From contig NZ_CP139707.1 in NCBI RefSeq assembly GCF_034377145.1, forward strand, positions 1,993,001-2,057,000: DNA of 64,000 nucleotides, written 5' to 3'. This DNA comes from Sulfitobacter sp. OXR-159 (GTDB lineage: Bacteria; Pseudomonadota; Alphaproteobacteria; Rhodobacterales; Rhodobacteraceae). How positions within the stretch are numbered: the stretch's first letter is position 1; the number at the start of each line of letters is the position of its first letter. This document shows, piece by piece, positions 1 through 64,000 of the stretch. The notes under the pieces were generated by a model that saw only the letters and a list, made by a program, of their open reading frames with translations, had not been told where the DNA came from and made no database searches. The translations under genes were made by a program, and so were the position numbers.

Positions 1-84
1 CTGCCGCAAGCGCAAGTCGGTTAGCGGTAGCACTGCCCCGCGGTCAGCCCGCAGAATCGCCCTGTCGTGGCCCCTGCAAACGCT

Positions 85-519
85 TCAGTGGCCCATGATC
101 ATGCCTTCAAGGGCCTGCTTCTCCATCGACAGTTCCTGCAACTGCGCCTTGACCACGTCGCCGAGAGAGATCAGCCCCACGAGTTCCCCGTCTTCCAACA
201 CGGGCATATGGCGAAACCGTCCGTCGGTCATCTGTTGCAACACCGCGTCAGAGCGGTCATCCCGGCTGCAGGTCACCAGCTTGCGGGTCATGATGCTCTC
301 AGCCGCCTGTTGCAGGCAGCCCGCGCCCGAACGGCCCAGTTCGCGCACGATGTCCCGCTCAGACAGAATCCCATCCGGCGTCTTGCCATCGGCCGAGATC
401 ACCAGCGTCCCGATCCGCTTTTCAGCCAGCATCGCCGCCGCCTCAGAGATCGCCAATCCGGGTTTGGCCGTAACCACCTTGCCATCGGGCTTGGTCTTGA
501 GAATCTGCGATACGAGCAT
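85..519 (-). CDS. CBS-domain pair protein
   Basis: A 144-residue protein made almost entirely of two CBS domains, at about residues 8-62 and 73-127. The second holds the typical stretch MPVLEDGELVGLISLGDVV. CBS pairs bind adenosyl ligands (AMP, ATP, SAM) and act as energy or redox sensors; stand-alone pairs of this kind are common in alphaproteobacteria and have no assigned partner. I chose the ATG at 519 because family similarity starts there and an AAAGGAGG-like site lies just upstream (about 523-532). An upstream extension in frame reads as Arg/Pro-rich non-coding DNA. It lies tandem with the LysR gene, 61 bp downstream of it. No catalytic residues are expected. Confidence 0.9.
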   Translation of the reverse strand: MLVSQILKTKPDGKVVTAKPGLAISEAAAMLAEKRIGTLVISADGKTPDGILSERDIVRELGRSGAGCLQQAAESIMTRKLVTCSRDDRSDAVLQQMTDGRFRHMPVLEDGELVGLISLGDVVKAQLQELSMEKQALEGMIMGH

Positions 520-580
520 CTGGCGCCTCCTTTGATGCAGGGCAAAGTCCCCTCCAGCGTCACCGCGAAATCCTTTCATG

Positions 581-1501
581 TCAAGCTTTTGGCGCAGTCT
601 TCTGCGCGGCTTCGGCCTCCAGCCGGGCAGTCTCGGCCCGAAGCCCGGCGGCCAGCGCCTCGGCAAAAGCCGCCAGTCGGGCGTTGCGGCGATCGTCTGC
701 ATGGCGGATCAGATAGAAAGCCCGCTTGAGGCTGACGGCCTGCGTCAGAATGCGCCGCACGCCTTGGGTTGCGGCAAGCGAAAAGTCATGTGCGATGCCT
801 ATCCCGCCGCCCTGCTGGATCATCCGCACCTGAACGGAGACGGAATTTGACGCCAAGGCCACGCGGCTGATGCCGAGGTCGGCGAGGTAGTCCAACTCCC
901 GATCAAAGATCATATCCGGGATATAGCCAACCATCCGGTGCCCTTGCAGATCGCCGACCGAGGTCACCTCGGGGTGGCGTGCGAGATAGCTTTCCGCGGC
1001 CGCAAGATGGAGGTGGTAGTCCGTCACTTTCTGTACCACCAGCCGCCCTGCCGTGGGCGCGCTCACCCCGATCGCCATATCCGCCTCGCGCCGGGACAGG
1101 TTAAAGACGCGCGGCAACGCGATGATCTGCACATCCAGATCGGGGTTTTTCGCCGCAATGGCCGCACAGACCTGCGGCAGCAGATAATTCGCCGCCCCAT
1201 CGGGCGCACCCACGCGGATCTGCCCTGAGAGTTGGTCGCTTTGCACCGGCACCCCGGCGGTGGCGGCGCGCATCGCCTGCTCGGCCCGCTCTGCCCGCTG
1301 CATCAGGTCACTGCCAGCCTCGGTCAGCATATAGCCTTGGGGCGATTTGACGAAGAGCACGGTCTGCAGCGCCTTTTCCAAACGCGCCATGCGACGGCCC
1401 AGCGTTGCCGGATCAAGCCGCAGCAGCTTGCCCGCGCCCGACAGGCTCTGCTCGCGCGCCACGGCTAGAAACAACCGCAGGTCGTCCCAGTTCTGATCCA
1501 T
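581..1501 (-). CDS. LysR-family transcriptional regulator
   Basis: A 306-residue LysR-type regulator. The N-terminal winged helix-turn-helix is at about residues 4-62 (DLRLFLAVAREQSLSGAGKL, then GRRMARLEKAL), and a periplasmic-binding-like effector domain follows at about 90-290. It is divergent from mmsA with a 111-bp gap containing two TTGC-(N5-6)-GCAA palindromes, the usual arrangement for a LysR protein controlling itself and its neighbour. I infer that it regulates the valine/isobutyrate module starting with mmsA and that its inducer could be a branched-chain intermediate. The inducer cannot be read from sequence. The C-terminal tail is Ala/Glu-rich. Confidence 0.88.
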   Translation of the reverse strand: MDQNWDDLRLFLAVAREQSLSGAGKLLRLDPATLGRRMARLEKALQTVLFVKSPQGYMLTEAGSDLMQRAERAEQAMRAATAGVPVQSDQLSGQIRVGAPDGAANYLLPQVCAAIAAKNPDLDVQIIALPRVFNLSRREADMAIGVSAPTAGRLVVQKVTDYHLHLAAAESYLARHPEVTSVGDLQGHRMVGYIPDMIFDRELDYLADLGISRVALASNSVSVQVRMIQQGGGIGIAHDFSLAATQGVRRILTQAVSLKRAFYLIRHADDRRNARLAAFAEALAAGLRAETARLEAEAAQKTAPKA

Positions 1502-1521
1502 TCAACGGCCTCCAATACGCT

Positions 1522-1577
1522 TTGCAAAAATGCAAGACGGTTTTGCCATCCTTCCTCTGTTCCATTGCTTTTTGCAA
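1522..1577. promoter_or_regulatory. Candidate LysR operator pair between the regulator and mmsA
   Basis: Two short inverted repeats with the same arms lie in the divergent intergenic region. TTGCAAAAATGCAA is at 1522-1535 (arms TTGC/GCAA, 6-nt spacer) and TTGCTTTTTGCAA at 1565-1577 (same arms, 5-nt spacer), about 42 bp centre to centre. LysR proteins typically bind a recognition site and an activation site of this size and spacing. Assignment to this regulator is inference. Confidence 0.45.
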
Positions 1578-1612
1578 GGCTATCGTGCCGCCAACCAAAG
1601 AGGAGACCGATC

Positions 1613-3112
1613 ATGCAAGAGATGACCCATTACCTGAACGGCGAACACGTCAAAGGGACCTCCGGGCGCTTTGCCGATGTGATGAACCCCGCCACCGGCG
1701 AAGTGCAGGCGAAAGTGCCGCTGGCCAATGGCGAAGAGCTGAACAAAGCCGTCGAATACGCCGCCGCCGCCCAGCCCAAATGGGCCGCGACCAACCCACA
1801 GCGCCGCGCCCGCGTGCTGATGAAGTTCGTCTCCCTGCTGAACCGCGACATGGACAAGCTGGCCGAGGCGCTGAGCCGTGAGCACGGCAAGACCCTGCCC
1901 GACGCCGCCGGTGACGTGCAGCGTGGTCTTGAAGTGGTGGAATACTGCATCGGCGCGCCCGAACTGCTGAAAGGTGATTTCACCGACAGCGCCGGCCCCG
2001 GCATCGACATGTACTCCATGCGCCAAGCGCTTGGTGTGACCGCGGGCATCACGCCCTTCAACTTCCCTGCCATGATCCCGATGTGGATGTTCGCCCCCGC
2101 CATCGCCTGTGGCAATGCCTTCATCCTGAAGCCGTCCGAGCGTGACCCCTCCGTCCCTCTGATGCTGGCCGAACTGCTGGAAGAAGCCGGTCTGCCCAAG
2201 GGCATCATCCAAGTCGTCAACGGCGACAAAGAAGCGGTCGATGCGATCCTGCACCATGACGTGATCCAGTCGGTGGGCTTTGTGGGCTCGACCCCGATTG
2301 CCGAATACATCTATGCCACCGGCTGTGCCAACGGCAAGCGCGTGCAGTGTTTCGGTGGCGCCAAGAACCACATGATCATCATGCCCGACGCAGACATGGA
2401 CCAAGCTGCCGATGCGCTGATCGGCGCGGGCTACGGTGCGGCTGGCGAACGCTGCATGGCGATTTCCGTGGCCGTGCCGGTGGGCGACGAAACTGCCGAC
2501 CGTCTGATCGAGAAGTTGGTGCCGCGCATCGAAAAGCTGAAAGTCGGCCCCTACACCTCCGGCAATGACGTAGACTACGGCCCGGTTGTGACCGCTGCCG
2601 CCAAGGCCAATATCGAACGTCTGGTGCAGTCCGGTATCGACCAAGGTGCAGAACTGGTTGTCGATGGCCGCGACTTCAAACTGCAAGGCTATGAGAACGG
2701 CTATTTCGTCGGCCCGCATCTGTTTGACCGCGCGACCAAGGACATGGACATCTACCAGCAGGAAATCTTTGGCCCCGTGCTGACATGTGTGCGTGCCAAG
2801 GACTACGAAGAGGCGATCGGCCTTGCGATGGACCACGAGTACGGCAACGGCACCGCGATCTATACCCGCGACGGTGACGCCGCGCGTGACTTTGCCAACC
2901 GGATCAACGTCGGCATGGTCGGCATCAACGTGCCGATCCCGGTGCCGCTGGCCTATCACACCTTTGGCGGCTGGAAGAAATCCGTCTTTGGCGATCTGAA
3001 CCAGCACGGGCCGGATGCGTTCAAGTTCTACACCCGCACCAAGACCGTGACGGCCCGTTGGCCCTCGGGCATCAAAGAGGGTGGCGAATTCTCCATCCCG
3101 GTGATGGAGTAA
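1613..3112 (+). CDS. mmsA: Methylmalonate-semialdehyde dehydrogenase (CoA-acylating)
   Basis: A 499-residue aldehyde dehydrogenase that converts (methyl)malonate semialdehyde plus CoA and NAD to propionyl- or acetyl-CoA and CO2, the last step of valine catabolism. Visible residues are the catalytic Cys281 in GERCMA, Asn150 in TPFNFPAM and Lys173 in ILKPSE. The usual Glu general base is replaced in FGGAKNH, which is characteristic of the CoA-dependent MMSDH branch. The start at 1613 follows AAGAGGAGACC; an in-frame extension to 1565 lacks a ribosome site and family similarity. It is first in a plus-strand series that ends in mmsB. Downstream lies an imperfect GC hairpin (3123-3152) without a T-run. 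Confidence 0.96.
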   Translation: MQEMTHYLNGEHVKGTSGRFADVMNPATGEVQAKVPLANGEELNKAVEYAAAAQPKWAATNPQRRARVLMKFVSLLNRDMDKLAEALSREHGKTLPDAAGDVQRGLEVVEYCIGAPELLKGDFTDSAGPGIDMYSMRQALGVTAGITPFNFPAMIPMWMFAPAIACGNAFILKPSERDPSVPLMLAELLEEAGLPKGIIQVVNGDKEAVDAILHHDVIQSVGFVGSTPIAEYIYATGCANGKRVQCFGGAKNHMIIMPDADMDQAADALIGAGYGAAGERCMAISVAVPVGDETADRLIEKLVPRIEKLKVGPYTSGNDVDYGPVVTAAAKANIERLVQSGIDQGAELVVDGRDFKLQGYENGYFVGPHLFDRATKDMDIYQQEIFGPVLTCVRAKDYEEAIGLAMDHEYGNGTAIYTRDGDAARDFANRINVGMVGINVPIPVPLAYHTFGGWKKSVFGDLNQHGPDAFKFYTRTKTVTARWPSGIKEGGEFSIPVME

Positions 3113-3166
3113 ATCATCACGCCGGCTGCCCCGCGGCAGTCGGCCCTAAAGAACGGGGCCAGCGCC

Positions 3167-4276
3167 ATGCAAAAAGAATTCAGCATCGGAATTGAAGAAG
3201 AGTATCTTCTGGTCGACAAGGATTCACTGGCGCTGGCTGACACCCCTGAAGGGTTGATGGAAGATTGCCGCAACGACCTTGGCGATCAGGTCAGCCCCGA
3301 ATTTTTGCAATGTCAGATCGAGATTGGCAGCAAGCCCTGCAAGACCGTGGGCGAGGCCCGTGAGGACTTAAAGCGTCTGCGCAGCACGATCTCCAGACAC
3401 GCCGCCAAGCATAATTTGTCCCCCGTGGCCGTCTCCTGCCATCCTTTCTCCGATTGGAAGAACCAAGAGACGACGCATAAGGAACGCTACGACCAGCTTG
3501 AGATTGAGTTGGGCGGTGTCGCACGCCGGATGCTAAGCTGTGGGATGCATGTCCATGTGGGCATTGAGGGGGACGACCTGCGCATCGACCTGATGCCGCA
3601 ATTCGCTTATTTCCTGCCCCACCTGCTCGCACTCTCGGCCTCGTCGCCCTATTGGCAGGGCGAAGACACCGGGCTGGCGTCTTACCGTCTTGCGGTGATG
3701 GAGAGCATGCCGCGCACGGGGCTGCCGCCCTTGCTTCATAGTTGGGGAGAGTATGAGCGCAGCACGCAGGCGCTGATAGACCTCGATATCATTCCCGACC
3801 AGTCGAAAATCTGGTGGGACCTGCGCCCGTCGACCCATTACCCGACGCTGGAAAGCCGCATTTGCGATGTGCAGCCGCGCTTGTCACACGCGCTTGGGCT
3901 GGCGGGGCTGACACAGTCCCTCACTCGCTTCCTGCTGCGCCTGCGCGACAGCAACCTGCGCTGGCGCGAATATGACCGCTTCCTGATCGAGGAAAACCGC
4001 TGGCGCGCGCAGCGCTACGGCGTGAACGAGACGTTGATCGATTTCGGGGGGCCGACGCTCAAACCCTTCGACCAGATGTTCGAGGAAATCATCGGCCTGA
4101 TCGCCGAAGACGCCGAGGCGCTCGGATGTCTCGATGAGGTCTGCGCCCTGCGCGACGTGGTGAAACAGGGCACATCCGCCGACCGTCAGCGCAAAGTCTG
4201 GGCCGAAGCGCCCGAGGGCAAGGGGGGCGAGGCAGTCGTGCGCCATCTGATCGAGGAATACCACGCCGATCTGTGA
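3167..4276 (+). CDS. YbdK-type carboxylate-amine ligase (GCS2 family)
   Basis: A 369-residue member of glutamate-cysteine ligase family 2, the group annotated as putative glutamate--cysteine ligase 2 or YbdK. Motifs are [11 protein letters not shown] at the N-terminus (metal/ATP-binding glutamates), [10 protein letters not shown] in the middle and [12 protein letters not shown]. Family members are ATP-dependent carboxylate-amine ligases with weak gamma-glutamylcysteine synthetase activity; the true substrate is mostly unknown. It sits 54 bp after mmsA and 81 bp before the acyl-CoA dehydrogenase, inside an otherwise dedicated valine-degradation set. No role in that pathway is established. Length is normal for the family. 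Confidence 0.88.
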
Positions 4277-4308
4277 CGCTTGTTGCGGCACCTTTCGGCT
4301 GATAGAAT

Positions 4309-4322
4309 TAAACAAGTGTTCA
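4309..4322. promoter_or_regulatory. Imperfect palindrome upstream of the acyl-CoA dehydrogenase gene
   Basis: TAAACAAGTGTTCA is a near-perfect inverted repeat (arms TRAACA, 2-nt centre) 36 bp before the start of the acyl-CoA dehydrogenase gene. It sits in an AT-rich patch that stands out from its GC-rich surroundings. It could be a TetR-type operator or part of a promoter for the last three genes of the module. This is a weak call from symmetry and position alone. Confidence 0.25.
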
Positions 4323-4357
4323 GTTCCAAGGACGCATGACTTTAGGGAGGAGCCGCG

Positions 4358-5500
4358 ATGGATTTCGCATTGAACGAGGAACAGACCGCCATTTTCGACA
4401 TGGCCCATGCATTCGGGCAGGAGAATATCGCGCCCCACGCCCACCAATGGGAGAAAGATGGCACCATCCCCAAAGAGCTTTGGCCAGAGGTCGGCGCATT
4501 GGGGTTCGGCGGGCTTTATGTCTCTGAAGAGACCGGCGGCGCGGGGCTCACACGTCTGGACGCCACGCTGGTCTTTGAGGCGCTGTCGATGGCCTGCCCC
4601 TCGGTCGCGGCGTTCCTGTCGATCCACAACATGTGCGCCAAGATGCTCGACACTTTCGCCAGTGATGAGATGAAAGAACGCGTGATGCCCAAGGTGCTCA
4701 CGATGGAAACCGTGCTGAGCTACTGCCTGACCGAGCCCGGTTCCGGCTCCGATGCGGCGGCGCTGAAAACCCGCTGCGAGCGCACCAACGAGGGCTATAC
4801 GTTGAACGGCACCAAGGCCTTTATCTCGGGCGGCGGCTATTCGGATGCCTATGTCACCATGGTCCGCACCTCCGACGACGGCGCGCGCGGCGTCTCCACG
4901 GTATACGTCGAAGACGGCACGCCGGGTCTCAGCTTTGGCGGGCTAGAAGACAAGATGGGCTGGCGCAGCCAACCGACGGCGCTGGTGCAGTTTGATGACT
5001 GCAAGATCGGTGCGGAGAACCTTGTTGGCGAAGAGGGCAAAGGCTTCAAATACGCGATGGCGGGCCTCGACGGTGGGCGGCTGAACATCTCGGCCTGCTC
5101 GCTCGGGGCCGCGCAAACTGCGCTGACCAAGACGCTGGCGTACATGGGCGACCGCAAAGCCTTTGGCCAGAGCATCGACCAGTTCCAAGGGCTGCAATTC
5201 CGCCTTGCCGATATGGAGATCGAATTGCAGGCCGCGCGCACCTTCCTGCGCCAAGCGGCGTGGAAGCTCGACACTGGCGCGCCGGATGCGACCAAGTTCT
5301 GCGCCATGGCCAAGAAATTCGTGACCGAGACGGGCAGCAAGGTCGTCGACCAATGTCTGCAGTTGCACGGCGGCTATGGCTACCTTGCCGACTACGGGAT
5401 CGAGAAACTGGTCCGCGACCTACGGGTGCACCAGATCCTTGAGGGCACGAATGAGATCATGCGCGTGATCGTTGCCCGCGACATGCTCAAGAACCGCTGA
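4358..5500 (+). CDS. Acyl-CoA dehydrogenase, probable isobutyryl-CoA dehydrogenase
   Basis: A 380-residue FAD flavoenzyme of the acyl-CoA dehydrogenase family. It shows the FAD/substrate signature around YCLTEPGSGSDAAALKT (about residues 123-139), and the C-terminal ILEGTNEIM supplies the probable catalytic base Glu362. Context points to isobutyryl-CoA as substrate (isobutyryl-CoA to methacrylyl-CoA), because the next genes encode the later valine-pathway enzymes and mmsA lies upstream. The start follows GGGAGGAGCCGCG. The 3' end is 7 bp before the hydrolase gene, so the genes are probably cotranscribed. Substrate specificity cannot be proven from sequence. Confidence 0.93.
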   Translation: MDFALNEEQTAIFDMAHAFGQENIAPHAHQWEKDGTIPKELWPEVGALGFGGLYVSEETGGAGLTRLDATLVFEALSMACPSVAAFLSIHNMCAKMLDTFASDEMKERVMPKVLTMETVLSYCLTEPGSGSDAAALKTRCERTNEGYTLNGTKAFISGGGYSDAYVTMVRTSDDGARGVSTVYVEDGTPGLSFGGLEDKMGWRSQPTALVQFDDCKIGAENLVGEEGKGFKYAMAGLDGGRLNISACSLGAAQTALTKTLAYMGDRKAFGQSIDQFQGLQFRLADMEIELQAARTFLRQAAWKLDTGAPDATKFCAMAKKFVTETGSKVVDQCLQLHGGYGYLADYGIEKLVRDLRVHQILEGTNEIMRVIVARDMLKNR

Positions 5501-5507
5501 GGCCCCC

Positions 5508-6551
5508 ATGAGTGATATCCACATCCGCAAAGCGGGCCGCGCCGGACGCATCACGTTGACGCGGCCCAATGCACTGAACGCGCTGAGCTACGACATGTGC
5601 ATCGCCATCGAAAAGGCGATCGACGACTGGCGCGATGACCCAGAGGTCGCCGTGATCGTGCTGGATGCCGAGGGTGAAAAAGCCTTCTGCGCGGGCGGTG
5701 ACGTGGCGCAGCTTTACCAAACGGGCAAGGACGGGGATTTCGACTTCGCCCGCCGTTTTTGGGCCGATGAATACCGGCTCAACAACAAACTTCACGGTTT
5801 TCCCAAGCCGGTGATCTCCTTCATGCAGGGCTTCACCATGGGCGGCGGGGTCGGCATCGGCTGCCACGGCTCGCACCGCGTCGTGGGCGAGAGCAGCAAG
5901 ATCGCCATGCCCGAATGCGGCATCGGGCTGGTGCCCGACGTGGGCGGCACACTGCTGCTGGCACAGGCACCGGGACGGATGGGCGAATACCTTGGCCTCA
6001 CCGGTGCGCGGATGGGCGCGGGCGACGTGCTCCACGCTGGTTTCGCGGATTATTTTATCGCGCAAGCCGAATGGCCCGATCTTATCGCGCAATTGGAAGA
6101 GAACGGTGATCCCTTCATCCTCGACCGCGCGGCAAGCACCCCGCCCCCGTCCACGCTGGCAGAGCTTCAAGAGGAGGTGGACCGCCTCTTTCATGCCGAA
6201 AGCCTTAGTGAAATCGACGCGGCGCTTGCGATGTCCGACAGCGGTTTCGCCGCAGAAACAGTGAAAACCCTACGCCGCAACTCCCCCCTGTCGATGGCCT
6301 GCACGCTAGAGATGTTGCGCCGCCTGCGCGGCCCCGGCATCGGCATGGTCCCGGCACTGGAACAGGAATACCGCTTTACCGCGCGGTCACTGGAAAAAGG
6401 CGATTTCATCGAAGGTGTGCGCGCCGCGATCATCGACAAGGACCGCAGCCCCAATTGGCAACACGCCGACTGGGACGTGCCGCAGGCCGATATCGACGCC
6501 ATGCTCGCCCCCTTGGGCGACAACGAATTGAAGTTGGAGGAAAATTTATGA
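5508..6551 (+). CDS. 3-hydroxyisobutyryl-CoA hydrolase (enoyl-CoA hydratase family)
   Basis: A 347-residue crotonase-fold protein whose motifs match the HIBCH branch rather than ordinary hydratases: FCAGGDV near residue 63, GFTMGGGVGIG for the oxyanion hole, and MPECGIGLVPDVGGT, where the hydrolase-type Glu and Asp lie. It would release free 3-hydroxyisobutyrate from its CoA ester. That product is the substrate of the mmsB product encoded immediately downstream with an ATGA overlap (6548-6551). The extra C-terminal region, about 90 residues beyond a simple crotonase, also fits HIBCH. No separate methacrylyl-CoA hydratase gene is in this block, so that step must be supplied elsewhere. Confidence 0.9.
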   Translation: MSDIHIRKAGRAGRITLTRPNALNALSYDMCIAIEKAIDDWRDDPEVAVIVLDAEGEKAFCAGGDVAQLYQTGKDGDFDFARRFWADEYRLNNKLHGFPKPVISFMQGFTMGGGVGIGCHGSHRVVGESSKIAMPECGIGLVPDVGGTLLLAQAPGRMGEYLGLTGARMGAGDVLHAGFADYFIAQAEWPDLIAQLEENGDPFILDRAASTPPPSTLAELQEEVDRLFHAESLSEIDAALAMSDSGFAAETVKTLRRNSPLSMACTLEMLRRLRGPGIGMVPALEQEYRFTARSLEKGDFIEGVRAAIIDKDRSPNWQHADWDVPQADIDAMLAPLGDNELKLEENL

Positions 6552-7432
6552 GCAATCTTACAATCGGTTTCATCGGTCTGGGCAATATGGGCGGGCCCAT
6601 GGCCGCCAATCTCGCCGCCGCGGGCCATACCGTGCGCGGCAATGACGTGGCTGGCACCACCGCCGAAGGGGTCGCCGAGGCCAAGACCATCGCAGAAGCG
6701 GTCGGGGATGCCGATGTGGTCATCACCATGCTGCCCAACGGCGCAATCCTGCGCCAAGTGGCCGAAGAAGCGGTCGCACATATGGCAGCGGGCGCGCTGC
6801 TGATCGATTGCTCCACCGTCGACGTCGAAAGCGCGCGTTTCGCGGCAGAGGCGGCGCAGAAGGCCGGGTTGCTCTTTGTGGATGCCCCCGTCTCTGGCGG
6901 GATCGGCGGCGCGCAGGGCGGCACGCTTACCTTCATGGCGGGCGGCGCGGAGGCAGCCTTTGAAAAGGCCAAACCGCTGTTCGACATCATGGGTCAGAAA
7001 GCCGTTCATTGCGGTGATGCGGGCGCCGGCCAAGCGGCGAAAATCTGCAACAACATGATCCTTGGCGCCACGATGATCGCCACCTGCGAAGCCTTTGCAC
7101 TGGCTGACAAACTGGGCCTTGATCGCGAACGGATGTTTGATGTGGTCAGCACGTCTTCGGGCTATTCATGGTCGATGAACGCCTATTGCCCGGCCCCCGG
7201 CGTCGGCCCCCAATCTCCCGCCGACAACGACTACAAACCGGGGTTCGCGGCAGAGCTGATGCTCAAAGATCTGGGGCTGTCCCAACAGGCCGCGGAAATG
7301 GCCAATGCCGACACGCCGATGGGCGCGCTGGCCAAGGAACTCTACACCCGTTTCGTCGAGGAAGAAGGCGGCAAGGGCAAAGACTTCTCTGCCATGCTGC
7401 CCCGTTTTGAGCAGCGCGGCTGGCAAGGTTAA
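6548..7432 (+). CDS. mmsB: 3-hydroxyisobutyrate dehydrogenase
   Basis: A 294-residue NAD-dependent beta-hydroxyacid dehydrogenase oxidising 3-hydroxyisobutyrate to methylmalonate semialdehyde, the substrate of MmsA. The Rossmann motif GFIGLGNMGGPMA is at the N-terminus, the substrate motif DAPVSGGIGGAQGGTLTFMA near residue 117, and the catalytic Lys lies in GQAAKICNN. The start codon overlaps the stop of the hydrolase gene (ATGA), indicating translational coupling. A Shine-Dalgarno-like GGAGG lies inside the hydrolase coding end. It completes isobutyryl-CoA to propionyl-CoA conversion except for the hydratase step. Confidence 0.95.
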   Translation: MSNLTIGFIGLGNMGGPMAANLAAAGHTVRGNDVAGTTAEGVAEAKTIAEAVGDADVVITMLPNGAILRQVAEEAVAHMAAGALLIDCSTVDVESARFAAEAAQKAGLLFVDAPVSGGIGGAQGGTLTFMAGGAEAAFEKAKPLFDIMGQKAVHCGDAGAGQAAKICNNMILGATMIATCEAFALADKLGLDRERMFDVVSTSSGYSWSMNAYCPAPGVGPQSPADNDYKPGFAAELMLKDLGLSQQAAEMANADTPMGALAKELYTRFVEEEGGKGKDFSAMLPRFEQRGWQG

Positions 7433-7512
7433 GCCGAACGCTCCCCACGCGGGAACGACCTGACCCCAGCAGGCGTTAACTTCAGAATGACCCCATCTGA
7501 GGAGATCACCTG

Positions 7513-8586
7513 ATGCGACACCTGCTCATTACCACAATCCTGACCACCGCCTGTGCGACCGGCCCGCTGGCCGCCGCCGGAACCGGCTTTGCCCCGGCGC
7601 AGCCCGCGGTTGCCTTTGACAGCAGCGGCCCTGAAACGCTTTGGCTCGCCAAAGACGACAAGGGCGATAAGGGCAAAGACAAGAAAGACAAAAAGGCCAA
7701 GAAGAAGGACAAGCAGGAGAAGAAGGCCGAGAAAAAGAGAGAAAAGCGCGAGGAAAAGGCCGAGAAGCACAAAGAGAAGAAGGCCAAAAAAGACAAGAAA
7801 GACGATAAGATCGAGATCAAAATCAATGGTGATAAGGTCAAGATCAAAGGCGATGAGGTCAAACTGCCCAAGGGCATGGACCGCGCCGATTTTGATGAGC
7901 GCGTGACCCGCTTTACGCAGGACCGCGAGACTGTGGTCACCCGTCTTTTGAACACCCCGGCGCCCGAAGGGCGTGACATGGCCGCTATACTCGGTGCGGC
8001 GGCGCTTGCCCTTGCCGCGCCTGAATTAAACGCGGCTGCGCTCCCCGATGACGAGCTGATTACCTATCGCAACTGCCCCCCCGGTCTGGCCAAGAAGGAC
8101 CCGCCCTGCGTGCCCCCCGGACTGGCAAAACAGGGCGTGACTTATGAACAATGGGCCAGCTATTCCGAAGATGAGCTGGACACTCTGCTGGAAGAGCGCC
8201 GCCAACCCTATCTTGAGGCCGATCCGCTGACGGAACGCGAGTTGCTCCTACTGGAGTCCAACCAGATCGCACAGCTCTACAGCCTTGACGCTGCGCCTGC
8301 TGGTCATCGCTATGCGCTGATCGATGGCCAGCCGGTGCTGCTGAGCAACGAAGATCACACCGCCCTGCTGCGTATCAACGAATTGGCGCGGGTGCCCACC
8401 ATTGGCTCAGGTGTGAACATCGCTCCGACCGCCGCGCTGACGCAGGCGGACCTCATCAATCTCTACCGTCTGGCCGAGCCGGAAGAAGGCTATAACTACG
8501 CGGTACTGAATGGGCAGGTGATTTCGCTGCGCGATAGCGCTTATGAGACGCTGCAACTGATCCGCATCGCCCGCGCCGTGTTGTAA
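7513..8586 (+). CDS. Exported Lys-rich protein with internal duplication, RcnB-like C-terminus
   Basis: A 357-residue protein I cannot assign to a characterised function. An N-terminal export signal (about residues 1-22, with Cys14 making a lipoprotein possible) is followed by an extremely basic, low-complexity Lys/Asp/Glu stretch (about 47-99). A Cys-Pro motif comes next (CPPGLAK at 188-194 and CVPPGLAK at 199-206). Two related units then follow at about 251-294 and 312-356: each starts with a Leu-Tyr element, has a Y(A)L/VI/NGQ core and ends in an LxRI helix. The CPPGLAKK and YRYxxxDG-type elements recall RcnB-like periplasmic proteins. It is 80 bp after mmsB and has its own terminator. Confidence 0.75.
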   Translation: MRHLLITTILTTACATGPLAAAGTGFAPAQPAVAFDSSGPETLWLAKDDKGDKGKDKKDKKAKKKDKQEKKAEKKREKREEKAEKHKEKKAKKDKKDDKIEIKINGDKVKIKGDEVKLPKGMDRADFDERVTRFTQDRETVVTRLLNTPAPEGRDMAAILGAAALALAAPELNAAALPDDELITYRNCPPGLAKKDPPCVPPGLAKQGVTYEQWASYSEDELDTLLEERRQPYLEADPLTERELLLLESNQIAQLYSLDAAPAGHRYALIDGQPVLLSNEDHTALLRINELARVPTIGSGVNIAPTAALTQADLINLYRLAEPEEGYNYAVLNGQVISLRDSAYETLQLIRIARAVL

Positions 8587-8611
8587 GGACACGCCGCAGG
8601 CCAAGCCAATC

Positions 8612-8644
8612 AAGTGGCGGCGGTTATTCCGCCGCCACTTTTGT
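8612..8644 (+). terminator. Intrinsic terminator, overlapping the 3' end of uvrA
   Basis: Perfect 12-bp stem AAGTGGCGGCGG (8612-8623) with its complement at 8629-8640, a 5-nt loop TTATT, and a T-run starting TTTTGT on the plus strand. It ends the transcript of the Lys-rich protein gene. The uvrA stop codon (8624-8626, minus strand) lies in the loop, so the stem also encodes the last Ala/Glu codons of UvrA. Confidence 0.8.
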
Positions 8645-11509
8645 CTGCTTATATAGCATCGGTTTGAGGTACTTCCCGGTATGGCTTTCGGCCACGTCCG
8701 CGACCTTTTCGGGCGTCCCTGTAGCCACAACCCGGCCACCGCCGTCACCACCCTCAGGGCCGATATCGATAATATGATCGGCGGTTTTCACCACATCTAG
8801 GTTATGCTCAATCACAACCACGGAATTGCCCTGATCGACCAATTCGTGCAGCACTTCCAACAGCTTGCGCACGTCTTCGAAATGCAAACCCGTTGTCGGT
8901 TCATCAAGAATATATAGCGTGCGCCCGGTAGAACGTTTGCTCAACTCCTTGCTGAGCTTCACCCGCTGCGCCTCACCGCCCGACAGGGTCGTGGCCTGCT
9001 GTCCGACCTTGATATAGCCCAGCCCCACGCGCATCAGCGCATCCATCTTTTCACGGATCGAAGGCACGGCGGCAAAGAAGCTTTGCGCATCTTCTACGGT
9101 CATATCAAGCACGTCGGCGATGCTCTTACCCTTAAACCGCACCTCCAGCGTCTCGCGGTTATAGCGCGCGCCTTTGCAGGTCTCGCATTCCACGTAAACA
9201 TCAGGGAGGAAGTGCATCTCGATCTTGATAACCCCGTCACCCTGACAGGCCTCGCAACGCCCGCCTTTGACGTTGAAAGAGAAACGCCCGGGCTTATAGC
9301 CGCGCTCTTTGGCTTCGGGCAGACCGGCGAACCAGTCCCGGATCGGGGTGAAAGCCCCGGTGTAAGTCGCCGGATTCGAACGCGGAGTCCGACCTATGGG
9401 CCGCTGGTCAATATCAATGACCTTGTCAAGATGTTCCAACCCTTTGATGGTCTGACAAGGCGCAGGTGTCTGCCGCGCGCCGTTCAGGTTCATCGACGCG
9501 GTTTTGAACAGGGTTTCGATCGTAAGGGTGGACTTGCCGCCCCCCGACACGCCCGTAACACAGACGAATTTACCCAGCGGGAAATCCACAGTGACATTCT
9601 GCAAGTTGTTGCCAGTAGCCTTTACAACCTGCAACTTCTTCTTGTTCCCCTTGCGCCGCTTGGTCGGGACCGAGATTTCACGAACGCCGGTAAGATACTG
9701 ACCAGTAACAGAATTGGGATCATTCGCCACCTGTTCAGGCGTGCCATGGCTCACCACTTGCCCGCCGTGAACTCCAGCACCCGGCCCGATGTCGAACACA
9801 TAATCGGCCTCGCGGATGGCCTCTTCGTCATGCTCTACAACAATCACCGTATTCCCCTGATCTCGCAGGTTCTTTAAGGTATCCAGCAATCGGTCATTAT
9901 CGCGCTGATGCAGCCCGATCGACGGTTCATCAAGCACGTAAAGCACGCCCGTCAGGCCAGAGCCAATCTGGCTTGCCAAGCGGATACGCTGGCTCTCGCC
10001 CCCACTTAAAGTACCACTTGAACGCGACATCGTAAGGTACTCAAGACCCACGTTATTCAGAAACCCAAGACGTTCCCGGATTTCCTTTAAAATGGCTTTT
10101 GCGATTTCATTCTTCTGCGGGGTCAGATGGTCTGGCACCGCCTTGCACCAGTCAAAGGCTTCACGGATCGACATCTCCACCACCTTACCGATGTGGAGTA
10201 ACTCGTTCTCATTGCCAATCGTGGGGCCAATGCGTACCGCAAGCGCTTCGGGCCGCAGGCGATAGCCACCACAGGTGCCACAGGGGCGGTTGTTCTGATA
10301 GCGCTCAAACTCCTCGCGGACCCAGTTGCTGTCCGTTTCGCGGTAGCGGCGCTGCATATTGGGGATCACCCCCTCGAACACCCGCTTGACCTCATAAACG
10401 CGCCCGCCTTCGTCATAGCGGAAGGTAATCTCTTCCTTGCCGGAACCACGAAGGAACACCTCTTGCACCTTCTCAGGCAGGTCTTTCCAGCGGGTCTTTT
10501 GGTCGAAATTATAATGCTTGGCAATGGCTTCGATGGTTTGCTTAAAGTACGGGGACTTCCCCTTACGCCAAGGCGCCAAGGCCCCGTCATAGATTCTCAG
10601 GTTCTGGTCAGGCACCACCAAACGCTCGTCAAAAAAGAGCTCGACCCCAAGGCCATCACAAGAGGGGCAAGCCCCGAACGGCGCGTTGAAGGAGAACAGC
10701 CGCGGCTCAATCTCGGGAATGGTGAAGCCACTGACAGGGCAGGCAAATTTTTCCGAAAACGTATGACGCTCGGGCTCGCCTTCACTGGGCGCGGTTTCGA
10801 GAATGGCGATCCCATCGGCAAGATCAAGCGCCGTGCGCAGCGAATCCGCCAGGCGCGTTTCCAGCCCTTCGCGCACCACGATCCGGTCGACGACAACATC
10901 AATGTCATGGCGGAATTTCTTGTCCAACGTCGGCGGCTCATCCAGATCGTAGAATTCACCGTTCACCTTGACCCGTTGAAAGCCTTGCTTGCGCAACTCA
11001 ATGAACTCTTTGCGGTATTCGCCTTTGCGGTCGCGAATAATCGGCGCCAGCAGATAGGCCCGCGTGCCCTCTTCCATGGTCATGATCCGGTCGACCATGT
11101 CCTGCACCTGCTGGGCTTCGATGGGTTTGCCGGTGGCCGGGCTATAGGGGGTGCCGACGCGGGCGAACAACAGCCGCAGATAGTCGTAAATCTCGGTCAC
11201 CGTGCCGACGGTGGATCGAGGGTTCTTTGAGGTGGTCTTCTGTTCGATTGAAATCGCAGGGCTGAGACCGGAAATGTGATCCACATCCGGTTTCTGCATC
11301 ATATCAAGGAACTGCCGCGCGTAGGCCGACAGTGATTCCACATAGCGCCGCTGCCCTTCGGCATAGATCGTGTCGAAGGCAAGGCTCGACTTGCCCGAGC
11401 CGGAAAGCCCGGTAATTACAACCAGTTGATCACGCGGAATGTCCACGTCGATGTTCTTTAGATTGTGCTCGCGCGCGCCGCGCACTTCGATGTTCTTCAG
11501 CTCAGCCAT
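8624..11509 (-). CDS. uvrA: UvrABC excinuclease subunit A
   Basis: A 961-residue ABC-type DNA damage sensor for nucleotide excision repair; it loads UvrB at lesions. Two ATPase modules are visible: Walker [10 protein letters not shown] near residue 33 with the first CxxC zinc site (FGACPSCDG), and Walker [10 protein letters not shown] near residue 655 with the second zinc module (CEACQGDG and [10 protein letters not shown]). ABC signatures are [11 protein letters not shown] and [11 protein letters not shown]. Length is full. An alphaproteobacterial-type LexA box lies 64 bp upstream (11573-11587), so SOS induction is likely. A GAGGGG site lies 7-12 bp before the start. Confidence 0.98.
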
Positions 11510-11572
11510 GACATGCCCCTCTTAACGGTTTGTACATAGGTCCTGATGCAGTGTTTTCCAACGGAAAAGTGA

Positions 11573-11587
11573 GAACTAAACAGGAAC
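11573..11587 (-). promoter_or_regulatory. LexA (SOS) box upstream of uvrA
   Basis: Reading the minus strand, GTTCCTGTTTAGTTC is an exact match to the direct-repeat LexA site of alphaproteobacteria, GTTC-N7-GTTC. It lies 64 bp upstream of the uvrA start and overlaps the last codons and the TAG stop of the upstream MFS gene (stop at 11576-11578). uvrA is a standard SOS gene in this class, so motif and target agree. Confidence 0.8.
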
Positions 11588-12751
11588 GCGCCGACTGCGA
11601 CGTCGGGCCGCACCAAGGAGGAGATGTGCCACCAGCCCCATAACAAAGGCCCCACCCGCCAATAGTGGCAAGGCCGCGCCGCCAAAGCTCGCTAACCCGA
11701 ACGCCATAACAGGTGTGCCAAGGCTGTTTCCAAGGTTCCCCATTTGGGCCACCGCACCGTTTGCCTGCGCCTGCGCGGCGGGGCCGCTGTTGAGTTGCGC
11801 GACCGCGGTAAAACTTGCGCCTTGGATCAACCCCATTGCGGCAGCCAGTGCCAAACAGGCCAACGGCGTGCCGGGGGCGAGCCAGAGCCAAAGCATAGAA
11901 AGGGCGGAAAGGGCAAAGCCAGTTTGCACAACAGAGACCGCCGGTAGACGGCGGAGCAATGCGACGCCGATGGTCATTGATACCGCGATGCTAGTGAGCG
12001 GCATGGCGGCCATTGTGACCGCGCGCCATGCCTCGGAGAGGTAGGGCGGCAGGACAGTGAGGATGGAAACGAAACTGAATGTATAGAACAGCCAACCCGC
12101 CGCCGGGGCGGAGAGGAAGGGAGATCGGTAGATCGCGACGTGATCACGCAGTATCTGCGGCAAAGAGAATGGCGGCTGAGGGCCCTCGTCCGGCAGGCTG
12201 CGCAAGCTGCCGGAAAGCACCAGCGCACAGCCCGCCATATAGAGCGCGTGGACGGCGAAAAGCGCAGGCACGCCCCATGTCAGCGCAAGCGGGCGGCCTA
12301 TGAGGGTCAGGATCGCGAAAGCCACGCCAAAGAAGGTGCCCCAGAGGGTCAGGGTAAACCCGCGGTCCTTCACGGTACTGAGCTGCGCAATCAACGTCGG
12401 TGCGGCAACGACGATGGCCAGATGCGACAGCCCTTCGACCACGCGGCTGGCCAGCATCCAACCGAAACCCGGCAGTAGCGCCTGAAAGGCCGATACAGCC
12501 GCGCCCAGCCACAGGGCAAATAGCAGCGCACGACGATAGCGGATACGGGCGACCACCAGCCCCGCCACAACGCCAAGGAGGATACCGACACCGCCCACCA
12601 TTGAAACCAAGAAGCCCAGCGACGCTCCGGCCTGCGGATAAATCTTTGGAAGCAGGTCGAAGATGACGCTCATCTTGCCATATTGCGCCGCCGCCCCCAG
12701 GCCCGCGGCCCAAAGCGCGAAAACGCGCGGAAAGGAGGTTTGGTCAGCCAT
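11576..12751 (-). CDS. MFS transporter
   Basis: A 391-residue major facilitator protein with about 12 hydrophobic helices. The loop after helix 2 reads VVARIRYRRALLFALW, a variant of the family's basic cytoplasmic motif. Family membership is clear, but substrate is not; similarity to multidrug or sugar-efflux carriers is generic. It starts 6 bp after the methyltransferase-like gene and ends inside the uvrA SOS box. The C-terminus is basic (GAARRRSRRVPV). Transcription is minus strand, probably with the upstream gene. Confidence 0.87.
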   Translation of the reverse strand: MADQTSFPRVFALWAAGLGAAAQYGKMSVIFDLLPKIYPQAGASLGFLVSMVGGVGILLGVVAGLVVARIRYRRALLFALWLGAAVSAFQALLPGFGWMLASRVVEGLSHLAIVVAAPTLIAQLSTVKDRGFTLTLWGTFFGVAFAILTLIGRPLALTWGVPALFAVHALYMAGCALVLSGSLRSLPDEGPQPPFSLPQILRDHVAIYRSPFLSAPAAGWLFYTFSFVSILTVLPPYLSEAWRAVTMAAMPLTSIAVSMTIGVALLRRLPAVSVVQTGFALSALSMLWLWLAPGTPLACLALAAAMGLIQGASFTAVAQLNSGPAAQAQANGAVAQMGNLGNSLGTPVMAFGLASFGGAALPLLAGGAFVMGLVAHLLLGAARRRSRRVPV

Positions 12752-12757
12752 CGGCTC

Positions 12758-13321
12758 TCATTTCTTCTGGGCCAGCGCCCAAGCGCACAGCGGCATTTTG
12801 GGATCGTTAGTCAGGTCATCCGTGCTTTTGTCGAAACGCGGCGGCCAGTCGGGTTCAAGATTGCGGGCGGCGGCGGTACGGTTGCCCCATTGTCGCGCGA
12901 TGACCCGGCTCTCGTCGAAGCCGGCTTCGATCAGCAAGTTCTTCAGCCCCCGTGCGGACCAGCGCGAATTGTCATTGGGGGCCGCATGAAAGGAGATGAA
13001 AAACGGAACAGCGATCCAGAAATACCCGCCCGCTCTGAGCATCTGTTGCACATGGGCCAGCGCCGTATAAGGCCGGTCAAGATGCTCCCAGACCTGATTG
13101 GCGAGGATCAGATCAAACTGCCGCACGGCACCGGTTTCGGGATCGGTAAACGGACCTGCGCAGATGTCATAGGTCGGGTAGCCAAACTGTGTATAGCTCT
13201 TGAATGTGAAGCGCTTACCGAACCTGCCAGAAATTTCGGCTGTATCCAGCGTTGCAGGGTTCAAACGGCCAATCAGCCGACGGCTGCTGCGGTGCATGAC
13301 GACACGGTTAAGGCTGACCAC
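12758..13321 (-). CDS. SAM-dependent methyltransferase-like protein
   Basis: A 187-residue protein with the second half of a class I methyltransferase fold: the post-motif region FDLILANQVWEHL, then LRAGGYFWIAVPFFI. The glycine-rich motif I is not canonical; the equivalent segment appears to be TLDTAEISG near residue 28, as seen in a subgroup of small alphaproteobacterial methyltransferases. Target unknown. An aromatic, His-rich stretch (FHAAPNDNSRW) follows the core, as in related proteins. It sits 72 bp downstream of lpdA and 6 bp before the MFS gene. SAM binding is an inference from the fold. Confidence 0.75.
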   Translation of the reverse strand: MVSLNRVVMHRSSRRLIGRLNPATLDTAEISGRFGKRFTFKSYTQFGYPTYDICAGPFTDPETGAVRQFDLILANQVWEHLDRPYTALAHVQQMLRAGGYFWIAVPFFISFHAAPNDNSRWSARGLKNLLIEAGFDESRVIARQWGNRTAAARNLEPDWPPRFDKSTDDLTNDPKMPLCAWALAQKK

Positions 13322-13393
13322 GACATGGCTCCCGACGGTTTGGCCAAATTGCGGCGGGGCGAGGCGCGGTCAATGCACCCTGCCCCGCCCGCG

Positions 13394-14788
13394 TTACATG
13401 TGGATCACGCGGTCAAAGGCGTCGAGCACGGATTCGTGCATCATTTCGCTGAGTGTTGGATGCGGGAAGACGGTGTTCATCAGGTCTTCTTCGGTGGTCT
13501 CCAACTGGCGGCCCACGACGTAGCCTTGGATCAGTTCGGTCACCTCGGCCCCGACCATATGTGCGCCCAGAAGTTCGCCGGTCTTGGCATCAAAGATGGT
13601 TTTCACCATCCCTTCCGGCTCACCCAAGGCCACGGCTTTGCCATTGCCGATAAAGGGGAAGCGACCGACCTTGATGTCATAGCCTTGCTCTTTGGCCTTC
13701 GCCTCGGTCAGACCGACAGAGGCGACCTGCGGGTGGCAATAGGTGCAACCGGCGATGCTTTCGGGTTTGACGGGATGTGGTTTCTGGCCCGCGATGAGTT
13801 CGGCAACCATCACCCCTTCGTGGCTCGCTTTATGCGCAAGCCACGGCGCACCAGCGATGTCGCCGATGGCATAGAGTCCGTCGACACCTGTGCGGCAATA
13901 TTCATCCGTCACCACATGGGTCCGGTCTACTTTGACGCCAAGTTCTTCCAGCCCCAGACCTTCGGTATTACCGACGATGCCAACCGCAGAGATCACGGTG
14001 TCGAACTCAAGCTTTTCGACTTTGCCGTCACGTTCGATATGGGCGGTAACCTTGTCGTCCGCACGGTCGAGTTTCTTGACCGTGGCCTTTTGCATGATGG
14101 TCATGCCCTGCTTCTCAAACGCCTTTTTTGCGAATTTAGAGATTTCTTCATCTTCTACTGGCAGAACACGGTCCATCACCTCGACCACGGTCGTGTCAGC
14201 GCCGAGTGTGTTGTAGAAGCTGGCGAATTCGATCCCGATGGCGCCGGAGCCGATGACCAGTAGCTTCTTGGGGTCATGGACGGGCTGCAAGGCGTGGCGG
14301 TAGGTCCAGACGCGCTTGCCATCCGCCTCGAGCCCCGGCAGTTCGCGGGCGCGGGCGCCGGTTGCTAGCACGATGTTCTTGGCCGTCAGCTCTTCGCTGC
14401 CCTTGTCAGTTTTGACAGAGACCTTCCCTTTCGCGGGGGTCGAGGCTTCGCCCATGAATACCTCAACCTTGTTTTTCTTCAGTAGGTGTTTGACCCCGCC
14501 TTCCATCTGCTTGGCGACGCCACGCGAGCGTGTGACCACCGCTTCGAGATCATAGTCGATCTTATCCGCTGCCAGACCAAAGTCCTTGGCGCGGTGCATC
14601 AGGTGAAACACTTCGGCAGAGCGCAGCAGCGCCTTGGTGGGGATACAGCCCCAGTTGAGGCAGATGCCGCCCAGATTTTCTCGCTCAACAACCGCGACCT
14701 TCAGGCCTAGCTGTGCGCCACGGATGGCGGCGACATAGCCGCCCGGCCCCGCACCGATCACGATCAGATCAAAGGATTTGGCAGCCAT
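13394..14788 (-). CDS. lpdA: Dihydrolipoyl dehydrogenase (E3)
   Basis: A 464-residue FAD/NAD disulfide reductase that reoxidises dihydrolipoyl groups of 2-oxoacid dehydrogenase complexes. Visible are the FAD motif GAGPGGYVAA at the N-terminus, the redox pair in CLNWGC (about residues 43-48), the NAD motif GSGAIGIEFA, GDIAGAPWLAHKASHEG, and the His-Glu pair near the C-terminus in HPTLSEMMHE. The PDH operon at 28952-33113 has no E3 gene, and this gene shares with it an unusual promoter palindrome (14811-14846). I infer that it supplies the PDH E3. A GAGG site lies about 10 bp before the ATG. Confidence 0.95.
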   Translation of the reverse strand: MAAKSFDLIVIGAGPGGYVAAIRGAQLGLKVAVVERENLGGICLNWGCIPTKALLRSAEVFHLMHRAKDFGLAADKIDYDLEAVVTRSRGVAKQMEGGVKHLLKKNKVEVFMGEASTPAKGKVSVKTDKGSEELTAKNIVLATGARARELPGLEADGKRVWTYRHALQPVHDPKKLLVIGSGAIGIEFASFYNTLGADTTVVEVMDRVLPVEDEEISKFAKKAFEKQGMTIMQKATVKKLDRADDKVTAHIERDGKVEKLEFDTVISAVGIVGNTEGLGLEELGVKVDRTHVVTDEYCRTGVDGLYAIGDIAGAPWLAHKASHEGVMVAELIAGQKPHPVKPESIAGCTYCHPQVASVGLTEAKAKEQGYDIKVGRFPFIGNGKAVALGEPEGMVKTIFDAKTGELLGAHMVGAEVTELIQGYVVGRQLETTEEDLMNTVFPHPTLSEMMHESVLDAFDRVIHM

Positions 14789-14810
14789 GGCAAGGACCTC
14801 GCGTTAGGGT

Positions 14811-14846
14811 TTGCAAATATAGTTTACCGCTAAACCATATTTGCAA
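14811..14846. promoter_or_regulatory. 36-bp palindromic operator over the lpdA promoter
   Basis: Arms TTGCAAATATAGTTTA (14811-14826) and TAAACCATATTTGCAA (14831-14846) form an inverted repeat with 15 of 16 matches around CCGC. On the minus strand the outer arm supplies a TTGCAA -35-like box and the other arm a TATATT -10-like box. The palindrome therefore spans the core promoter, ending 22 bp before the lpdA start. The inner 18 bp is nearly identical to the palindrome upstream of pdhA (28896-28913). Confidence 0.65.
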
Positions 14847-14885
14847 TCGCCACAACCACGCGAATTTACCCTGCCCTGCCGAAGC

Positions 14886-15485
14886 TCAGGCCGCTTGCAG
14901 ATTTTCACGCAGCTGTTTGACGGTCCGACCATATCCGCCCTCGTCGATATAAGAGGTCTCCTGCGCGGTGAAACTGCGCGACAGCGCCGCGTTGCGGTAG
15001 GGAAAGCGGCCAAACTGACGGATCACTTCGCGGTGCGCGCGGGCGTGCAGCAGGTTGCTGCCATTGCTTTCCGGCATCCGTTCGCACATCAAACGCACGC
15101 AACGATCCTGATCGCAGAGGTTCTCTGAATGCATCAGGGGCAGGTAGAAAAACTGACGCTCGGGCGCTTCCACGCGCATGTCCCAGCCCTTTTCGATCCC
15201 CAGCTTTGCGGCCGCGAGCGCGATACGATCGCTGGCAAATGCCTTGCCGGTATCGCGGAACATATTGCGCGGGAATTGATCGGTCACGATCAAAAAGGCC
15301 AGCGCATCGGTGGGATTGGTCAGCCAATGGTTCAGCTTGCCCGCCTCTGCCTCACTCCAGAGCCCATCGAAACGGCTGCGGATCTCGGCGTCCAGCGCAT
15401 CGGAACTATTGTACCATCCCGCCGGACCCACGTCCTTGAGCCAGAAATTCAGTACATCTTGGGGTTCTGCATTTGAGGCAGCCAT
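14886..15485 (-). CDS. DUF924 family protein
   Basis: A 199-residue DUF924 protein, an all-helical TPR-like family of unknown function. Conserved elements visible are VLNFWLKDVGP at the N-terminus, TDQFPRNMFRDTGKAFASD and FFYLPLMHSENL. I start at the ATG at 15485, which has AAAGGAG 8 bp upstream; a GTG three codons earlier would overlap that site. It is co-oriented with lpdA; the 97-bp gap between them holds the palindromic operator, so lpdA probably has its own promoter. Confidence 0.85.
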   Translation of the reverse strand: MAASNAEPQDVLNFWLKDVGPAGWYNSSDALDAEIRSRFDGLWSEAEAGKLNHWLTNPTDALAFLIVTDQFPRNMFRDTGKAFASDRIALAAAKLGIEKGWDMRVEAPERQFFYLPLMHSENLCDQDRCVRLMCERMPESNGSNLLHARAHREVIRQFGRFPYRNAALSRSFTAQETSYIDEGGYGRTVKQLRENLQAA

Positions 15486-15550
15486 CCCGCACACTCCTTT
15501 GCCGCATCTCGGGCGTTTCGTTAAAGTTAAGAACGTCTTACCCCAAAAGC

Positions 15551-16885
15551 CTAGTCACGTTTTATGTCATCCGCGACATCGTTATCGCTATCAGGGGCGT
15601 TTTTGTCAGCTTCGGCGTTTTCTTGGGCAGCTTCTTCGGCGGCTTCCTGTTCCGATTCAATGGCATACTCTTGCGCGATTTCCACGGCCACAGCGGTGGC
15701 AGAGGGGTAAATCGGCACGTAGTTGCCCGTCTCATCCACCGGCACCGCAGCACGCTGCGTTTTACGGTAAGACGCATAACCGGCCAGCGCGGCAAAGAGC
15801 ACGGCGGTAAAGAGGTAAAAGCCCCCCGGCCCCAGAGCCGTGCCCATCATCCAACCGGTAATCACCGGGCCAAGGACGGCACCTAAGCCGTTGATAAACA
15901 ACATCCCACCCGAGGCCGCGGCCATGTCCTCTTGTTCGAGGAAATCGTTGGTATGGGCCATGATCAGCGAGTAAAGCGGGTTCGACATGCCGCCCACAAC
16001 AAAGGCCGTGGCGAGCAAGATCGGGAAAATATGCCCCAGCATCATGCCGACCATGGAGCCCGCGCCACCGATCAGCGCGGTGATGACGATCAGGCTGCGT
16101 CGGTCCATCCGGTCAGAAATCCAGCCGATGGGATATTGCAGGATCACCGAACCGACAAAGAAGGCCGCCACGAAAAGTGAGATCTGCGCGACGCTCAGAC
16201 CTGCCTCGGCACCGTAAACCGCTGCCATCCCGAACTGCGCCGAGAAAACACCGCCCAAAAGGAACATGCCGACACAGCCGAGCGGAGAGGTCTCCATCAG
16301 GGTGCTCAGGCTCATCGGTTTGGTGGTGCCGAAGGGCGGTGTGGGGCTGATCGACAGCAGGATCGGCGTGACCGCGATGCTCACCAAAACCGAAGGAATG
16401 ACAAAGAGCACAAAGCCCGACGGGTCAGCCGTCAGCAACAGCGCTTGGGCGATGACGATGCCGAGTGTTTGCACGATCATATAGGCCGAAAGCGCCTGCC
16501 CCCGGTTCTCGTTCGTGGCCGCATTGTTGAGCCAGCTTTCAGCGGTCACGTAAACAGCCGAAAAACAAAAGCCGATCAGCACCCGGCCCAGCGACCAGAC
16601 GATGGTATTGGGGAATGTCGGGTAGAGGATCATTACCGCCGAGATCAGCGAGGCCAGCGCCGCAAAGACCCGCACGTGGCCCACACGCCGGATCATCCCC
16701 GGCGCCATCCGAGACCCGCCCAAGAAACCGACGAAGTAAGCCGACATGACGATCGACATTTGCAGGGTCGAAAACCCTTCGATGCCGCCGCGAATACCCA
16801 GCAAAGTGCCCTGCATGCCGTTGCCGACCATCAACAGGCACATGCCCAGCAATAGCGCCCATGCGCTTGAAACCACTTGAATCAT
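15551..16885 (-). CDS. MFS transporter with acidic C-terminal tail
   Basis: A 444-residue 12-helix major facilitator protein resembling the YcaD/YfkF-like branch (NGMQGTLLGIRG in helix 1, GSRMAPGMIRRVGHVRVFA in the loop after helix 2). The last 45 or so residues are very acidic (repeated Glu/Ala, then PDSDNDVADD) and are probably a cytoplasmic tail. Substrate unknown. AAGGA lies 9 bp before the ATG. It is separated by 65 bp from the DUF924 gene and by 72 bp from queA, all on the minus strand. Confidence 0.87.
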   Translation of the reverse strand: MIQVVSSAWALLLGMCLLMVGNGMQGTLLGIRGGIEGFSTLQMSIVMSAYFVGFLGGSRMAPGMIRRVGHVRVFAALASLISAVMILYPTFPNTIVWSLGRVLIGFCFSAVYVTAESWLNNAATNENRGQALSAYMIVQTLGIVIAQALLLTADPSGFVLFVIPSVLVSIAVTPILLSISPTPPFGTTKPMSLSTLMETSPLGCVGMFLLGGVFSAQFGMAAVYGAEAGLSVAQISLFVAAFFVGSVILQYPIGWISDRMDRRSLIVITALIGGAGSMVGMMLGHIFPILLATAFVVGGMSNPLYSLIMAHTNDFLEQEDMAAASGGMLFINGLGAVLGPVITGWMMGTALGPGGFYLFTAVLFAALAGYASYRKTQRAAVPVDETGNYVPIYPSATAVAVEIAQEYAIESEQEAAEEAAQENAEADKNAPDSDNDVADDIKRD

Positions 16886-16957
16886 CGGTCAATTCCTTGT
16901 TCGCCCAAGCCCTCCCATGGACGGCAATCGCAGGCTAGTCACCCCCTAGAACGACAT

Positions 16958-18022
16958 TCAAGCAGGTTTTTGCGCCTCAGGCAGCAGAAGAGAGGAATCG
17001 CCGTATGAAAAGAAACGGTATTTTTCGGCGATGGCATGGGCGTAGATGTCTTTTACCTCCTGAACGCCCATCAGGGCCGAGACCAGCATCATCAGCGTGG
17101 ATTTGGGCAGGTGGAAATTTGTCATCAGCCCGTCGGTCACGTTGAAGTCGAAACCCGGCGTGATGAAAATATCGGTATCCCCTTCCCACGCCGCGATCTG
17201 CCCGCCGCGCGCCGCTGTTTCGATCAGGCGCAGCGCGGTGGTGCCCACGGGGATCACGCGCCCTCCGGCGGCACGGGTGGCGGTGATCTCTTTGGCGGCC
17301 TCGGCGCTCACCCGGCCCCATTCGGCGTGCATTTTGTGCTCGGAAATGTCATCGACCTTGACCGGCAGGAAGGTGCCCGCCCCGACATGCAGGGTGACAT
17401 GGCTAAAGGTGACCCCCTTGGCCGCCAGCGCCGCGAGCAGCGCCTCGTCGAAATGCAGCGACGCCGTGGGCGCCGCGACCGCGCCTGCGTGGCGGGCAAA
17501 GACGGTTTGGTAATCCGTCATATCCTGCGCGTCAGCCGCGCGCTTTGCGGCGATATAGGGCGGCAGCGGCATGGCCCCGGCCGCGTTCAGCGCAGCATCG
17601 AAATCATCACCTGTGCAGTTGAACCGCAGATGCCCTTGCCCGTCTTCCACCGCCTCAAGCGTGGCGCGCAGATCGTCGGAAAAGACGACTTCTTCGCCGA
17701 TTTTCAGCTTGCGCAGGGGTTTGATCAACGCCGACCACGTGCCATCGCCGCGCGGCTCTAAAAGCGTGACTTCGATTTTGGCCCGCACCGCCCCTTGGGC
17801 CGAGGCACGGTGGCGCAGCCCAGAAAGCCGCGCCGGGATCACACGGGTGTCGTTCAGCACCAAACGGTCGCCGGGGCGCAGCCAGTCTGTCAGGTCGGTC
17901 ACGCGGCGGTCATGCAACTGATCCCCCGCGGCCACCAGCAACCGGGCGGAGCTGCGCGGATTGGCGGGGCGCGTGGCGATCAATTCCTCGGGCAGGTCGA
18001 AATCGAAATCGGAGAGCTTCAT
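16958..18022 (-). CDS. queA: S-adenosylmethionine:tRNA ribosyltransferase-isomerase
   Basis: A 354-residue QueA, which transfers and isomerises the ribosyl moiety of SAM onto 7-aminomethyl-7-deazaguanine in tRNA to form epoxyqueuosine. The family start [18 protein letters not shown], the segment [13 protein letters not shown], the [14 protein letters not shown] element ([11 protein letters not shown]) and the C-terminal [16 protein letters not shown] are all present. Length is typical. It stands 44 bp downstream of the large AsmA-like gene on the same strand. No other queuosine gene is in the window. Confidence 0.96.
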
Positions 18023-18066
18023 CGGTCGGCGTTCCTATTGGTCTGGCAGCATAGGTCGCCCGGCGC

Positions 18067-21000
18067 TTAGCGGTCCTCTGGCACCCGGGCAACCGGATTC
18101 GCTTGGCCCTGCACCGCCGGGGGTGTTGGGGGCGGGCGGCGGAACAACTCGCGGAACATGCCGGGCGTGAGCGCCGAGAGCGGATTAACCGAGACGCTGG
18201 GCTCTTTCGCGGCCCCTGTCAGGCGGTAGTTGAACCCGATCAGCCCCTCGCCCTTGCGGGTGAACAGCGACCCGATCCCGTTGAACATATAGACCGGAGA
18301 GATCACACCCTGCATGTCGATCAACCCACTGTCGAGGGCATAGACCCCATCCATCGACAGCCCCAAAGACGCGCCCACGGCGCTGGCCTCGGTCAGGGTC
18401 AGGCGGTTCGGGGTCAGGCGAAACTTCGCCTCCACATCGTCAAAGTAAATGCCATCGCCGTTGAGTTCGTTGATCAACCCCACGACCGAAATGGCATTCA
18501 CCAGCGCCGCGATCCCGGGCGCGTCTTGAATGGCGACATTGCTGACCTCAAGCTGCCCATCAAAGGCCCCGCCCGACCCGACAGGCAGCAGGGTAAGCGA
18601 CAGATTGCCCCCGACGACCTGTTTCACCAGCCCGGCCGAGCGCAGTATCCCGCCCGCATCGTCCGAGACCACGCGCACCGCGCTACGCCCGCCTTGGGGC
18701 AGGACCCGCCCCTGCACAGGCGTGCCCCCGTTGAGCCGCGCAGTAAAGGACCCGTCCATCCCCTTGGCCGTGTCAAAGGTGCCCGCAAGGTTCGTGAGGT
18801 ATATCGTATCGGTGATCTGCAGCCGGTCCAGCGCCACGCGCATCGGCGGTCCGGCTTGCCCCCCGGCCCCGCCAAACTCCGCCCGGCGCATGTCCAGCGT
18901 GCCGCCGCCCAGCACCACCTGCACCGGATTGCCCTTGCCACGCCCGATCAGTTGCACGGGGATATCAAGCCAGTCGCCGCGCCGCAGCCGGTCGATCCGC
19001 ACGCGGTCCAACGCGCCGCCGGGTTCAAGATCAATGGAGCCTGCCACCCGCAGCCCCGGCGCGTTCAGTTGAAAGGCGTCGATGTTCGGCGTCTCGCCCA
19101 ACCGTCCCGCCAGTCGCAATTCGCCTTTGGTCGCTGGTGCTTTTACCCACGATAACTGCGGCACGGAAACGCCCAAGCCCGCCAAATCGCTTCGCAGCGA
19201 AAACCGCGGTGCCGCGCCTTTCTTGAGGTCTACCGCAATCTGTCCGCTGCTCTCCCCGCGAAGGCTGCCGGGGGGCAGTGCGACGCCAAACGCTTCGAGC
19301 CCCGCAGGGGTCAGCGCCACTTGGGCTGTCAGTCTGCTTTCGTCAGAGCCGGGACCGATCGCCTGCGACCATTCCCCGTCGAAACCCACGCCATCGATAC
19401 GTCCTTCGCCGCCGATGGTGATGCGGTCATTGCTGGCGGTGATGGCCAATTTGCTGGCCTGAAGGCTGCGGTCCTTGACCAGCGTATCGGTCGAAAGCGA
19501 CAGCAAATCCCCCGCGAAGTGATAGCGCACATCTTCGGGCTTGCCGCCCTTTTTCAACGGCAGCGCCAGCGTGCCTTTCAGCACCGCCTCCCCATCCGCG
19601 AGCGTCACCGGCAGCCCGGCCTTGTCCATCACCCGCATAGGCGGTTGGTTCAGCAGCGACAGCGCGGCGGTCAGGGTTGACCGGGTATTGAGCCGGATCA
19701 CCGAAGGGCTGCCGTCTTTCACGCGCACATCCGGGATGATGAAAGACGACCCATCCAGCGTCACCGCCCCGCCTTGCGGCGCGATCACCTCGCCTGCGTC
19801 CACCGTGACGACAAGACGGTTGTCGAGCAGGCTCATATGGCCGCTGCCATCGGTGATATGCGGCAAGGTTTTCAAAAACCGCACCTCGGCCCCGGCGTAG
19901 TCGAAGGCCACATAGGTCTGCGGCACCTGCCCCGGTGCCATGCGCAGCGCCAGATCAAGGTTGCGCATCCGGCCTGAATGAAGGTTCTCGTCCAGCCATT
20001 TGCGGGTCTTGGGTTTCACCCCCTCGGGCCAGAGCGCCAGCAGACGCTCCGGGCTCAGCCTGTCCATGCGCCCATCAAGCGACAGGTTCCAGCCCTCAGG
20101 CTCGGCCACAAGCGCCCCATCAAGGCGCAGGCTACGGCCCTGATCGCTGATCTCCAAACGGCCCAGTTTCAGGCGAAACGGGTTGAGGCTGAGTTCAAAG
20201 TCGATATCTGCTTGATCCAAGGCCACCGTCTCGGGGTAGACTTCCGCCGGATTGGCGCGCAGATCGCGTAAGGAAAACTGCCCCACCATCCGCCCCGGAA
20301 TGCCCCCCGTGACATCGCCCAGTTGCGAAGTGCCGGTGATGTTGCCCGACACCCAAGGGCTGTCGAGTGACATCTCGTCAAAGCGCAAAAGCTGGCGCGC
20401 GGGGTCATAGCTGAAGTAGCTCTGCGCCCCATCAAAGGGGATCGGCTTGGTCTGTGAGTTGGGCTGCAACACGCCTTTGCCGATTTGCAGCGATGCGTTG
20501 ATCGGCGCAAAGCGGCCCGCGCTGTCGATCCCGCTGCGCACCGCGCCCGAAATATTGGCGCGCAGCACCTCTAGCCATGAAAACGCAGGCCCCTGTGCTG
20601 CGATGTCGCGCGCATCGATCCCGTCGAATGTCACACCAAAGGTCGCGGCATTCTGGCCGATGCGGCTGCTGTAATTCGCGGTGAGCGTGGCCACATCGGC
20701 CCCACCGCTCAGCACCGCAAGATCGGCCGACAGGTCAAGCTGATCGCCGCTGCGCGACAGGCGCAGCCGCCCGCCATCGCCGGTCCAAGCCCGGCCCGCG
20801 CGGGCATCCTCGAACCGCAGGGTCAGGGCGCGCAGCTCAACCGAGCGTAGGGCCGAGAGCGCGGGGGCGGCCAGCACCTCGTCGATCTGACCGATGAGTT
20901 GCGGCAGGGTCGCGGCCTCACGCTCAGGCGGGGCGATCCCGGCCCCGGCAGAGAGGCTCACCCGGCCATCCGCCCCCCGGCGCAGGTTTGCCACCACGCC

Positions 21001-21408
21001 TGAAAGGGAAATCGCCCGCGGCTGTGCCACACCGCGCAGCAGTGACCGCATCGACAGGCTGGCCTTGAACTCATTGAAACTGACGATCTCGTCGCCTTCG
21101 GGGGTGGTGACAAAGATATCTTGCAGCCGCACGCGCGGCCGCCAGCCTTCGTCGACGACAAATTCCATCGCGCCGAAATCCACCCGCGCTTGGGGCAGCG
21201 CAGTCGCGATCCGCGCCTCGATCCGCTCTTGCACCCAAAGCGGCGCAGGGATCGGACGCCCGGTGAAATAGACCGCCGCCCCCGTCGCCAGCGCCGCGAG
21301 TAGCACCAGCACCACAACAGACGCGATCCCCGCGCGCCTGCGTGGCCTGCGGCGGAGCGACCCTTCGCCGTCTGGCGCAGGGGGGCTGGAAGGGGATGGG
21401 TCGCGCAT
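18067..21408 (-). CDS. Large AsmA-like / DUF3971 envelope protein
   Basis: A 1113-residue protein with one N-terminal transmembrane anchor (about residues 25-50, after an Arg-rich cytoplasmic stretch) and a long periplasmic part rich in short beta repeats. It matches the layout of the YhdP/AsmA-like family (DUF3971 in the middle, AsmA-like C-terminal region ending in the VSVNPLSALTPGMFRELFR motif). Relatives are bridge-like proteins implicated in phospholipid transport to the outer membrane; that role is inferred here. The C-terminus is Pro-rich. It diverges from bcp, with starts about 108 bp apart. Confidence 0.85.
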   Translation of the reverse strand: MRDPSPSSPPAPDGEGSLRRRPRRRAGIASVVVLVLLAALATGAAVYFTGRPIPAPLWVQERIEARIATALPQARVDFGAMEFVVDEGWRPRVRLQDIFVTTPEGDEIVSFNEFKASLSMRSLLRGVAQPRAISLSGVVANLRRGADGRVSLSAGAGIAPPEREAATLPQLIGQIDEVLAAPALSALRSVELRALTLRFEDARAGRAWTGDGGRLRLSRSGDQLDLSADLAVLSGGADVATLTANYSSRIGQNAATFGVTFDGIDARDIAAQGPAFSWLEVLRANISGAVRSGIDSAGRFAPINASLQIGKGVLQPNSQTKPIPFDGAQSYFSYDPARQLLRFDEMSLDSPWVSGNITGTSQLGDVTGGIPGRMVGQFSLRDLRANPAEVYPETVALDQADIDFELSLNPFRLKLGRLEISDQGRSLRLDGALVAEPEGWNLSLDGRMDRLSPERLLALWPEGVKPKTRKWLDENLHSGRMRNLDLALRMAPGQVPQTYVAFDYAGAEVRFLKTLPHITDGSGHMSLLDNRLVVTVDAGEVIAPQGGAVTLDGSSFIIPDVRVKDGSPSVIRLNTRSTLTAALSLLNQPPMRVMDKAGLPVTLADGEAVLKGTLALPLKKGGKPEDVRYHFAGDLLSLSTDTLVKDRSLQASKLAITASNDRITIGGEGRIDGVGFDGEWSQAIGPGSDESRLTAQVALTPAGLEAFGVALPPGSLRGESSGQIAVDLKKGAAPRFSLRSDLAGLGVSVPQLSWVKAPATKGELRLAGRLGETPNIDAFQLNAPGLRVAGSIDLEPGGALDRVRIDRLRRGDWLDIPVQLIGRGKGNPVQVVLGGGTLDMRRAEFGGAGGQAGPPMRVALDRLQITDTIYLTNLAGTFDTAKGMDGSFTARLNGGTPVQGRVLPQGGRSAVRVVSDDAGGILRSAGLVKQVVGGNLSLTLLPVGSGGAFDGQLEVSNVAIQDAPGIAALVNAISVVGLINELNGDGIYFDDVEAKFRLTPNRLTLTEASAVGASLGLSMDGVYALDSGLIDMQGVISPVYMFNGIGSLFTRKGEGLIGFNYRLTGAAKEPSVSVNPLSALTPGMFRELFRRPPPTPPAVQGQANPVARVPEDR

Positions 21409-21516
21409 CGGGCTCCGGTTCGGATAGGGCGGCTTTCGGGGGCGGCTTTGACGTTGTCAAATCAGATGCAGTATGACAGCCCTGAACGACCCTTCACAAG
21501 CCAAAGGAACCGCCCC

Positions 21517-21990
21517 ATGTCGCAGATCGGACCCCAGCCCGGCCAACCGGCCCCGGATTTCACCCTTCCCGTGACTGGCGGTGGCGAGATTACGCTGTCT
21601 GCGCAGCAAGGCGGCCCCGTGGTGCTGTTCTTTTACCCGCGCGATGACACGCCCGGCTGCACCAAGGAATCGATCGGCTTTTCCGAGCGGCTGTCGGAGT
21701 TTGCCGAGGCCGGTGTGCAGGTCTTTGGCATTTCGCGCGACAGCATGGACAAACACGACAAATTCGCCGCCAAACACGCGCTGACGGTGCCGCTGTTGTC
21801 CGACACCGATGGCGCGGTGACCGAAGCCTACGAGGTCTGGGTCGAGAAGAACATGTACGGCAAGAAATCCATGGGCATCGAACGCGCGACCTATCTGATC
21901 GACGCGACAGGCCAGATCGCGCAGGTCTGGCGCAAGGTGAAAGTACCCGGCCATGTTGATGCGGTGCTGGACGCGGTGCGCGGCGCATGA
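21517..21990 (+). CDS. bcp: Thioredoxin-dependent peroxiredoxin (Bcp type)
   Basis: A 157-residue atypical two-cysteine peroxiredoxin reducing H2O2 and organic hydroperoxides. The peroxidatic site is FYPRDDTPGCTKES, with Cys near residue 48; the usual second Cys five positions later is replaced in this variant (KESIG), so it may use a one-cysteine or intermolecular mechanism. I start at the ATG at 21517 after AAAGGAACCG, not at the upstream ATG at 21448. The stop overlaps the next start (ATGA at 21987-21990). Confidence 0.93.
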   Translation: MSQIGPQPGQPAPDFTLPVTGGGEITLSAQQGGPVVLFFYPRDDTPGCTKESIGFSERLSEFAEAGVQVFGISRDSMDKHDKFAAKHALTVPLLSDTDGAVTEAYEVWVEKNMYGKKSMGIERATYLIDATGQIAQVWRKVKVPGHVDAVLDAVRGA

Positions 21991-22805
21991 TGCCGCTGGC
22001 GGAAATGGCCGAGGCGGTGCTGCGCACGGCGGATGGGCGCGAAAAGACCGCACTGTCGCGGAAATTCGCAGCTGAATGGCTCTCGGCCCGAGCCGAAGGC
22101 GCGCGCCCTGAGGTGGGCCGCGCTGATCCGCCGCTGCACCCTGCCCGACCTGCCCAGCCCGAATTGCTCAGCCCGCGCGAAGTGCCCCGCCGCCGCCCCG
22201 GCACGCCCGAAGGCCGCGCGGCGCTTTTGCATGCCGTGGCGCATATCGAGTTGAACGCCGTCGACCTGCATTGGGACGTGATCGCGCGGTTTTCGCATGT
22301 GCCGCTGCCCTTGGGGTTCTTTGACGACTGGGTCAAAGCCGCGGATGACGAATCCAAACATTTCAACCTAATGTGCGACTGTCTTGAGGAGATGGGCAGT
22401 CATTACGGCGCCATGCCCGCCCATGCTGGCATGTGGCGCGCAGCCGAAGACACGGTGGACGATCTGATGGGCCGCCTTGCCGTGGTGCCCATGGTGCTGG
22501 AGGCGCGCGGACTGGACGTGACGCCGGGCATGATCAAGATTTTCCGCAATGCGAAGGCCGACAGTGCCGTGGCAGCCCTTGAGACTATTTACGCCGAAGA
22601 AGTCGCCCATGTCGCATATGGTAGCAAGTGGTTTCACTTCCTTTGTGGCCGCCATGACGAAGACCCGAAAGACCGGTTTCACGCCCTCGTGCGCGAGTAT
22701 TTTCATGGCGATCTCAAGCCGCCTTTCAACGAAGAAAAACGCGCCGAGGCGGGAATCCCGCCCGATTTCTACTGGCCTCTCACGGCGGACGGGGGCCCAA
22801 GCTGA
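21987..22805 (+). CDS. DUF455 ferritin-like protein
   Basis: A 272-residue DUF455 family protein. The helical core has carboxylate/histidine motifs typical of ferritin-like di-iron proteins: HAVAHIELNAVDLHWD, DDESKHFNLMCDCLEEMG and AEEVAHVAYGSKWFHFLC. The reaction is unknown; some relatives are compared with the tRNA hydroxylase MiaE, but I cannot support that here. It overlaps the stop of bcp by 4 bp, so peroxide defence and a possible di-iron protein are translationally coupled. Residues 25-65 are Arg/Pro-rich and poorly conserved. Confidence 0.83.
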   Translation: MMPLAEMAEAVLRTADGREKTALSRKFAAEWLSARAEGARPEVGRADPPLHPARPAQPELLSPREVPRRRPGTPEGRAALLHAVAHIELNAVDLHWDVIARFSHVPLPLGFFDDWVKAADDESKHFNLMCDCLEEMGSHYGAMPAHAGMWRAAEDTVDDLMGRLAVVPMVLEARGLDVTPGMIKIFRNAKADSAVAALETIYAEEVAHVAYGSKWFHFLCGRHDEDPKDRFHALVREYFHGDLKPPFNEEKRAEAGIPPDFYWPLTADGGPS

Positions 22806-22874
22806 TCCGGCCATAAGACAGCAAGTGCTTGGTATCGGCGGATTTTTGCCAATAGCAAAGCGCTTTTTCCCGGG

Positions 22875-22936
22875 GCGAATGGGGGATTGCCGCGCAGGCG
22901 CGGGTTGCCGCGGGTCAATAGGGTTGCCCCATTCGC
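22875..22936. other. Long imperfect inverted repeat upstream of the M23 endopeptidase gene
   Basis: The 10-bp perfect arms GCGAATGGGG (22875-22884) and CCCCATTCGC (22927-22936) enclose a further weak pairing (ATTGCCGCG with CGCGGGTCAAT), giving a possible 62-nt hairpin. It lies in the 206-bp gap before the GTG start at 23012. No T-run follows, so a plain terminator is unlikely; a leader structure or small RNA is possible. Confidence 0.4.
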
Positions 22937-23011
22937 GGGCACTGGCTATTGACGTTGGGCGCGGGCTGGGCGAGCCCTCCGCGCCGACGGGACGGGACAA
23001 AGGACGACAAC

Positions 23012-24340
23012 GTGCGCACACGGATTGCCATCAAGACGCATGCTCTGCTTGAGCATTATTTTCCCGAACGCCGCGTCTTTTTGAAATCCGACAGCGACAC
23101 ACGTTTCATCCGCCTGCGCCCCGGCACCCAGATTATCGGGCTGGCGGGGTCGGCCTTCCTCGTGTCTTGGGCCATCATCGCCACGGCGATCATTTTGATG
23201 GACAGCATCGGCTCGGGCAACTTTCGCGAGCAGGCCAAACGCGATCAGCGCACCTATCAGGCCCGTCTGAACGAGCTTTCCGCGCAGCGTGACCTGCGGG
23301 CCGAAGAAGCACTGGCCGCACAAGACCGCTTTAACGCCGCGCTCACACAAATTTCCGTCATGCAATCTGAACTGCTGTCCTCCGAGACCCGCCGCCGTGA
23401 GTTGGAGACCGGGATCGACGTGATCCAATCCACTCTGCGCGACACGATGAAAGACCGCCAAAAGGCCCGGCTGAAGCTGGCCGAATTGGAAGGCAGCCTT
23501 GAGAACGGTGAAGCGGGCAGCCTGCGCGCCGATGCCGATCAAGCGCCGGTCGATTTCCTTGCCCAAGCTCTGGCACGCACCGCGGCAGAGCGCGACAAAG
23601 TTGTGGTCGACGCGCAGGATGCGCTGCTGCAGGCCGATGAAATGGCGCAAGAGATCGCGTTGATGCGCGATCAGAACGACGCGATCTTCCGCCAGCTTGA
23701 AGAAGCGATGAGCGTCTCTGTCGCCCCGCTCGATAAGATGTTCCGCAGCGCGGGCATGCCGACCGACCGTATCCTCGCCACCGTGCGCCGCGGCTATTCC
23801 GGCCAAGGTGGCCCGATGACGCCGCTGTCCTTCACCACCCGCGGCGAAGAGCTTAGCCCCGATACGCTGCGCGCAAACCGTCTGCTGAACCAGATGGACC
23901 GGTTGAACCTTTACCGCATCGCCGCCGAAAAAGCGCCTTTTGCGAACCCGGTCAAAAACGCTTTCCGCTTCACCAGCCAGTTCGGCTATCGCCGCGACCC
24001 CAAGACAGGTGGCCGCCGGATGCACAAGGGCGTCGACTTTGCCGCTGGCATGGGCACGCCGCTTTATGCGACCGCCGATGGTGTGGTGATTCACGCCGGC
24101 TGGTCCTCGGGCTATGGCCGTTTGGTCAAGATCCAGCATGAGTTCGGCATCGAGACCCGTTATGCCCACATGTCCAAGCTGCGCGTGAAAGTTGGTCAAA
24201 GAGTCTCGCGCGGGCAGCATATTGGTGATATGGGAGCATCAGGACGGGTCACCGGTGTCCATCTCCACTATGAAGTCCGCGTAGGTGGCAAGGCTGTTAA
24301 CCCCATGATCTATATCAAGGCTGCAAACGATGTTTTCTAA
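23012..24340 (+). CDS. M23 peptidoglycan endopeptidase, membrane anchored
   Basis: A 442-residue protein with a short cytoplasmic N-terminus, one transmembrane helix (about 39-62), a long coiled coil (about 70-230) and a C-terminal LytM/M23 zinc peptidase domain. Zinc and catalytic residues are in HKGVDF and GVHLHYEV, with RYAHMS between. It should hydrolyse peptidoglycan cross-links in the periplasm. I choose the GTG at 23012, preceded by AAAGGACGACAAC, because the upstream in-frame sequence is not conserved-looking. Its last 11 bp overlap the bactofilin gene, a pairing seen in many proteobacteria, where bactofilins position M23 enzymes. Confidence 0.92.
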   Translation: MRTRIAIKTHALLEHYFPERRVFLKSDSDTRFIRLRPGTQIIGLAGSAFLVSWAIIATAIILMDSIGSGNFREQAKRDQRTYQARLNELSAQRDLRAEEALAAQDRFNAALTQISVMQSELLSSETRRRELETGIDVIQSTLRDTMKDRQKARLKLAELEGSLENGEAGSLRADADQAPVDFLAQALARTAAERDKVVVDAQDALLQADEMAQEIALMRDQNDAIFRQLEEAMSVSVAPLDKMFRSAGMPTDRILATVRRGYSGQGGPMTPLSFTTRGEELSPDTLRANRLLNQMDRLNLYRIAAEKAPFANPVKNAFRFTSQFGYRRDPKTGGRRMHKGVDFAAGMGTPLYATADGVVIHAGWSSGYGRLVKIQHEFGIETRYAHMSKLRVKVGQRVSRGQHIGDMGASGRVTGVHLHYEVRVGGKAVNPMIYIKAANDVF

Positions 24341-24830
24341 AAGCAAAATCAACGATCCCGCGCCCCAGGATGCAGATGCGTCCAAACCGGCACCTTCCAG
24401 CGCTTCGGCGGCCCCTGCGCCCTCCAAGCAGAGCGAATTCAAGGCCAGCGCCCCTAAGGCGAAGCCGCCCGCATCCGTTCTGTCTTCGGACCTGCATGTG
24501 ACCGGCAACATGAAGACGACGGGCGATGTTCAGGTTGAAGGCACTGTTGAGGGCGACATCCGCGCGCATCTGTTGACCATCGGTGAAACAGCGACGATCA
24601 AAGGCGAAGTGGTTGCCGATGACGTGGTGATCAATGGCCGTATCGTGGGCCGCGTGCGTGGCCTCAAGGTACGTCTGACATCGACCGCACGGGTTGAGGG
24701 TGACATCATCCACAAGACCATCGCGATCGAATCCGGCGCGCATTTCGAAGGTTCGGTGCAGCGTCAGGACGATCCGCTGAACCCCGGCGCAAAATCCGCT
24801 CCGGCGCAGAAACCGAACCCCGCCTCCTAA
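24330..24830 (+). CDS. Bactofilin (polymer-forming cytoskeletal protein)
   Basis: A 166-residue bactofilin (DUF583). The beta-helix core spans about residues 55-135, with repeating G-(D/E) turns such as VEGTVEGDIRAHLLTIGE and VVINGRIVGRVRG. It is flanked by low-complexity Pro/Ala/Lys tails, the family's usual layout. Bactofilins form nucleotide-independent filaments that scaffold cell-wall enzymes. It starts inside the end of the M23 peptidase gene and is followed by a strong terminator, so the two form a compact operon. I infer a role in local cell-wall remodelling. Confidence 0.93.
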   Translation: MFSKSKINDPAPQDADASKPAPSSASAAPAPSKQSEFKASAPKAKPPASVLSSDLHVTGNMKTTGDVQVEGTVEGDIRAHLLTIGETATIKGEVVADDVVINGRIVGRVRGLKVRLTSTARVEGDIIHKTIAIESGAHFEGSVQRQDDPLNPGAKSAPAQKPNPAS

Positions 24831-24854
24831 GGCCCTGGTCGGTCCAAAGAATTC

Positions 24855-24894
24855 ACGGGCGTCGCAGGAAACTGCGGCGCCCGTTTTCGTTTTA
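24855..24894 (+). terminator. Intrinsic terminator after the bactofilin gene
   Basis: Stem ACGGGCGTCGCAG (24855-24867) pairs with CTGCGGCGCCCGT (24872-24884) around a GAAA tetraloop, with one G-T wobble. It is followed by TTTTCGTTTT. Plus-strand terminator for the M23-bactofilin operon. Confidence 0.85.
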
Positions 24895-24907
24895 CTATGG
24901 CTTGGGG

Positions 24908-25876
24908 TTAGCGCCCCAGCATCCATGTGCCGTTTGGCCAGAACGCATCGAAGGCAAAGGCAAACATCACATCATGCGGGACATCGCGCCCGGCACTGTC
25001 ACGCACGCGGATGCTGCCCACGTCACGCCCCTTGCCGATCTGCCCAGCATCTAGGGCCGAAGCCTGCCCTGCCCGCCATGTGATCGTCACACCAGCTTCG
25101 CGGACCTCACCTTCCTCGGCCAGCCGATTAAGCCTCCACGCCCGGTCTCCCACACGCACCACGCGCTCTAGCGGTGCAATTCCGTGCGGCGGCTGCGCGC
25201 CGTCGTAGAGGAAGGGTTTGGCCGAAGAATCATAGTTCCGGTAAGGGTTGCGGCCATAGTCGCGGTTGTAGGAAGGTTCCTCCATCACCAGCCCGTCGGG
25301 GTATCGCGCGGTGAAATCGGCCCAGCTTTCCAGCCAGCTTGGGAGGTGCTTTAGCTCGGTGCCCGTCAGCGCCCCCACGATGGCGCGGCCTTCGGCCTGT
25401 TGCCACCAGCTTTGGGTCTCGCGGTCATACATTACCATGTCGGAATGGCGCAGCTTCCCTGATACGCCAAAGCGCAGCACCTGCCCCGCGACGCGGCGGT
25501 CAAAGACAAGTGCAGAGTTGCACAGCGGGCAAAAGGTCACGGCGATAGGCTGGCCATTAACCCTATCGTTAACAATCTCATGCCATGTCAGATAGCGGAT
25601 CGGATAGGCGCGCGGTTTGGCACCCTCTATCGCGACCGTGATGACTGGCTCGCGCGGGGCGATGCGGGTTTCGGCGCGCGCGGCTTTGAAACCCGGTGCA
25701 TCGAGTGCCGGGATGCCATCCTTGGGCGGCCCGCCCGAGATGATCTCGGACCAATCTGTGATGCTTGTTTTGGAAAAATCGGTCTCCGGCCATTCCCCCT
25801 GCCAGCGGGCGGGATCGGCGAGAAGACTGTTGGCCGCAAGGCCAAGGCTCAGAACGATGGCGCTTAATTTTATCAT
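24908..25876 (-). CDS. DUF3179 domain-containing exported protein
   Basis: A protein of about 322 residues with an N-terminal signal peptide and a DUF3179 domain. Conserved parts are RYLTWHEIVND, TFCPLCNSALVFDR (a CPLCN cysteine pair), KLRHSDMVMYDRETQSWWQQ and FTARYPDG. The function of DUF3179 is not established. I use the ATG at 25876 (MIKLSAIVLSLGLAAN); an ATG six codons upstream (25894) would also give a workable signal peptide, and neither has a clear ribosome site. It is convergent with the bactofilin operon and downstream of two cyclophilin genes on the same strand. Confidence 0.82.
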   Translation of the reverse strand: MIKLSAIVLSLGLAANSLLADPARWQGEWPETDFSKTSITDWSEIISGGPPKDGIPALDAPGFKAARAETRIAPREPVITVAIEGAKPRAYPIRYLTWHEIVNDRVNGQPIAVTFCPLCNSALVFDRRVAGQVLRFGVSGKLRHSDMVMYDRETQSWWQQAEGRAIVGALTGTELKHLPSWLESWADFTARYPDGLVMEEPSYNRDYGRNPYRNYDSSAKPFLYDGAQPPHGIAPLERVVRVGDRAWRLNRLAEEGEVREAGVTITWRAGQASALDAGQIGKGRDVGSIRVRDSAGRDVPHDVMFAFAFDAFWPNGTWMLGR

Positions 25877-25974
25877 GGTCCGAGCGTGCCGCATGCGGGG
25901 GTGAGCAAGCAAGCCCACCCCACGCAATCGGGAACAGATGTTACTCGGTCCCCGATGCGACTTGGGGCCGACGG

Positions 25975-26529
25975 TTACTCGGTCACAGTGACCTTTTGCA
26001 TCACGTCCGGCGTGCCGACAACGGCACCGTTGGGGCCGGTGCCGCGTTTGATGGCATCGACCACGTCCTGACCTTCGGTGACCTGGCCTACGACGGTGTA
26101 CTGACCGTCAAGGAAGGGGGCTTCGTCGAACATGATGAAGAACTGACTGTTTGCGCTGTTCGGGCTCTGGCTGCGGGCCATGCCCACGACGCCCTTCTCA
26201 TAGGCGATGTCCGAGAACTCCGCCTCTAGGTCGGGCTTGTCGGAGCCGCCCATGCCAGCACGCGCGGTGTCGCCATCGGCGCGGCCAAACTGCACGTCGC
26301 CGGTCTGCGCCATGAACCCGTCGATCACGCGGTGGAAGACCACCCCGTCATAGGCGCCTTCTTCGGCCAGTTCGGTGATCTGCGCGACATGGGCGGGTGC
26401 CACATCTTCAAGCAGGTCGATCTTGACGGTGCCATTGGCCTCGCCCGCAACTTCGATCTCAAGCCCGGTGGCCATGGCCGCCGAACCGAGGAGCGCCAAA
26501 ACGGCGCTGGTGCCTACGAGCTTACGCAT
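25975..26529 (-). CDS. Cyclophilin-type peptidylprolyl isomerase, exported
   Basis: A 184-residue cyclophilin with a cleavable signal peptide (about residues 1-20, ending TGLE). Active-site elements are VVFHRVIDGFMAQTGDVQFG, with the catalytic Arg in FHRV, then NSQFFIMFD and GQYTVVGQV. It should speed prolyl cis-trans isomerisation in the periplasm. It starts 8 bp inside the end of the neighbouring cytoplasmic cyclophilin gene, so the two are translationally coupled. They resemble each other closely and are likely tandem duplicates. Confidence 0.94.
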   Translation of the reverse strand: MRKLVGTSAVLALLGSAAMATGLEIEVAGEANGTVKIDLLEDVAPAHVAQITELAEEGAYDGVVFHRVIDGFMAQTGDVQFGRADGDTARAGMGGSDKPDLEAEFSDIAYEKGVVGMARSQSPNSANSQFFIMFDEAPFLDGQYTVVGQVTEGQDVVDAIKRGTGPNGAVVGTPDVMQKVTVTE

Positions 26530-27028
26530 CTGCGGCCACCTTGACGGAGATCATGCGGTCGGGGTTCGCAGGCGGCTCGCCCCGTGTGAGCGCATCAACA
26601 TGTTCCATGCCCGAGATGACTTGCCCGTAAACGGTGTACTGACCGTTGAGGAAATCATTGTCCTTGAAGTTGATGAAGAACTGGCTGTTGGCGCTGTCGG
26701 GGTTGGCCGAACGAGCGGCGCCGATGGTGCCACGCGCGTGGGGAACCTTGGAGAATTCCGCAGGCAGGTTCGGCAGGTCGGAGCCGCCGGTGCCGGCCGC
26801 ACGCAGGTTGAAGTTGTCTTCCATGTTGCCGTTGGCCACATCGCCCGTCTGGGCCATGAAACCTTCGATCACGCGGTGGAAAGCCACGTTGTCGTATTTC
26901 CCGGCGCGGGCCAGTTCTTTCATGCGCTCGACGTGCTTGGGCGCAAGGTCAGGCATCAACTCAATCGTGACGGTGCCGCCTTTGAGTTCCATCAGAATGG
27001 TGTTTTCGGGGTCTTTGATCTCGGCCAT
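26522..27028 (-). CDS. Cyclophilin-type peptidylprolyl isomerase, cytoplasmic
   Basis: A 168-residue cyclophilin without a signal peptide. Motifs are NVAFHRVIEGFMAQTGDVAN, the QFFINFKDNDFLNGQY segment and VYGQVISGMEHVDAL. It is the first gene of a two-gene unit with the exported paralogue downstream (8-bp overlap). An AAAGGATTG site lies before the start. It is divergent from pgk across about 127 bp. Confidence 0.94.
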   Translation of the reverse strand: MAEIKDPENTILMELKGGTVTIELMPDLAPKHVERMKELARAGKYDNVAFHRVIEGFMAQTGDVANGNMEDNFNLRAAGTGGSDLPNLPAEFSKVPHARGTIGAARSANPDSANSQFFINFKDNDFLNGQYTVYGQVISGMEHVDALTRGEPPANPDRMISVKVAADA

Positions 27029-27155
27029 TGGGCAATCCTTTGGTTTGTCTTTGCCAGATACCTAAGGAGCTTGGCCGCGATTGCCAAGCCGCGCATTGAC
27101 CTGGAGCCAGATAACAGCAAAACACAGCGCAACGGATTGGATTGGGAGAAGACCG

Positions 27156-28334
27156 ATGGGCTGGAAGTCACTGGACGATATGGAACTGGACGGCAAGCGG
27201 GTGCTTTTGCGCGTCGACATCAACGTACCGGTCGAAGATGGCCGGGTGACCGATGCCACACGGATCGAGCGGATCGTGCCAACGGTGACCGACATCTTGT
27301 CGCGCGGCGGCAACGTGACGCTGCTGGCGCATTTCGGACGGCCCAAGGGCAAGGTCGTGGACGAGATGAGCCTGAAACAAGTCCTCCCCGCGCTGGAAAA
27401 GGCATTGGGCTGCGATGTGGCTTTCGTGCCCTCGCTGGACGCCGCTGCCGAGGCGCAGGGCGATCTGCAACTTATGGAAAACATCCGCTTTTATCCGGGC
27501 GAAGAAGCCAATGACGATGGTTTCGCCCGCCAACTGGCCGCGCTTGGCGATATCTATTGTAACGATGCATTCTCTGCCGCCCACCGCGCCCATGCCTCGA
27601 CCGAGGCGCTGGCGCGGCTGTTGCCTGCCTGCGCGGGCCGTTTGATGCAGGCGGAACTCTCGGCGCTTGAGGCAGCCCTCGCTAAGCCTGAGCGTCCTGT
27701 TGGCGCTGTCGTTGGGGGGGCCAAGGTCTCGACCAAAATCGCGCTTTTAGAAAACCTCGTGAACCGGCTGGATGTTCTGGTGATCGGCGGCGGCATGGCG
27801 AACACCTTCCTCGCAGCGCTCGGTGCTGATCTGGGCAAGTCATTGGAAGAGCCGGATTATTACGACACGGCCAAAGACATCATGGCGCAGGCCGACAAGG
27901 CGGGCTGCCGCGTGATCTTGCCCGTCGATGGGCTGGTCGCGCGTGAGTTTGCCAAAGGGGCCGCGCATGAGGTGGCTCAGCTCGGCCCCGATGCGAAACT
28001 GTCGGATGATCAAATGGTGCTGGATGCTGGCCCCGATACCGTCGCGCTGATTGAAACCGCCTTTGCCGGGTTGCGCACGTTGATCTGGAATGGGCCGATG
28101 GGGGCCTTTGAAATCCCGCCCTTCGATACTGCCACCGTCGCCGCGGCCCGCGCAGCAGCGGCCAAGACGCGCGAAGGCACGCTGACCTCGGTCGCCGGGG
28201 GCGGTGACACGGTTGCCGCGCTGAACCAAGCGGGCGTGGCGGATGATTTCACCTATATCTCAACCGCCGGGGGCGCTTTCCTTGAGTGGATGGAAGGCAA
28301 AACCCTGCCCGGCGTTGCCGCCTTGGGCGGCTAA
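27156..28334 (+). CDS. pgk: Phosphoglycerate kinase
   Basis: A 392-residue glycolytic kinase interconverting 1,3-bisphosphoglycerate plus ADP and 3-phosphoglycerate plus ATP. The signature [19 protein letters not shown] is near the N-terminus, [10 protein letters not shown] supplies substrate-binding residues, and the nucleotide-binding C-terminal loop is [13 protein letters not shown]. The start at 27156 (after GGGAGAAGACCG) gives the usual family N-terminus; an in-frame upstream ATG at 27081 adds unconserved residues. No clear T-run terminator follows; an imperfect palindrome TCCCGCAATTGTGGGA occurs at about 28376-28391. Confidence 0.97.
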
Positions 28335-28455
28335 GCCGCGCAAAATCGTGATTTCGCGGTAAAAACAACGGGTTTCCCGCAATTGTGGGATTCCCATGTC
28401 GAATCGCCTGTGTCATACTGATGTCACGTCCGCCAAGAGACGCAGAGGCAGAACC

Positions 28456-28755
28456 ATGACCCGCAACACCCGTCCGGCATTCGGCACATTGCTGTTTTTC
28501 GCAATCGCTTTCGCGCTGAGCCTGTATTTCACCTTTGCCGCCGTGCAGGGGGATTTCGGCCTGTTCCGCCGAACCGAGATCGTGGCCGAGAACCAAAAGC
28601 TGAGCGACCGTCTGGCCGAGGTCCGCGCCGAGGTTGCGCGGATGGAAAACCTGACCCGCAGGCTGTCGGACGATTACCTCGACCTTGATCTTTTAGACGA
28701 ACGCGCGCGCAGAGTGCTGGGCATGGTCCGCACAGATGAGATCGTCATTCGCTGA
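28456..28755 (+). CDS. FtsB/DivIC-like septum formation initiator
   Basis: A 99-residue bitopic membrane protein. A transmembrane helix (about residues 9-29, FGTLLFFAIAFALSLYFTF) is followed by a Leu-zipper-like coiled coil (about 40-75) and the short C-terminal segment LDERARRVLGMVRTDEIVIR, typical of the family. FtsB-like proteins join FtsL and FtsQ in the divisome. I start at the ATG at 28456 with AGAGGC upstream. Two GANTC sites for the CcrM methyltransferase lie at 28389-28393 and 28401-28405 in the upstream region. Confidence 0.87.
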   Translation: MTRNTRPAFGTLLFFAIAFALSLYFTFAAVQGDFGLFRRTEIVAENQKLSDRLAEVRAEVARMENLTRRLSDDYLDLDLLDERARRVLGMVRTDEIVIR

Positions 28756-28895
28756 CCTTTCGCGTCCGATCGCCCCGCCCCGCGCCTGCGGTCTTGCAAT
28801 CACTTAAAATCTCTGGCCTCCTTTGACTTGTCAGCCGTGGTGCGAGCGCCACGTCACAAAGTCCCTCGCAATCCGTTCCGGAATGCGTTAGGGAA

Positions 28896-28913
28896 TAGTT
28901 TAACGCTAAACTA
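28896..28913. promoter_or_regulatory. Palindromic operator upstream of the PDH operon
   Basis: TAGTTTAACGCTAAACTA is a perfect inverted repeat (7-bp arms, ACGC centre) ending 38 bp before the pdhA start. The same motif with one arm base and one spacer base changed is the core of the 36-bp palindrome at the lpdA promoter. A second imperfect repeat (CGTGGTGCG/AGCGCCACG) is at 28836-28853. The regulator is not identifiable from this window. Confidence 0.65.
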
Positions 28914-28951
28914 CTTTTGGCATCTGACCAGAGCCGACGGAGGAGACGTCC

Positions 28952-29965
28952 ATGGCCGCGAAGAAATCGAGCAAGAAACCCAATGTCTCTGCGGAGGAGC
29001 TGACCAGCTATTACCGCGACATGCTGCTGATCCGACGCTTTGAAGAGAAAGCCGGGCAGCTTTACGGCATGGGGCTGATCGGGGGGTTCTGCCACCTTTA
29101 TATCGGGCAAGAAGCTGTCGTTGTGGGCCTAGAGGCCGCCGCCGAAGAAGGCGACAAGCGCGTCACTTCCTACCGCGATCACGGCCATATGCTGGCCTGT
29201 GGCATGGACCCGAACGGCGTCATGGCCGAGTTGACGGGCCGCGAGGGTGGCTACTCCAAGGGCAAGGGCGGGAGCATGCATATGTTCTCGAAAGAAAAGC
29301 ATTTTTACGGCGGCCACGGCATTGTCGCAGCGCAGGTGCCGCTCGGCGCGGGGCTGGCCTTTGCCGATCAGTACAAGGGCAACGGGCGCGTCACTTTCAC
29401 CTATTTCGGCGATGGTGCGGCGAACCAAGGTCAGGTCTATGAGACTTTCAACATGGCCGCGCTTTGGAAGCTGCCGGTGATCTTTGTGATCGAGAACAAC
29501 CAATACGCCATGGGCACATCGCAGCAGCGCTCGACCTCCTCTGCCGAGATTTGGGAGCGCGGCAAAGCCTTTGGCATCCCCGGTGAGGCCGTCGATGGGA
29601 TGGACGTGCTTGCGGTGAAAGAGGCCGGTCAGAAAGCCGTCGCCCACGCCCGCGAGAACGGGCCGTATATTCTGGAGATCAAGACCTATCGCTACCGTGG
29701 TCACTCCATGTCCGACCCCGCAAAATATCGCACCCGCGAAGAGGTCCAAAAAATGCGCGATGAGCGTGACCCGATTGAATCGGTCCGCACCCTGCTGCTC
29801 GAAGGTAATCACGCCACCGAAGACGACCTCAAGGCCATCGATAAAGAGATCAAGAAGATCGTGAACGAGAGCGCCGATTTCGCCAAGGAAAGCCCCGAGC
29901 CTGCGCTCGAAGAGCTTTGGACCGATATCTACGCAACCGAAGTTCCGCAGGAGGCCGAAGCCTGA
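28952..29965 (+). CDS. pdhA: Pyruvate dehydrogenase E1 component, alpha subunit
   Basis: A 337-residue thiamine-diphosphate-dependent E1-alpha. It shows GFCHLYIGQEAV near residue 48, YRDHGHMLACG, KGKGGSMHMFS and the ThDP/Mg motif GDGAANQGQVYE(x)FNMAALW, followed by ENNQYAMGTS. With E1-beta it decarboxylates pyruvate and reductively acetylates lipoyl-E2. GGAGGAG lies 6-12 bp before the ATG. Its stop codon shares one base with the start of the following VOC gene. This is the alpha2beta2 type E1 seen in alphaproteobacteria and mitochondria. Confidence 0.97.
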   Translation: MAAKKSSKKPNVSAEELTSYYRDMLLIRRFEEKAGQLYGMGLIGGFCHLYIGQEAVVVGLEAAAEEGDKRVTSYRDHGHMLACGMDPNGVMAELTGREGGYSKGKGGSMHMFSKEKHFYGGHGIVAAQVPLGAGLAFADQYKGNGRVTFTYFGDGAANQGQVYETFNMAALWKLPVIFVIENNQYAMGTSQQRSTSSAEIWERGKAFGIPGEAVDGMDVLAVKEAGQKAVAHARENGPYILEIKTYRYRGHSMSDPAKYRTREEVQKMRDERDPIESVRTLLLEGNHATEDDLKAIDKEIKKIVNESADFAKESPEPALEELWTDIYATEVPQEAEA

Positions 29966-30351
29966 TGCCGCATTTCGAGATCCACGCAAGCGACGTCGCG
30001 GCCGCCAAAACTTTCTATGCCGGATTGTTCGGTTGGGAATTTTCTCCCATGGAGGGGGGCGAAGACGCTTCCTATCACCTGATCGAAGGCCGGGACATCG
30101 GCACGGGCAAAGGCCTGACGGGTGGCATGTTGACACGCGGTGACGCGACCCCAACTGCTGGCGGCCCGATCCGTGGCGGCACAATGACTTTTGAGGTCGA
30201 AGACTGTGACGCCCGCTATCGCTGGGCGCTTGATAACGGCGGGGCCGAGGCCCTTCCCCCCACAGATTTTCCGGGCATCGGCCGCTGCGCCTATGTCGAG
30301 GACGGCCAAGGCAACGTCGTCGGAATGATTACTCCTGCGGAGAAAAACTGA
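29965..30351 (+). CDS. VOC (glyoxalase/bleomycin resistance) family protein within the PDH operon
   Basis: A 128-residue vicinal-oxygen-chelate protein. The N-terminus [20 protein letters not shown] is typical of the glyoxalase-like group, and the core motif around [13 protein letters not shown] carries a C-terminal Glu that could be a metal ligand. The N-terminal His3 could be another. It lies between pdhA (TGATG, one base shared) and pdhB (1-bp gap), so it is tightly coupled to both. A role in PDH function or 2-oxoaldehyde handling is only inferred. Confidence 0.85.
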
Positions 30352-30352
30352 T

Positions 30353-31744
30353 ATGGCAACCGAAATTCTTATGCCCGCCCTCAGCCCTACCATGGAAGAA
30401 GGCACGCTGGCCAAATGGCTGGTCAAGGAAGGCGATGAAGTCTCTTCTGGTGACATTCTGGCAGAGATCGAAACCGACAAGGCCACGATGGAATTCGAAG
30501 CCGTTGACGAAGGCACCATCGGCAAGATCCTGATCGAGGAAGGCACCGAAGGCGTGAAGGTGAACACCGCTATCGCCGTTCTGCTGGAAGAAGGCGAAAG
30601 CGCGGACGATATCGACAGCGCGACATCGGCCCCCGCCGAGGACAAGGGCGAGGACGCCAAGCCTGCGCAGGCCAAATCCTCGGACGACAACCGCGAGCCC
30701 CCCGCCGAGGGCAAGAAACAGCCCGAGCCCGACACCAGCCCCGACTGGCCCGAAGGCACGGCGATGAAGCAGCAGACCGTGCGCGAAGCGCTGCGTGATG
30801 CCATGGCCGAAGAGATGCGCCGCGACGAAGATGTCTTCCTCATGGGTGAGGAAGTCGCGGAGTACCAAGGCGCATATAAAATCACCCAAGGGATGCTGGA
30901 CGAATTCGGCCCCAAACGGGTGATCGACACGCCGATCACCGAACATGGCTTTGCCGGGATCGGTGTTGGTGCGGCCTTCGGCGGTCTGCGCCCGATTGTT
31001 GAGTTCATGACCTTCAACTTCGCCATGCAAGCGATGGATCAGATCATCAACTCCGCGGCCAAGACGCTCTACATGTCCGGCGGCCAGATGGGCGCGCCCA
31101 TGGTCTTCCGTGGCCCCAACGGTGCCGCCGCCCGTGTCGGCGCGCAGCACTCACAGGACTATGCCGCGTGGTTCATGCAGATCCCCGGCCTGAAGGTTGC
31201 GATGCCCTATTCTGCGAGCGATTACAAAGGCTTGATGAAAACCGCCATCCGTGACCCGAACCCGGTGATCTTCCTTGAAAACGAAATCCTCTATGGCCGC
31301 AGCTTCGACGTGCCGGATATTGAGGATTACACCGTGCCCTTCGGCAAGGCTCGCATCTGGCGCGAAGGGTCCGACGTGACCATCGTCAGCTTTGGCATCG
31401 GCATGACCTATGCGTTGGAGGCTGCTGGGAAGCTGGCCGAAGAAGGCATTGACGCCGAGGTCATCGACCTGCGCACACTGCGCCCGATGGACACGGACAC
31501 GATCCTGAAATCGGTGATGAAGACCAACCGCTGCGTCACCGTCGAAGAAGGCTGGCCGCAGGGCTCCGTCGGTGGCTACATCAGCGGCGTGATCATGCAA
31601 GAGGCGTTTGATTACCTCGACGCTCCGGTCATCACCTGCACCGGCAAGGACGTTCCCATGCCCTATGCCGCCAACCTTGAAAAACACGCGCTGGTCACCA
31701 CCGACGAGGTGATCGAAGCCGTGAAATCAGTCACTTACCGGTAA
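30353..31744 (+). CDS. pdhB: Pyruvate dehydrogenase E1 component, beta subunit with N-terminal lipoyl domain
   Basis: A 463-residue E1-beta fused to a biotinyl-lipoyl domain. Residues 1-80 contain the lipoylation motif [12 protein letters not shown] (Lys near 43); an acidic, Pro/Ala linker spans about 85-135; then the transketolase-like beta subunit runs from about 137 with [33 protein letters not shown] and a C-terminal domain with [15 protein letters not shown]. Lipoylated E1-beta is known from alphaproteobacteria. Its lipoyl domain is almost identical to that of the E2 encoded next. Confidence 0.97.
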
Positions 31745-31754
31745 GGAGCGGATC

Positions 31755-33113
31755 ATGCCCACAGAAATTCTCATGCCCGCCCTATCCCCCACGATGGAGG
31801 AAGGCACGCTTGCCAAATGGCTGGTCAAGGAAGGCGACGAAGTCTCCTCTGGTGACATTCTGGCCGAGATCGAGACCGACAAGGCCACGATGGAATTCGA
31901 AGCCGTCGACGAAGGCACCATCGGCAAGATCCTGATCAGCGAAGGCAGCGAGGGGGTGAAGGTCAACACCCCGATCGCCGTATTGCTCGAAGAAGGCGAA
32001 AGCGTCGACGACATCGACAGCAGCGCCGCTCCGGCCAAGGAAGAAAAACCGCAGGCCGAAGCAGCGCCCAAAGCCGCCGAAGCTGAGACGCCCGAAGCGG
32101 GCTATGGCCGCGGTGCGACGGATGCGAATGAGGCGACGGGCAAAAGCGACAGCAAATCCCCCGCCGCACCGAAAAGCGATAAGGGCGAGCGTATCTTTGC
32201 CTCCCCCCTCGCCCGCCGGATCGCCGCCGACAAGGGGTTGGACCTGTCGCAAATCGACGGCAGCGGCCCGCGCGGTCGGATCGTCAAAGCGGATGTCGAA
32301 AACGCACAGCCAACTGCGGCAAAATCCGACAGCGCGGCACCTGCCAAAGATGCCGCCCCGGTCGCCCAAGCCGCGGCCACCGGCCCCTCTGCCGATGCGG
32401 TCGCCAAGATGTACGAGGGCCGGGAGTACGAGGAAGTCACCCTCAACGGCATGCGCAAGACCATCGCCGCGCGCCTTACCGAGGCCAAGCAAACCGTGCC
32501 GCATTTCTACCTGCGCCGCGACATTCAGATCGACGCGCTGCTTTCCTTCCGCAGCGATCTGAACAAGCAGTTGGAATCGCGGAGTGTAAAGCTCTCGGTC
32601 AACGACTTCATCATCAAAGCCTGCGCGCTGGCCCTGCAATCGGTGCCGGATGCCAATGCCGTCTGGGCCGGTGATCGCATCCTCAAGCTGAAACCCTCGG
32701 ATGTGGCCGTGGCCGTGGCGATCGAAGGCGGTCTCTTCACCCCCGTGTTGCAGGACGCCGACACCAAGTCGCTCTCGACCCTCTCGGCGCAGATGAAAGA
32801 CCTCGCCACCCGCGCCCGCGACCGCAAACTGGCGCCGCATGAGTATCAGGGCGGCAGCTTTGCGATTTCCAACTTGGGCATGTTCGGCATCGACAATTTC
32901 GATGCGGTCATCAACCCGCCGCATGGCGCGATCCTTGCCGTGGGGGCTGGAGTCAAGAAACCGATCATCGGCAAGGATGGAGAGATCACCGCAGCAACGG
33001 TCATGTCCGTAACCCTATCGGTCGACCACCGTGTCATCGACGGTGCCCTCGGTGCGCAGCTGTTGAATGCGATTGTCGAGAACCTCGAAAATCCGATGAT
33101 CATGCTGGCCTAA
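31755..33113 (+). CDS. pdhC: Pyruvate dehydrogenase E2, dihydrolipoamide acetyltransferase
   Basis: A 452-residue E2. It has one lipoyl domain (residues 1-80, Lys in ETDKATMEF), a linker, the peripheral subunit-binding domain (about 135-172, [17 protein letters not shown] and [12 protein letters not shown]) and the catalytic domain with the C-terminal signature [16 protein letters not shown], whose His and Asp are the acetyltransferase residues. It receives acetyl from E1 and passes it to CoA. Last gene of the operon. The E3 gene is absent here and probably is lpdA at 13394-14788. Confidence 0.97.
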
Positions 33114-33133
33114 AGCCCGCACTCTACGAAACG

Positions 33134-33164
33134 AAAAAGCCGGGGCATGCCCCGGCTTTTTTTT
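33134..33164. terminator. Bidirectional intrinsic terminator between pdhC and cysE
   Basis: AGCCGGGG (33138-33145), loop CATG, CCCCGGCT (33150-33157), flanked by an A-run on the left and eight T on the right. It can end transcription in both directions, for pdhC on the plus strand and cysE on the minus strand. Confidence 0.92.
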
Positions 33165-33183
33165 GCAACGCTGGCTTCTGCGC

Positions 33184-33996
33184 CTATTCGGCGTCTGGCC
33201 CAAAAAGGTGGTTCATCGACATCGACGGCTGATCGCAGCCCGCCTCTCCCACGATCCGCGCCGGAATTCCGGCAACAGTTTTGCAGGCAGGCACAGGCTC
33301 CAGCACCACCGAGCCGGCGGCGATCCGGCTGCAATGGCCAATGGTGATATTGCCCAACACCTTTGCGCCTGCGCCAATCAACACGCCGTTCCCGATCTTA
33401 GGGTGACGGTCCTCTTCTTCCTTGCCGGTCCCCCCTAGCGTCACAGAATGCAGCATCGAGACGTTGTCGCCCACCACCGCCGTCTCACCAATGACGATGG
33501 AATGCGCGTGGTCGATCATGATGCCCTTGCCCATTTTGGCCGCCGGGTGAATATCCACGCCGAAAATCTCGCTCACCCGCATTTGGATGAAATATGCCAA
33601 ATCGCGTTTGCCCTTCATATAGAGGTAGTGGCCAACCCGATAGGCCTGCACCGCTTGATAGCCTTTGAAGTAAAGGATCGGCTGCAGCAACCGATGGCAG
33701 GCCGGGTCACGGTCATATATCGCCACCAGATCGGCGCGCGCCGCGGCGACGAGGTCCGGGTCTTCGGCATAGGCCTCCTCGACCATTTCGCGCACGACCA
33801 TCATCGACATCTCGTTGGACGACAGCTTCGCAGCGATGCGATAGGAAAGCGCGTTCTCGATGGATTTATGATGCAGGATACAGGCGTGAACAAAGCCGCC
33901 GATCAGCGGCTCATCACGCACCGCATCCTCAGCTTCTTGCTGAATCTGATCCCAAACCGGGTCCACTTTCGAGATATTTCTGTGTGTCTGCGCCAT
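33184..33996 (-). CDS. cysE: Serine O-acetyltransferase
   Basis: A 270-residue hexapeptide-repeat acetyltransferase that makes O-acetylserine, the precursor of cysteine. An N-terminal helical domain is followed by the left-handed beta-helix, with IMIDHAHSIVIGETAVVGDN, SVTLGGTGKE and RHPKIGNGVLIGAGAKVLGN. AAGGAG precedes the ATG. It lies immediately downstream of the GTA cluster, the same neighbour as in Rhodobacter capsulatus from memory, separated from g15 by 98 bp. Confidence 0.96.
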   Translation of the reverse strand: MAQTHRNISKVDPVWDQIQQEAEDAVRDEPLIGGFVHACILHHKSIENALSYRIAAKLSSNEMSMMVVREMVEEAYAEDPDLVAAARADLVAIYDRDPACHRLLQPILYFKGYQAVQAYRVGHYLYMKGKRDLAYFIQMRVSEIFGVDIHPAAKMGKGIMIDHAHSIVIGETAVVGDNVSMLHSVTLGGTGKEEEDRHPKIGNGVLIGAGAKVLGNITIGHCSRIAAGSVVLEPVPACKTVAGIPARIVGEAGCDQPSMSMNHLFGPDAE

Positions 33997-34094
33997 GGCA
34001 CGGGCTCCTTCACTCTGCCGCTAGGGTAGCTCATGCAATAGCGTAGGACCATTTGTAAATCCGCACATGCTCAAAATCGTGATAACGCGCAGGC

Positions 34095-37000
34095 CTATCC
34101 GGGCACCACTAACGTGGCGGCAAGCCCCGCGCCGTAGCTGGCAGAGACCTGCGCCACCGTTACCTCAAACGCCCCGGTCAGCCCATCAGCCGCCCGTGCC
34201 GCAGTGCTGTAGGTCCACCCGGGCGTATCGAGCAGTACGTCCCGCAGGTGCTGACCGCCTGCAAAAACCCGCAGAAGATACCGCTCACTTTCTTCGCCAA
34301 GCGGCACCTCTGGCCCGTCCCAAGCGTCCCCGTCGATACGCGTCCGTCGGATCCAGCTAAAGGTAATATCACCACCGGGCAGCGCCTCGGCCCGCAGATG
34401 GCACGGGCTGTAGGGCCGCAGGCCATTCCCGTCAAACGCATGAACCTGATGCAGATAGGACGGATCATCCACGGGGCGCCGGGCAGGACCTATGCGGTAG
34501 TGCTGGGCCACGCGGCGCAGATGCGGGCTGAACTCAACCTGTTGCGGTGTCCCATTCATCAGCACAAAGCGCGACCCCACGGGCCAAGCCTCCGGCATCA
34601 GCCCATCACTTCCCGCCTGCCCGCGCAGGCGTCCCGTCAGCCAATAGGTCGCAGGGGCGACAAGCTGCGCCTCCTGAAATTGAAATAACTCCCATCGGTC
34701 CGCGCTTCCATCGCCGATCGCGGCAAGGTTCGCCCCATTCAAAAGCGCCTCTTTGCTGACCGATTCAAGGCTGCCGCTGCTGAGTTTGACTTCCAGCACC
34801 GGTCCTGCGTCGATCACCCCCGGCCGCGCCGCGCGCAGGGCCGTTTGGGTGACCCCCATGATGGACCGACTGGAAACGACGCCGTTGAGCGCATAATCAG
34901 CATCAACCGTAGAGCGATAAACGGCGACTGACCCCGGCCAAGGGGTTGCCGTCACCGCCAGATGCGGCGCATGGGGCACCTCATCCCCGCGCAAAAGCGG
35001 CAAGTCCATGAACTGGGGCAAGACCGGCAGCGGCGGCGCGAAAGGCCGCAGAGACGCCAGTTCTTCTTCAAGCGGCGCGGGGTCATAGACTTCGGGTTCA
35101 ATCCGAACGGCATCAATCAGCAGGGAACCGGCCTGTTCGACGCGGTCAATGCGGTAGCGCCCCGGCCCCTCCGCGCCATCGCCCGGCAGTTCGATCACGT
35201 CCCCCGCCCCGATAGCCATCTGCGATGGCGGCAACGCCAGCCGCAGCGTTTCGCGGGCGACACGCGCCTCGGTCAACCAGCGCTCGGCCACCTGCCGCCC
35301 CTCGCCCCGGGTCAGGGCCATGTTCAGTTCGGTCCCGGTGACCGCATGGGTCGCCTCATCCGGCAGAACCGCCTCTTCCGCGATCGCGTCGAAATCCGCA
35401 TCGGCCTGAATGAACCGCAGCCGAACACGGCCCGACACCTCGGCCTCAGCCTCGCGCAACTGCTCGGTCAGCCCGCCGAGGTCGGGGTGTATCGCAAGCC
35501 CGTCGGGGTCAAGTGGTACCGCATCCGTCCCATCACGCATCCGAAACCGCAAAACCCCATCGCGTTCGATCGCGTCGAACCCATAGCGCAGCATCAAAGG
35601 TTGCAAGGCGGCGCGCGCCTCTCCGACCACGTCCACGGTGTAGCCGCGGACATAGCCGAAAAGCTGAGAGGTATCGAAATGCATCACACCCGCGCGGCGG
35701 CAAATCTCCCCGACCACCGAGGCCAGCGAACGCGCCGAGACCCGTCCGTTCAGCCAATGACCCCGGCTGTAATTCTCCCCATCGCTCCATAGATCGACAT
35801 TGTTGGGAAAGAAGGGAAAGGGCCGCGTGTCCCAAGCCCAAACGAAGGCGCGCGACATATCCAGCATCGGAGCGCCATATTCGTCCGAGATCGGGTTGCG
35901 CGCCGGATCACGCCAATATTCCGACAGCGCGCGCAGATATTGCATCTGCATCAAATCGTCCCGTTCGCCGGTGGAATGATGCGGCAAGGCGCTTTCCGAG
36001 CTTTTCAGATCGAGGAACTTGTTGGGTTGGTTCGCGCCTTTGTCGATGGCGGCACAGCCGTATTCCGTGAACCAGATCGGCTTGGACATGGGCTGCCATT
36101 CCGTGGGTGCTGCCTGCCGCTCTCCACCGATGCGCGGATGGTGATGGTTCTGCCACCAACGGCGCAGGTCTTTGTAACGATAGACCCAAGGTTCATCATG
36201 GGCGCCATCAGTGATCGGCGTTCGGATCTGTGCCGTACGGGCTTCGGGCGAATGGTAGTACCAGTCATAACCCTCACCACCTTCGATGTTGGATTTCAGA
36301 TAGCCGACATCGTAGATCGCGGGCCAGTCTTCCCCATCGACATGCCCCTCCTCATCGCGCCAATCGGCCAGCGGCATATAGTTGTCGATCCCGATGAAAT
36401 CGATCTGCGGATCGGCCCACAGCGGATCGAGGTGGAAGTAAACATCACCGCTGCCATCCTGCGGCTGATAGCCAAAATACTCTGACCAATCAGCGGCATA
36501 GCTGATCTTCGCATCCGGCCCGAGCAAGGCACGCACCTCTCCGGCCAAGGCCCGCAGCGCGGTGACCGCAGGGAAGCTATTCCCCGCCGCGCGTATCTGG
36601 GTCAGGCCTCGCATTTCAGAAGAGATGCAAAAGGCTTCGACCCCGCCCGCCGCGGCGCAGAGTGCGGCGTAGTGCAGGATGAACCGCGAAAGGGTCCATT
36701 CCGCTGGGCCATCGTAGCTCACCGCGCCCTCGGTCACCGTGAAATCCGCCGCAGTGGCTGTGCCGAAAAACGCGGCAACCTCTGCCGCTGCCGCCGCTGA
36801 CCCATCCGGGCTGCCCGGTCGCCCCGGTGCGACCGAGAGGGTGATCCGCCCGCGCCACGGCAAGCGGGGTTGATCCTCGGCATCGCTATAGGGGTCCGGC
36901 AAGCCGTTGCCTTCGGTCTGATCCATCAAGATGAACGGGTAGAACATCACCGCCTTGCCCGCCGCCTTCAGCGCGTGAATGGCCTCAACCACCGCGGCAT

Positions 37001-38024
37001 CGGCTGGCGTGCCGCCATAGATCGGGCGCGCGCCGTGCTGGGTGATGACCTCGGCCGTGCCGCGCGTCACCCCAGACACCCGCCACGGCATGTTCTCCCC
37101 GTCAATGTCCGGATCTTCCACCTTGGGGCGCAGGCGGCAATCGCCACAGCGCAGATCGCTGCCGAACCATGACACGACGAGAGAGGCCGCTTCTAGCCGG
37201 GGCAGTTCCTCTGTCAAGGTCTCCAGCGACACCGAGAAATCAGTCTTGGCCGCCGGTGAATTCACATTCGCGCTCCAACGGCTGCCGGGGCCGTCGGTAT
37301 AATGAACCGGCGTGGTCGCCAGCGCATATTCCCCCGTGCCGGGGATCAAGGCGACCCCCTGCACACCAAAGGCAGGCGCATGTTCCCACCCCGGGGCCTG
37401 CGGCTGTTCGGGGCGCATAACCTCGAAAGAGAACTGCGGCACGCGGTTGCCGAACTGCGCCAAGTCGAGGTCTTCCATCACCACATAAGCCGTGCCGCGA
37501 TAGGCTGGCACCCGGTCCGCGCCCTCAATCGCGGCGATGGTCGGGTCGGGCTGCTGATCCGCCTCGCCCCTGTAGACGCGCATGTTCAGATCGTCCGGGG
37601 CAATCTCTTCCCCATCCGCCCAGATGCGCCCGACGCTGGCGATCTCCCCTTCGCAAAGCGCGATGGCAAGGCTGACGGTATAGCTGTACTCGGTCGTCTT
37701 TGGCGTCGGGGGACCGCCCTTGCCGCCCCCGCTGACATGGGTGACCTCTTGGAACTGCGACGCCCAGATGACATGCCCAGCCAGTCGCATCCGGCCATAA
37801 AGCTGCGAGATCGCCGCCCCCTCGCCCGAGCCCGTCAGCCGAAAGCGATCGACCTTGCCGGTCTCGACCGCCTGCCCACCTTGGCCCAGCAAGCGTTGAT
37901 CGACCAGTCGCCCAAGGCTCGCCCCCACCGCCCGGCCCACTGCGACAGAAGACAGCCCCGCCAGCGTGCCCCCGATGGAGCCACCAACCGCGGCCCCCGC
38001 TGCCGAAAGAACAATCGTCGCCAT
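34095..38024 (-). CDS. GTA gp15, host-contact tail fibre/hub protein (TIM-barrel containing)
   Basis: A 1309-residue phage-tail protein, the length expected for RcGTA g15. The N-terminus is Ala/Gly-rich and hydrophobic (MATIVLSAAGAAVGGSIGGT). A GTA TIM-barrel, glycoside-hydrolase-like domain lies about 430-720, with WFTEYGCAAID near its end. A putative phage-tail domain follows (about 780-940), then the Rcc01698-like C-terminal region. It is thought to act at the tail tip in receptor contact and DNA delivery. Its ATG shares one base with the g14 stop. It is the last gene of the cluster. Confidence 0.94.
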   Translation of the reverse strand: MATIVLSAAGAAVGGSIGGTLAGLSSVAVGRAVGASLGRLVDQRLLGQGGQAVETGKVDRFRLTGSGEGAAISQLYGRMRLAGHVIWASQFQEVTHVSGGGKGGPPTPKTTEYSYTVSLAIALCEGEIASVGRIWADGEEIAPDDLNMRVYRGEADQQPDPTIAAIEGADRVPAYRGTAYVVMEDLDLAQFGNRVPQFSFEVMRPEQPQAPGWEHAPAFGVQGVALIPGTGEYALATTPVHYTDGPGSRWSANVNSPAAKTDFSVSLETLTEELPRLEAASLVVSWFGSDLRCGDCRLRPKVEDPDIDGENMPWRVSGVTRGTAEVITQHGARPIYGGTPADAAVVEAIHALKAAGKAVMFYPFILMDQTEGNGLPDPYSDAEDQPRLPWRGRITLSVAPGRPGSPDGSAAAAAEVAAFFGTATAADFTVTEGAVSYDGPAEWTLSRFILHYAALCAAAGGVEAFCISSEMRGLTQIRAAGNSFPAVTALRALAGEVRALLGPDAKISYAADWSEYFGYQPQDGSGDVYFHLDPLWADPQIDFIGIDNYMPLADWRDEEGHVDGEDWPAIYDVGYLKSNIEGGEGYDWYYHSPEARTAQIRTPITDGAHDEPWVYRYKDLRRWWQNHHHPRIGGERQAAPTEWQPMSKPIWFTEYGCAAIDKGANQPNKFLDLKSSESALPHHSTGERDDLMQMQYLRALSEYWRDPARNPISDEYGAPMLDMSRAFVWAWDTRPFPFFPNNVDLWSDGENYSRGHWLNGRVSARSLASVVGEICRRAGVMHFDTSQLFGYVRGYTVDVVGEARAALQPLMLRYGFDAIERDGVLRFRMRDGTDAVPLDPDGLAIHPDLGGLTEQLREAEAEVSGRVRLRFIQADADFDAIAEEAVLPDEATHAVTGTELNMALTRGEGRQVAERWLTEARVARETLRLALPPSQMAIGAGDVIELPGDGAEGPGRYRIDRVEQAGSLLIDAVRIEPEVYDPAPLEEELASLRPFAPPLPVLPQFMDLPLLRGDEVPHAPHLAVTATPWPGSVAVYRSTVDADYALNGVVSSRSIMGVTQTALRAARPGVIDAGPVLEVKLSSGSLESVSKEALLNGANLAAIGDGSADRWELFQFQEAQLVAPATYWLTGRLRGQAGSDGLMPEAWPVGSRFVLMNGTPQQVEFSPHLRRVAQHYRIGPARRPVDDPSYLHQVHAFDGNGLRPYSPCHLRAEALPGGDITFSWIRRTRIDGDAWDGPEVPLGEESERYLLRVFAGGQHLRDVLLDTPGWTYSTAARAADGLTGAFEVTVAQVSASYGAGLAATLVVPG

Positions 38025-38470
38025 CAGGAGACCTCCTCAGGAAATACAAATCGCGCCACGATGCGCCGCTGCCATGGCAGGCTAAGCGGGCTTTCGACGA
38101 CCCCGTGCCGTGCATAGGCGTGAATAAAACTGGGACTGGCGCCGATGCGCCCCTGCAACCCAAGGTGTTTTGCCACAGCGCCGTGGCGCATTCGGAATAG
38201 CAGCACATCACCGGGCGCGGGCGCACCGCTGTTCTTCACCGCCATATGCCGCAGCGCCGCCGCCCAGAGCTGTTCCTCTCCCTGCGGCTCGGACCAGTCC
38301 ATCGAATAGGGCGGCACCGCCTCGGGTTCAGCCCCCATCCGTTCACGCCAAAGCCCCCGGATGAGGCCGAGACAGTCGCAGCCCGCCCCCTTCGCCGCAG
38401 CCTGATGCACATAAGGCGTGCCGATCCACCCGCGTGCCGCATGCAGCAACGGTTCACCCCCGGCGCTCAC
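38024..38470 (-). CDS. GTA gp14, NlpC/P60 peptidase
   Basis: A cell-wall peptidase of about 148 residues carried on the tail. The catalytic Cys is in CDCLGLIRGLW, and His residues follow in the RMRHGAVAKHLG region. I choose the GTG at 38470 because it overlaps the g13 stop (GTGA) like other junctions here and gives VSAGGEPLLHAARGWIGTPY; the ATG at 38524 would overlap g13 by 58 bp and adds an unconserved Arg-rich stretch. It should open the peptidoglycan of the recipient cell during DNA injection. Confidence 0.9.
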   Translation of the reverse strand: MSAGGEPLLHAARGWIGTPYVHQAAAKGAGCDCLGLIRGLWRERMGAEPEAVPPYSMDWSEPQGEEQLWAAALRHMAVKNSGAPAPGDVLLFRMRHGAVAKHLGLQGRIGASPSFIHAYARHGVVESPLSLPWQRRIVARFVFPEEVS

Positions 38471-39354
38471 CTGCGCGACCCGCCCGCGTTCGCACCGTCT
38501 GAGCGCGGGACGGCCATCATCCAATCCTCACCCGGCAGATCCGGAAAACCTCGATAGTTCAGCAGGTTGTTGAATTTCAGCCGACAGGTCTCCATCCGCT
38601 TGTCGCAGCCTGCCGTAAGCCGTACGCGAGTGCCCTCCGCGACCGCCCCGCGGATCGGCTCCCAAAGCTCGATCACCCGCTGCCCGTCCTCATGGTAGTC
38701 ACGTTTTACCATGCCCCAGAGCCCCGCCGCCGGGCCATCCAACACGTCAAGCCGCCCACGGGCGAACCAGCCCTCGTCATATCCCGGGAATGCGGCCCAG
38801 CGGAAACACTGCGCCTCTGCCACAGTCTCAACCGCGCGTTCCTCGGCATAGCCCGGCGTGGTGAGATCAAAGCGGCAATCGCCATCCCCCAGAACCGCCG
38901 AACAGGGCTTTTGAAAGACCCGTCCGAAGGGGCGGTTCAGCGGCTCCGTCAGCCCGCGCAGTTCAGCACGAAAGCTGCCGCCCGTGCGGTGCAACTCGCC
39001 GATCGATCCACGAAACTGCAGCACCCGCTGCGCAGGCTCCGCCCAGTTCACCAACCACGCCTGAACCTCGGCCCCATCGAAACGTCCCTGCTCGATCTCA
39101 TCCTCGCGGATCGCATCATCGCTTAGCGCGCCAAGCGCCTCGGTGTTGTCGACCGACAGCCCGCTGGTTTGGGCCAGCGCCCGCGCACTCAGCCCCGTAT
39201 CAGCGCGAAACGCGACCCCCGCGAATGCCAGCGGCATATCGTGATCGGTAAAGGCAAACACCACTCCATCCGCCCGCGTCACCTGCCAGCAATGGCAAAG
39301 CGTTGTCACACCGGGCGCAATATGGTTTGCAAACCCTGTATTGAGCCCCGCCAT
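38467..39354 (-). CDS. GTA gp13, tail hub protein (DUF2163)
   Basis: A 295-residue DUF2163/phage_BR0599 protein. The recognisable start is HCWQVTRADG followed by FTDHD, and the C-terminal domain has cysteines in CDKRMETCRLKFNNLLNYRGF, which in RcGTA are reported to bind an iron-sulfur cluster. It forms the hub below the distal tail protein. The start overlaps the g12 stop, and the stop overlaps the g14 GTG. Confidence 0.92.
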   Translation of the reverse strand: MAGLNTGFANHIAPGVTTLCHCWQVTRADGVVFAFTDHDMPLAFAGVAFRADTGLSARALAQTSGLSVDNTEALGALSDDAIREDEIEQGRFDGAEVQAWLVNWAEPAQRVLQFRGSIGELHRTGGSFRAELRGLTEPLNRPFGRVFQKPCSAVLGDGDCRFDLTTPGYAEERAVETVAEAQCFRWAAFPGYDEGWFARGRLDVLDGPAAGLWGMVKRDYHEDGQRVIELWEPIRGAVAEGTRVRLTAGCDKRMETCRLKFNNLLNYRGFPDLPGEDWMMAVPRSDGANAGGSRR

Positions 39355-39986
39355 CAGACCCGCACCTCGATTACCGGCACGTCGGGCACCTGCCCGGCCT
39401 GAAAACTCTCGACCGAGATAAGAATGCGGTCCGTGTCAAAGCGCACGGGCACGTCGAATTCGAAGCCCGCGAAGATCTCCATCTCAGGGTCCGGCGGATG
39501 GGCAAATGTTACAATCCCCGTGCTTGCGTCGACCTCGTATTCGACACCCTCGCGCAGCTCGTCTTGTTCCACCCCCACACGCACCGTCCCGGCCACGGGT
39601 TTGGTGATCGGACGCCGGTAGGAATGCGCGCCGGAGCGGTAAGTCTTGGTCAGCTGAAACGCCGCCCGAACCCCGTCCCCATAACCGAGGCTCTGGTCGT
39701 CAAAGGCCACCGAAAGCGCCGTCTTGCCCGTTTTATAGTCGGCCCAGTCCTTCCAGCGAAACCCGTACATCTGCCCCAGTCGCGCTTCGAAAAAAGCAAT
39801 CAGCAACTGAAGGTCATCGATAGAACGCATCCCCAGCCCCGCATCATAGACCCGCCGAGAATGGGCCCAAGGCGTGTTGCGTTCCTCATGGCCATTGGCC
39901 AGCGTGACCACATCCGTCTGCCGCTGCGGCCCCCCGACTGATCCAAAGCTCAGCGAGGGCGGAAATCTGACATCGTGAAATTGCAT
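39354..39986 (-). CDS. GTA gp12, distal tail protein (DUF2460)
   Basis: A 210-residue DUF2460 protein beginning MQFHDVRFPPSLSFGSVGGP, the family's usual start. It also shows RSIDDLQLLIAFFEARLGQM and GFRWKDWADYKTG. In the RcGTA particle this protein forms the ring joining the tail tube and hub. GGAG lies just upstream of the start. 27 bp separate it from g11. Confidence 0.92.
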   Translation of the reverse strand: MQFHDVRFPPSLSFGSVGGPQRQTDVVTLANGHEERNTPWAHSRRVYDAGLGMRSIDDLQLLIAFFEARLGQMYGFRWKDWADYKTGKTALSVAFDDQSLGYGDGVRAAFQLTKTYRSGAHSYRRPITKPVAGTVRVGVEQDELREGVEYEVDASTGIVTFAHPPDPEMEIFAGFEFDVPVRFDTDRILISVESFQAGQVPDVPVIEVRV

Positions 39987-40013
39987 GATCTGCTCCTTTA
40001 ACCGCCGCGCGGC

Positions 40014-40676
40014 TTATCGGTTGCGGTTGCCCGAGCTAAGAGCGCGGCTTAGTTGAGCGGCAATCTGGCTTTGGCTGCGCTGAAACCCCTGCACATCGGG
40101 CGTGGTGATGTTCATCACGATGGTGGTCGCCCCCCCGCCATTGCCGCGCACCCCCAGCTTGCCATCCGGCCCCCGCGTCAGCGGCATGATCGCCTCTGGC
40201 CCGGCCTCTCCCATCAGCCCCGTGCCGCCGCGCATGGGAAACGCGGTGACCGAAGTCACCACCCCGCCCTGCGCAAACGGCATGACCTTGCCTTGGGAAA
40301 AGGGCGCGCCATTCGCGAAGGGCAAAATGCCTTCCACAACACTGCCCACCCCCTCGCCGATCAGCCCGCCGAAGTGATCCGTCACCGGGCGCATCGCGGC
40401 GTTGTAGGTCGTACGGATCATCGATTGCGCCAAGTCGCTCAGCGCGTCCGACAGTTTGGCGCCGTCAAAAACTACCCCGTCGAACGCCCGGCGCAGCCCA
40501 CGGCTCAGCCCTTTTTCGAGGGTCGCCACATCTTTGCCCGTCGCGGAAAGCGCACTGCGCATGCGCCGCAACTCACCGCCGAACCCGGCAACCAAACCGC
40601 TGGTTTGAGCCAGCGTCTCATTCAGCCCGTCAGCGCGGCTCTCAAGGTTCTCGAAATCATCAAAGTCAGCCATCAT
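40014..40676 (-). CDS. GTA gp11, short tail tape-measure protein
   Basis: A 220-residue tape-measure protein, far shorter than in siphophages, which fits the short GTA tail. The N-terminal half is helical with a heptad character (FENLESRADGLNETLAQTSG). A Gly-rich region near 140-190 contains GGVVTSVTAFPMRGGTGLMG and AGPEAIMPLTRGPDGKLGVR, the classic tape-measure C-terminal motif. The start (ATGATG) overlaps the g10.1 stop; either Met could be used. Confidence 0.91.
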   Translation of the reverse strand: MMADFDDFENLESRADGLNETLAQTSGLVAGFGGELRRMRSALSATGKDVATLEKGLSRGLRRAFDGVVFDGAKLSDALSDLAQSMIRTTYNAAMRPVTDHFGGLIGEGVGSVVEGILPFANGAPFSQGKVMPFAQGGVVTSVTAFPMRGGTGLMGEAGPEAIMPLTRGPDGKLGVRGNGGGATTIVMNITTPDVQGFQRSQSQIAAQLSRALSSGNRNR

Positions 40677-40878
40677 CGGCCCCTTTCATCTCGTCTGGAT
40701 AGGCGGCCATCAGCGCGGCGAGGCCCTCGCTCAGCAGCGGCGCTGCCGCGGACGGTGGGCCCAGCATCAACTGCAACTCCGCCGGCGTCAGCGCCCAGAA
40801 TTGTTCCGGCGGCAGGCGCAATCGCGACAGGCCCACCCGCAGCAGGGCGGGCCAGTCAAAGCCCTGCGCCGTGCTCAC
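40666..40878 (-). CDS. GTA gp10.1, tail assembly chaperone-like (DUF2376)
   Basis: A 70-residue protein with the DUF2376/phage_TAC_6 pattern FDWPALLRVGLSRLRLPPEQ, then FWALTPAELQLMLG. By position, between g10 and the tape measure, it is a tail assembly chaperone component. It overlaps g10 by 4 bp and g11 by 11 bp. This small gene is often missed in annotations. Confidence 0.88.
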   Translation of the reverse strand: MSTAQGFDWPALLRVGLSRLRLPPEQFWALTPAELQLMLGPPSAAAPLLSEGLAALMAAYPDEMKGADDG

Positions 40879-41195
40879 GCGTGCACCGTAAAGGCCCGCG
40901 CCAGCAATTCCGCCGCCGCTCGTGCCGCCGCCATCGGCCCGCCCTCAATCTGTGCATGTTCAAGCGTTGCGGCATCCATCACCGCTCCGCCCCCGCGCAG
41001 CCCGGCAAGCAGCAGGGCCAGTACATCACGGCTGGAAAAGCGATTGCTTTCAAACCGCTCCACCAAGGCGACAAGGCTGTCGGCCTCCAACGTCGCCTCC
41101 AACTCGGCCAAGGCGCCAAGGGTCAGCCGCGCCTGATGCCGCTTGCCATCGATCACCAGGCTCACCTCGCCGCGCCATGGGTTTGCCATGCTCAC
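40875..41195 (-). CDS. GTA gp10, tail assembly chaperone (GTA-gp10 family)
   Basis: A 106-residue protein of the GTA gp10 family: NPWRGEVSLVIDGKRHQARL at the start, GALAELEATLEADSL, and a helical C-terminus. It lies where siphophages encode tail assembly chaperones G/GT. Its start overlaps the g9 stop by 4 bp and its end overlaps g10.1, so these genes are coupled. Confidence 0.9.
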   Translation of the reverse strand: MSMANPWRGEVSLVIDGKRHQARLTLGALAELEATLEADSLVALVERFESNRFSSRDVLALLLAGLRGGGAVMDAATLEHAQIEGGPMAAARAAAELLARAFTVHA

Positions 41196-41614
41196 ACCAC
41201 CACATCGGGGGTAAAGACTAACTCCCCTGCAGATTGCAGGCTCAACTCAAACGTGGCCTCCCCATTCAGCGACCCCGCGTATTCCAGGGCGGAGACCTGA
41301 AACGGCCCCTGCACCACACCGAAATCCGGGATGATGACCTGAAAATCCGGCGTCAGCCCGTTAAAGAACAGCTGCCGAGCCCGTTCATCCGTGCCCGCAT
41401 CGCGAAACACCCCCGAGCCGCTGATCGCAGCCGAGCGCACCCCCGCGCCCGCCAGCAACTCCCGCCAGCCCCCGCTTGAATCGAGCGAGGTCACATCCAC
41501 CGTTTCGGCGTTGAAACTCACCCGCTTGGCCCTCAGCCCGGCGATCGTCTCGAACTGACCATCGCTGGTCATATCCACTTTGACCAAAAGGTCTTTGCCC
41601 GCTTGCACTGCCAT
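41192..41614 (-). CDS. GTA gp9, major tail tube protein
   Basis: A 140-residue tail tube protein. It starts MAVQAGKDLLVKVDMTSDGQ, and DVTSLDSSGGWRELLAGAGV and the RQLFFNGLTPDFQVIIPDFG segment are typical of the GTA/phage_tail_2 family. It polymerises into the tail tube. A GGAG site (minus strand GAGGAGATAGAG) precedes the start. The gap to g8 is 35 bp. Confidence 0.93.
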   Translation of the reverse strand: MAVQAGKDLLVKVDMTSDGQFETIAGLRAKRVSFNAETVDVTSLDSSGGWRELLAGAGVRSAAISGSGVFRDAGTDERARQLFFNGLTPDFQVIIPDFGVVQGPFQVSALEYAGSLNGEATFELSLQSAGELVFTPDVVV

Positions 41615-41649
41615 CTCTATCTCCTCGCACCAATCTAGAATCTGAAGTC

Positions 41650-42060
41650 TTACGCATCCGCGACCCGGGCGCGGAATTGCAGGTCGATCTGCCGCCCTGC
41701 GGCCCCGTCGATCCGCCGTGCCGTCGCTTTGAGAAAGGCCATATCCACCACATGCCCGCGGCTAAGCGTCGGCTGCGCCCCATGCAGCAAATCGCAGATC
41801 AACGCCGCGCAGCCCTTCGCCATGCTGAACCCCGGCGCGCTGGTGATCACCGACAGGGTCAGGCGGTGCTCCGCGCCCGCGCCCTCGGGGTCCGAGAGAT
41901 CCTTCGCCACCTCTTGGCCCAGCAGAACGTAGGTCTCGGGCAAGCTCCCCCCCGGCACCGCGTCATAGACCGCATCGCCGATCATGGCCGTGAGCCCCGG
42001 ATCACTCTGCAACAGGTCATATACCGCCGCCTGCAAGGCCCCTGAAAGCGCGTAGGTCAT
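41650..42060 (-). CDS. GTA gp8, tail terminator (DUF3168)
   Basis: A 136-residue DUF3168 protein: MTYALSGALQAAVYDLLQSD, GDAVYDAVPGGSLPETYVLL and HRLTLSVITS. It corresponds to the tail terminator ring at the neck. The ATG overlaps the g7 stop (ATGA at 42057-42060). Confidence 0.92.
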   Translation of the reverse strand: MTYALSGALQAAVYDLLQSDPGLTAMIGDAVYDAVPGGSLPETYVLLGQEVAKDLSDPEGAGAEHRLTLSVITSAPGFSMAKGCAALICDLLHGAQPTLSRGHVVDMAFLKATARRIDGAAGRQIDLQFRARVADA

Positions 42061-42395
42061 ACCGCCACCTCCTCATCGGCAAAGCAGGTCAGATACCGCC
42101 CGCCCGCATCGCCCTCGGCCACCGCCCGGATCACGAAAACCCGCGTGCCTTCCCGAAACCGCTGATCCGGCGTCGGCCTGTCGGGCGCGCCCTGCGGTGC
42201 CGCGCGGACCGTGATCTTGAGCCCCATCCGGCTGACGGCCACCCCGCCTGCGGTGGTTTCCCGCCCCGTCCGCGCGCGAACCTCTGCCCAAAGGGTGCCC
42301 AAAGTCTGCCAGACTTCGGTATGCCCCCCCGCGCCATCGCTCACCCGTTCTGGGGCTTCCAAGGCCAGCGGGCGGTTCAAATGCGGGCGGCTCAT
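42057..42395 (-). CDS. GTA gp7, head-tail stopper
   Basis: A 112-residue head-tail joining protein (SPP1 gp16-like family): MSRPHLNRPLALEAPERVSD, GGHTEVWQTLGTLWAEVRAR, and DQRFREGTRVFVIRAVAEGD. I start at the ATG at 42395, which overlaps the g6 stop (ATGA); an upstream in-frame extension lies inside g6 and is not conserved. Confidence 0.92.
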   Translation of the reverse strand: MSRPHLNRPLALEAPERVSDGAGGHTEVWQTLGTLWAEVRARTGRETTAGGVAVSRMGLKITVRAAPQGAPDRPTPDQRFREGTRVFVIRAVAEGDAGGRYLTCFADEEVAV

Positions 42396-42991
42396 GCCGC
42401 ACCACCAAAGCCGACACGTACGCGGCGGTAGCGCTCGATCAGGCTGCTGACACCAAAGGGCATGCACCCTTCGCCAAGCGCCGTATCGTCGCGGTATTCG
42501 TAGTAATGTGCCGCCAGCAGCATCACCCCTTGGGCCAAATCATCCGGCAGCCCGGCCCAATCGGCGGCCATGCCTGCGTCGAAACTGATCAGCGCGGCCC
42601 CGGCACTCGGGATGCGGGGCAAGGCGGCTGTGCTAGCGCGCAACCGCGGCGCTTGCGCATCGCGCTCCAGCCAATAGCGGTCGGGGTCAACCAGCGTCTC
42701 TGCCCCATCACGCGCGACCAATGCCACCCGCGCGACCTCCTGCACGGGCGCCACCGGCAAAACCTGCGCCGCCGCATCGCGCCAAAAGGTCAGCGACAGG
42801 GCAAAACGCCGGGTGATCAACACCTTCCCCGTCCGCGCCTCCACCGCCGCGATTGCCGCACGCAGGAAACTGCGCAGCACCGGATCCTGAAGGCCGTCCT
42901 GCCCAAAACCGCTGCCAAGGCGCAGATGCATTCTGAAGGCCTCAACCGGCAAGACCGCATCCGGCACATTTGTCTCTTCGATCAACATCAT
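42392..42991 (-). CDS. GTA gp6, head-tail adaptor
   Basis: A 199-residue adaptor (phage_conn_1 / phiE125 gp8-like family): EETNVPDAVLPVEAFRMHLR, LRSFLRAAIAAVEARTGKVL, and VMLLAAHYYEYRDD. I start at the ATG at 42991 (minus strand GGAGACGTTCG upstream), since the longer frame runs through the hairpin region. It connects the portal to the stopper. The g5-g6 gap of 165 bp is the largest within the structural gene block. Confidence 0.9.
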   Translation of the reverse strand: MMLIEETNVPDAVLPVEAFRMHLRLGSGFGQDGLQDPVLRSFLRAAIAAVEARTGKVLITRRFALSLTFWRDAAAQVLPVAPVQEVARVALVARDGAETLVDPDRYWLERDAQAPRLRASTAALPRIPSAGAALISFDAGMAADWAGLPDDLAQGVMLLAAHYYEYRDDTALGEGCMPFGVSSLIERYRRVRVGFGGAA

Positions 42992-43041
42992 CGAACGTCT
43001 CCAAAATTCGCTCCCTCGCCCCATGGGCCATGCGCTTATTC

Positions 43042-43137
43042 CCGGACGCGCACCGGTTGTATTGCTCGGTCGGAGGGGAGCAGCTAGACAATACAACCTT
43101 TCAGGCGCACGTCCGGACCGGGGCCAAGTTGCCCCGG
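43042..43137 (-). other. Two strong hairpins between the GTA capsid gene and g6
   Basis: Hairpin 1 nearest g5: CCGGGGC (43118-43124), loop CAAGTT, GCCCCGG (43131-43137). Hairpin 2: a 10-bp perfect stem GGTTGTATTG (43055-43064) with CAATACAACC (43089-43098), extended by a second stem with 11 of 13 matches (43042-43054 with 43104-43116) across a TTTCA bulge. No T-run follows either, so they may limit downstream transcription or stabilise the capsid mRNA 3' end rather than act as plain terminators. Confidence 0.6.
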
Positions 43138-43156
43138 CCCCGGCTTCGGCACCGGC

Positions 43157-44335
43157 TTACGCCAGGCCGAATTTCATCAGCTTGATCGCCGCGAAATCGC
43201 TCACGTCACCGCCGACACGTTTGGTCGCATAGAACAGCACATGCGGCTTGGCGCTGAAGGGATCGCGCAGGATCCGCAGATCGGGGCGCTCAGCCACCGT
43301 GTACCCGGCCGAGAAGTCACCAAATGCGATAGCCATCGCATCCGTCGCCGGGTCGGGCATATCCTCGGCCACCAGCACCGGATATCCCATCAACCGCGCA
43401 GGCTCTCCCGCGGCCAGCCCATCCGACCACAGAAAGCGCCCGTCGGTGTCTTTCAACTTGCGCACCTTGGCCGTGGTCTTGGAGTTCATCACGAAGACCG
43501 CGTTCTTGCGGTAAGCCGCGCCAAGGGCGTAGACCAATTCAATGATCGCATCCGCCTCGGGATTGGCGTTGGTGCCGCTGGGGACATAGCCCAGATTGCC
43601 CCAGCTCCAGACGTCGTTATCGACCGCCGGATGGCTCAAAAAACCGGTCGGCTTGTCGATCCCATCACCGCTGACAAAGGCCGCCGCTTCGGCCCGTGCG
43701 AATTTGTCGGCGATGCGGCCCGCGAGCCAGCCTTCGATATCAAAGGCGCTGTCGTCCAGCAGCCGTTGGCTCGCCTTGGGCAGCGCACTCAACTCATGCA
43801 GCGGCACGGTGATCCGGTCGATCTGCGGCGTGTCCGTCTCGGCCTGCCCACCACTTTCGGTGGCCCAGCCCGCCCCCACATCGGCGTGATCGACCAGCAC
43901 GTCATAAGACGTGGCCTCGACCTGCACCACCGCCGCAATCGCGCGGATCGATGCGCCCGAATTCAGCACAGACTGCACCCGCTCCGATGTCTGCGGATCC
44001 ACCAGATAGCCGCCATCCGAGTTCACCGCCGTCGACATCGATTTGCCGTCCAGTTCCAGCCCCCGCAGCCCATCGTCATCGCCATTGCGCAGATAGGCAT
44101 CAAAGGCTTTCTTATGCGGTGCATCTTGCTCAATCGCGCCGCCCAAAGGGCTGCGGGCAGGCAGGGTCATCTTGCGGTCCATCATGGCAATTCGCTCTTC
44201 TGATTGTTGAAGTTTCGTATTGATCTCGGCCCGAAAGCCGTTGAAGTCACTGACAAAACCGCTCACGGCCTGCCGCACTTCCTCCGCCGGGGACAGGTCT
44301 GCGCCCGCCTTTGTGCTCATCTCGCTCTTGGTCAT
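43157..44335 (-). CDS. GTA gp5, major capsid protein (HK97 fold)
   Basis: A 392-residue HK97-type capsid protein. A helical N-terminal region (about 1-100; FNGFRAEINTKLQQSEERIA) is presumably removed by gp4. The mature part begins near STAVNSDGGYLVDPQTSERV and includes WAAESGG-like WATESGGQAETDTPQ, FVSGDGIDKPTGFLSH and a C-terminal YATKRVGGDVSDFAAIKLMK. GAGGAAAAGAA precedes the ATG. Two strong hairpins follow. Confidence 0.95.
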   Translation of the reverse strand: MTKSEMSTKAGADLSPAEEVRQAVSGFVSDFNGFRAEINTKLQQSEERIAMMDRKMTLPARSPLGGAIEQDAPHKKAFDAYLRNGDDDGLRGLELDGKSMSTAVNSDGGYLVDPQTSERVQSVLNSGASIRAIAAVVQVEATSYDVLVDHADVGAGWATESGGQAETDTPQIDRITVPLHELSALPKASQRLLDDSAFDIEGWLAGRIADKFARAEAAAFVSGDGIDKPTGFLSHPAVDNDVWSWGNLGYVPSGTNANPEADAIIELVYALGAAYRKNAVFVMNSKTTAKVRKLKDTDGRFLWSDGLAAGEPARLMGYPVLVAEDMPDPATDAMAIAFGDFSAGYTVAERPDLRILRDPFSAKPHVLFYATKRVGGDVSDFAAIKLMKFGLA

Positions 44336-44371
44336 TTCTTTTCCTCTGATCTTGCTCAGTCAAACTCAGGC

Positions 44372-44980
44372 TCAGCCGCGCGCCATATCGCGCCGCGCCG
44401 CGTCAAAGGCCGCCGCCATGTCCCGCAGAACATCACCCACAGCCTTGAAATCCCCCTTGGCCCCCACCCGCGCCGAGGGCAGCATCGGAAAGGTCACCAA
44501 AGACACCTCCCAAAGCTCCAACTCCGTCAGCAGCCGTTGCCCCTTGGTATTCTTGCCCGCCTTCACGGTGCGGTAGCCGATGCTGAGCCCGTCGATGGCT
44601 CCTGCCTCAATCAGCGCGGCCGCTTCCCGCCCCTTGGCAACACTGCTCAGGATGCGCCCCTTGACCCACAGGCCCCGGCCATCCTCATGCACCTCATCCC
44701 AGACCCCGATGGGCTGGGCAGGATCATGCTGCCACAGCATTTTGACGCTGCGCCCGGCCTTCGTGACTTGGGCAAGGCTCGCCGCATAGGCACCGGCTTC
44801 CACCACGTCGCCCCCCTGATCCACCGCGCCGAAAAGGCTGGCGTAGCCGCTGATCTCCAGCCCGCCTTCCACCTCAGCCACCGTGCCGAAACGGGCGAAC
44901 TTATGTTCCAAAGCGGCCCCAGCACACAGACCTTCCTCGTTCTCCGGCAAAGCGCCGGAGTTAATAATCGGATAACCCAT
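44372..44980 (-). CDS. GTA gp4, prohead protease (HK97 family)
   Basis: A 202-residue prohead protease (peptidase U35 family). Motifs are ISGYASLFGAVDQGGDVVEA, the His of MLWQHDPAQPIG, and the Ser region IDGLSIGYRTVKA. It cleaves the capsid N-terminal domain during maturation. A strong GAGGAAATAACA site precedes the start. It lies directly upstream of g5, with a 36-bp gap. Confidence 0.93.
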   Translation of the reverse strand: MGYPIINSGALPENEEGLCAGAALEHKFARFGTVAEVEGGLEISGYASLFGAVDQGGDVVEAGAYAASLAQVTKAGRSVKMLWQHDPAQPIGVWDEVHEDGRGLWVKGRILSSVAKGREAAALIEAGAIDGLSIGYRTVKAGKNTKGQRLLTELELWEVSLVTFPMLPSARVGAKGDFKAVGDVLRDMAAAFDAARRDMARG

Positions 44981-45004
44981 TGTTATTTCCTCTTTTTCAG
45001 CCCG

Positions 45005-45232
45005 CTACGGCGCCACCACCAGAAAGGATTGGACCGCCTGTGCCAAAATCACCGCGACCACGCCGTAAACCGTCAACCACAAGCGCCGTTCCAGCCGCTC
45101 CATCATCTGCTCAATCCGGTCCAGCCGCTTTTGCATGTTCTCGCGGTGCACCGCGCTCAGCGTCTCATGCGCCTGAAGCCGCAAGCCCGGCGCGCATTCG
45201 AACCGCTCGATCTCGCGCAACTCAGGCATCAT
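45005..45232 (-). CDS. GTA gp3.5, small membrane-associated protein
   Basis: A 75-residue protein with an amphipathic helix rich in Glu/Arg (MQKRLDRIEQMMERLERRLW) and a C-terminal hydrophobic helix (VYGVVAVILAQAVQSFLVV). This matches the layout of the small g3.5 product in Rhodobacterales GTAs, whose function is unknown. I start at the ATG at 45232, where ATGATG overlaps the g3 stop; a longer frame inside g3 is not supported. Confidence 0.8.
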   Translation of the reverse strand: MMPELREIERFECAPGLRLQAHETLSAVHRENMQKRLDRIEQMMERLERRLWLTVYGVVAVILAQAVQSFLVVAP

Positions 45233-46397
45233 TCGCCACCGCAGGCAGCCCCAACAGGGCGCGCTTTTCCGCATCGCTCAAGAACGCCGCTGCCGAGACC
45301 CGCGACCATTGCGCATCCCTCTCGGCCGCCAAGGCCGGCACTTGGTCTAAGTCCGGCTTCAAACTCACCGCCTCACCCAAGTATCCGCTTAACCACTCCG
45401 CCAGCGCAGCCGTCACACGTGTCGCCAGGGGCAGAACGGTCAGACGATAGAACGCCCGATGCGCCTCTTGATAGTTGGCATAGGTCGCATCCCCCTGCAC
45501 CCCAATCAGCATCGGCGGCACCCCAAAGGCCAGCGCAATCTCCCGCGCCGCACTCTCCTTGGTCTTCTGAAATTCCATGTCCGAGGGCGAAAACCCCATC
45601 GGTTTCCAGTCAAGCCCACCTTCCAGCAACATCGGTCGCCCCGCATTGCGCGCGCCCTGATGATGGCTCTCCATTTCGCTCACTAGCCGATCATACTGAT
45701 CCTCACTCAGCTTGCCCTGCCCCTCGGCCCCGCGATAGACAATCGCCCCCGAGGGCCGCGCCGCGTTATCCAGCAGCGCCTTCGACCAACGGCTCGCGGC
45801 GTTATGCACATCCATCGCCATCGCCGCCGCCTGCATCGGGCTAAAGCCATAGTGATCGTCCTGCGGGTGAAAATTCCGAATATGACAAACCGGCGTCACC
45901 GTCCCGCTGGCGTCAAAGCGATGCTTGCGCCCGCCCACCGCATATTCGTAAGCCACCGGCCAACCATCCGCCCCCGGCACCACGCTCATCCGATCTGAGC
46001 GCAGCACATGCAGCTCGACCGGCACCCCCCCCTCGCCGCCCACCGCTTCGACATAGCCATCGCCGCTCAACAGCATCTGGCCATACAGCGCCTCAAGCAA
46101 CTCTGCCCGGCCTTGCCCCGCATTCGGGCGGCGCATCAATTCCATCAGCGGGTGTTCGTCAAAGCGCCGCGCCGCATCCTGCACGACCAGCGGCAAGGCC
46201 GCCGCCGCCTCGGCAATCAACTTGACCGACCGAAACCCCACTGGATTGCCGCAAAAGCCCGAGCGCGTCAGGCTCACACTGTCCCGCGGGCTCCAGGCGA
46301 CACGACCAGAGGTTTGATAGGCCACGACCGGCCCGGTCGCCGAAGCCTTCTGCTCAACCGTCTCAGCCGCGCCGCGCCGTAGAAAATCGAATACCAT
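45222..46397 (-). CDS. GTA gp3, portal protein
   Basis: A 391-residue HK97-family portal. It starts MVFDFLRRGAAETVEQKASA; recognisable parts are GFRSVKLIAEAAAALPLVV, LLEALYGQMLLSGDGYVE, and FQKTKESAAREIALAFGVPPM followed by NYQEAHRAFY. I start at the ATG at 46397, with AGGAGCGACAG upstream; the longer frame would need a TTG start. It forms the DNA entry pore of the head. Confidence 0.94.
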   Translation of the reverse strand: MVFDFLRRGAAETVEQKASATGPVVAYQTSGRVAWSPRDSVSLTRSGFCGNPVGFRSVKLIAEAAAALPLVVQDAARRFDEHPLMELMRRPNAGQGRAELLEALYGQMLLSGDGYVEAVGGEGGVPVELHVLRSDRMSVVPGADGWPVAYEYAVGGRKHRFDASGTVTPVCHIRNFHPQDDHYGFSPMQAAAMAMDVHNAASRWSKALLDNAARPSGAIVYRGAEGQGKLSEDQYDRLVSEMESHHQGARNAGRPMLLEGGLDWKPMGFSPSDMEFQKTKESAAREIALAFGVPPMLIGVQGDATYANYQEAHRAFYRLTVLPLATRVTAALAEWLSGYLGEAVSLKPDLDQVPALAAERDAQWSRVSAAAFLSDAEKRALLGLPAVANDA

Positions 46398-46526
46398 CTG
46401 TCGCTCCTCATTCTGCTCGGCCTTGGCAGCGGCCTGTGCCCCATGCTGCTCGGCGTTGTCAGACTTTCTCAATTAAGTCTTAACGGCCGGGTAACCGACC
46501 GCACGCTCCCCTGCGCAACGCCCGCC

Positions 46527-47939
46527 TTACAGGCTCCGCACCCCCGGGCTGCGCCACTGCGATGCAGGCTCGATCATCAGCTCATGCAGCGCCCAGACCA
46601 GCGCATCGACCCGGTCCGGGCTGCCTTTGCCCTCATACCCCCGCGCCGTCATCAGACACATCTGATCCTCCAATGCATCCAACCCCGGCAAATGGCTCAC
46701 CCGCCCCTGCTCATAAAGCGCCGCCACCGGCTCTGCCCGCGCGACCTTGCCCCGCGCCGCATGCACCGTCTTAAGCGACACCAGCGGATCAACTTGCCGC
46801 AGCACCTCGGAAACCAACTGCCCCCCTTGGTTCACCTCGGCCACCAAACGGTCCGCCCCGTAGCGCGTCATCGCCGCAATCGCCGCCTGCGCCCAGCCAT
46901 TGGGCGTGGCCCCCTGCACCGTGCAATCGGCCAAGACCACCGCCCGCCAATCTTGCGGCGACCCCTTGGTCTGCGCGCCCACCGCAACGATCCCACATTC
47001 ATCCGAGCCCGCCCCACTTGTCGTTGCCGGGTCCAAACCCACCACGATCCGGTCCAGATCCGGCACCTCTCGCACCCGCCCCGCCTCCAACAAAGCAGAC
47101 GTCCACAGCGCCCCCTCTGCATCCGCCAGCAAAACCCCATCCAACTCCTGCCGCCCCAACCGCGTCCCGCGATAGCGCGCCCGCACTTCTTCAAGGAAAG
47201 ACCCTGCCAAGTTCGCCGCATTCGCTTCGGTCGGCGCATGGGTCGTCACCGTCGAGGGCGATTTCAACAACGCCTTCAACACATCCACATTGCGCGGCGT
47301 CGTCGTCACACAGACCTGAGGCCGCTCGCCCAAGCGCAGCGCAAACTGCAACTGGTCCCAAGCCTCCTGCCCGCGCTTCCATTTCGCCAGTTCATCCACC
47401 CAAGCCGCATCAAACTGCGGCCCCCGCAGCCCTTCGGGATCATGCGCCGTATGCACCGTGGCAATCGACCCATTGGGCCAAACCAACCGCTTGCGCGTCG
47501 CCTCCCAATCGGGCCTCCGATCCGGTGGGCTACAGGCCAGTATCCCGCTGTCGCCAAAAATCATCACCTCGCGCACCTGCTCAATGGTCTCCCCCACCAG
47601 CGCCACGCGGCTACACGCCCCCGCATCCAACGGACGGCTCCCCTCAACCTTGCTACGCACCCATTCCGCCCCGGCGCGGGTCTTGCCCGCACCGCGCCCG
47701 CCCATGATCACCCATGTTCGCCAATCCCCCTCAGGCGGCAGCTGATGGTCCAAAGCCCAGAACTCGAACAAAAAAGGGAGAGCCAGAAGCTCTCCCTCAT
47801 CTAGGTCATTCAGAAACTGCGCCTGGGTCTGAGCATCGGCGCAGGCGATCCAGCTTGCACCCGATGTCAGCCCGCGCCTTGTCCATGTCGAGGGCATAGC
47901 CCCCGCGCGCGATTCCAGTTTGTCGGTTTCGACAGTCAT
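46527..47939 (-). CDS. GTA gp2, terminase large subunit
   Basis: A 470-residue packaging ATPase/nuclease. Walker A is GGRGAGKTRAGAEW (about residues 80-93), Walker B-like residues are in FDAAWVDELAKW, and the nuclease domain begins near IVVGLDPATTSGAG. It packages random host DNA into GTA heads. The start is uncertain: ATG 47939 gives a 134-bp overlap with g1, and ATG 47897 would shorten it. Family similarity clearly begins by ADAQTQAQFLNDL, still inside the overlap, so a real overlap exists either way. Confidence 0.94.
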   Translation of the reverse strand: MTVETDKLESRAGAMPSTWTRRGLTSGASWIACADAQTQAQFLNDLDEGELLALPFLFEFWALDHQLPPEGDWRTWVIMGGRGAGKTRAGAEWVRSKVEGSRPLDAGACSRVALVGETIEQVREVMIFGDSGILACSPPDRRPDWEATRKRLVWPNGSIATVHTAHDPEGLRGPQFDAAWVDELAKWKRGQEAWDQLQFALRLGERPQVCVTTTPRNVDVLKALLKSPSTVTTHAPTEANAANLAGSFLEEVRARYRGTRLGRQELDGVLLADAEGALWTSALLEAGRVREVPDLDRIVVGLDPATTSGAGSDECGIVAVGAQTKGSPQDWRAVVLADCTVQGATPNGWAQAAIAAMTRYGADRLVAEVNQGGQLVSEVLRQVDPLVSLKTVHAARGKVARAEPVAALYEQGRVSHLPGLDALEDQMCLMTARGYEGKGSPDRVDALVWALHELMIEPASQWRSPGVRSL

Positions 47940-48150
47940 TCAGCGTGTTCTCCGCTTTCAGGCAATGCGCCAGCAGTCCCGCCACTTTGGACGTATTGCT
48001 GGACACCGCAGTTTCCTTGAGTTCCCCCCCGGACCGGGTCTGTTCCGTCAGACCTTCGATTTCCCGACGCAGCGCGCCGATTGCTTCTTGAAGACCGCGC
48101 AGAATTTCCGCGCTGTCTTCCGTCTCTTGCTCCGGGGTAATGATCGTCAT
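47806..48150 (-). CDS. GTA gp1, terminase small subunit
   Basis: A 114-residue, largely helical protein in the g1 position. A coiled-coil segment (ILRGLQEAIGALRREIEGLT) is followed by a second helical region ending in DKARADIGCKLDRLRR, which resembles the conserved end of GTA gp1. In R. capsulatus gp1 is the small terminase and lacks a classic sequence-specific helix-turn-helix, fitting random packaging. The ribosome site AGAGGTAAAGCG precedes the ATG. A terminator-like hairpin lies in its leader. Confidence 0.88.
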   Translation of the reverse strand: MTIITPEQETEDSAEILRGLQEAIGALRREIEGLTEQTRSGGELKETAVSSNTSKVAGLLAHCLKAENTLNDCRNRQTGIARGGYALDMDKARADIGCKLDRLRRCSDPGAVSE

Positions 48151-48190
48151 CGCTTTACCTCTTGTTGGTTATCCCCAACCGAGCAGACAC

Positions 48191-48224
48191 AAAAAAACGA
48201 CCACCGGGTCACCCCGGGGCCGTT
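48191..48224 (-). terminator. Terminator-like hairpin in the leader of the GTA operon
   Basis: On the minus strand, AACGGCC-CCGGG pairs with CCCGG-(T bulge)-GGTCGTT around a GTGA loop (48196-48224), giving 12 pairs including one G-U. It runs straight into a T-run of seven (48191-48197, two of which pair). It is 46 bp upstream of the g1 start and about 20 bp downstream of the predicted transcription start, so it should stop GTA transcription unless bypassed. It is separate from the mltG terminator. Confidence 0.75.
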
Positions 48225-48250
48225 CGCCCATGTCCTCTAGCGTGTCACAA

Positions 48251-48279
48251 GTCCTACGTTAGACCGTGCGCAAAGTCAA
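48251..48279 (-). promoter_or_regulatory. Candidate promoter of the GTA operon
   Basis: Minus strand TTGACT (48274-48279), a 17-bp spacer, then TAGGAC (48251-48256). The -35 is a 5/6 match and the -10 is weak (3/6), a pattern expected of an activator-dependent promoter. In other GTAs this promoter needs GafA-type activators encoded elsewhere. Confidence 0.5.
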
Positions 48280-48337
48280 GAAAAACTGTGTTAACAATAC
48301 CTTACGCCATCGCGCGGAGAGCCCCGTCGGCAAGCAA

Positions 48338-48363
48338 AAACCCCGCTGTCTCCAGCGGGGTTT
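48338..48363 (-). terminator. Intrinsic terminator of mltG
   Basis: AAACCCCGCTG (48338-48348), loop TCTC, CAGCGGGGTTT (48353-48363). On the minus strand it is followed by TTTTTGC (48334-48340). It lies just 10 bp after the mltG stop and isolates the fab/mltG genes from the GTA operon. Confidence 0.87.
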
Positions 48364-48372
48364 CTAGTCGTT

Positions 48373-49557
48373 TCAGTTACCACCTGTCGAGGCATTCCCG
48401 GCCGCTTCTGCGCCGCGCTCCGCCTCGATCTGACGCCAACGCGCCACGTTGCGGTTATGCTCATCCAAGGTCTCAGCAAAAGCGTGCCCCCCGGTGCCAT
48501 CGGCAACGAAGAAGACGAAATCCGTCTCCGCCGGTTGCGCCGCGGCCATCAGGCTCGCGCGGCCCGGATTTGCAATCGGGGTCGGCGGCAGACCGTCGAT
48601 CACATAGGTGTTCCACGGCGTTTCTGCCCGCAGTTCCGAACGACGCAGCCCGCGGCCCAGCACGCCCTTGCCCTCAGTCACACCATAGATCACCGTCGGA
48701 TCCGTTTGCAAACGCATGCCTTGGTTCAGACGGTTCACGAAAACGCTCGCCACCTGCTCCCGCTCTGCCGCCACACCGGTTTCTTTTTCGATGATCGAGG
48801 CAAGGATCAGGAGTTCCTCCGGCGTCTCAATGGGCAGATCAGGGTCGCGCGCTTCAAAAGCCTGCGCCAACAGCACCTGCTGCGCTGCCGTCATCCGCGC
48901 GATCACCTCGGCGCGGTCATCACCGGGACGCACTTCATAACTGTCTGGCGCAAGGCTGCCCTCAGCGGGGAGGTCTTCAACCTCACCGGTCAATTGCTCG
49001 ACCTGTTTCAGCGCTTCGACAACCTGCCAGCTTGTCACGCCCTCGGCCAATGCCACCCGAAACCGCGTGTCGTTCTTGCTAGAGATTCCGGAGTATGCCT
49101 CAGGGGTCTCTTCCTCACCCGGCGTGAACTCCGCGCGCTCAACAAACCGGCTTGTCACCGGGTCCAACTCGCGGACCTGCACGCTTACGCGGTTCACGCC
49201 CACGCGGTACACAACCTCGGTGCCGCAGGTGCTGGCCCCGCCTTGGGTCACGATATCCACGATCCCCTGCATCGACGTGCCGGGTTGCACAAGAAAACTG
49301 CCCGCTTTCAGGCTGCTCGACTTCTCCTCGTAATCCGCGCCCATGCGAAAGAGCGCGGGCGAAGAGACCGCGCCCTGTTCCTCAAGGCTCTGGCTGACCT
49401 GCCGCATGTTCGAGCCGCGCTCGACCTGCACACAGATCGCCTGCTCCAATGGCCCTTCGGAGACATAGGTCGTCTTGCCCCAGAGGATGATCCCCCCAAG
49501 CAGAAACAGGCCGACCAACAGAAACGTCACGGCGTTAGAAGCGATATGGCGCCACAT
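48373..49557 (-). CDS. mltG: Endolytic murein transglycosylase
   Basis: A 394-residue MltG/YceG-type enzyme. One N-terminal transmembrane helix (about 5-27) is followed by a LysM-like region (QVERGSNMRQVSQSL) and the catalytic domain with LLILASIIEKETGVAAE (catalytic Glu), VFVNRLNQGMRLQTDPTVIYG and PTPIANPGRASLMAA. It cleaves nascent glycan strands and influences their length. It follows fabF with no gap, a common order in alphaproteobacteria. It has its own terminator. Confidence 0.95.
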   Translation of the reverse strand: MWRHIASNAVTFLLVGLFLLGGIILWGKTTYVSEGPLEQAICVQVERGSNMRQVSQSLEEQGAVSSPALFRMGADYEEKSSSLKAGSFLVQPGTSMQGIVDIVTQGGASTCGTEVVYRVGVNRVSVQVRELDPVTSRFVERAEFTPGEEETPEAYSGISSKNDTRFRVALAEGVTSWQVVEALKQVEQLTGEVEDLPAEGSLAPDSYEVRPGDDRAEVIARMTAAQQVLLAQAFEARDPDLPIETPEELLILASIIEKETGVAAEREQVASVFVNRLNQGMRLQTDPTVIYGVTEGKGVLGRGLRRSELRAETPWNTYVIDGLPPTPIANPGRASLMAAAQPAETDFVFFVADGTGGHAFAETLDEHNRNVARWRQIEAERGAEAAGNASTGGN

Positions 49558-50817
49558 TTAGCGGACTTTCCCGAACAGTACCGATGCGTTTGTGCCGCCA
49601 AAGCCGAACGAATTGCTCAACGCCACGTCGATCTTGCGCTCGACCTTTTTGTTCGGTGCCAGATCAATTGGAGTCTCAACCGCTGGGTTATCAAGGTTGA
49701 TCGTCGGCGGCGCCACCTGATCGCGGATCGCGAGCATGCAGAAGATCGCCTCGATCGCGCCAGCAGCCCCCAAGAGGTGCCCGGTCGCGGATTTGGTCGA
49801 AGACATGGTCACTTTGCCCGCCGCATCGCCCATCAGACGCTCGACCGCGCCCAATTCGATGGTATCGGCCATGGTCGAGGTGCCATGCGCGTTGATGTAA
49901 TCGACATCCTTCGGCTCAAGCCCAGCATTCTTCAGTGCGGCCCGCATGGAGCGTTCGCCACCTTCGCCGTCTTCCGACGGTGCCGTGATGTGATGCGCGT
50001 CGCCCGACAGGCCATAGCCCAGCACTTCGGCATAGATCTTGGCACCACGCGCCTTGGCGTGCTCATATTCTTCCAAGACCACGATGCCCGCGCCCTCACC
50101 CATGACAAAACCGTCACGGTCCACATCATAGGGGCGGCTGGCTTTCTTGGGGTCGTCTCCGCGTTTGGTCGACAGCGCCTTGCAGGCGTTAAAGCCCGCC
50201 ATGCCGATCTCGCAAATCGCCGCCTCGGCGCCGCCTGCGATCATCACATCCGCATCGCCGTATTTGATCAGACGCGCCGCGTCACCGATGGCATGCGCCC
50301 CGGTCGAACAGGCGGTCACGACCGAGTGGTTCGGCCCCTTGAAACCGTAGCGGATCGAGACCTGACCCGAGATCAGGTTGATCAACGCGCCGGGCACGAA
50401 GAACGGGCTCACGCGGCGCGGACCCTTTTCGGCCATCATCACGGCGGTATTGGCAATGGAGTTCAACCCGCCGATGCCCGAGCCGATCAACACGCCAGTA
50501 CGCTCTTGATCTTCCTTCTCGGTCGGCAACCACCCCGAATCCTCAACCGCCTGCTGGGCGGCGGCCATGCCGAAGAGAATGAAGGTATCTACCTTCCGCT
50601 GCTCTTTCGGCTCCATGTATTTGTTTGCGTCAAAGGTGCCATCGCTGCCATCGCCCAAAGGCACTTCGCAGGCGTATTGGGTCACCAATTTGCTGGGATC
50701 AAAGCCGGTGATCGGTCCGGCCCCGGATTGCCCATCAAGGATCCGTTTCCAGCTTTCTTCCACGCCGTCCGCGAGGGGGGTAACCAAACCCAAACCCGTT
50801 ACTACAACTCTGCGCAT
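49558..50817 (-). CDS. fabF: Beta-ketoacyl-ACP synthase II
   Basis: A 419-residue condensing enzyme elongating acyl-ACP with malonyl-ACP. It shows VVVTGLGLVTPLADGVEES at the N-terminus, the active-site Cys in VTACSTGAHAIGDA, a first His in INAHGTSTMADTIE and a second in SATGHLLGAAGAIEAIF. I start at the ATG at 50817 after AAGGGGCACTGAG; an upstream ATG adds an unconserved Arg-rich stretch. It is followed directly by mltG. Confidence 0.97.
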   Translation of the reverse strand: MRRVVVTGLGLVTPLADGVEESWKRILDGQSGAGPITGFDPSKLVTQYACEVPLGDGSDGTFDANKYMEPKEQRKVDTFILFGMAAAQQAVEDSGWLPTEKEDQERTGVLIGSGIGGLNSIANTAVMMAEKGPRRVSPFFVPGALINLISGQVSIRYGFKGPNHSVVTACSTGAHAIGDAARLIKYGDADVMIAGGAEAAICEIGMAGFNACKALSTKRGDDPKKASRPYDVDRDGFVMGEGAGIVVLEEYEHAKARGAKIYAEVLGYGLSGDAHHITAPSEDGEGGERSMRAALKNAGLEPKDVDYINAHGTSTMADTIELGAVERLMGDAAGKVTMSSTKSATGHLLGAAGAIEAIFCMLAIRDQVAPPTINLDNPAVETPIDLAPNKKVERKIDVALSNSFGFGGTNASVLFGKVR

Positions 50818-50972
50818 CTCAGTGCCCCTTGCCGATAATCTCTCGGCGAACCTCTTACCCTGCAAAAGCCTGTAGGCACAAGCATATCGGCGGTGGGCCG
50901 CAGGCATAGCACAAAAACGCCTATCTGCGGAATCGGGCGGCGATCACAGGCGGTAAGGGTCTGATGGCGCCG

Positions 50973-51506
50973 TTAGACTGGCGGCCCACGCCGGGTTAGC
51001 AGATGCACCGGGCCACCCGCTGTCTTTGCCTCCCGCAGCGGCTGATACCCAAGCGCGCCCGCGATCCGCAACGCCGCCTCATTGCCCCCCGAAATCATGC
51101 AAACCGTGCGGCCGGTGATCACCCGATCAAACCATTCATGCGCCGCGCGTGCGGCCTCAAACCCCAGGCGCTGGTCCTGCGCCTGAGGCGCCAAGACCAG
51201 GCGCGCTTCGGGGTAAGTGTCGAAATCTTCACCGAAATTCCGTGAACCAAAGACGAAGCCCGTCTGCCCCAGCATCTCTCTTTGCCGATGAAGTTGCACC
51301 GCCCACTGCCCAAATCCCGTGATCTGCCAATGGCCTGCATTGCGCAGGAAGGCGTCCCAAGATTGCGCCTTCGCCCGAGGCCGATCAAGTATCCGGTCCG
51401 CCACATCCGGCATCGCCCAGATCTCAGCGTAACGCTCAAAATCCTCGGCCCGCATGGCACGCAATGTCAGTCTGGCTGTGTTGATGGTCGGGATCGTTCG
51501 GGACAT
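50973..51506 (-). CDS. GNAT family N-acetyltransferase
   Basis: A 177-residue GNAT of the RimJ/ribosomal-protein acetyltransferase-like type: TARLTLRAMRAEDFERYAEI at the start, GQTGFVFGSRNFGEDFDTYP, and VCMISGGNEAALRIAGALGY, where the usual N-E-x-S is N-E-A-A. The acetyl-CoA loop (usually Q/RxxGxG/A) appears as AQDQRLGFEAARAA. Substrate unknown. I start at the ATG at 51506. It is inserted between acpP and fabF, beyond the acpP terminator. Confidence 0.85.
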   Translation of the reverse strand: MSRTIPTINTARLTLRAMRAEDFERYAEIWAMPDVADRILDRPRAKAQSWDAFLRNAGHWQITGFGQWAVQLHRQREMLGQTGFVFGSRNFGEDFDTYPEARLVLAPQAQDQRLGFEAARAAHEWFDRVITGRTVCMISGGNEAALRIAGALGYQPLREAKTAGGPVHLLTRRGPPV

Positions 51507-51597
51507 GGGGTGAATTGCCTTCACGCTTGAAACTTCTTGGCGAAGACATGCGGCTTCGGCACCTAAGGAACAAGCCCACCCCGCTGCGACAAATAAA

Positions 51598-51629
51598 AAC
51601 GGCGTCATTCCGCTAGGAACAACGCCGTT
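51598..51629 (-). terminator. Intrinsic terminator of acpP
   Basis: The outer stem AACGGCGT (51598-51605) pairs with ACGCCGTT (51622-51629); the inner stem TTCC/GGAA closes on GCTA. On the minus strand TTTTTATTTG follows. It lies 37 bp after the acpP stop, so abundant acpP transcripts can end before the GNAT and fabF genes. Confidence 0.83.
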
Positions 51630-51665
51630 CTAAAATCTCAATTCCGCCGGTCGCCCGGCAAAGCC

Positions 51666-51899
51666 TTACGAGGCTTCTTTGATGAACTTAACCGCATCGC
51701 CAACGGTCTGGATGTTCTCAGCGGCGTCATCGGGGATCTCGATGCCGAACTCTTCTTCGAACGCCATCACCAGTTCCACGGTGTCAAGGCTGTCTGCGCC
51801 GAGATCGTCGATGAACGACGCATTCTCAGTCACTTTGTCCTCTTCCACGCTCAGGTGTTCTACAACGATCTTTTTCACGCGGTCTGCGACGTCGCTCAT
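51666..51899 (-). CDS. acpP: Acyl carrier protein
   Basis: A 77-residue ACP. The phosphopantetheine Ser is in [20 protein letters not shown]; the acidic helix II and overall length are standard. It carries growing acyl chains for FabD, FabG and FabF, all encoded in this cluster. It has its own long leader (to fabG, about 200 bp) with mutually exclusive stem-loops and its own terminator, consistent with high expression as a single transcript. Confidence 0.98.
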
Positions 51900-51928
51900 A
51901 ATAAGTCCTCATGTCTTCGGGCCATTCA

Positions 51929-51988
51929 GGCCCCTTTTGGTTTCCGCCCGCCGATGATCAGCGTTTGGAGGATGCCCCAAAAGGGGCG
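51929..51988 (-). other. Structured leader upstream of acpP
   Basis: In the 202-bp gap between fabG and acpP, CCCCTTTTGG (51931-51940) can pair with CCAAAAGGGG (51978-51987). The latter region can instead fold on itself as GCCCC-AAAA-GGGGC (51974-51987). A small GGCC/GGCC hairpin (51921-51933) lies next to the acpP ribosome site. The alternative pairings could modulate acpP expression; no known riboswitch class was recognised. Confidence 0.35.
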
Positions 51989-52101
51989 GCTATTTTCCTT
52001 GTTCGCACAAGGCGGAGGGGGCAATCAAGCTCCCTTCGTTTCGATTCTGCGCCCCCTTTAGCACATGCCGAAGGCTTGGCAAACGCTATTGCAGCGCAGG
52101 G

Positions 52102-52839
52102 TCACAACATGGCCATACCGCCGTTCACATGCAAGGTGGTCCCTGTCACATAAGCGGCCTCGGCACTGGAAAGATAAACCACGGCGGCGGCAATTTCATC
52201 CGGATCACCCATGCGGCCTGCCGGAATTTGCCCCATGATTCCAGACTTTTGCTCGTCCGTCAGCTTGTCTGTCATGGCAGTGGTGATAAAGCCCGGTGCC
52301 ACAGCATTCACGGTGATCCCACGGCTTGCCACCTCATAGGCAAGCGATTTGGACATGCCCACGACACCCGCTTTGGAGGCCGCATAGTTTGCTTGACCGG
52401 GGTTGCCCGTGGCCCCCACCACGCTTGAGATATTCACGATCCGGCCCCAACGCGCCTTCATCATGCCGCGCATCACGCCTTTGCAGAGCTTAAAGGTCGC
52501 GGTGAGGTTCACGTTCAGGACCGACTGCCATTCATCATCTGACATGCGCATGAACAGGTTATCGCGGGTGATCCCGGCGTTGTTCACCAGAATATCGACC
52601 GAGCCCATCGCCTCAGCCGCCTGTTTCGGCAGCGCGTCGACGGCTTCCATGTCGCTCAGGTTACAGGGCAGCACATGCGCCCGCTCGCCCAATTCGGCCT
52701 TCAGCGCCTCCAGCGGTTCGGTCCGCGTGCCCGACAGCCCGACGGTGGCGCCTTGGGCATGCAATTTGCGGGCGATATCCGCGCCAATGCCGCCCGAAGC
52801 GCCGGTGATCAGGGCATTCTTTCCTGTAAGATCGAACAT
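52102..52839 (-). CDS. fabG: 3-oxoacyl-ACP reductase
   Basis: A 245-residue NADPH-dependent short-chain dehydrogenase. The cofactor motif is TGASGGIGADIARKL, followed by NNAGITRD, the catalytic Ser in NISSVVGATGNPGQANYAAS with Tyr and Lys (YAASK), and VAPGFITTAMTDKL. It reduces beta-ketoacyl-ACP. It lies between the ClpP-like lipoprotein gene and acpP. Confidence 0.98.
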   Translation of the reverse strand: MFDLTGKNALITGASGGIGADIARKLHAQGATVGLSGTRTEPLEALKAELGERAHVLPCNLSDMEAVDALPKQAAEAMGSVDILVNNAGITRDNLFMRMSDDEWQSVLNVNLTATFKLCKGVMRGMMKARWGRIVNISSVVGATGNPGQANYAASKAGVVGMSKSLAYEVASRGITVNAVAPGFITTAMTDKLTDEQKSGIMGQIPAGRMGDPDEIAAAVVYLSSAEAAYVTGTTLHVNGGMAML

Positions 52840-52861
52840 GTCTCTTCCTTTATTCTATCAG

Positions 52862-53431
52862 TCAGGGCCGCGTCAGCAGCCCGTAGCGGCGGATTTCATC
52901 CGCTGTCATCTTGTGTATCCCGTCAGATGGCGCTGCCTGCAAGGTAAACCAGTAAAAGGCGTCATTGCCCAGCATCTCGGCCATATAGCGCCGTGTCATC
53001 TGATGTTTGGGCGATTGCCGTGGATAGCTGCTGCCCTCGCGGTAGCCATTGCGCCATGAATGCACCCGCAGCGCCGCCCCCGGTGCCATGCGCCGCTCGG
53101 CCCCCGCGATGAAGATCTCCACACCGCCAGAATCAACCACACTGCCCGACCGCAGCTCGGTCGCCAGTCCCAATCTGCGAATCTGTCGCCCCATACGGTG
53201 CGTCGCTGCCGCATCGATAGAGCCGTCGATCCGCCCCAGCACCACCGTATCAATCCGCGGATTCTCGGCCAGATGCCGCGCGAAAGCCGCAGGCGTCCGG
53301 CTGGTGATCGTGCCGGACATCAACAGATAAGGCCCCTGAACCTGCATCCGCGTGCCATCGCTGGCATTCTCAAGCGTGCCGCAGGCCACGACCGAAAGCA
53401 GCAGTGCAAAGACGGCAATCAGCCGCCTCAT
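52862..53431 (-). CDS. ClpP-fold-like putative lipoprotein
   Basis: A 189-residue exported protein with a lipoprotein-type signal (LLLSVVACGT, Cys17). The core resembles the COG3904 predicted periplasmic ClpP-like group: IDTVVLGRIDGSIDAA, then VDSGGVEIFIAGAERRMAPG and ALRVHSW. The position of the usual catalytic Ser (CASAC in relatives) is DSGGV here, so activity is doubtful. The C-terminal part contains YRYMAEML-like RRYMAEMLGN and DEIRRYGL, as in that group. It overlaps the next membrane protein gene by 4 bp. Confidence 0.7.
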   Translation of the reverse strand: MRRLIAVFALLLSVVACGTLENASDGTRMQVQGPYLLMSGTITSRTPAAFARHLAENPRIDTVVLGRIDGSIDAAATHRMGRQIRRLGLATELRSGSVVDSGGVEIFIAGAERRMAPGAALRVHSWRNGYREGSSYPRQSPKHQMTRRYMAEMLGNDAFYWFTLQAAPSDGIHKMTADEIRRYGLLTRP

Positions 53432-53832
53432 GCGTCACTCCCCAGCGGCGTCCGGTCGCCCAAGATATAACGCAGCACATCCACCACATCGAAGGCCAGC
53501 GAGATCAGCAAGGTGACCAAAATCACCCGGATGATCCACCGCGCCGCGATGGACATGGCGTCCTTAGCCTGTTTGCGGAACAGATAGAACGCCAACGGCC
53601 CCCAGATCAGCAGATGCGGCAGACCGAGAAGTTTGACGTATCCCATTTGCCGGAACATGCCGTAAACCGCCGCTCCGGTAAGAATACTGGCGGCCACGGC
53701 AATCACCCCAACCTTGCGGCTCTGCGGCCAGATCAGCAGCGCTAAGGGCAAGACCGCCACGGCAAAGACCAGCCAGTTGAACCACCAGATCAGCCATTCC
53801 GGCAGCAGGGTCAGGGTTTCTTGCATCGTCAT
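53428..53832 (-). CDS. Small integral membrane protein, unknown function
   Basis: A 134-residue protein with about four transmembrane helices (approximately residues 12-31, 36-54, 60-82 and 95-117) and Arg/Lys-rich connecting loops (FRKQAKDAMS). I do not recognise the family. It is 17 bp after fabD and overlaps the ClpP-like lipoprotein gene (ATGA), so these two unknowns form a coupled pair inserted in the fab cluster. A joint envelope function is inferred from coupling only. Confidence 0.72.
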   Translation of the reverse strand: MTMQETLTLLPEWLIWWFNWLVFAVAVLPLALLIWPQSRKVGVIAVAASILTGAAVYGMFRQMGYVKLLGLPHLLIWGPLAFYLFRKQAKDAMSIAARWIIRVILVTLLISLAFDVVDVLRYILGDRTPLGSDA

Positions 53833-53849
53833 CTCGGCCCTCCGGGGCG

Positions 53850-54782
53850 TTACGTCTCTTTCGCGGCTTTAACCTCTTCCGGCGTGCCGATGCTGCGGGT
53901 GGCGAGGGATTTGTCGATCCGGCGGATCATGCCCGACAGCGCCTTGCCCGCGCCGATCTCCCATGCTTCGGTGACACCCTGCGCGGCCATCCACTCAACC
54001 GAAGACCGCCAGCGCACCCGGCCTGTGACCTGCTCGACCAGCAACTCGCGAATCTTCGCGGCATCGGTGACGGCCTGCGCAGTGACATTGGCGACCAGCG
54101 GCACGGCGGGATCATTAAACGTAACCTCACCCAAAGCGCGGGCCATCTCTTCCGCCGCAGGCCCCATCAGCGGGCAATGGAAAGGCGCAGAGACCGGCAG
54201 CAGCAACGCGCGTTTGGCGCCAGCATCCTTGGCCATGGCCACAGCACGTTCCACTGCGGCTTTGTGGCCCGACAATACGTTCTGGCTGGGGTCGTTTTCA
54301 TTGGCGACCTGACAGACCTCGCCTTCGGCGGCGGCTTCGGCCAGTTTCTCGGTCTCTTCGATGCCAAGGCCAAGGATCGCCGCCATGGCACCCTCGCCCA
54401 CTGGGACAGCCGCCTGCATCGCCTTGCCGCGAATGCGCAGCAGCCGCGCGGTGTCGGCAAGCGACAGTGACCCTGCGGCGCAAAGCGCGGAATATTCGCC
54501 AAGACTATGGCCCGCCACATAGGCCGCTTTGCCAACCTCGATCCCTTCGGCCTTCAGCGCGGCCATCGCCGCCATCGACGTGGCCATCAACGCAGGCTGG
54601 GCGTTCTGAGTGAGGGTCAGCGTCTCGATGTCCCCCTCCCAGATCAGGTCAGACAGTTTTTCGCCAAGGGCGTCGTCGACTTCTTGGAAAACGGCGCGGG
54701 CTTCAGGATAGGCTTCAGCCAGATCGCGGCCCATGCCGATGGTTTGGGCACCCTGGCCCGGGAAAACGAATGCAATGCTCAT
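53850..54782 (-). CDS. fabD: Malonyl-CoA:ACP transacylase
   Basis: A 310-residue transacylase loading malonyl groups on ACP. It begins MSIAFVFPGQGAQTIGMGRD; the nucleophile is in GHSLGEYSAL, with the catalytic His in PVSAPFHCPLM. I start at the ATG at 54782; a much longer in-frame extension upstream crosses the divergent rpsF promoter region and is not real. First gene of the fab cluster, divergent from rpsF. Confidence 0.96.
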   Translation of the reverse strand: MSIAFVFPGQGAQTIGMGRDLAEAYPEARAVFQEVDDALGEKLSDLIWEGDIETLTLTQNAQPALMATSMAAMAALKAEGIEVGKAAYVAGHSLGEYSALCAAGSLSLADTARLLRIRGKAMQAAVPVGEGAMAAILGLGIEETEKLAEAAAEGEVCQVANENDPSQNVLSGHKAAVERAVAMAKDAGAKRALLLPVSAPFHCPLMGPAAEEMARALGEVTFNDPAVPLVANVTAQAVTDAAKIRELLVEQVTGRVRWRSSVEWMAAQGVTEAWEIGAGKALSGMIRRIDKSLATRSIGTPEEVKAAKET

Positions 54783-54863
54783 GGTTGCGGCCTCTCTTAT
54801 GCGTCTCGCCTGATGTATCCTCTGCGCCCCAGCCGAACAAGCCTTGCCGCAGGCGCTTGGGGC

Positions 54864-54891
54864 TTGCCGTGCGGCGCAAACCGTGTATACG
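54864..54891 (+). promoter_or_regulatory. Candidate promoter of the rpsF-rpsR-rplI operon
   Basis: TTGCCG (54864-54869), 16-bp spacer, TATACG (54886-54891), about 105 bp before the rpsF start. Both boxes match four of six consensus positions. Fits the divergent gap between fabD and rpsF. Confidence 0.5.
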
Positions 54892-54995
54892 GGCGCTTCC
54901 TTGCAAAGCATATGAACCGCGCAGACTCTCGTGGTGGGGCCGCAAGGATGAATGCCCCGCCTATGAAATGCGCCTTGATATAAATAGGAGTGCAC

Positions 54996-55349
54996 ATGCC
55001 GCTTTATGAGCATGTTATGATTGCGCGTCAGGACCTGTCCAACACGCAAGCAGAAGGCCTCATCGAACACTTTGGCACCGTCCTCGCGGACAACGACGGC
55101 AAGCTCGTCGACAGCGAGTACTGGGGCGTCAAAACGATGGCCTACAAGATCAACAAAAACCGCAAGGGCCACTATGCCTTCCTGCGTTCGGACGCCCCTG
55201 CGACCGCCGTGCAGGAAATGGAGCGCCTGATGCGCCTGCATGATGACGTGATGCGCGTTCTGACCATCAAAGTTGATGAGCACAAAGAACTGCCGTCCGT
55301 ACAGATGCAAAAGCGTGACGAGCGTTCCGAACGCCGCGAACGCCGTTGA
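54996..55349 (+). CDS. rpsF: 30S ribosomal protein S6
   Basis: A 117-residue S6: MPLYEHVMIARQDLSNTQAE, then YWGVKTMAYKINKNRKGHYA and a basic C-terminal tail (RDERSERRERR). I use the ATG at 54996 with AGGAGTGCAC upstream; a GTG two codons earlier overlaps that site. First gene of the classic rpsF-rpsR-rplI unit. Confidence 0.97.
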   Translation: MPLYEHVMIARQDLSNTQAEGLIEHFGTVLADNDGKLVDSEYWGVKTMAYKINKNRKGHYAFLRSDAPATAVQEMERLMRLHDDVMRVLTIKVDEHKELPSVQMQKRDERSERRERR

Positions 55350-55377
55350 TCAACGCTTGAAGAAAAGGACTTAAATC

Positions 55378-55605
55378 ATGGCTGCAAAACCATTTTTCCG
55401 TCGTCGTAAAGTGTGCCCTTTCTCGGGCGACAACGCACCTGCGATCGACTACAAGGACACACGTCTGCTGCAACGCTACATCTCTGAGCGTGGCAAGATC
55501 GTTCCTTCCCGTATCACCGCCGTATCGGCCAAGAAACAACGCGAGCTGGCCCGTGCCATCAAACGCGCTCGTTTCCTCGCCCTGCTGCCCTACGCCGTCA
55601 AGTAA
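55378..55605 (+). CDS. rpsR: 30S ribosomal protein S18
   Basis: A 75-residue S18: [20 protein letters not shown], then [20 protein letters not shown] and [18 protein letters not shown] [16 protein letters not shown]. It binds S6 in the small-subunit platform. An AAAAGGACTTAAATC site lies upstream. 28 bp after rpsF. Confidence 0.97.
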
Positions 55606-55616
55606 GGAGAGAGCAC

Positions 55617-56243
55617 ATGCAAGTTATCCTTCTGGAACGTGTGGCCAAACTGGGCCAGATGGGCGAAGTCGTGGACGTAAAGCCCGGCTATGCTCGCAAC
55701 TACCTGCTGCCGCAGGGCAAGGCGCTGTCGGCCTCCAAGGCCAACGTCGAAGCCTTTGAGGGCCAAAAAGCCCAGCTCGAAGCACAGAACCTCGAAACCA
55801 AAAAAGAAGCCGAACAATTCGCCGAGAAGCTGAACGGTCAGCAGTTCGTCGTGATTCGCTCCGCTTCCGACGCCGGTGCGCTTTATGGCTCCGTCACCAC
55901 CCGTGACGCCGCCGATGCCGCAACCGCCGAAGGGTTCACCGTCGACCGCAAGCAGGTTGTTCTGGGCAACCCGATCAAGGAACTGGGCGTGCATGACGTG
56001 CGCATCATCCTGCACCCCGAAGTCGATGCCACAATCGAGCTGAACGTCGCACGTTCGCCCGAAGAAGCCGAGCTTCAGGCGTCGGGCAAATCGATTCAGG
56101 AACTGGCCGCCGAAGAGGAAGCCGCAGCTGAATTCGAGATCTCCGAACTCTTCGACGACATCGGCTCTGCCGCTGACGAAGACGGCGACTCGGACGTGGT
56201 GCGCACCCCTGAGGGCGACGCGCAGGACGACAGCAACAGCTGA
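55617..56243 (+). CDS. rplI: 50S ribosomal protein L9
   Basis: A 208-residue L9. The N-terminal rRNA-binding domain has [20 protein letters not shown] and [13 protein letters not shown], followed by the long connecting helix (about 41-75) and the C-terminal domain with [11 protein letters not shown]. It carries an acidic C-terminal extension (about 55 residues, [19 protein letters not shown]) beyond the roughly 150-residue E. coli form, a feature seen in related alphaproteobacteria. It is followed by a strong terminator. Confidence 0.96.
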
Positions 56244-56267
56244 TCCGACCTGTCCGATCTGACATGA

Positions 56268-56300
56268 AACGCCGCGCGGCTTTCCGCGCGGCGTTTTTTT
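56268..56300 (+). terminator. Intrinsic terminator of the rpsF-rpsR-rplI operon
   Basis: Perfect 12-bp stem AACGCCGCGCGG (56268-56279), loop CTTT, CCGCGCGGCGTT (56284-56295), then further T to 56300. Confidence 0.93.
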
Positions 56301-56404
56301 ATGCGCCGGCCTGTCGCAGGGCCTGCCTGCACCTCTCGTGCGAAATCCTGTAAAAACAGACCATTCTGTGCTATGCTACCTCCATTCAGCATGGAGGATG
56401 ACAC

Positions 56405-56695
56405 ATGCGTTACATCACCATCACCACCTGGGAGATCGCCGACGGGGCGGATTACGACGTGGCCCTACGCGCCATCGAAGAAAAGCGATTGCCTGCCCTC
56501 AAAAGCTTTGGCGCCAGCCGCGTCACCGTGGTCCGCACCTCTGAGCGCACCAGTGCCGCAATCACCGAATGGCCCGACAAGGCCACGCGCGACGCTGCCG
56601 AGCTCAAGATCGACGAGGTCCGCCGCTCGGTGAAGCGCGAAGATCAGACCCGCATGACCGGTGAAATGAAAGGCGAAATCGTCGCCGACGTCTAA
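56405..56695 (+). CDS. Small conserved-looking protein, unknown function
   Basis: A 96-residue cytoplasmic protein: MRYITITTWEIADGADYDVA, a central LKSFGASRVTVVRT strand and a C-terminal charged helix. The alternating strand/helix pattern suggests a ferredoxin-like or dimeric alpha/beta barrel fold (ABM-like), which I cannot confirm. A GGAGG site precedes the ATG. It stands alone, between the rplI terminator and a lytic transglycosylase gene. Confidence 0.68.
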   Translation: MRYITITTWEIADGADYDVALRAIEEKRLPALKSFGASRVTVVRTSERTSAAITEWPDKATRDAAELKIDEVRRSVKREDQTRMTGEMKGEIVADV

Positions 56696-56822
56696 GCGTG
56701 GCGGAAAGCCGCGCTTTGCGCCCCAACCGCTGGGCAAGGGGCCGCGTATGTTTTGCCGACACGCTTGCCCGAGAGGCCCACAACGGTGATCTTCGCGCCG
56801 ATATAACAAGCCTCGGTGCATC

Positions 56823-57308
56823 ATGCCTCAGACAACACGCCGCATGTTTCTCTCTTTCATCGCTGCCACGGCACTCACCGCCTGCAATGCCGCTCCTGTA
56901 GTGTCGCATGTGCCCCCGCAGCGCCCGGCCCTGCCCCTCCACCCGAATGAGACGCCCGACCTGCGGCGCAAGATCAACCACTGGGCCGACTTCTACGACC
57001 TGCCGCGCCCTTTGGTTCATCGTCTGGCCATCCGCGAGAGCACCCATAACCCGCACGCCCGCAACGGCCCATATTACGGCCTGCTGCAAATCCTGCCCGC
57101 CACAGCCCGATCTATGGGGTTCCAAGGCAGCCCGTCCGACCTTTTGGACGCCGACACCAATCTGAAATACGCCCTGAAATACCTGCGCGGCGCATGGCTT
57201 TTGTCTGACGGAGACCACGGCACGGCCATCAAATGGTACGCGCGGGGCTATTATTACGAAGCCAAGAAACGCGGCATGCTGGTGGAAACCGGCCTGAGGG
57301 ATGGGTGA
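56823..57308 (+). CDS. Lytic transglycosylase lipoprotein (SLT domain)
   Basis: A 161-residue exported protein. A lipoprotein signal (FIAATALTACNA, Cys near 21) precedes an SLT/GH23 domain with the catalytic Glu in AIRESTHNPHARNGPYYG, the GLLQILPATARSMGF motif and a C-terminal WYARGYYYEAKKRG. It cleaves murein strands at the outer-membrane inner face. The N-terminus also has an RR-MFLSFI element (TRRMFLS), so Tat export is possible. It is short for the family but complete. Confidence 0.88.
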   Translation: MPQTTRRMFLSFIAATALTACNAAPVVSHVPPQRPALPLHPNETPDLRRKINHWADFYDLPRPLVHRLAIRESTHNPHARNGPYYGLLQILPATARSMGFQGSPSDLLDADTNLKYALKYLRGAWLLSDGDHGTAIKWYARGYYYEAKKRGMLVETGLRDG

Positions 57309-57380
57309 TTAATTTTTAGGCTTGCGCGGCCTCACGCTTCGCCGCAGGTAGGTGTTAATCACGTTAAGAAGGAACGCCGC

Positions 57381-59339
57381 ATGACCCTCCGCCTCAACCG
57401 CCGTCACTTTCTCGCCGGCTCTGCCGGTCTGCTGGCCCTTCACCCCTTCTCTCTCCGTGCTGCCGCCAATCAGGCGCACCTGCGCCTGATGGAGACGACG
57501 GACCTGCATGTGCATGTCTTTCCTTATGACTATTACGCCGACAAAGAGGTCGACACCGTCGGGCTTTCCCGCACCGCCAGCATCGTCAAATCGATCCGCG
57601 CCGAGGCGACCAATACGCTGATGCTTGACAACGGCGACTTCCTGCAGGGCAATCCGATGGGCGATTACATCGCTTATGAGCGCGGCATGAAAGAAGGCGA
57701 CATGCACCCGGTAATCCAAGCGATGAACACGCTTGGCTATGACGCCTCGACCTTGGGCAATCATGAATTCAACTACGGGCTTGATTTCTTGATGAAATCC
57801 CTCGCCGGGGCCGACTTCCCGGTGGTCAGCGCCAATGTCGTCAAAAAGGTCGGGGCCAAGCCCAGTGACGATGACACGCTGGTCAAACCCTATGTCCTGC
57901 TGGACCGAATGTTGACCGATGGCGCGGGCGAGGCCCATCCAATCAAGATCGGGATCATCGGCTTTGTCCCGCCGCAGATCATGGCATGGGACCGCCGCCA
58001 TCTCGAAGGCAAAGTGCAGGCGCGCGACATCCTAGAGGCCGCCCGCGCTTGGGTGCCGCAGATGAAAGAGGCAGGCGCCGATATCGTCATCGCCCTGTCG
58101 CATTCGGGCATTGGGGCCGCCAAAGAAGAAGACATGATGGAGAACGCTTCCGTCCCCCTCGCCGCCGTTGACGGGATCGACGCCATCATGACCGGGCACA
58201 GCCACCTCGTCTTCCCCTCGGGCAGCTACGCGGACTATCCCGGCGTGGATGTGAGCGCGGGCACGATCCACGGCAAGCCCGCCACCATGGGCGGCTTCTG
58301 GGGCAGCCATCTGGGCCTTATCGACCTGATGATGGAACGCGACGCGGGCGGTTGGCGCATCGCCAGCCACAGCGCCGAGGCGCGGGCCATTTCGCAGCGC
58401 AACGAAGACCGCTCGGTCATGCCGCTGGTGGAAAGCGACGCAGAGGTTCTGGCCTCGGTTCAGCAAGACCATGACGAAACGCTCGCTTATGTCCGCCGCG
58501 CCGTGGGCAAGACCGACGCCAATCTGCACAGCTATTTCGCGCTGGTGGCCGATGATCCGTCGGTGCAGGTCGTCTCAAACGCGCAGCGCTGGTACATCGC
58601 ACAGATGCTGAAAGGGACCGAGCATGAGGGGCTGCCGATCCTGTCTGCCGCCGCCCCCTTCAAGGCTGGTGGCCGGGGCGGGCCAGAGTATTACACCGAT
58701 GTGCCCAAAGGCGATGTGGCGATCAAGAACGTGGCTGACCTCTATCTCTATCCCAACACCGCCCGCGCCGTGCGCGTCACCGGCGCGCAGGTGAAGGATT
58801 GGCTTGAGCGGTCCGCGGGCATGTTCAACCAGATTACCCCCGGCGAGGCCAACCAGCCACTGCTGAACCCAGAGTTCCCCAGCTACAACTTCGATGTGAT
58901 CGACGGCGTAAGCTATCAGATCGACCTTAGCCAGCCGTCTAAATTCGGCCCCAAGGGCACCGTGGCGAACTCTGAGGCGAGCCGGATCGTGAACCTTGAG
59001 TTCGAAGGGCAACCGCTTGATCCCAATGCCGAATTTATCATCGCCACCAACAACTACCGCGCCAGCGGTGGCGGCGCATTCCCCGGCGCAAAGGGCGATA
59101 CCATCGTCTTTGAAGGCCCCGACACCAACCGCGACGTGATCGTGCGCTATATCGTCGAAAAAGGCACCATCAGCCCCCGCGCCGATGGCAACTGGCGCTT
59201 TGCCCCGATGGAAGGCACCAGCGTGGTATTCGAAACCGGACCGAAGGCCGCGGATTACGTGGATGAGGTGACCGGCGTGGCGATGGAACAGGTCAGCGAT
59301 ACCGAAAACGGCTTCGCCCAGTTCCGGATCACGTTGTAA
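57381..59339 (+). CDS. cpdB: 2',3'-cyclic-nucleotide 2'-phosphodiesterase/3'-nucleotidase
   Basis: A 652-residue bifunctional CpdB-type enzyme that degrades periplasmic 2',3'-cyclic nucleotides and 3'-nucleotides. The Tat signal is NRRHFLAGSAGLLAL. The metallophosphoesterase domain shows METTDLHVHVFPYDYY, DNGDFLQGNP, TLGNHEFNYGLD, LSHSGIG and TGHSHLVFPS, and the C-terminal 5'-nucleotidase domain has NNYRASGGGAFPG. Length is normal. The gene stands alone with no close partner. Confidence 0.95.
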   Translation: MTLRLNRRHFLAGSAGLLALHPFSLRAAANQAHLRLMETTDLHVHVFPYDYYADKEVDTVGLSRTASIVKSIRAEATNTLMLDNGDFLQGNPMGDYIAYERGMKEGDMHPVIQAMNTLGYDASTLGNHEFNYGLDFLMKSLAGADFPVVSANVVKKVGAKPSDDDTLVKPYVLLDRMLTDGAGEAHPIKIGIIGFVPPQIMAWDRRHLEGKVQARDILEAARAWVPQMKEAGADIVIALSHSGIGAAKEEDMMENASVPLAAVDGIDAIMTGHSHLVFPSGSYADYPGVDVSAGTIHGKPATMGGFWGSHLGLIDLMMERDAGGWRIASHSAEARAISQRNEDRSVMPLVESDAEVLASVQQDHDETLAYVRRAVGKTDANLHSYFALVADDPSVQVVSNAQRWYIAQMLKGTEHEGLPILSAAAPFKAGGRGGPEYYTDVPKGDVAIKNVADLYLYPNTARAVRVTGAQVKDWLERSAGMFNQITPGEANQPLLNPEFPSYNFDVIDGVSYQIDLSQPSKFGPKGTVANSEASRIVNLEFEGQPLDPNAEFIIATNNYRASGGGAFPGAKGDTIVFEGPDTNRDVIVRYIVEKGTISPRADGNWRFAPMEGTSVVFETGPKAADYVDEVTGVAMEQVSDTENGFAQFRITL

Positions 59340-59814
59340 GCTGTACGAAGCCTTGCCTGTCGGGGGTGGCCCACAGCGGGCCGCCTCTCTCCGCCGCCAC
59401 TCAAGTTCCGACGTTGCCACAGAGGGCATCACCCTCCCCGGGGGGCGTTGCTACGCTTGGGTTCCCCGGTAATATGCCGAAACCGCTAACGCGCCAACCA
59501 TCTGACGTTGCAAAATCGCCCTCCGGAGGGAAAGCGATGCCCGGTGTACCACCGGGGCGGGACATCTGTGATCCGTGGCTGATGTTCCTGCCAAGGTTCG
59601 GTAAACCTTCTGGCTCAGTCATTGGAAGCGGCAAGAAGGCCAGCAAACCGACCTCTCACCAATGCCATATTTGGACATAGCGAAACCGCCCTCTGCAACT
59701 GAGGGCGATGCCCTCCATCCCGCCGGACGGCCCATTGCAACAACAACACCCCCCAAACGAAACAGGGGCGACGGTTGCCCGTCGCCCCTGCCCCGTAATC
59801 CGATCCGGTAAGAC
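59340..59814. other. 475-bp gene-free region with short repeats and hairpins
   Basis: No credible gene. The sequence has recurring short elements: GACGTTGC (59410 and 59504), GCGATGCCC (59534 and 59705), GAAACCGC (59479 and 59682). Small hairpins include CCCTCCGGAGGG (59519-59530), CCCGGTG/CACCGGG (59540-59556) and GCCCTC/GAGGGC (59688-59706). It looks like decayed, clustered REP-like units between two convergent genes. It ends in the tig terminator. Confidence 0.55.
59763..59790 (-). terminator. Intrinsic terminator of tig
   Basis: Perfect 12-bp stem CAGGGGCGACGG (59763-59774), loop TTGC, CCGTCGCCCCTG (59779-59790). On the minus strand it is followed by TTTCGTTTG. It lies 25 bp beyond the tig stop. 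Confidence 0.85.
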
Positions 59815-61146
59815 TTATTCGTCTTCCAGTTCCTCAACAGCCTTCTGCAGCTCTTCTTTCGAGATTTCTTTCTCGGTCACTTTGGCCTGTTCGACCACGT
59901 GATCGACAACCTTGTCCTCAAAGATCGGCGCGCGCATCTGCTGCTGCATCTGTTGGTTTTGCTGAACGAATTCAAAGAACTGGCGCTCTTGACCCGGGTA
60001 CTGACGCGCCTGGTTCATGATTGCTTGGGTCATCTCGGCGTCGGTCACCTGAACCTCGGCCTTCTGGCCCAGTTCGGCCAGCAGCAGGCCAAGACGCACG
60101 CGGCGCTCGGCCAGTGTCTTGTGCTCGTCTGAGGGCTCGATCTCGGGGTGATCGTGGCCTTCTACGTCAGGGTTTTCCTCGTGCCACAGCTGATGCGCGA
60201 TCTGCTTGGCTTCGGCGTCAACCAGCGACGGCGGCAGGTCAAAGCTGACCTCTTTGTCCAGCGCGTCCAGCAGGTTGCGCTTCATCACAGCGCGAGAAGC
60301 ACCGGCGTATTCTGCTTCCAGACGCTCAGCGATCTGACCCTTCAGCGCGTCGAGATCCTCGGCACCGAATTTCTTTGCCATCTCGTCGTTCACTTCAGCA
60401 GCGACGGGCTCTTTCACTTCTTTGACGGTGCAAGCGAAGGTCGCTTCCTTACCGGCCAGATGCTCGGCCTGATACTCTTCGGGGAAGTTCACGACGACGG
60501 ACTTTTCTTCGCCCGCCTTCACGCCGACCAACTGCTCTTCGAAGCCAGGGATGAAGGAGTTGGAGCCCAGCACCAGCGGGTAATCTTCCGCCGCGCCGCC
60601 TTCGAATTCTTCACCGTCGACGGAGCCTTTGAAGTCGATCACAACCTGATCGCCGTCTTCCGCCTTGGCGCCCTCTTTGCGGGCTTTGAAGTCTTGTGCG
60701 GTTTCGGCAAGGCTTGCCAGCGCTTCTTCGACGGCGGCGTCATCGGCCTTAACGACCATCTTTTCCAGCTCGATCTTGCTCAGATCGACTTCGGGGATTT
60801 CCGGCAGCTTTTCGTAAGCCATGGAGACCTCGACGTCGTCGCCTTCTTTCCAGTCTTCGTTGGTCATTTTGACTTCGGGCTGCATCGCGGGGCGATCGCC
60901 AGATTTTTCAAAATGCTCTGCCATGGCGCCATCAATGCTTTCCTGCATCGCTTCGCCCATGATCCGCTGGCCGAACTGCTTTTTCAGCAGTGCCATCGGA
61001 ACCTTGCCCTTGCGGAAGCCCTTCATTTCGACTTCGGGCTGCGCTTCGGCCAGCTTTTCGTTGACCTTGGCTTCGAGTTCGGCGGCGGTCACGGTGATGT
61101 TGTAACCGCGTTTCAGACCTTCGTTCAGCGTCTCGTTGACCTGCAT
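59815..61146 (-). CDS. tig: Trigger factor
   Basis: A 443-residue ribosome-associated chaperone and prolyl isomerase. The N-terminal ribosome-binding signature is [17 protein letters not shown], the FKBP-type domain lies about 150-240 ([17 protein letters not shown]), and the helical C-terminal chaperone arms end in an acidic tail. The start [20 protein letters not shown] is the family norm. It has its own terminator. No clp genes are adjacent in this window. Confidence 0.97.
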
Positions 61147-61300
61147 GTGTGCTCCATAGGGTAAGGCCGCGCGACGGGGGCGCGGGCGAAAATTTGTGCC
61201 CTTCTATGGGGGTTGAACCGCCTGCGCAAGGGGGTCCGCGGCCCATCGCACCACATCCGCAGAAAACGCCCCCGCCCCTACGGCGGAACCCGCCCAGACC

Positions 61301-62221
<921 letters not shown>

Positions 62222-62347
62222 GAGAAAAACTCACCGGTCTCAGACCATCGGGCGTCGCGGAGACCGCGCAGACGCCCGATGCAAATGGGCACGGGTGACA
62301 GGCATTCAAGGCCGCGCGGAAAATTCAGTTCCGCTGCGGCCGGGCGC

Positions 62348-62632
62348 TCACATGCCCAAGGCTTCTTTATACATCTCCATCACCGCTTCTTCTTCGGCGA
62401 TGTCGTCCTTGTCACGCTTGCGCAGGGCGATCACCTTGCGCAGCACTTTGGTGTCGTAGCCGCGCGATTTCGCTTCGGACATCACCTCTTTTTGCTGCTC
62501 GGCGAGGTCTTTCTTTTCGGCGTCCAAACGCTCGATCCGCTCGACGAACTGGCGCAGCTCATTGGCGGTGACCCGGTAGGTCGCATCGCCTTGGGATTCG
62601 ACGACATCGGGGTTGGTGCTGGTATCGCTCAT
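62348..62632 (-). CDS. gapR: GapR-type nucleoid-associated protein (DUF2312)
   Basis: A 94-residue DUF2312 protein: RVTANELRQFVERIERLDAE, EQQKEVMSEAKSRGYDTKVL and RKVIALRKRDKDDI, the GapR signature. GapR forms clamps on overtwisted AT-rich DNA ahead of replication and transcription and stimulates topoisomerases. Homologues occur in phages too, but this copy is next to chromosomal housekeeping genes. It is divergent from a small membrane protein gene. Confidence 0.93.
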   Translation of the reverse strand: MSDTSTNPDVVESQGDATYRVTANELRQFVERIERLDAEKKDLAEQQKEVMSEAKSRGYDTKVLRKVIALRKRDKDDIAEEEAVMEMYKEALGM

Positions 62633-62740
62633 GGAAAGTCCTCACGGAATGGCTGGCTCTGGCGGGTTTGACTACAGGCTGGATGCCCAGCCCGCAAGCG
62701 GGACTTGCCCCCCTTGGCGGTTTGGCGTAGCTCTGCCGCC

Positions 62741-62980
62741 ATGGAAAGCGCAAACACATCTATTTTCGATCTCATGGTCTGGGGCGGCGCAGGTCTGTCC
62801 CTTTTGGGATTGCTCGGTCTGGGCTGGTGCATCATCAAAGTGAGCCGTGCCAAACGCGCGCAGCTGGACGATGAGGCGATGCGCGTTGTATTGCGCAAAG
62901 TGGTGCCGTTGAACATGGGCGCGCTGTTTCTATCCGTCATCGGCTTGATGATGGTGATTTTGGGCATCTCTCTGAGCTGA
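62741..62980 (+). CDS. Small two-helix membrane protein
   Basis: A 79-residue protein with two transmembrane helices (about 11-29, VWGGAGLSLLGLLGLGWCII, and 57-77) and a basic cytoplasmic loop (KVSRAKRAQLDDEAMRVVLR). Homologues of this size are common and uncharacterised in Rhodobacteraceae as far as I recall. I use the ATG at 62741; a longer frame adds residues without a ribosome site. It is 81 bp before the DUF442-type gene. Confidence 0.75.
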   Translation: MESANTSIFDLMVWGGAGLSLLGLLGLGWCIIKVSRAKRAQLDDEAMRVVLRKVVPLNMGALFLSVIGLMMVILGISLS

Positions 62981-63061
62981 TCGAGGGGGCTGATCGGCGG
63001 GCGGTCGCGGCGGGTCTTAGCCGTCTCTGGACAGGGCCGCTGCATCTGCTTAAATCGACGC

Positions 63062-63484
63062 ATGGATATTCGCCAAATCACCCCCCGCTATTTCGTCGCC
63101 CCGCAGATCGAGCCCGGTGACATGGAAAGCCTGCGCGCCCAAGGCATCACCCGCATTCTGTGCAACCGCCCCGATGCAGAAGTGCCGCCCAGCCACCAAG
63201 CCGCCGCCATGCGCGACGCGGCCGAGGCGGCAGGGATTGCCTTTGCCGAACAGCCGCTGACCCATCAGACCATGACCCCCGATGTCATCGCCAACAACCG
63301 CGCCCTTGGGGTCGATACGGATGACACCGTGCTGGCCTATTGCGCCTCTGGCACCCGTTCGACCATCGCTTGGGCCTTGGGTCAGGCCGGTGAGATGGAC
63401 AGCGACGCGATCATCGAAGCGGCGCGTCAGGGGGGCTATGACCTTGAGAACATGCGCCCGATGCTGGGCCAGAGCTACAGCTAA
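63062..63484 (+). CDS. TIGR01244 / DUF442 phosphatase-like (sulfurtransferase-annotated) protein
   Basis: A 140-residue protein of the beta-lactamase-hydrolase-like (DUF442) type: MDIRQITPRYFVAPQIEPGD, GITRILCNRPDAE, and the Cys-loop VLAYCASGTRSTIAW, which matches the C(x)SGxRS active site shared by rhodanese-like and tyrosine-phosphatase-like enzymes. In other bacteria this domain is fused or adjacent to the persulfide dioxygenase Blh and linked to sulfide stress, but no such gene is seen here. The stop overlaps the convergent sensor kinase stop. Confidence 0.88.
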   Translation: MDIRQITPRYFVAPQIEPGDMESLRAQGITRILCNRPDAEVPPSHQAAAMRDAAEAAGIAFAEQPLTHQTMTPDVIANNRALGVDTDDTVLAYCASGTRSTIAWALGQAGEMDSDAIIEAARQGGYDLENMRPMLGQSYS

Positions 63485-64000
63485 GACCGCGTATCGGCCC
63501 CGACCACGGGGCCGACTACTGGGCCGGTGTCCTTTGCAGGCGGTGTCAGGACGCTCTGCGGCAATTGCACCCGGAACGCCGTGCCGGGCACATTCCCCAA
63601 AAAGCTGATCTCGCCGCCCAATCGGCACATGATCTCGCGACAGATGGCAAGGCCGAGCCCCGCGCCATCGCCCTCTCCGGTGATGCGCGAAAATTTCTCG
63701 AAAATCAGCGCCTCTGATCCTGCGTCGATCCCGTGGCCGTTGTCGACGAAATCGATCACCAAGCCCTGCGCCGTGACCTGTGCCGAGATCACCAGTTGCG
63801 GCTGATCGGCAGCGCAGTATTTGCGCGCATTGGTAACAAGGTTGATGAACACCTGCACCAGCCGGTCGAGGTCGCTGGTCAGGGTGATATCCTCAGCCTG
63901 CGGATCGCGCAGCACTTTAAGCGGGCGGGTGGCCCCGGCCTGCGCCGTGGTCACCGCCAGATCGAGCAGGTCGCGCAGGTTGCCCTCCCGCTGGTTCAGC
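63481..64000 (-). CDS. Sensor histidine kinase, C-terminal part (cut by window edge)
   Basis: At least 172 C-terminal residues of a two-component sensor kinase. The HATPase domain shows the N box VFINLVTNARKYC, the G1 box DNGHGID, EKFSRITGEG and the G2 box GAGLGLAICREIMCRLGG. The frame stays open to the window edge (LNQREGNLRDLLDLAVTTAQ upstream), so the dimerisation and sensor domains lie beyond 64000. Convergent with the DUF442-type gene, sharing four bases at the stops. The ligand is unknown. Confidence 0.9.
   Translation of the reverse strand, partial: LNQREGNLRDLLDLAVTTAQAGATRPLKVLRDPQAEDITLTSDLDRLVQVFINLVTNARKYCAADQPQLVISAQVTAQGLVIDFVDNGHGIDAGSEALIFEKFSRITGEGDGAGLGLAICREIMCRLGGEISFLGNVPGTAFRVQLPQSVLTPPAKDTGPVVGPVVGADTRS

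Follow-up and report, generated by a model that had tools for sequence, protein, structure and literature searches.

A conserved terminator-like hairpin in the leader of Rhodobacterales GTA operons as a candidate target of GafA-dependent antitermination

In Caulobacter, GafZ lets RNA polymerase past terGTA, a terminator that follows the GTA gene gtaT, with a similar response at rrnB T1; it requires an element between the -35 and -10 of the promoter, GCGCCCG-CTGGCGC, and loss of gafZ cut the expression of a leader reporter without terGTA about 4-fold (PMC11150451). The same authors suggest that GafA of Rhodobacter capsulatus may possess an unrecognised antitermination activity (PMC11150451), and Tran and Le describe predicted GafZ as lacking similarity to known antiterminators. 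At an AlpA-controlled promoter, a -10-like CACGAT at -1 to +5 causes a sigma-dependent pause at which AlpA is loaded, and changing the A or T of this sequence harms antitermination; Q proteins, too, depend on a -10-like sequence within the initially transcribed region (PMC9371919). PA0807, a second AlpA target, has a predicted terminator starting 26 nt after the start, at +26 (PMC7969949).

According to the published model, GafA switches on the archetypal GTA as an activator that acts on RNA polymerase through the omega subunit (PMC9638019). In R. capsulatus, GafA binds a fragment 76-125 nt upstream of g1 (50-bp resolution) that contains the -10 and the start site (PMC6363796), and GafA 1-86 bound specifically to the fragments flanking the -35/-10 fragment on both sides (PMC9638019). 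Deletion of -129 to -100 abolished expression, with the mean signal falling from 14.0 to 2.8 at a background of 3.2. A putative RNA stem-loop was reported in 2014 at -74 to -51 relative to g1, and after deletion of -73 to -46 the fluorescence of a g2-lacZ plasmid reporter stayed, on average, very close to that of the wild type in two replicates with GTA-producing cultures; about 3% of R. capsulatus cells make most of the RcGTA (PMC3999984). Our searches of the open-licence PMC literature turned up neither an experiment on GafA antitermination, pausing or termination in Rhodobacterales nor, beyond the 2014 stem-loop, a report of an early terminator in their GTA leader. Korotaev and others reportedly devoted a 2025 paper to antitermination in the Bartonella GTA.

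Here we analysed the GTA leader of Sulfitobacter sp. OXR-159 in a window of 64,000 nt, the whole stretch of DNA examined (contig NZ_CP139707.1, 1,993,001 to 2,057,000; positions below count from the first letter of the window). The g2 protein is 98% identical to that of Sulfitobacter delicatus, and the cluster on the minus strand runs in the order g1, g2 (large terminase), portal, prohead protease and major capsid, with mltG upstream and ending at 48373; g1 of RcGTA is TerS (PMC9638019). A sequence-only reading of the window had placed a TTGACT-N17-TAGGAC promoter ahead of g1, followed about 20-50 nt past the predicted start by a 12-bp stem-loop with a T-run, distinct from the terminator of mltG. 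Each of these elements was recovered (Table 1), the stem length and coordinates being correct to within one pair: the stem-loop, GAACGGCCCCGGGGTGACCCGGTGGTCGTTT, has 13 pairs, one bulged U and a GUGA loop, and occurs with the same letters in locus L004. With transcription inferred to start at A48243, the stem would begin at about +19 and the T-run end at +53, 40 nt before the g1 ATG. Identity of the early hairpin with the mltG terminator was rejected, as mltG owns a terminator at 48362-48339 and the early hairpin tracks the promoter. The stretch from 48400 to 47700 holds three compact structures in which a stem is followed by a T-run: the mltG terminator, the early hairpin and a hairpin inside g2.

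The -35 and -10 read as a sigma-70 promoter of the kind found in Q/AlpA-type modules, with a spacer of 17 nt here and of exactly 17 nt in 124 of 126 aligned leaders. A simple consensus scan of 46000-50000 returned no sigma-70 promoter, because it demands T as the last -10 base, which is absent here as in 118 of the 126 leaders; the same scan listed the early hairpin in two overlapping forms. Relative to g1 the promoter spans -129 to -101, its -35 starting at the same distance as the R. capsulatus promoter needed for expression, and the hairpin spans -75 to -45. Because promoter and hairpin positions coincide, the R. capsulatus stem-loop is very likely the same element, an equation made by position. 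The R. capsulatus start, placed within 76-125 nt upstream of g1 (PMC6363796), would fall upstream of the hairpin in this window and does not refute the sequence-only reading. Just upstream of the -35, at 48290-48295 on the minus strand, stands GTTAAC, which is present in several related Sulfitobacter leaders as well. We take it to be a possible CtrA half-site. In a few Sulfitobacter-like loci (L008, L023, L040 and L053) the TTGAC of the -35 is lost and the -10 region, ATGCT and hairpin are kept.

For the survey of relatives, sequences upstream of g2 were collected from 80 named loci (80 of 549 confirmed) and from 30 and 100 further loci of the order, with some genomes counted twice, and the 350 nt upstream of g2 were scanned in the 209 scannable loci (L049 being too short). 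Hairpins that reached -18 kcal/mol and were followed by five or more T in seven bases occurred on the coding strand at 155 of the 209 loci, on the opposite strand at 7 and in 10 of 1,045 dinucleotide shuffles; with the cut-off at -15 kcal/mol the counts were 165, 12 and 46. The sequence-only reading had named conservation across Rhodobacterales as a check on its proposal, and most of the loci examined indeed keep the hairpin, with compensatory changes and a conserved T-run. Within the 350 nt scanned, 44 of the 209 loci failed the -15 kcal/mol cut-off with T-run: in some the stem persists but the T-run is shortened or a pair mismatched (for example L063, L084, L106, L127 and L186), and the others have no recognisable early-terminator element. 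Three GTA loci, L128, L160 and L182, have a recognisable promoter region and no clear early terminator, so that nature itself provides cases on which antitermination could be tested.

The -10 and the hairpin are separated by a conserved core, TTGTGnCAnGCTrGaaGAanTGGGC. Loci were admitted to alignment A1 if this motif was matched at 17 or more of its 25 positions and if, in addition, the core start was either followed by a hairpin at 18-30 nt or preceded by TTGA at 27-29 nt; 158 of the 209 passed, and the 126 of these that were less than 90% alike make up A1. Core and -35 conservation counted on A1 is inflated, because 51 loci and L049 were dropped before columns were counted; the hairpin counts given above are independent of this filter.

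Table 1. Features of the GTA leader and first genes in the window. Counts out of 126 refer to alignment A1.
Feature	Position	Strand	Evidence and remarks
-35 element TTGACT	48274..48279	-	TTGAC at 123-125/126 aligned leaders per column, five columns
CGnnCG in -35/-10 spacer, candidate site of the GafA C-terminal (GafZ-like) domain	48265..48270	-	CGnnCG in 95/126; predicted binding
-10 element TAGGAC	48251..48256	-	T at position 1 in 122/126, A at position 2 in 124/126, T at position 6 in only 8/126
-10-like CACGCT (CAnGCT) at the transcript start, candidate sigma-dependent pause signal	48239..48244	-	A in 122/126, T in 126/126
TG dinucleotide, possible RNA end at sigma-dependent pause	48229..48230	-	TG in 119/126, 9-10 nt after the T of CAnGCT
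Early terminator hairpin	48195..48225	-	-22.3 kcal/mol; 11/12 counted pairs with two-sided changes; one strong covariance-model match in the genome
T-run of early terminator, seven T	48191..48197	-	T at its first four columns (alignment columns 134-137) in 119, 119, 125 and 120 of 126
Second hairpin, pairing the g1 ribosome-binding site	48159..48183	-	Leader RNA fold
g1	47806..48150	-	114 aa; ATG at 48150; no Pfam match; small-terminase role from the literature
Terminator-like hairpin in g2 codons, 8 nt past the g1 stop, lineage-restricted	47774..47798	-	Perfect 11-bp stem, -18.1 kcal/mol, T-run
g2, large terminase	46527..47939	-	Pfam Terminase_6N and Terminase_6C

A covariance model, R1, was built from A1, among whose members are 51 of the 80 named loci and 53 of the further 100. 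In the genome of Sulfitobacter sp. OXR-159 it had one strong match, at the GTA promoter (E 4e-26; next 0.1). The core pattern searched by itself with at most one mismatch gave 25 forward and 22 reverse hits there versus 8 and 12 in controls; the pattern alone is unspecific in this genome, whereas the full model is specific. R1 matched 76 of the 80 named Rhodobacterales loci, missing L041, L049 (too short), L089 and L105, and 80 of the 100 further loci at E <=0.01, 76 of these 80 at E <=1e-4. Matches among A1 members are expected because the model was built from them; outside A1, R1 matched 25 of 29 named and 27 of 47 further loci, some of which are near copies of A1 members. Records of Paracoccus denitrificans and P. 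pantotrophus from a plasmid collection, likewise outside A1, though the further genomes of the order may include their kin, matched at E 1.8e-24 and 1.5e-23. They stand in for a named RcGTA record, for which all 257 matching records of a phage collection lay below 60% identity. At class level (143 genomes, stricter filters), R1 matched 18 at E <=0.1; strong matches came only from this family (G000, the genome analysed here, and G002, with G001 at 2.9e-4), and the best match from another family (E 4.8e-4) covered the hairpin part only. None of eight loci of other alphaproteobacterial families with DUF6456 and g2 had a recognisable promoter-hairpin arrangement, and in some of them T-tailed hairpins stood elsewhere upstream. 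One of the eight, G336, carries TTGACT-17-TATAAG-6-CATACT between its DUF6456 gene and g2, with no clear early terminator in that interval; at the remaining seven, neither this promoter order nor an early terminator was found.

The stem covaries. On the sequence-only alignment of 126 leaders, 88.6% of the cells of a 12-pair stem can pair, against 80.4% when shuffled, and two-sided changes occur in 122 cells, against a shuffled mean of 41.6 and with none of 500 shuffles as high, under a control that leaves the kinship among the sequences in place. Sliding the partner column by one lowers pairing to 56-63%. Tested singly, 7 of the 12 pairs exceed every one of 1,000 shuffles and the other 5 do not; the clearest covarying pair is G-C in 54, A-U in 24 and G-U in 18 of 105 leaders, and one stem pair, with 26 two-sided cells, shows compensations from G-C to A-U. 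Run on the alignment without adjustment, RNAalifold predicted a weak consensus structure of no more than 7 pairs and -2.95 kcal/mol, the stem being displaced by gaps and bulges. In Sulfitobacter sp. OXR-159 the first 53 nt of the leader fold 2.6 sd better than shuffles, 2 of 200 of which were as good. An Rfam search of 47700-48700 returned nothing above the gathering score, its six matches, at E up to 5, all lying below it. A riboswitch or leader-peptide attenuator was judged implausible, because a start at A48243 would leave only about 19 nt ahead of the stem.

The hairpin is tied to the promoter and not to the gene behind it. From the start of the -10 to CAnGCT the distance is 12 nt in 106 of the 126 leaders and 11 nt in 19, and the stem follows CAnGCT at 20 nt in 105 leaders and at 19 nt in 19, whereas the distance from the T-run to g1 varies, with a mean of 41.7 and an sd of 18.7. 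The A2 and T6 of CAnGCT are jointly kept in 122 of the 126 leaders. With a start at A48243, CAnGCT would occupy about -1 to +5 and so place a -10-like sequence among the first transcribed bases, as in Q/AlpA-type modules; it resembles the sigma-pause sequence required by the AlpA and Q antiterminators. The TG 9-10 nt after its T may be where the RNA would end at such a pause, a position that we take over from lambda distances. A leader peptide beginning at the ATG of CATGCT was rejected, the third base of CAnGCT being A, C or G in 40 of 126 leaders. Together with the T-run, the stem reads as an intrinsic terminator downstream of a promoter, again as in Q/AlpA-type modules.

The domain shared by GafZ and the C terminus of GafA, DUF6456, is found in 243 of 244 Rhodobacterales genomes, and the protein of this genome, a 384-aa ORF, matches PF20057 with E 5.7e-60 and has a weak helix-turn-helix match near its N terminus. 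By analogy with its homologue GafZ, for which alone the activity has been demonstrated, this GafA-like protein is a putative maker of terminator-resistant RNA polymerase. The N-terminal domain of GafA is DnaA-like. In one locus (L112:723-797) the region upstream of its own gafA-like ORF has TTAAC-N6-GTAAC, the CtrA-type site described for gafA (PMC6363796), and then ATAGGTTGTGAATAAC. This last sequence shares ATAGGTTGTG with TATAGGTTGTG of many GTA promoters. Within ATAGGTTGTGAATAAC, TGTGAATAA is, we assume, DnaA-box-like.

With moderate confidence, we propose that the early hairpin is an intrinsic terminator which polymerase carrying GafA can pass, and that it serves as a fail-safe to back up GafA-dependent initiation. 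The proposal starts from the elements themselves, their conservation, geometry and covariation and the DUF6456 protein; from these we infer the start site, the pause, termination, GafA loading and read-through. GafA would bind the promoter and aid initiation at the weak -10; transcription of the GTA operon would begin at the TTGACT/TAGGAC promoter, and the polymerase would reach the terminator some 20-50 nt on. The C-terminal, GafZ-homologous DUF6456 domain of GafA may load onto polymerase paused at CAnGCT, and the loaded enzyme would be terminator-resistant, as with Q and AlpA. Unmodified polymerase, arriving from leaky initiation or from mltG read-through, would stop at the hairpin and release a short RNA of about 50 nt. 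There would thus be two gates in series, GafA-dependent initiation and a terminator passed by GafA-loaded polymerase only.

The main evidence against the hairpin alone keeping the operon off is the 2014 deletion: since it changed nothing, the R. capsulatus hairpin, on a plasmid, neither restrains measurable basal expression nor is needed for expression, and it is not the sole OFF gate. The result fits two serial gates, because the promoter would hardly fire without GafA and GafA-bearing polymerase would ignore the terminator, so that on a plasmid its removal would change little in either state. The sequence-only reading had seen a candidate antitermination switch here. The conserved hairpin, its near-fixed distance from the promoter and the GafA-like protein speak for antitermination, but the deletion counts against a simple switch, and the word was too strong for an element whose loss left the R. 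capsulatus g2-lacZ reporter very similar to wild type (PMC3999984). Its parallels with other GTAs also needed correction: the Caulobacter terminator that depends on GafZ follows the first gene, gtaT, and is no part of the leader, and the statement that GafA combines both functions draws on homology, antitermination by GafA being a suggestion of the authors (PMC11150451).

The deletion also fits an insulator without antitermination, a leaky terminator that blocks mltG read-through and spurious starts, with GafA an activator only and strong initiation leaking through. The description of GafA as working via omega agrees with this, and redundancy at the border is plausible given the strong terminator already present after mltG. 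An insulator would, however, be better sited upstream of the promoter, and the hairpin is instead fixed downstream of it, with a strong stem and a seven-T tail; the invariant CAnGCT would be left unexplained. We favour antitermination over insulation, because a terminator kept between a promoter and its own genes makes sense only if it can be passed when wanted, and regard insulation as unlikely, while read-through by leakage may occur.

A different assignment of the promoter, which we consider improbable, would affect the pause only and leave the terminator reading unchanged: TGn and CAnGCT would form the true extended -10, TTGAC and TATA would belong to a GafA site, and the start would lie about 10 nt later, near 48232. 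The invariant T of CAnGCT, a TGn before it in 87 of 126 leaders and the rarity of T at position 6 of the upstream -10 (8 of 126) would all be accounted for, but not the fixed 17-nt spacing from TTGAC to TA. The R. capsulatus deletion of -129 to -100, which would spare the place of CAnGCT, abolished expression, although loss of a GafA site could also explain this, and the other-family locus G336 has its elements in the same order as here.

The hairpin could also act as structured RNA and not as a terminator, being a 5' stabiliser, a processing site or a translational element, perhaps together with a second hairpin over the g1 ribosome-binding site. Strong covariation suits any RNA role, and the complete leader of 93 nt is predicted to fold 5.1 sd more stably than its shuffled versions (z -5.1). 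The g1 Shine-Dalgarno is at least half paired in 105 of the 111 leaders with such a motif, against a fraction of 0.73 when the upstream part was shuffled as a control; this second hairpin, between terminator and g1, is present in most relatives with varying sequence. A T-run directly after the stem and as well conserved as the stem points instead to termination, and deletion of the R. capsulatus stem made no measurable difference, which leaves a purely structural role little probability. That the inverted repeat is a DNA site for GafA or another dimer, with the RNA fold incidental, is very improbable: one of the flanking R. capsulatus fragments bound by GafA 1-86 probably covers the hairpin, as we judge from its position (PMC9638019), but protein-DNA recognition does not require compensating pair changes, including G-C to A-U, and both the conserved T-run and the R. 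capsulatus deletion count against it.

The hairpin in g2 codons, which is present in Sulfitobacter sp. OXR-159 and at Ruegeria, Sedimentitalea and Tateyamaria loci among others, is under strong synonymous-site selection in many roseobacters. Among 117 unique relatives, 55 keep 10-11 of its 11 pairs, and for 53 of the 117 unique sequences less than 1% of synonymous variants match the native pairing. This survey could not place 9 of 150 loci, and the hairpin occurs in only 3 of 33 loci of a more distant set. Pairing rises above every shuffle at 2 of the 11 pairs, at codon positions 2 and 3, where amino acid changes are matched on the other arm, and does not exceed every shuffle at the other nine. 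It occupies the place of Caulobacter terGTA, just after the first GTA gene. We do not call it a terminator, because its T-run is uneven among relatives and the hairpin is translated. At the end of the GTA cluster, 33136-33159 holds a symmetrical terminator hairpin with a T-rich tail on both strands.

More broadly, and tentatively, Rhodobacterales GTAs may retain a complete phage-late-promoter unit, comprising a sigma-pause loading site, a promoter-embedded antiterminator site and a widespread early terminator, with GafA as a Q/AlpA-like processive antiterminator fused to an activator. Commitment to GTA production would then be proofread after initiation, and in one large lineage the hairpin in the terminase codons would recheck the polymerase at the g1/g2 border. 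If so, the activator must carry RNA polymerase past a stop before cell-killing particles are made. A conserved terminator in the initially transcribed region next to a Q/AlpA-like pause element is a precise alternative to the omega model, testable on short templates and with point mutations; it would unite the Rhodobacter and Caulobacter systems, and the leader could serve as a sequence marker for GTA promoters in genomes.

Compared with R. capsulatus RcGTA, promoter and stem-loop stand at the same places relative to g1, but the available parts of the 2014 report do not term the stem-loop a terminator or report its conservation (PMC3999984). Caulobacter GafY/GafZ shares a related GTA operon and a DUF6456 regulator, and its needed element between -35 and -10 has a candidate counterpart here in CGnnCG, which resembles the left half, GCGCCCG. 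The Caulobacter system differs in its terGTA of three 150-bp repeats past the first gene, its 250-nt leader, its -35 AATCAT and the upstream action of IHF and GafY, and no early hairpin is mentioned in the parts of that paper available (PMC11150451). AlpA at alpBCDE and PA0807 of Pseudomonas aeruginosa, which drives lysis in a subset of cells, has, as proposed for the GTA leader, a site between -35 and -10, the -10-like CACGAT (alpB) and an intrinsic terminator before the first gene (PMC7969949, PMC9371919); AlpA and GafA are different proteins, and pausing, termination and antitermination in the GTA leader are predicted from its sequence. The Q regulators of phages lambda, 21 and 82 are phage proteins, and they act at a late-gene promoter with a binding element and a -10-like pause sequence to give terminator-resistant polymerase (PMC9371919). 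Taken together, the regulator, spacer motif, pause-like element and terminator of the Rhodobacterales GTA leader resemble a module of the Q/AlpA/GafZ type.
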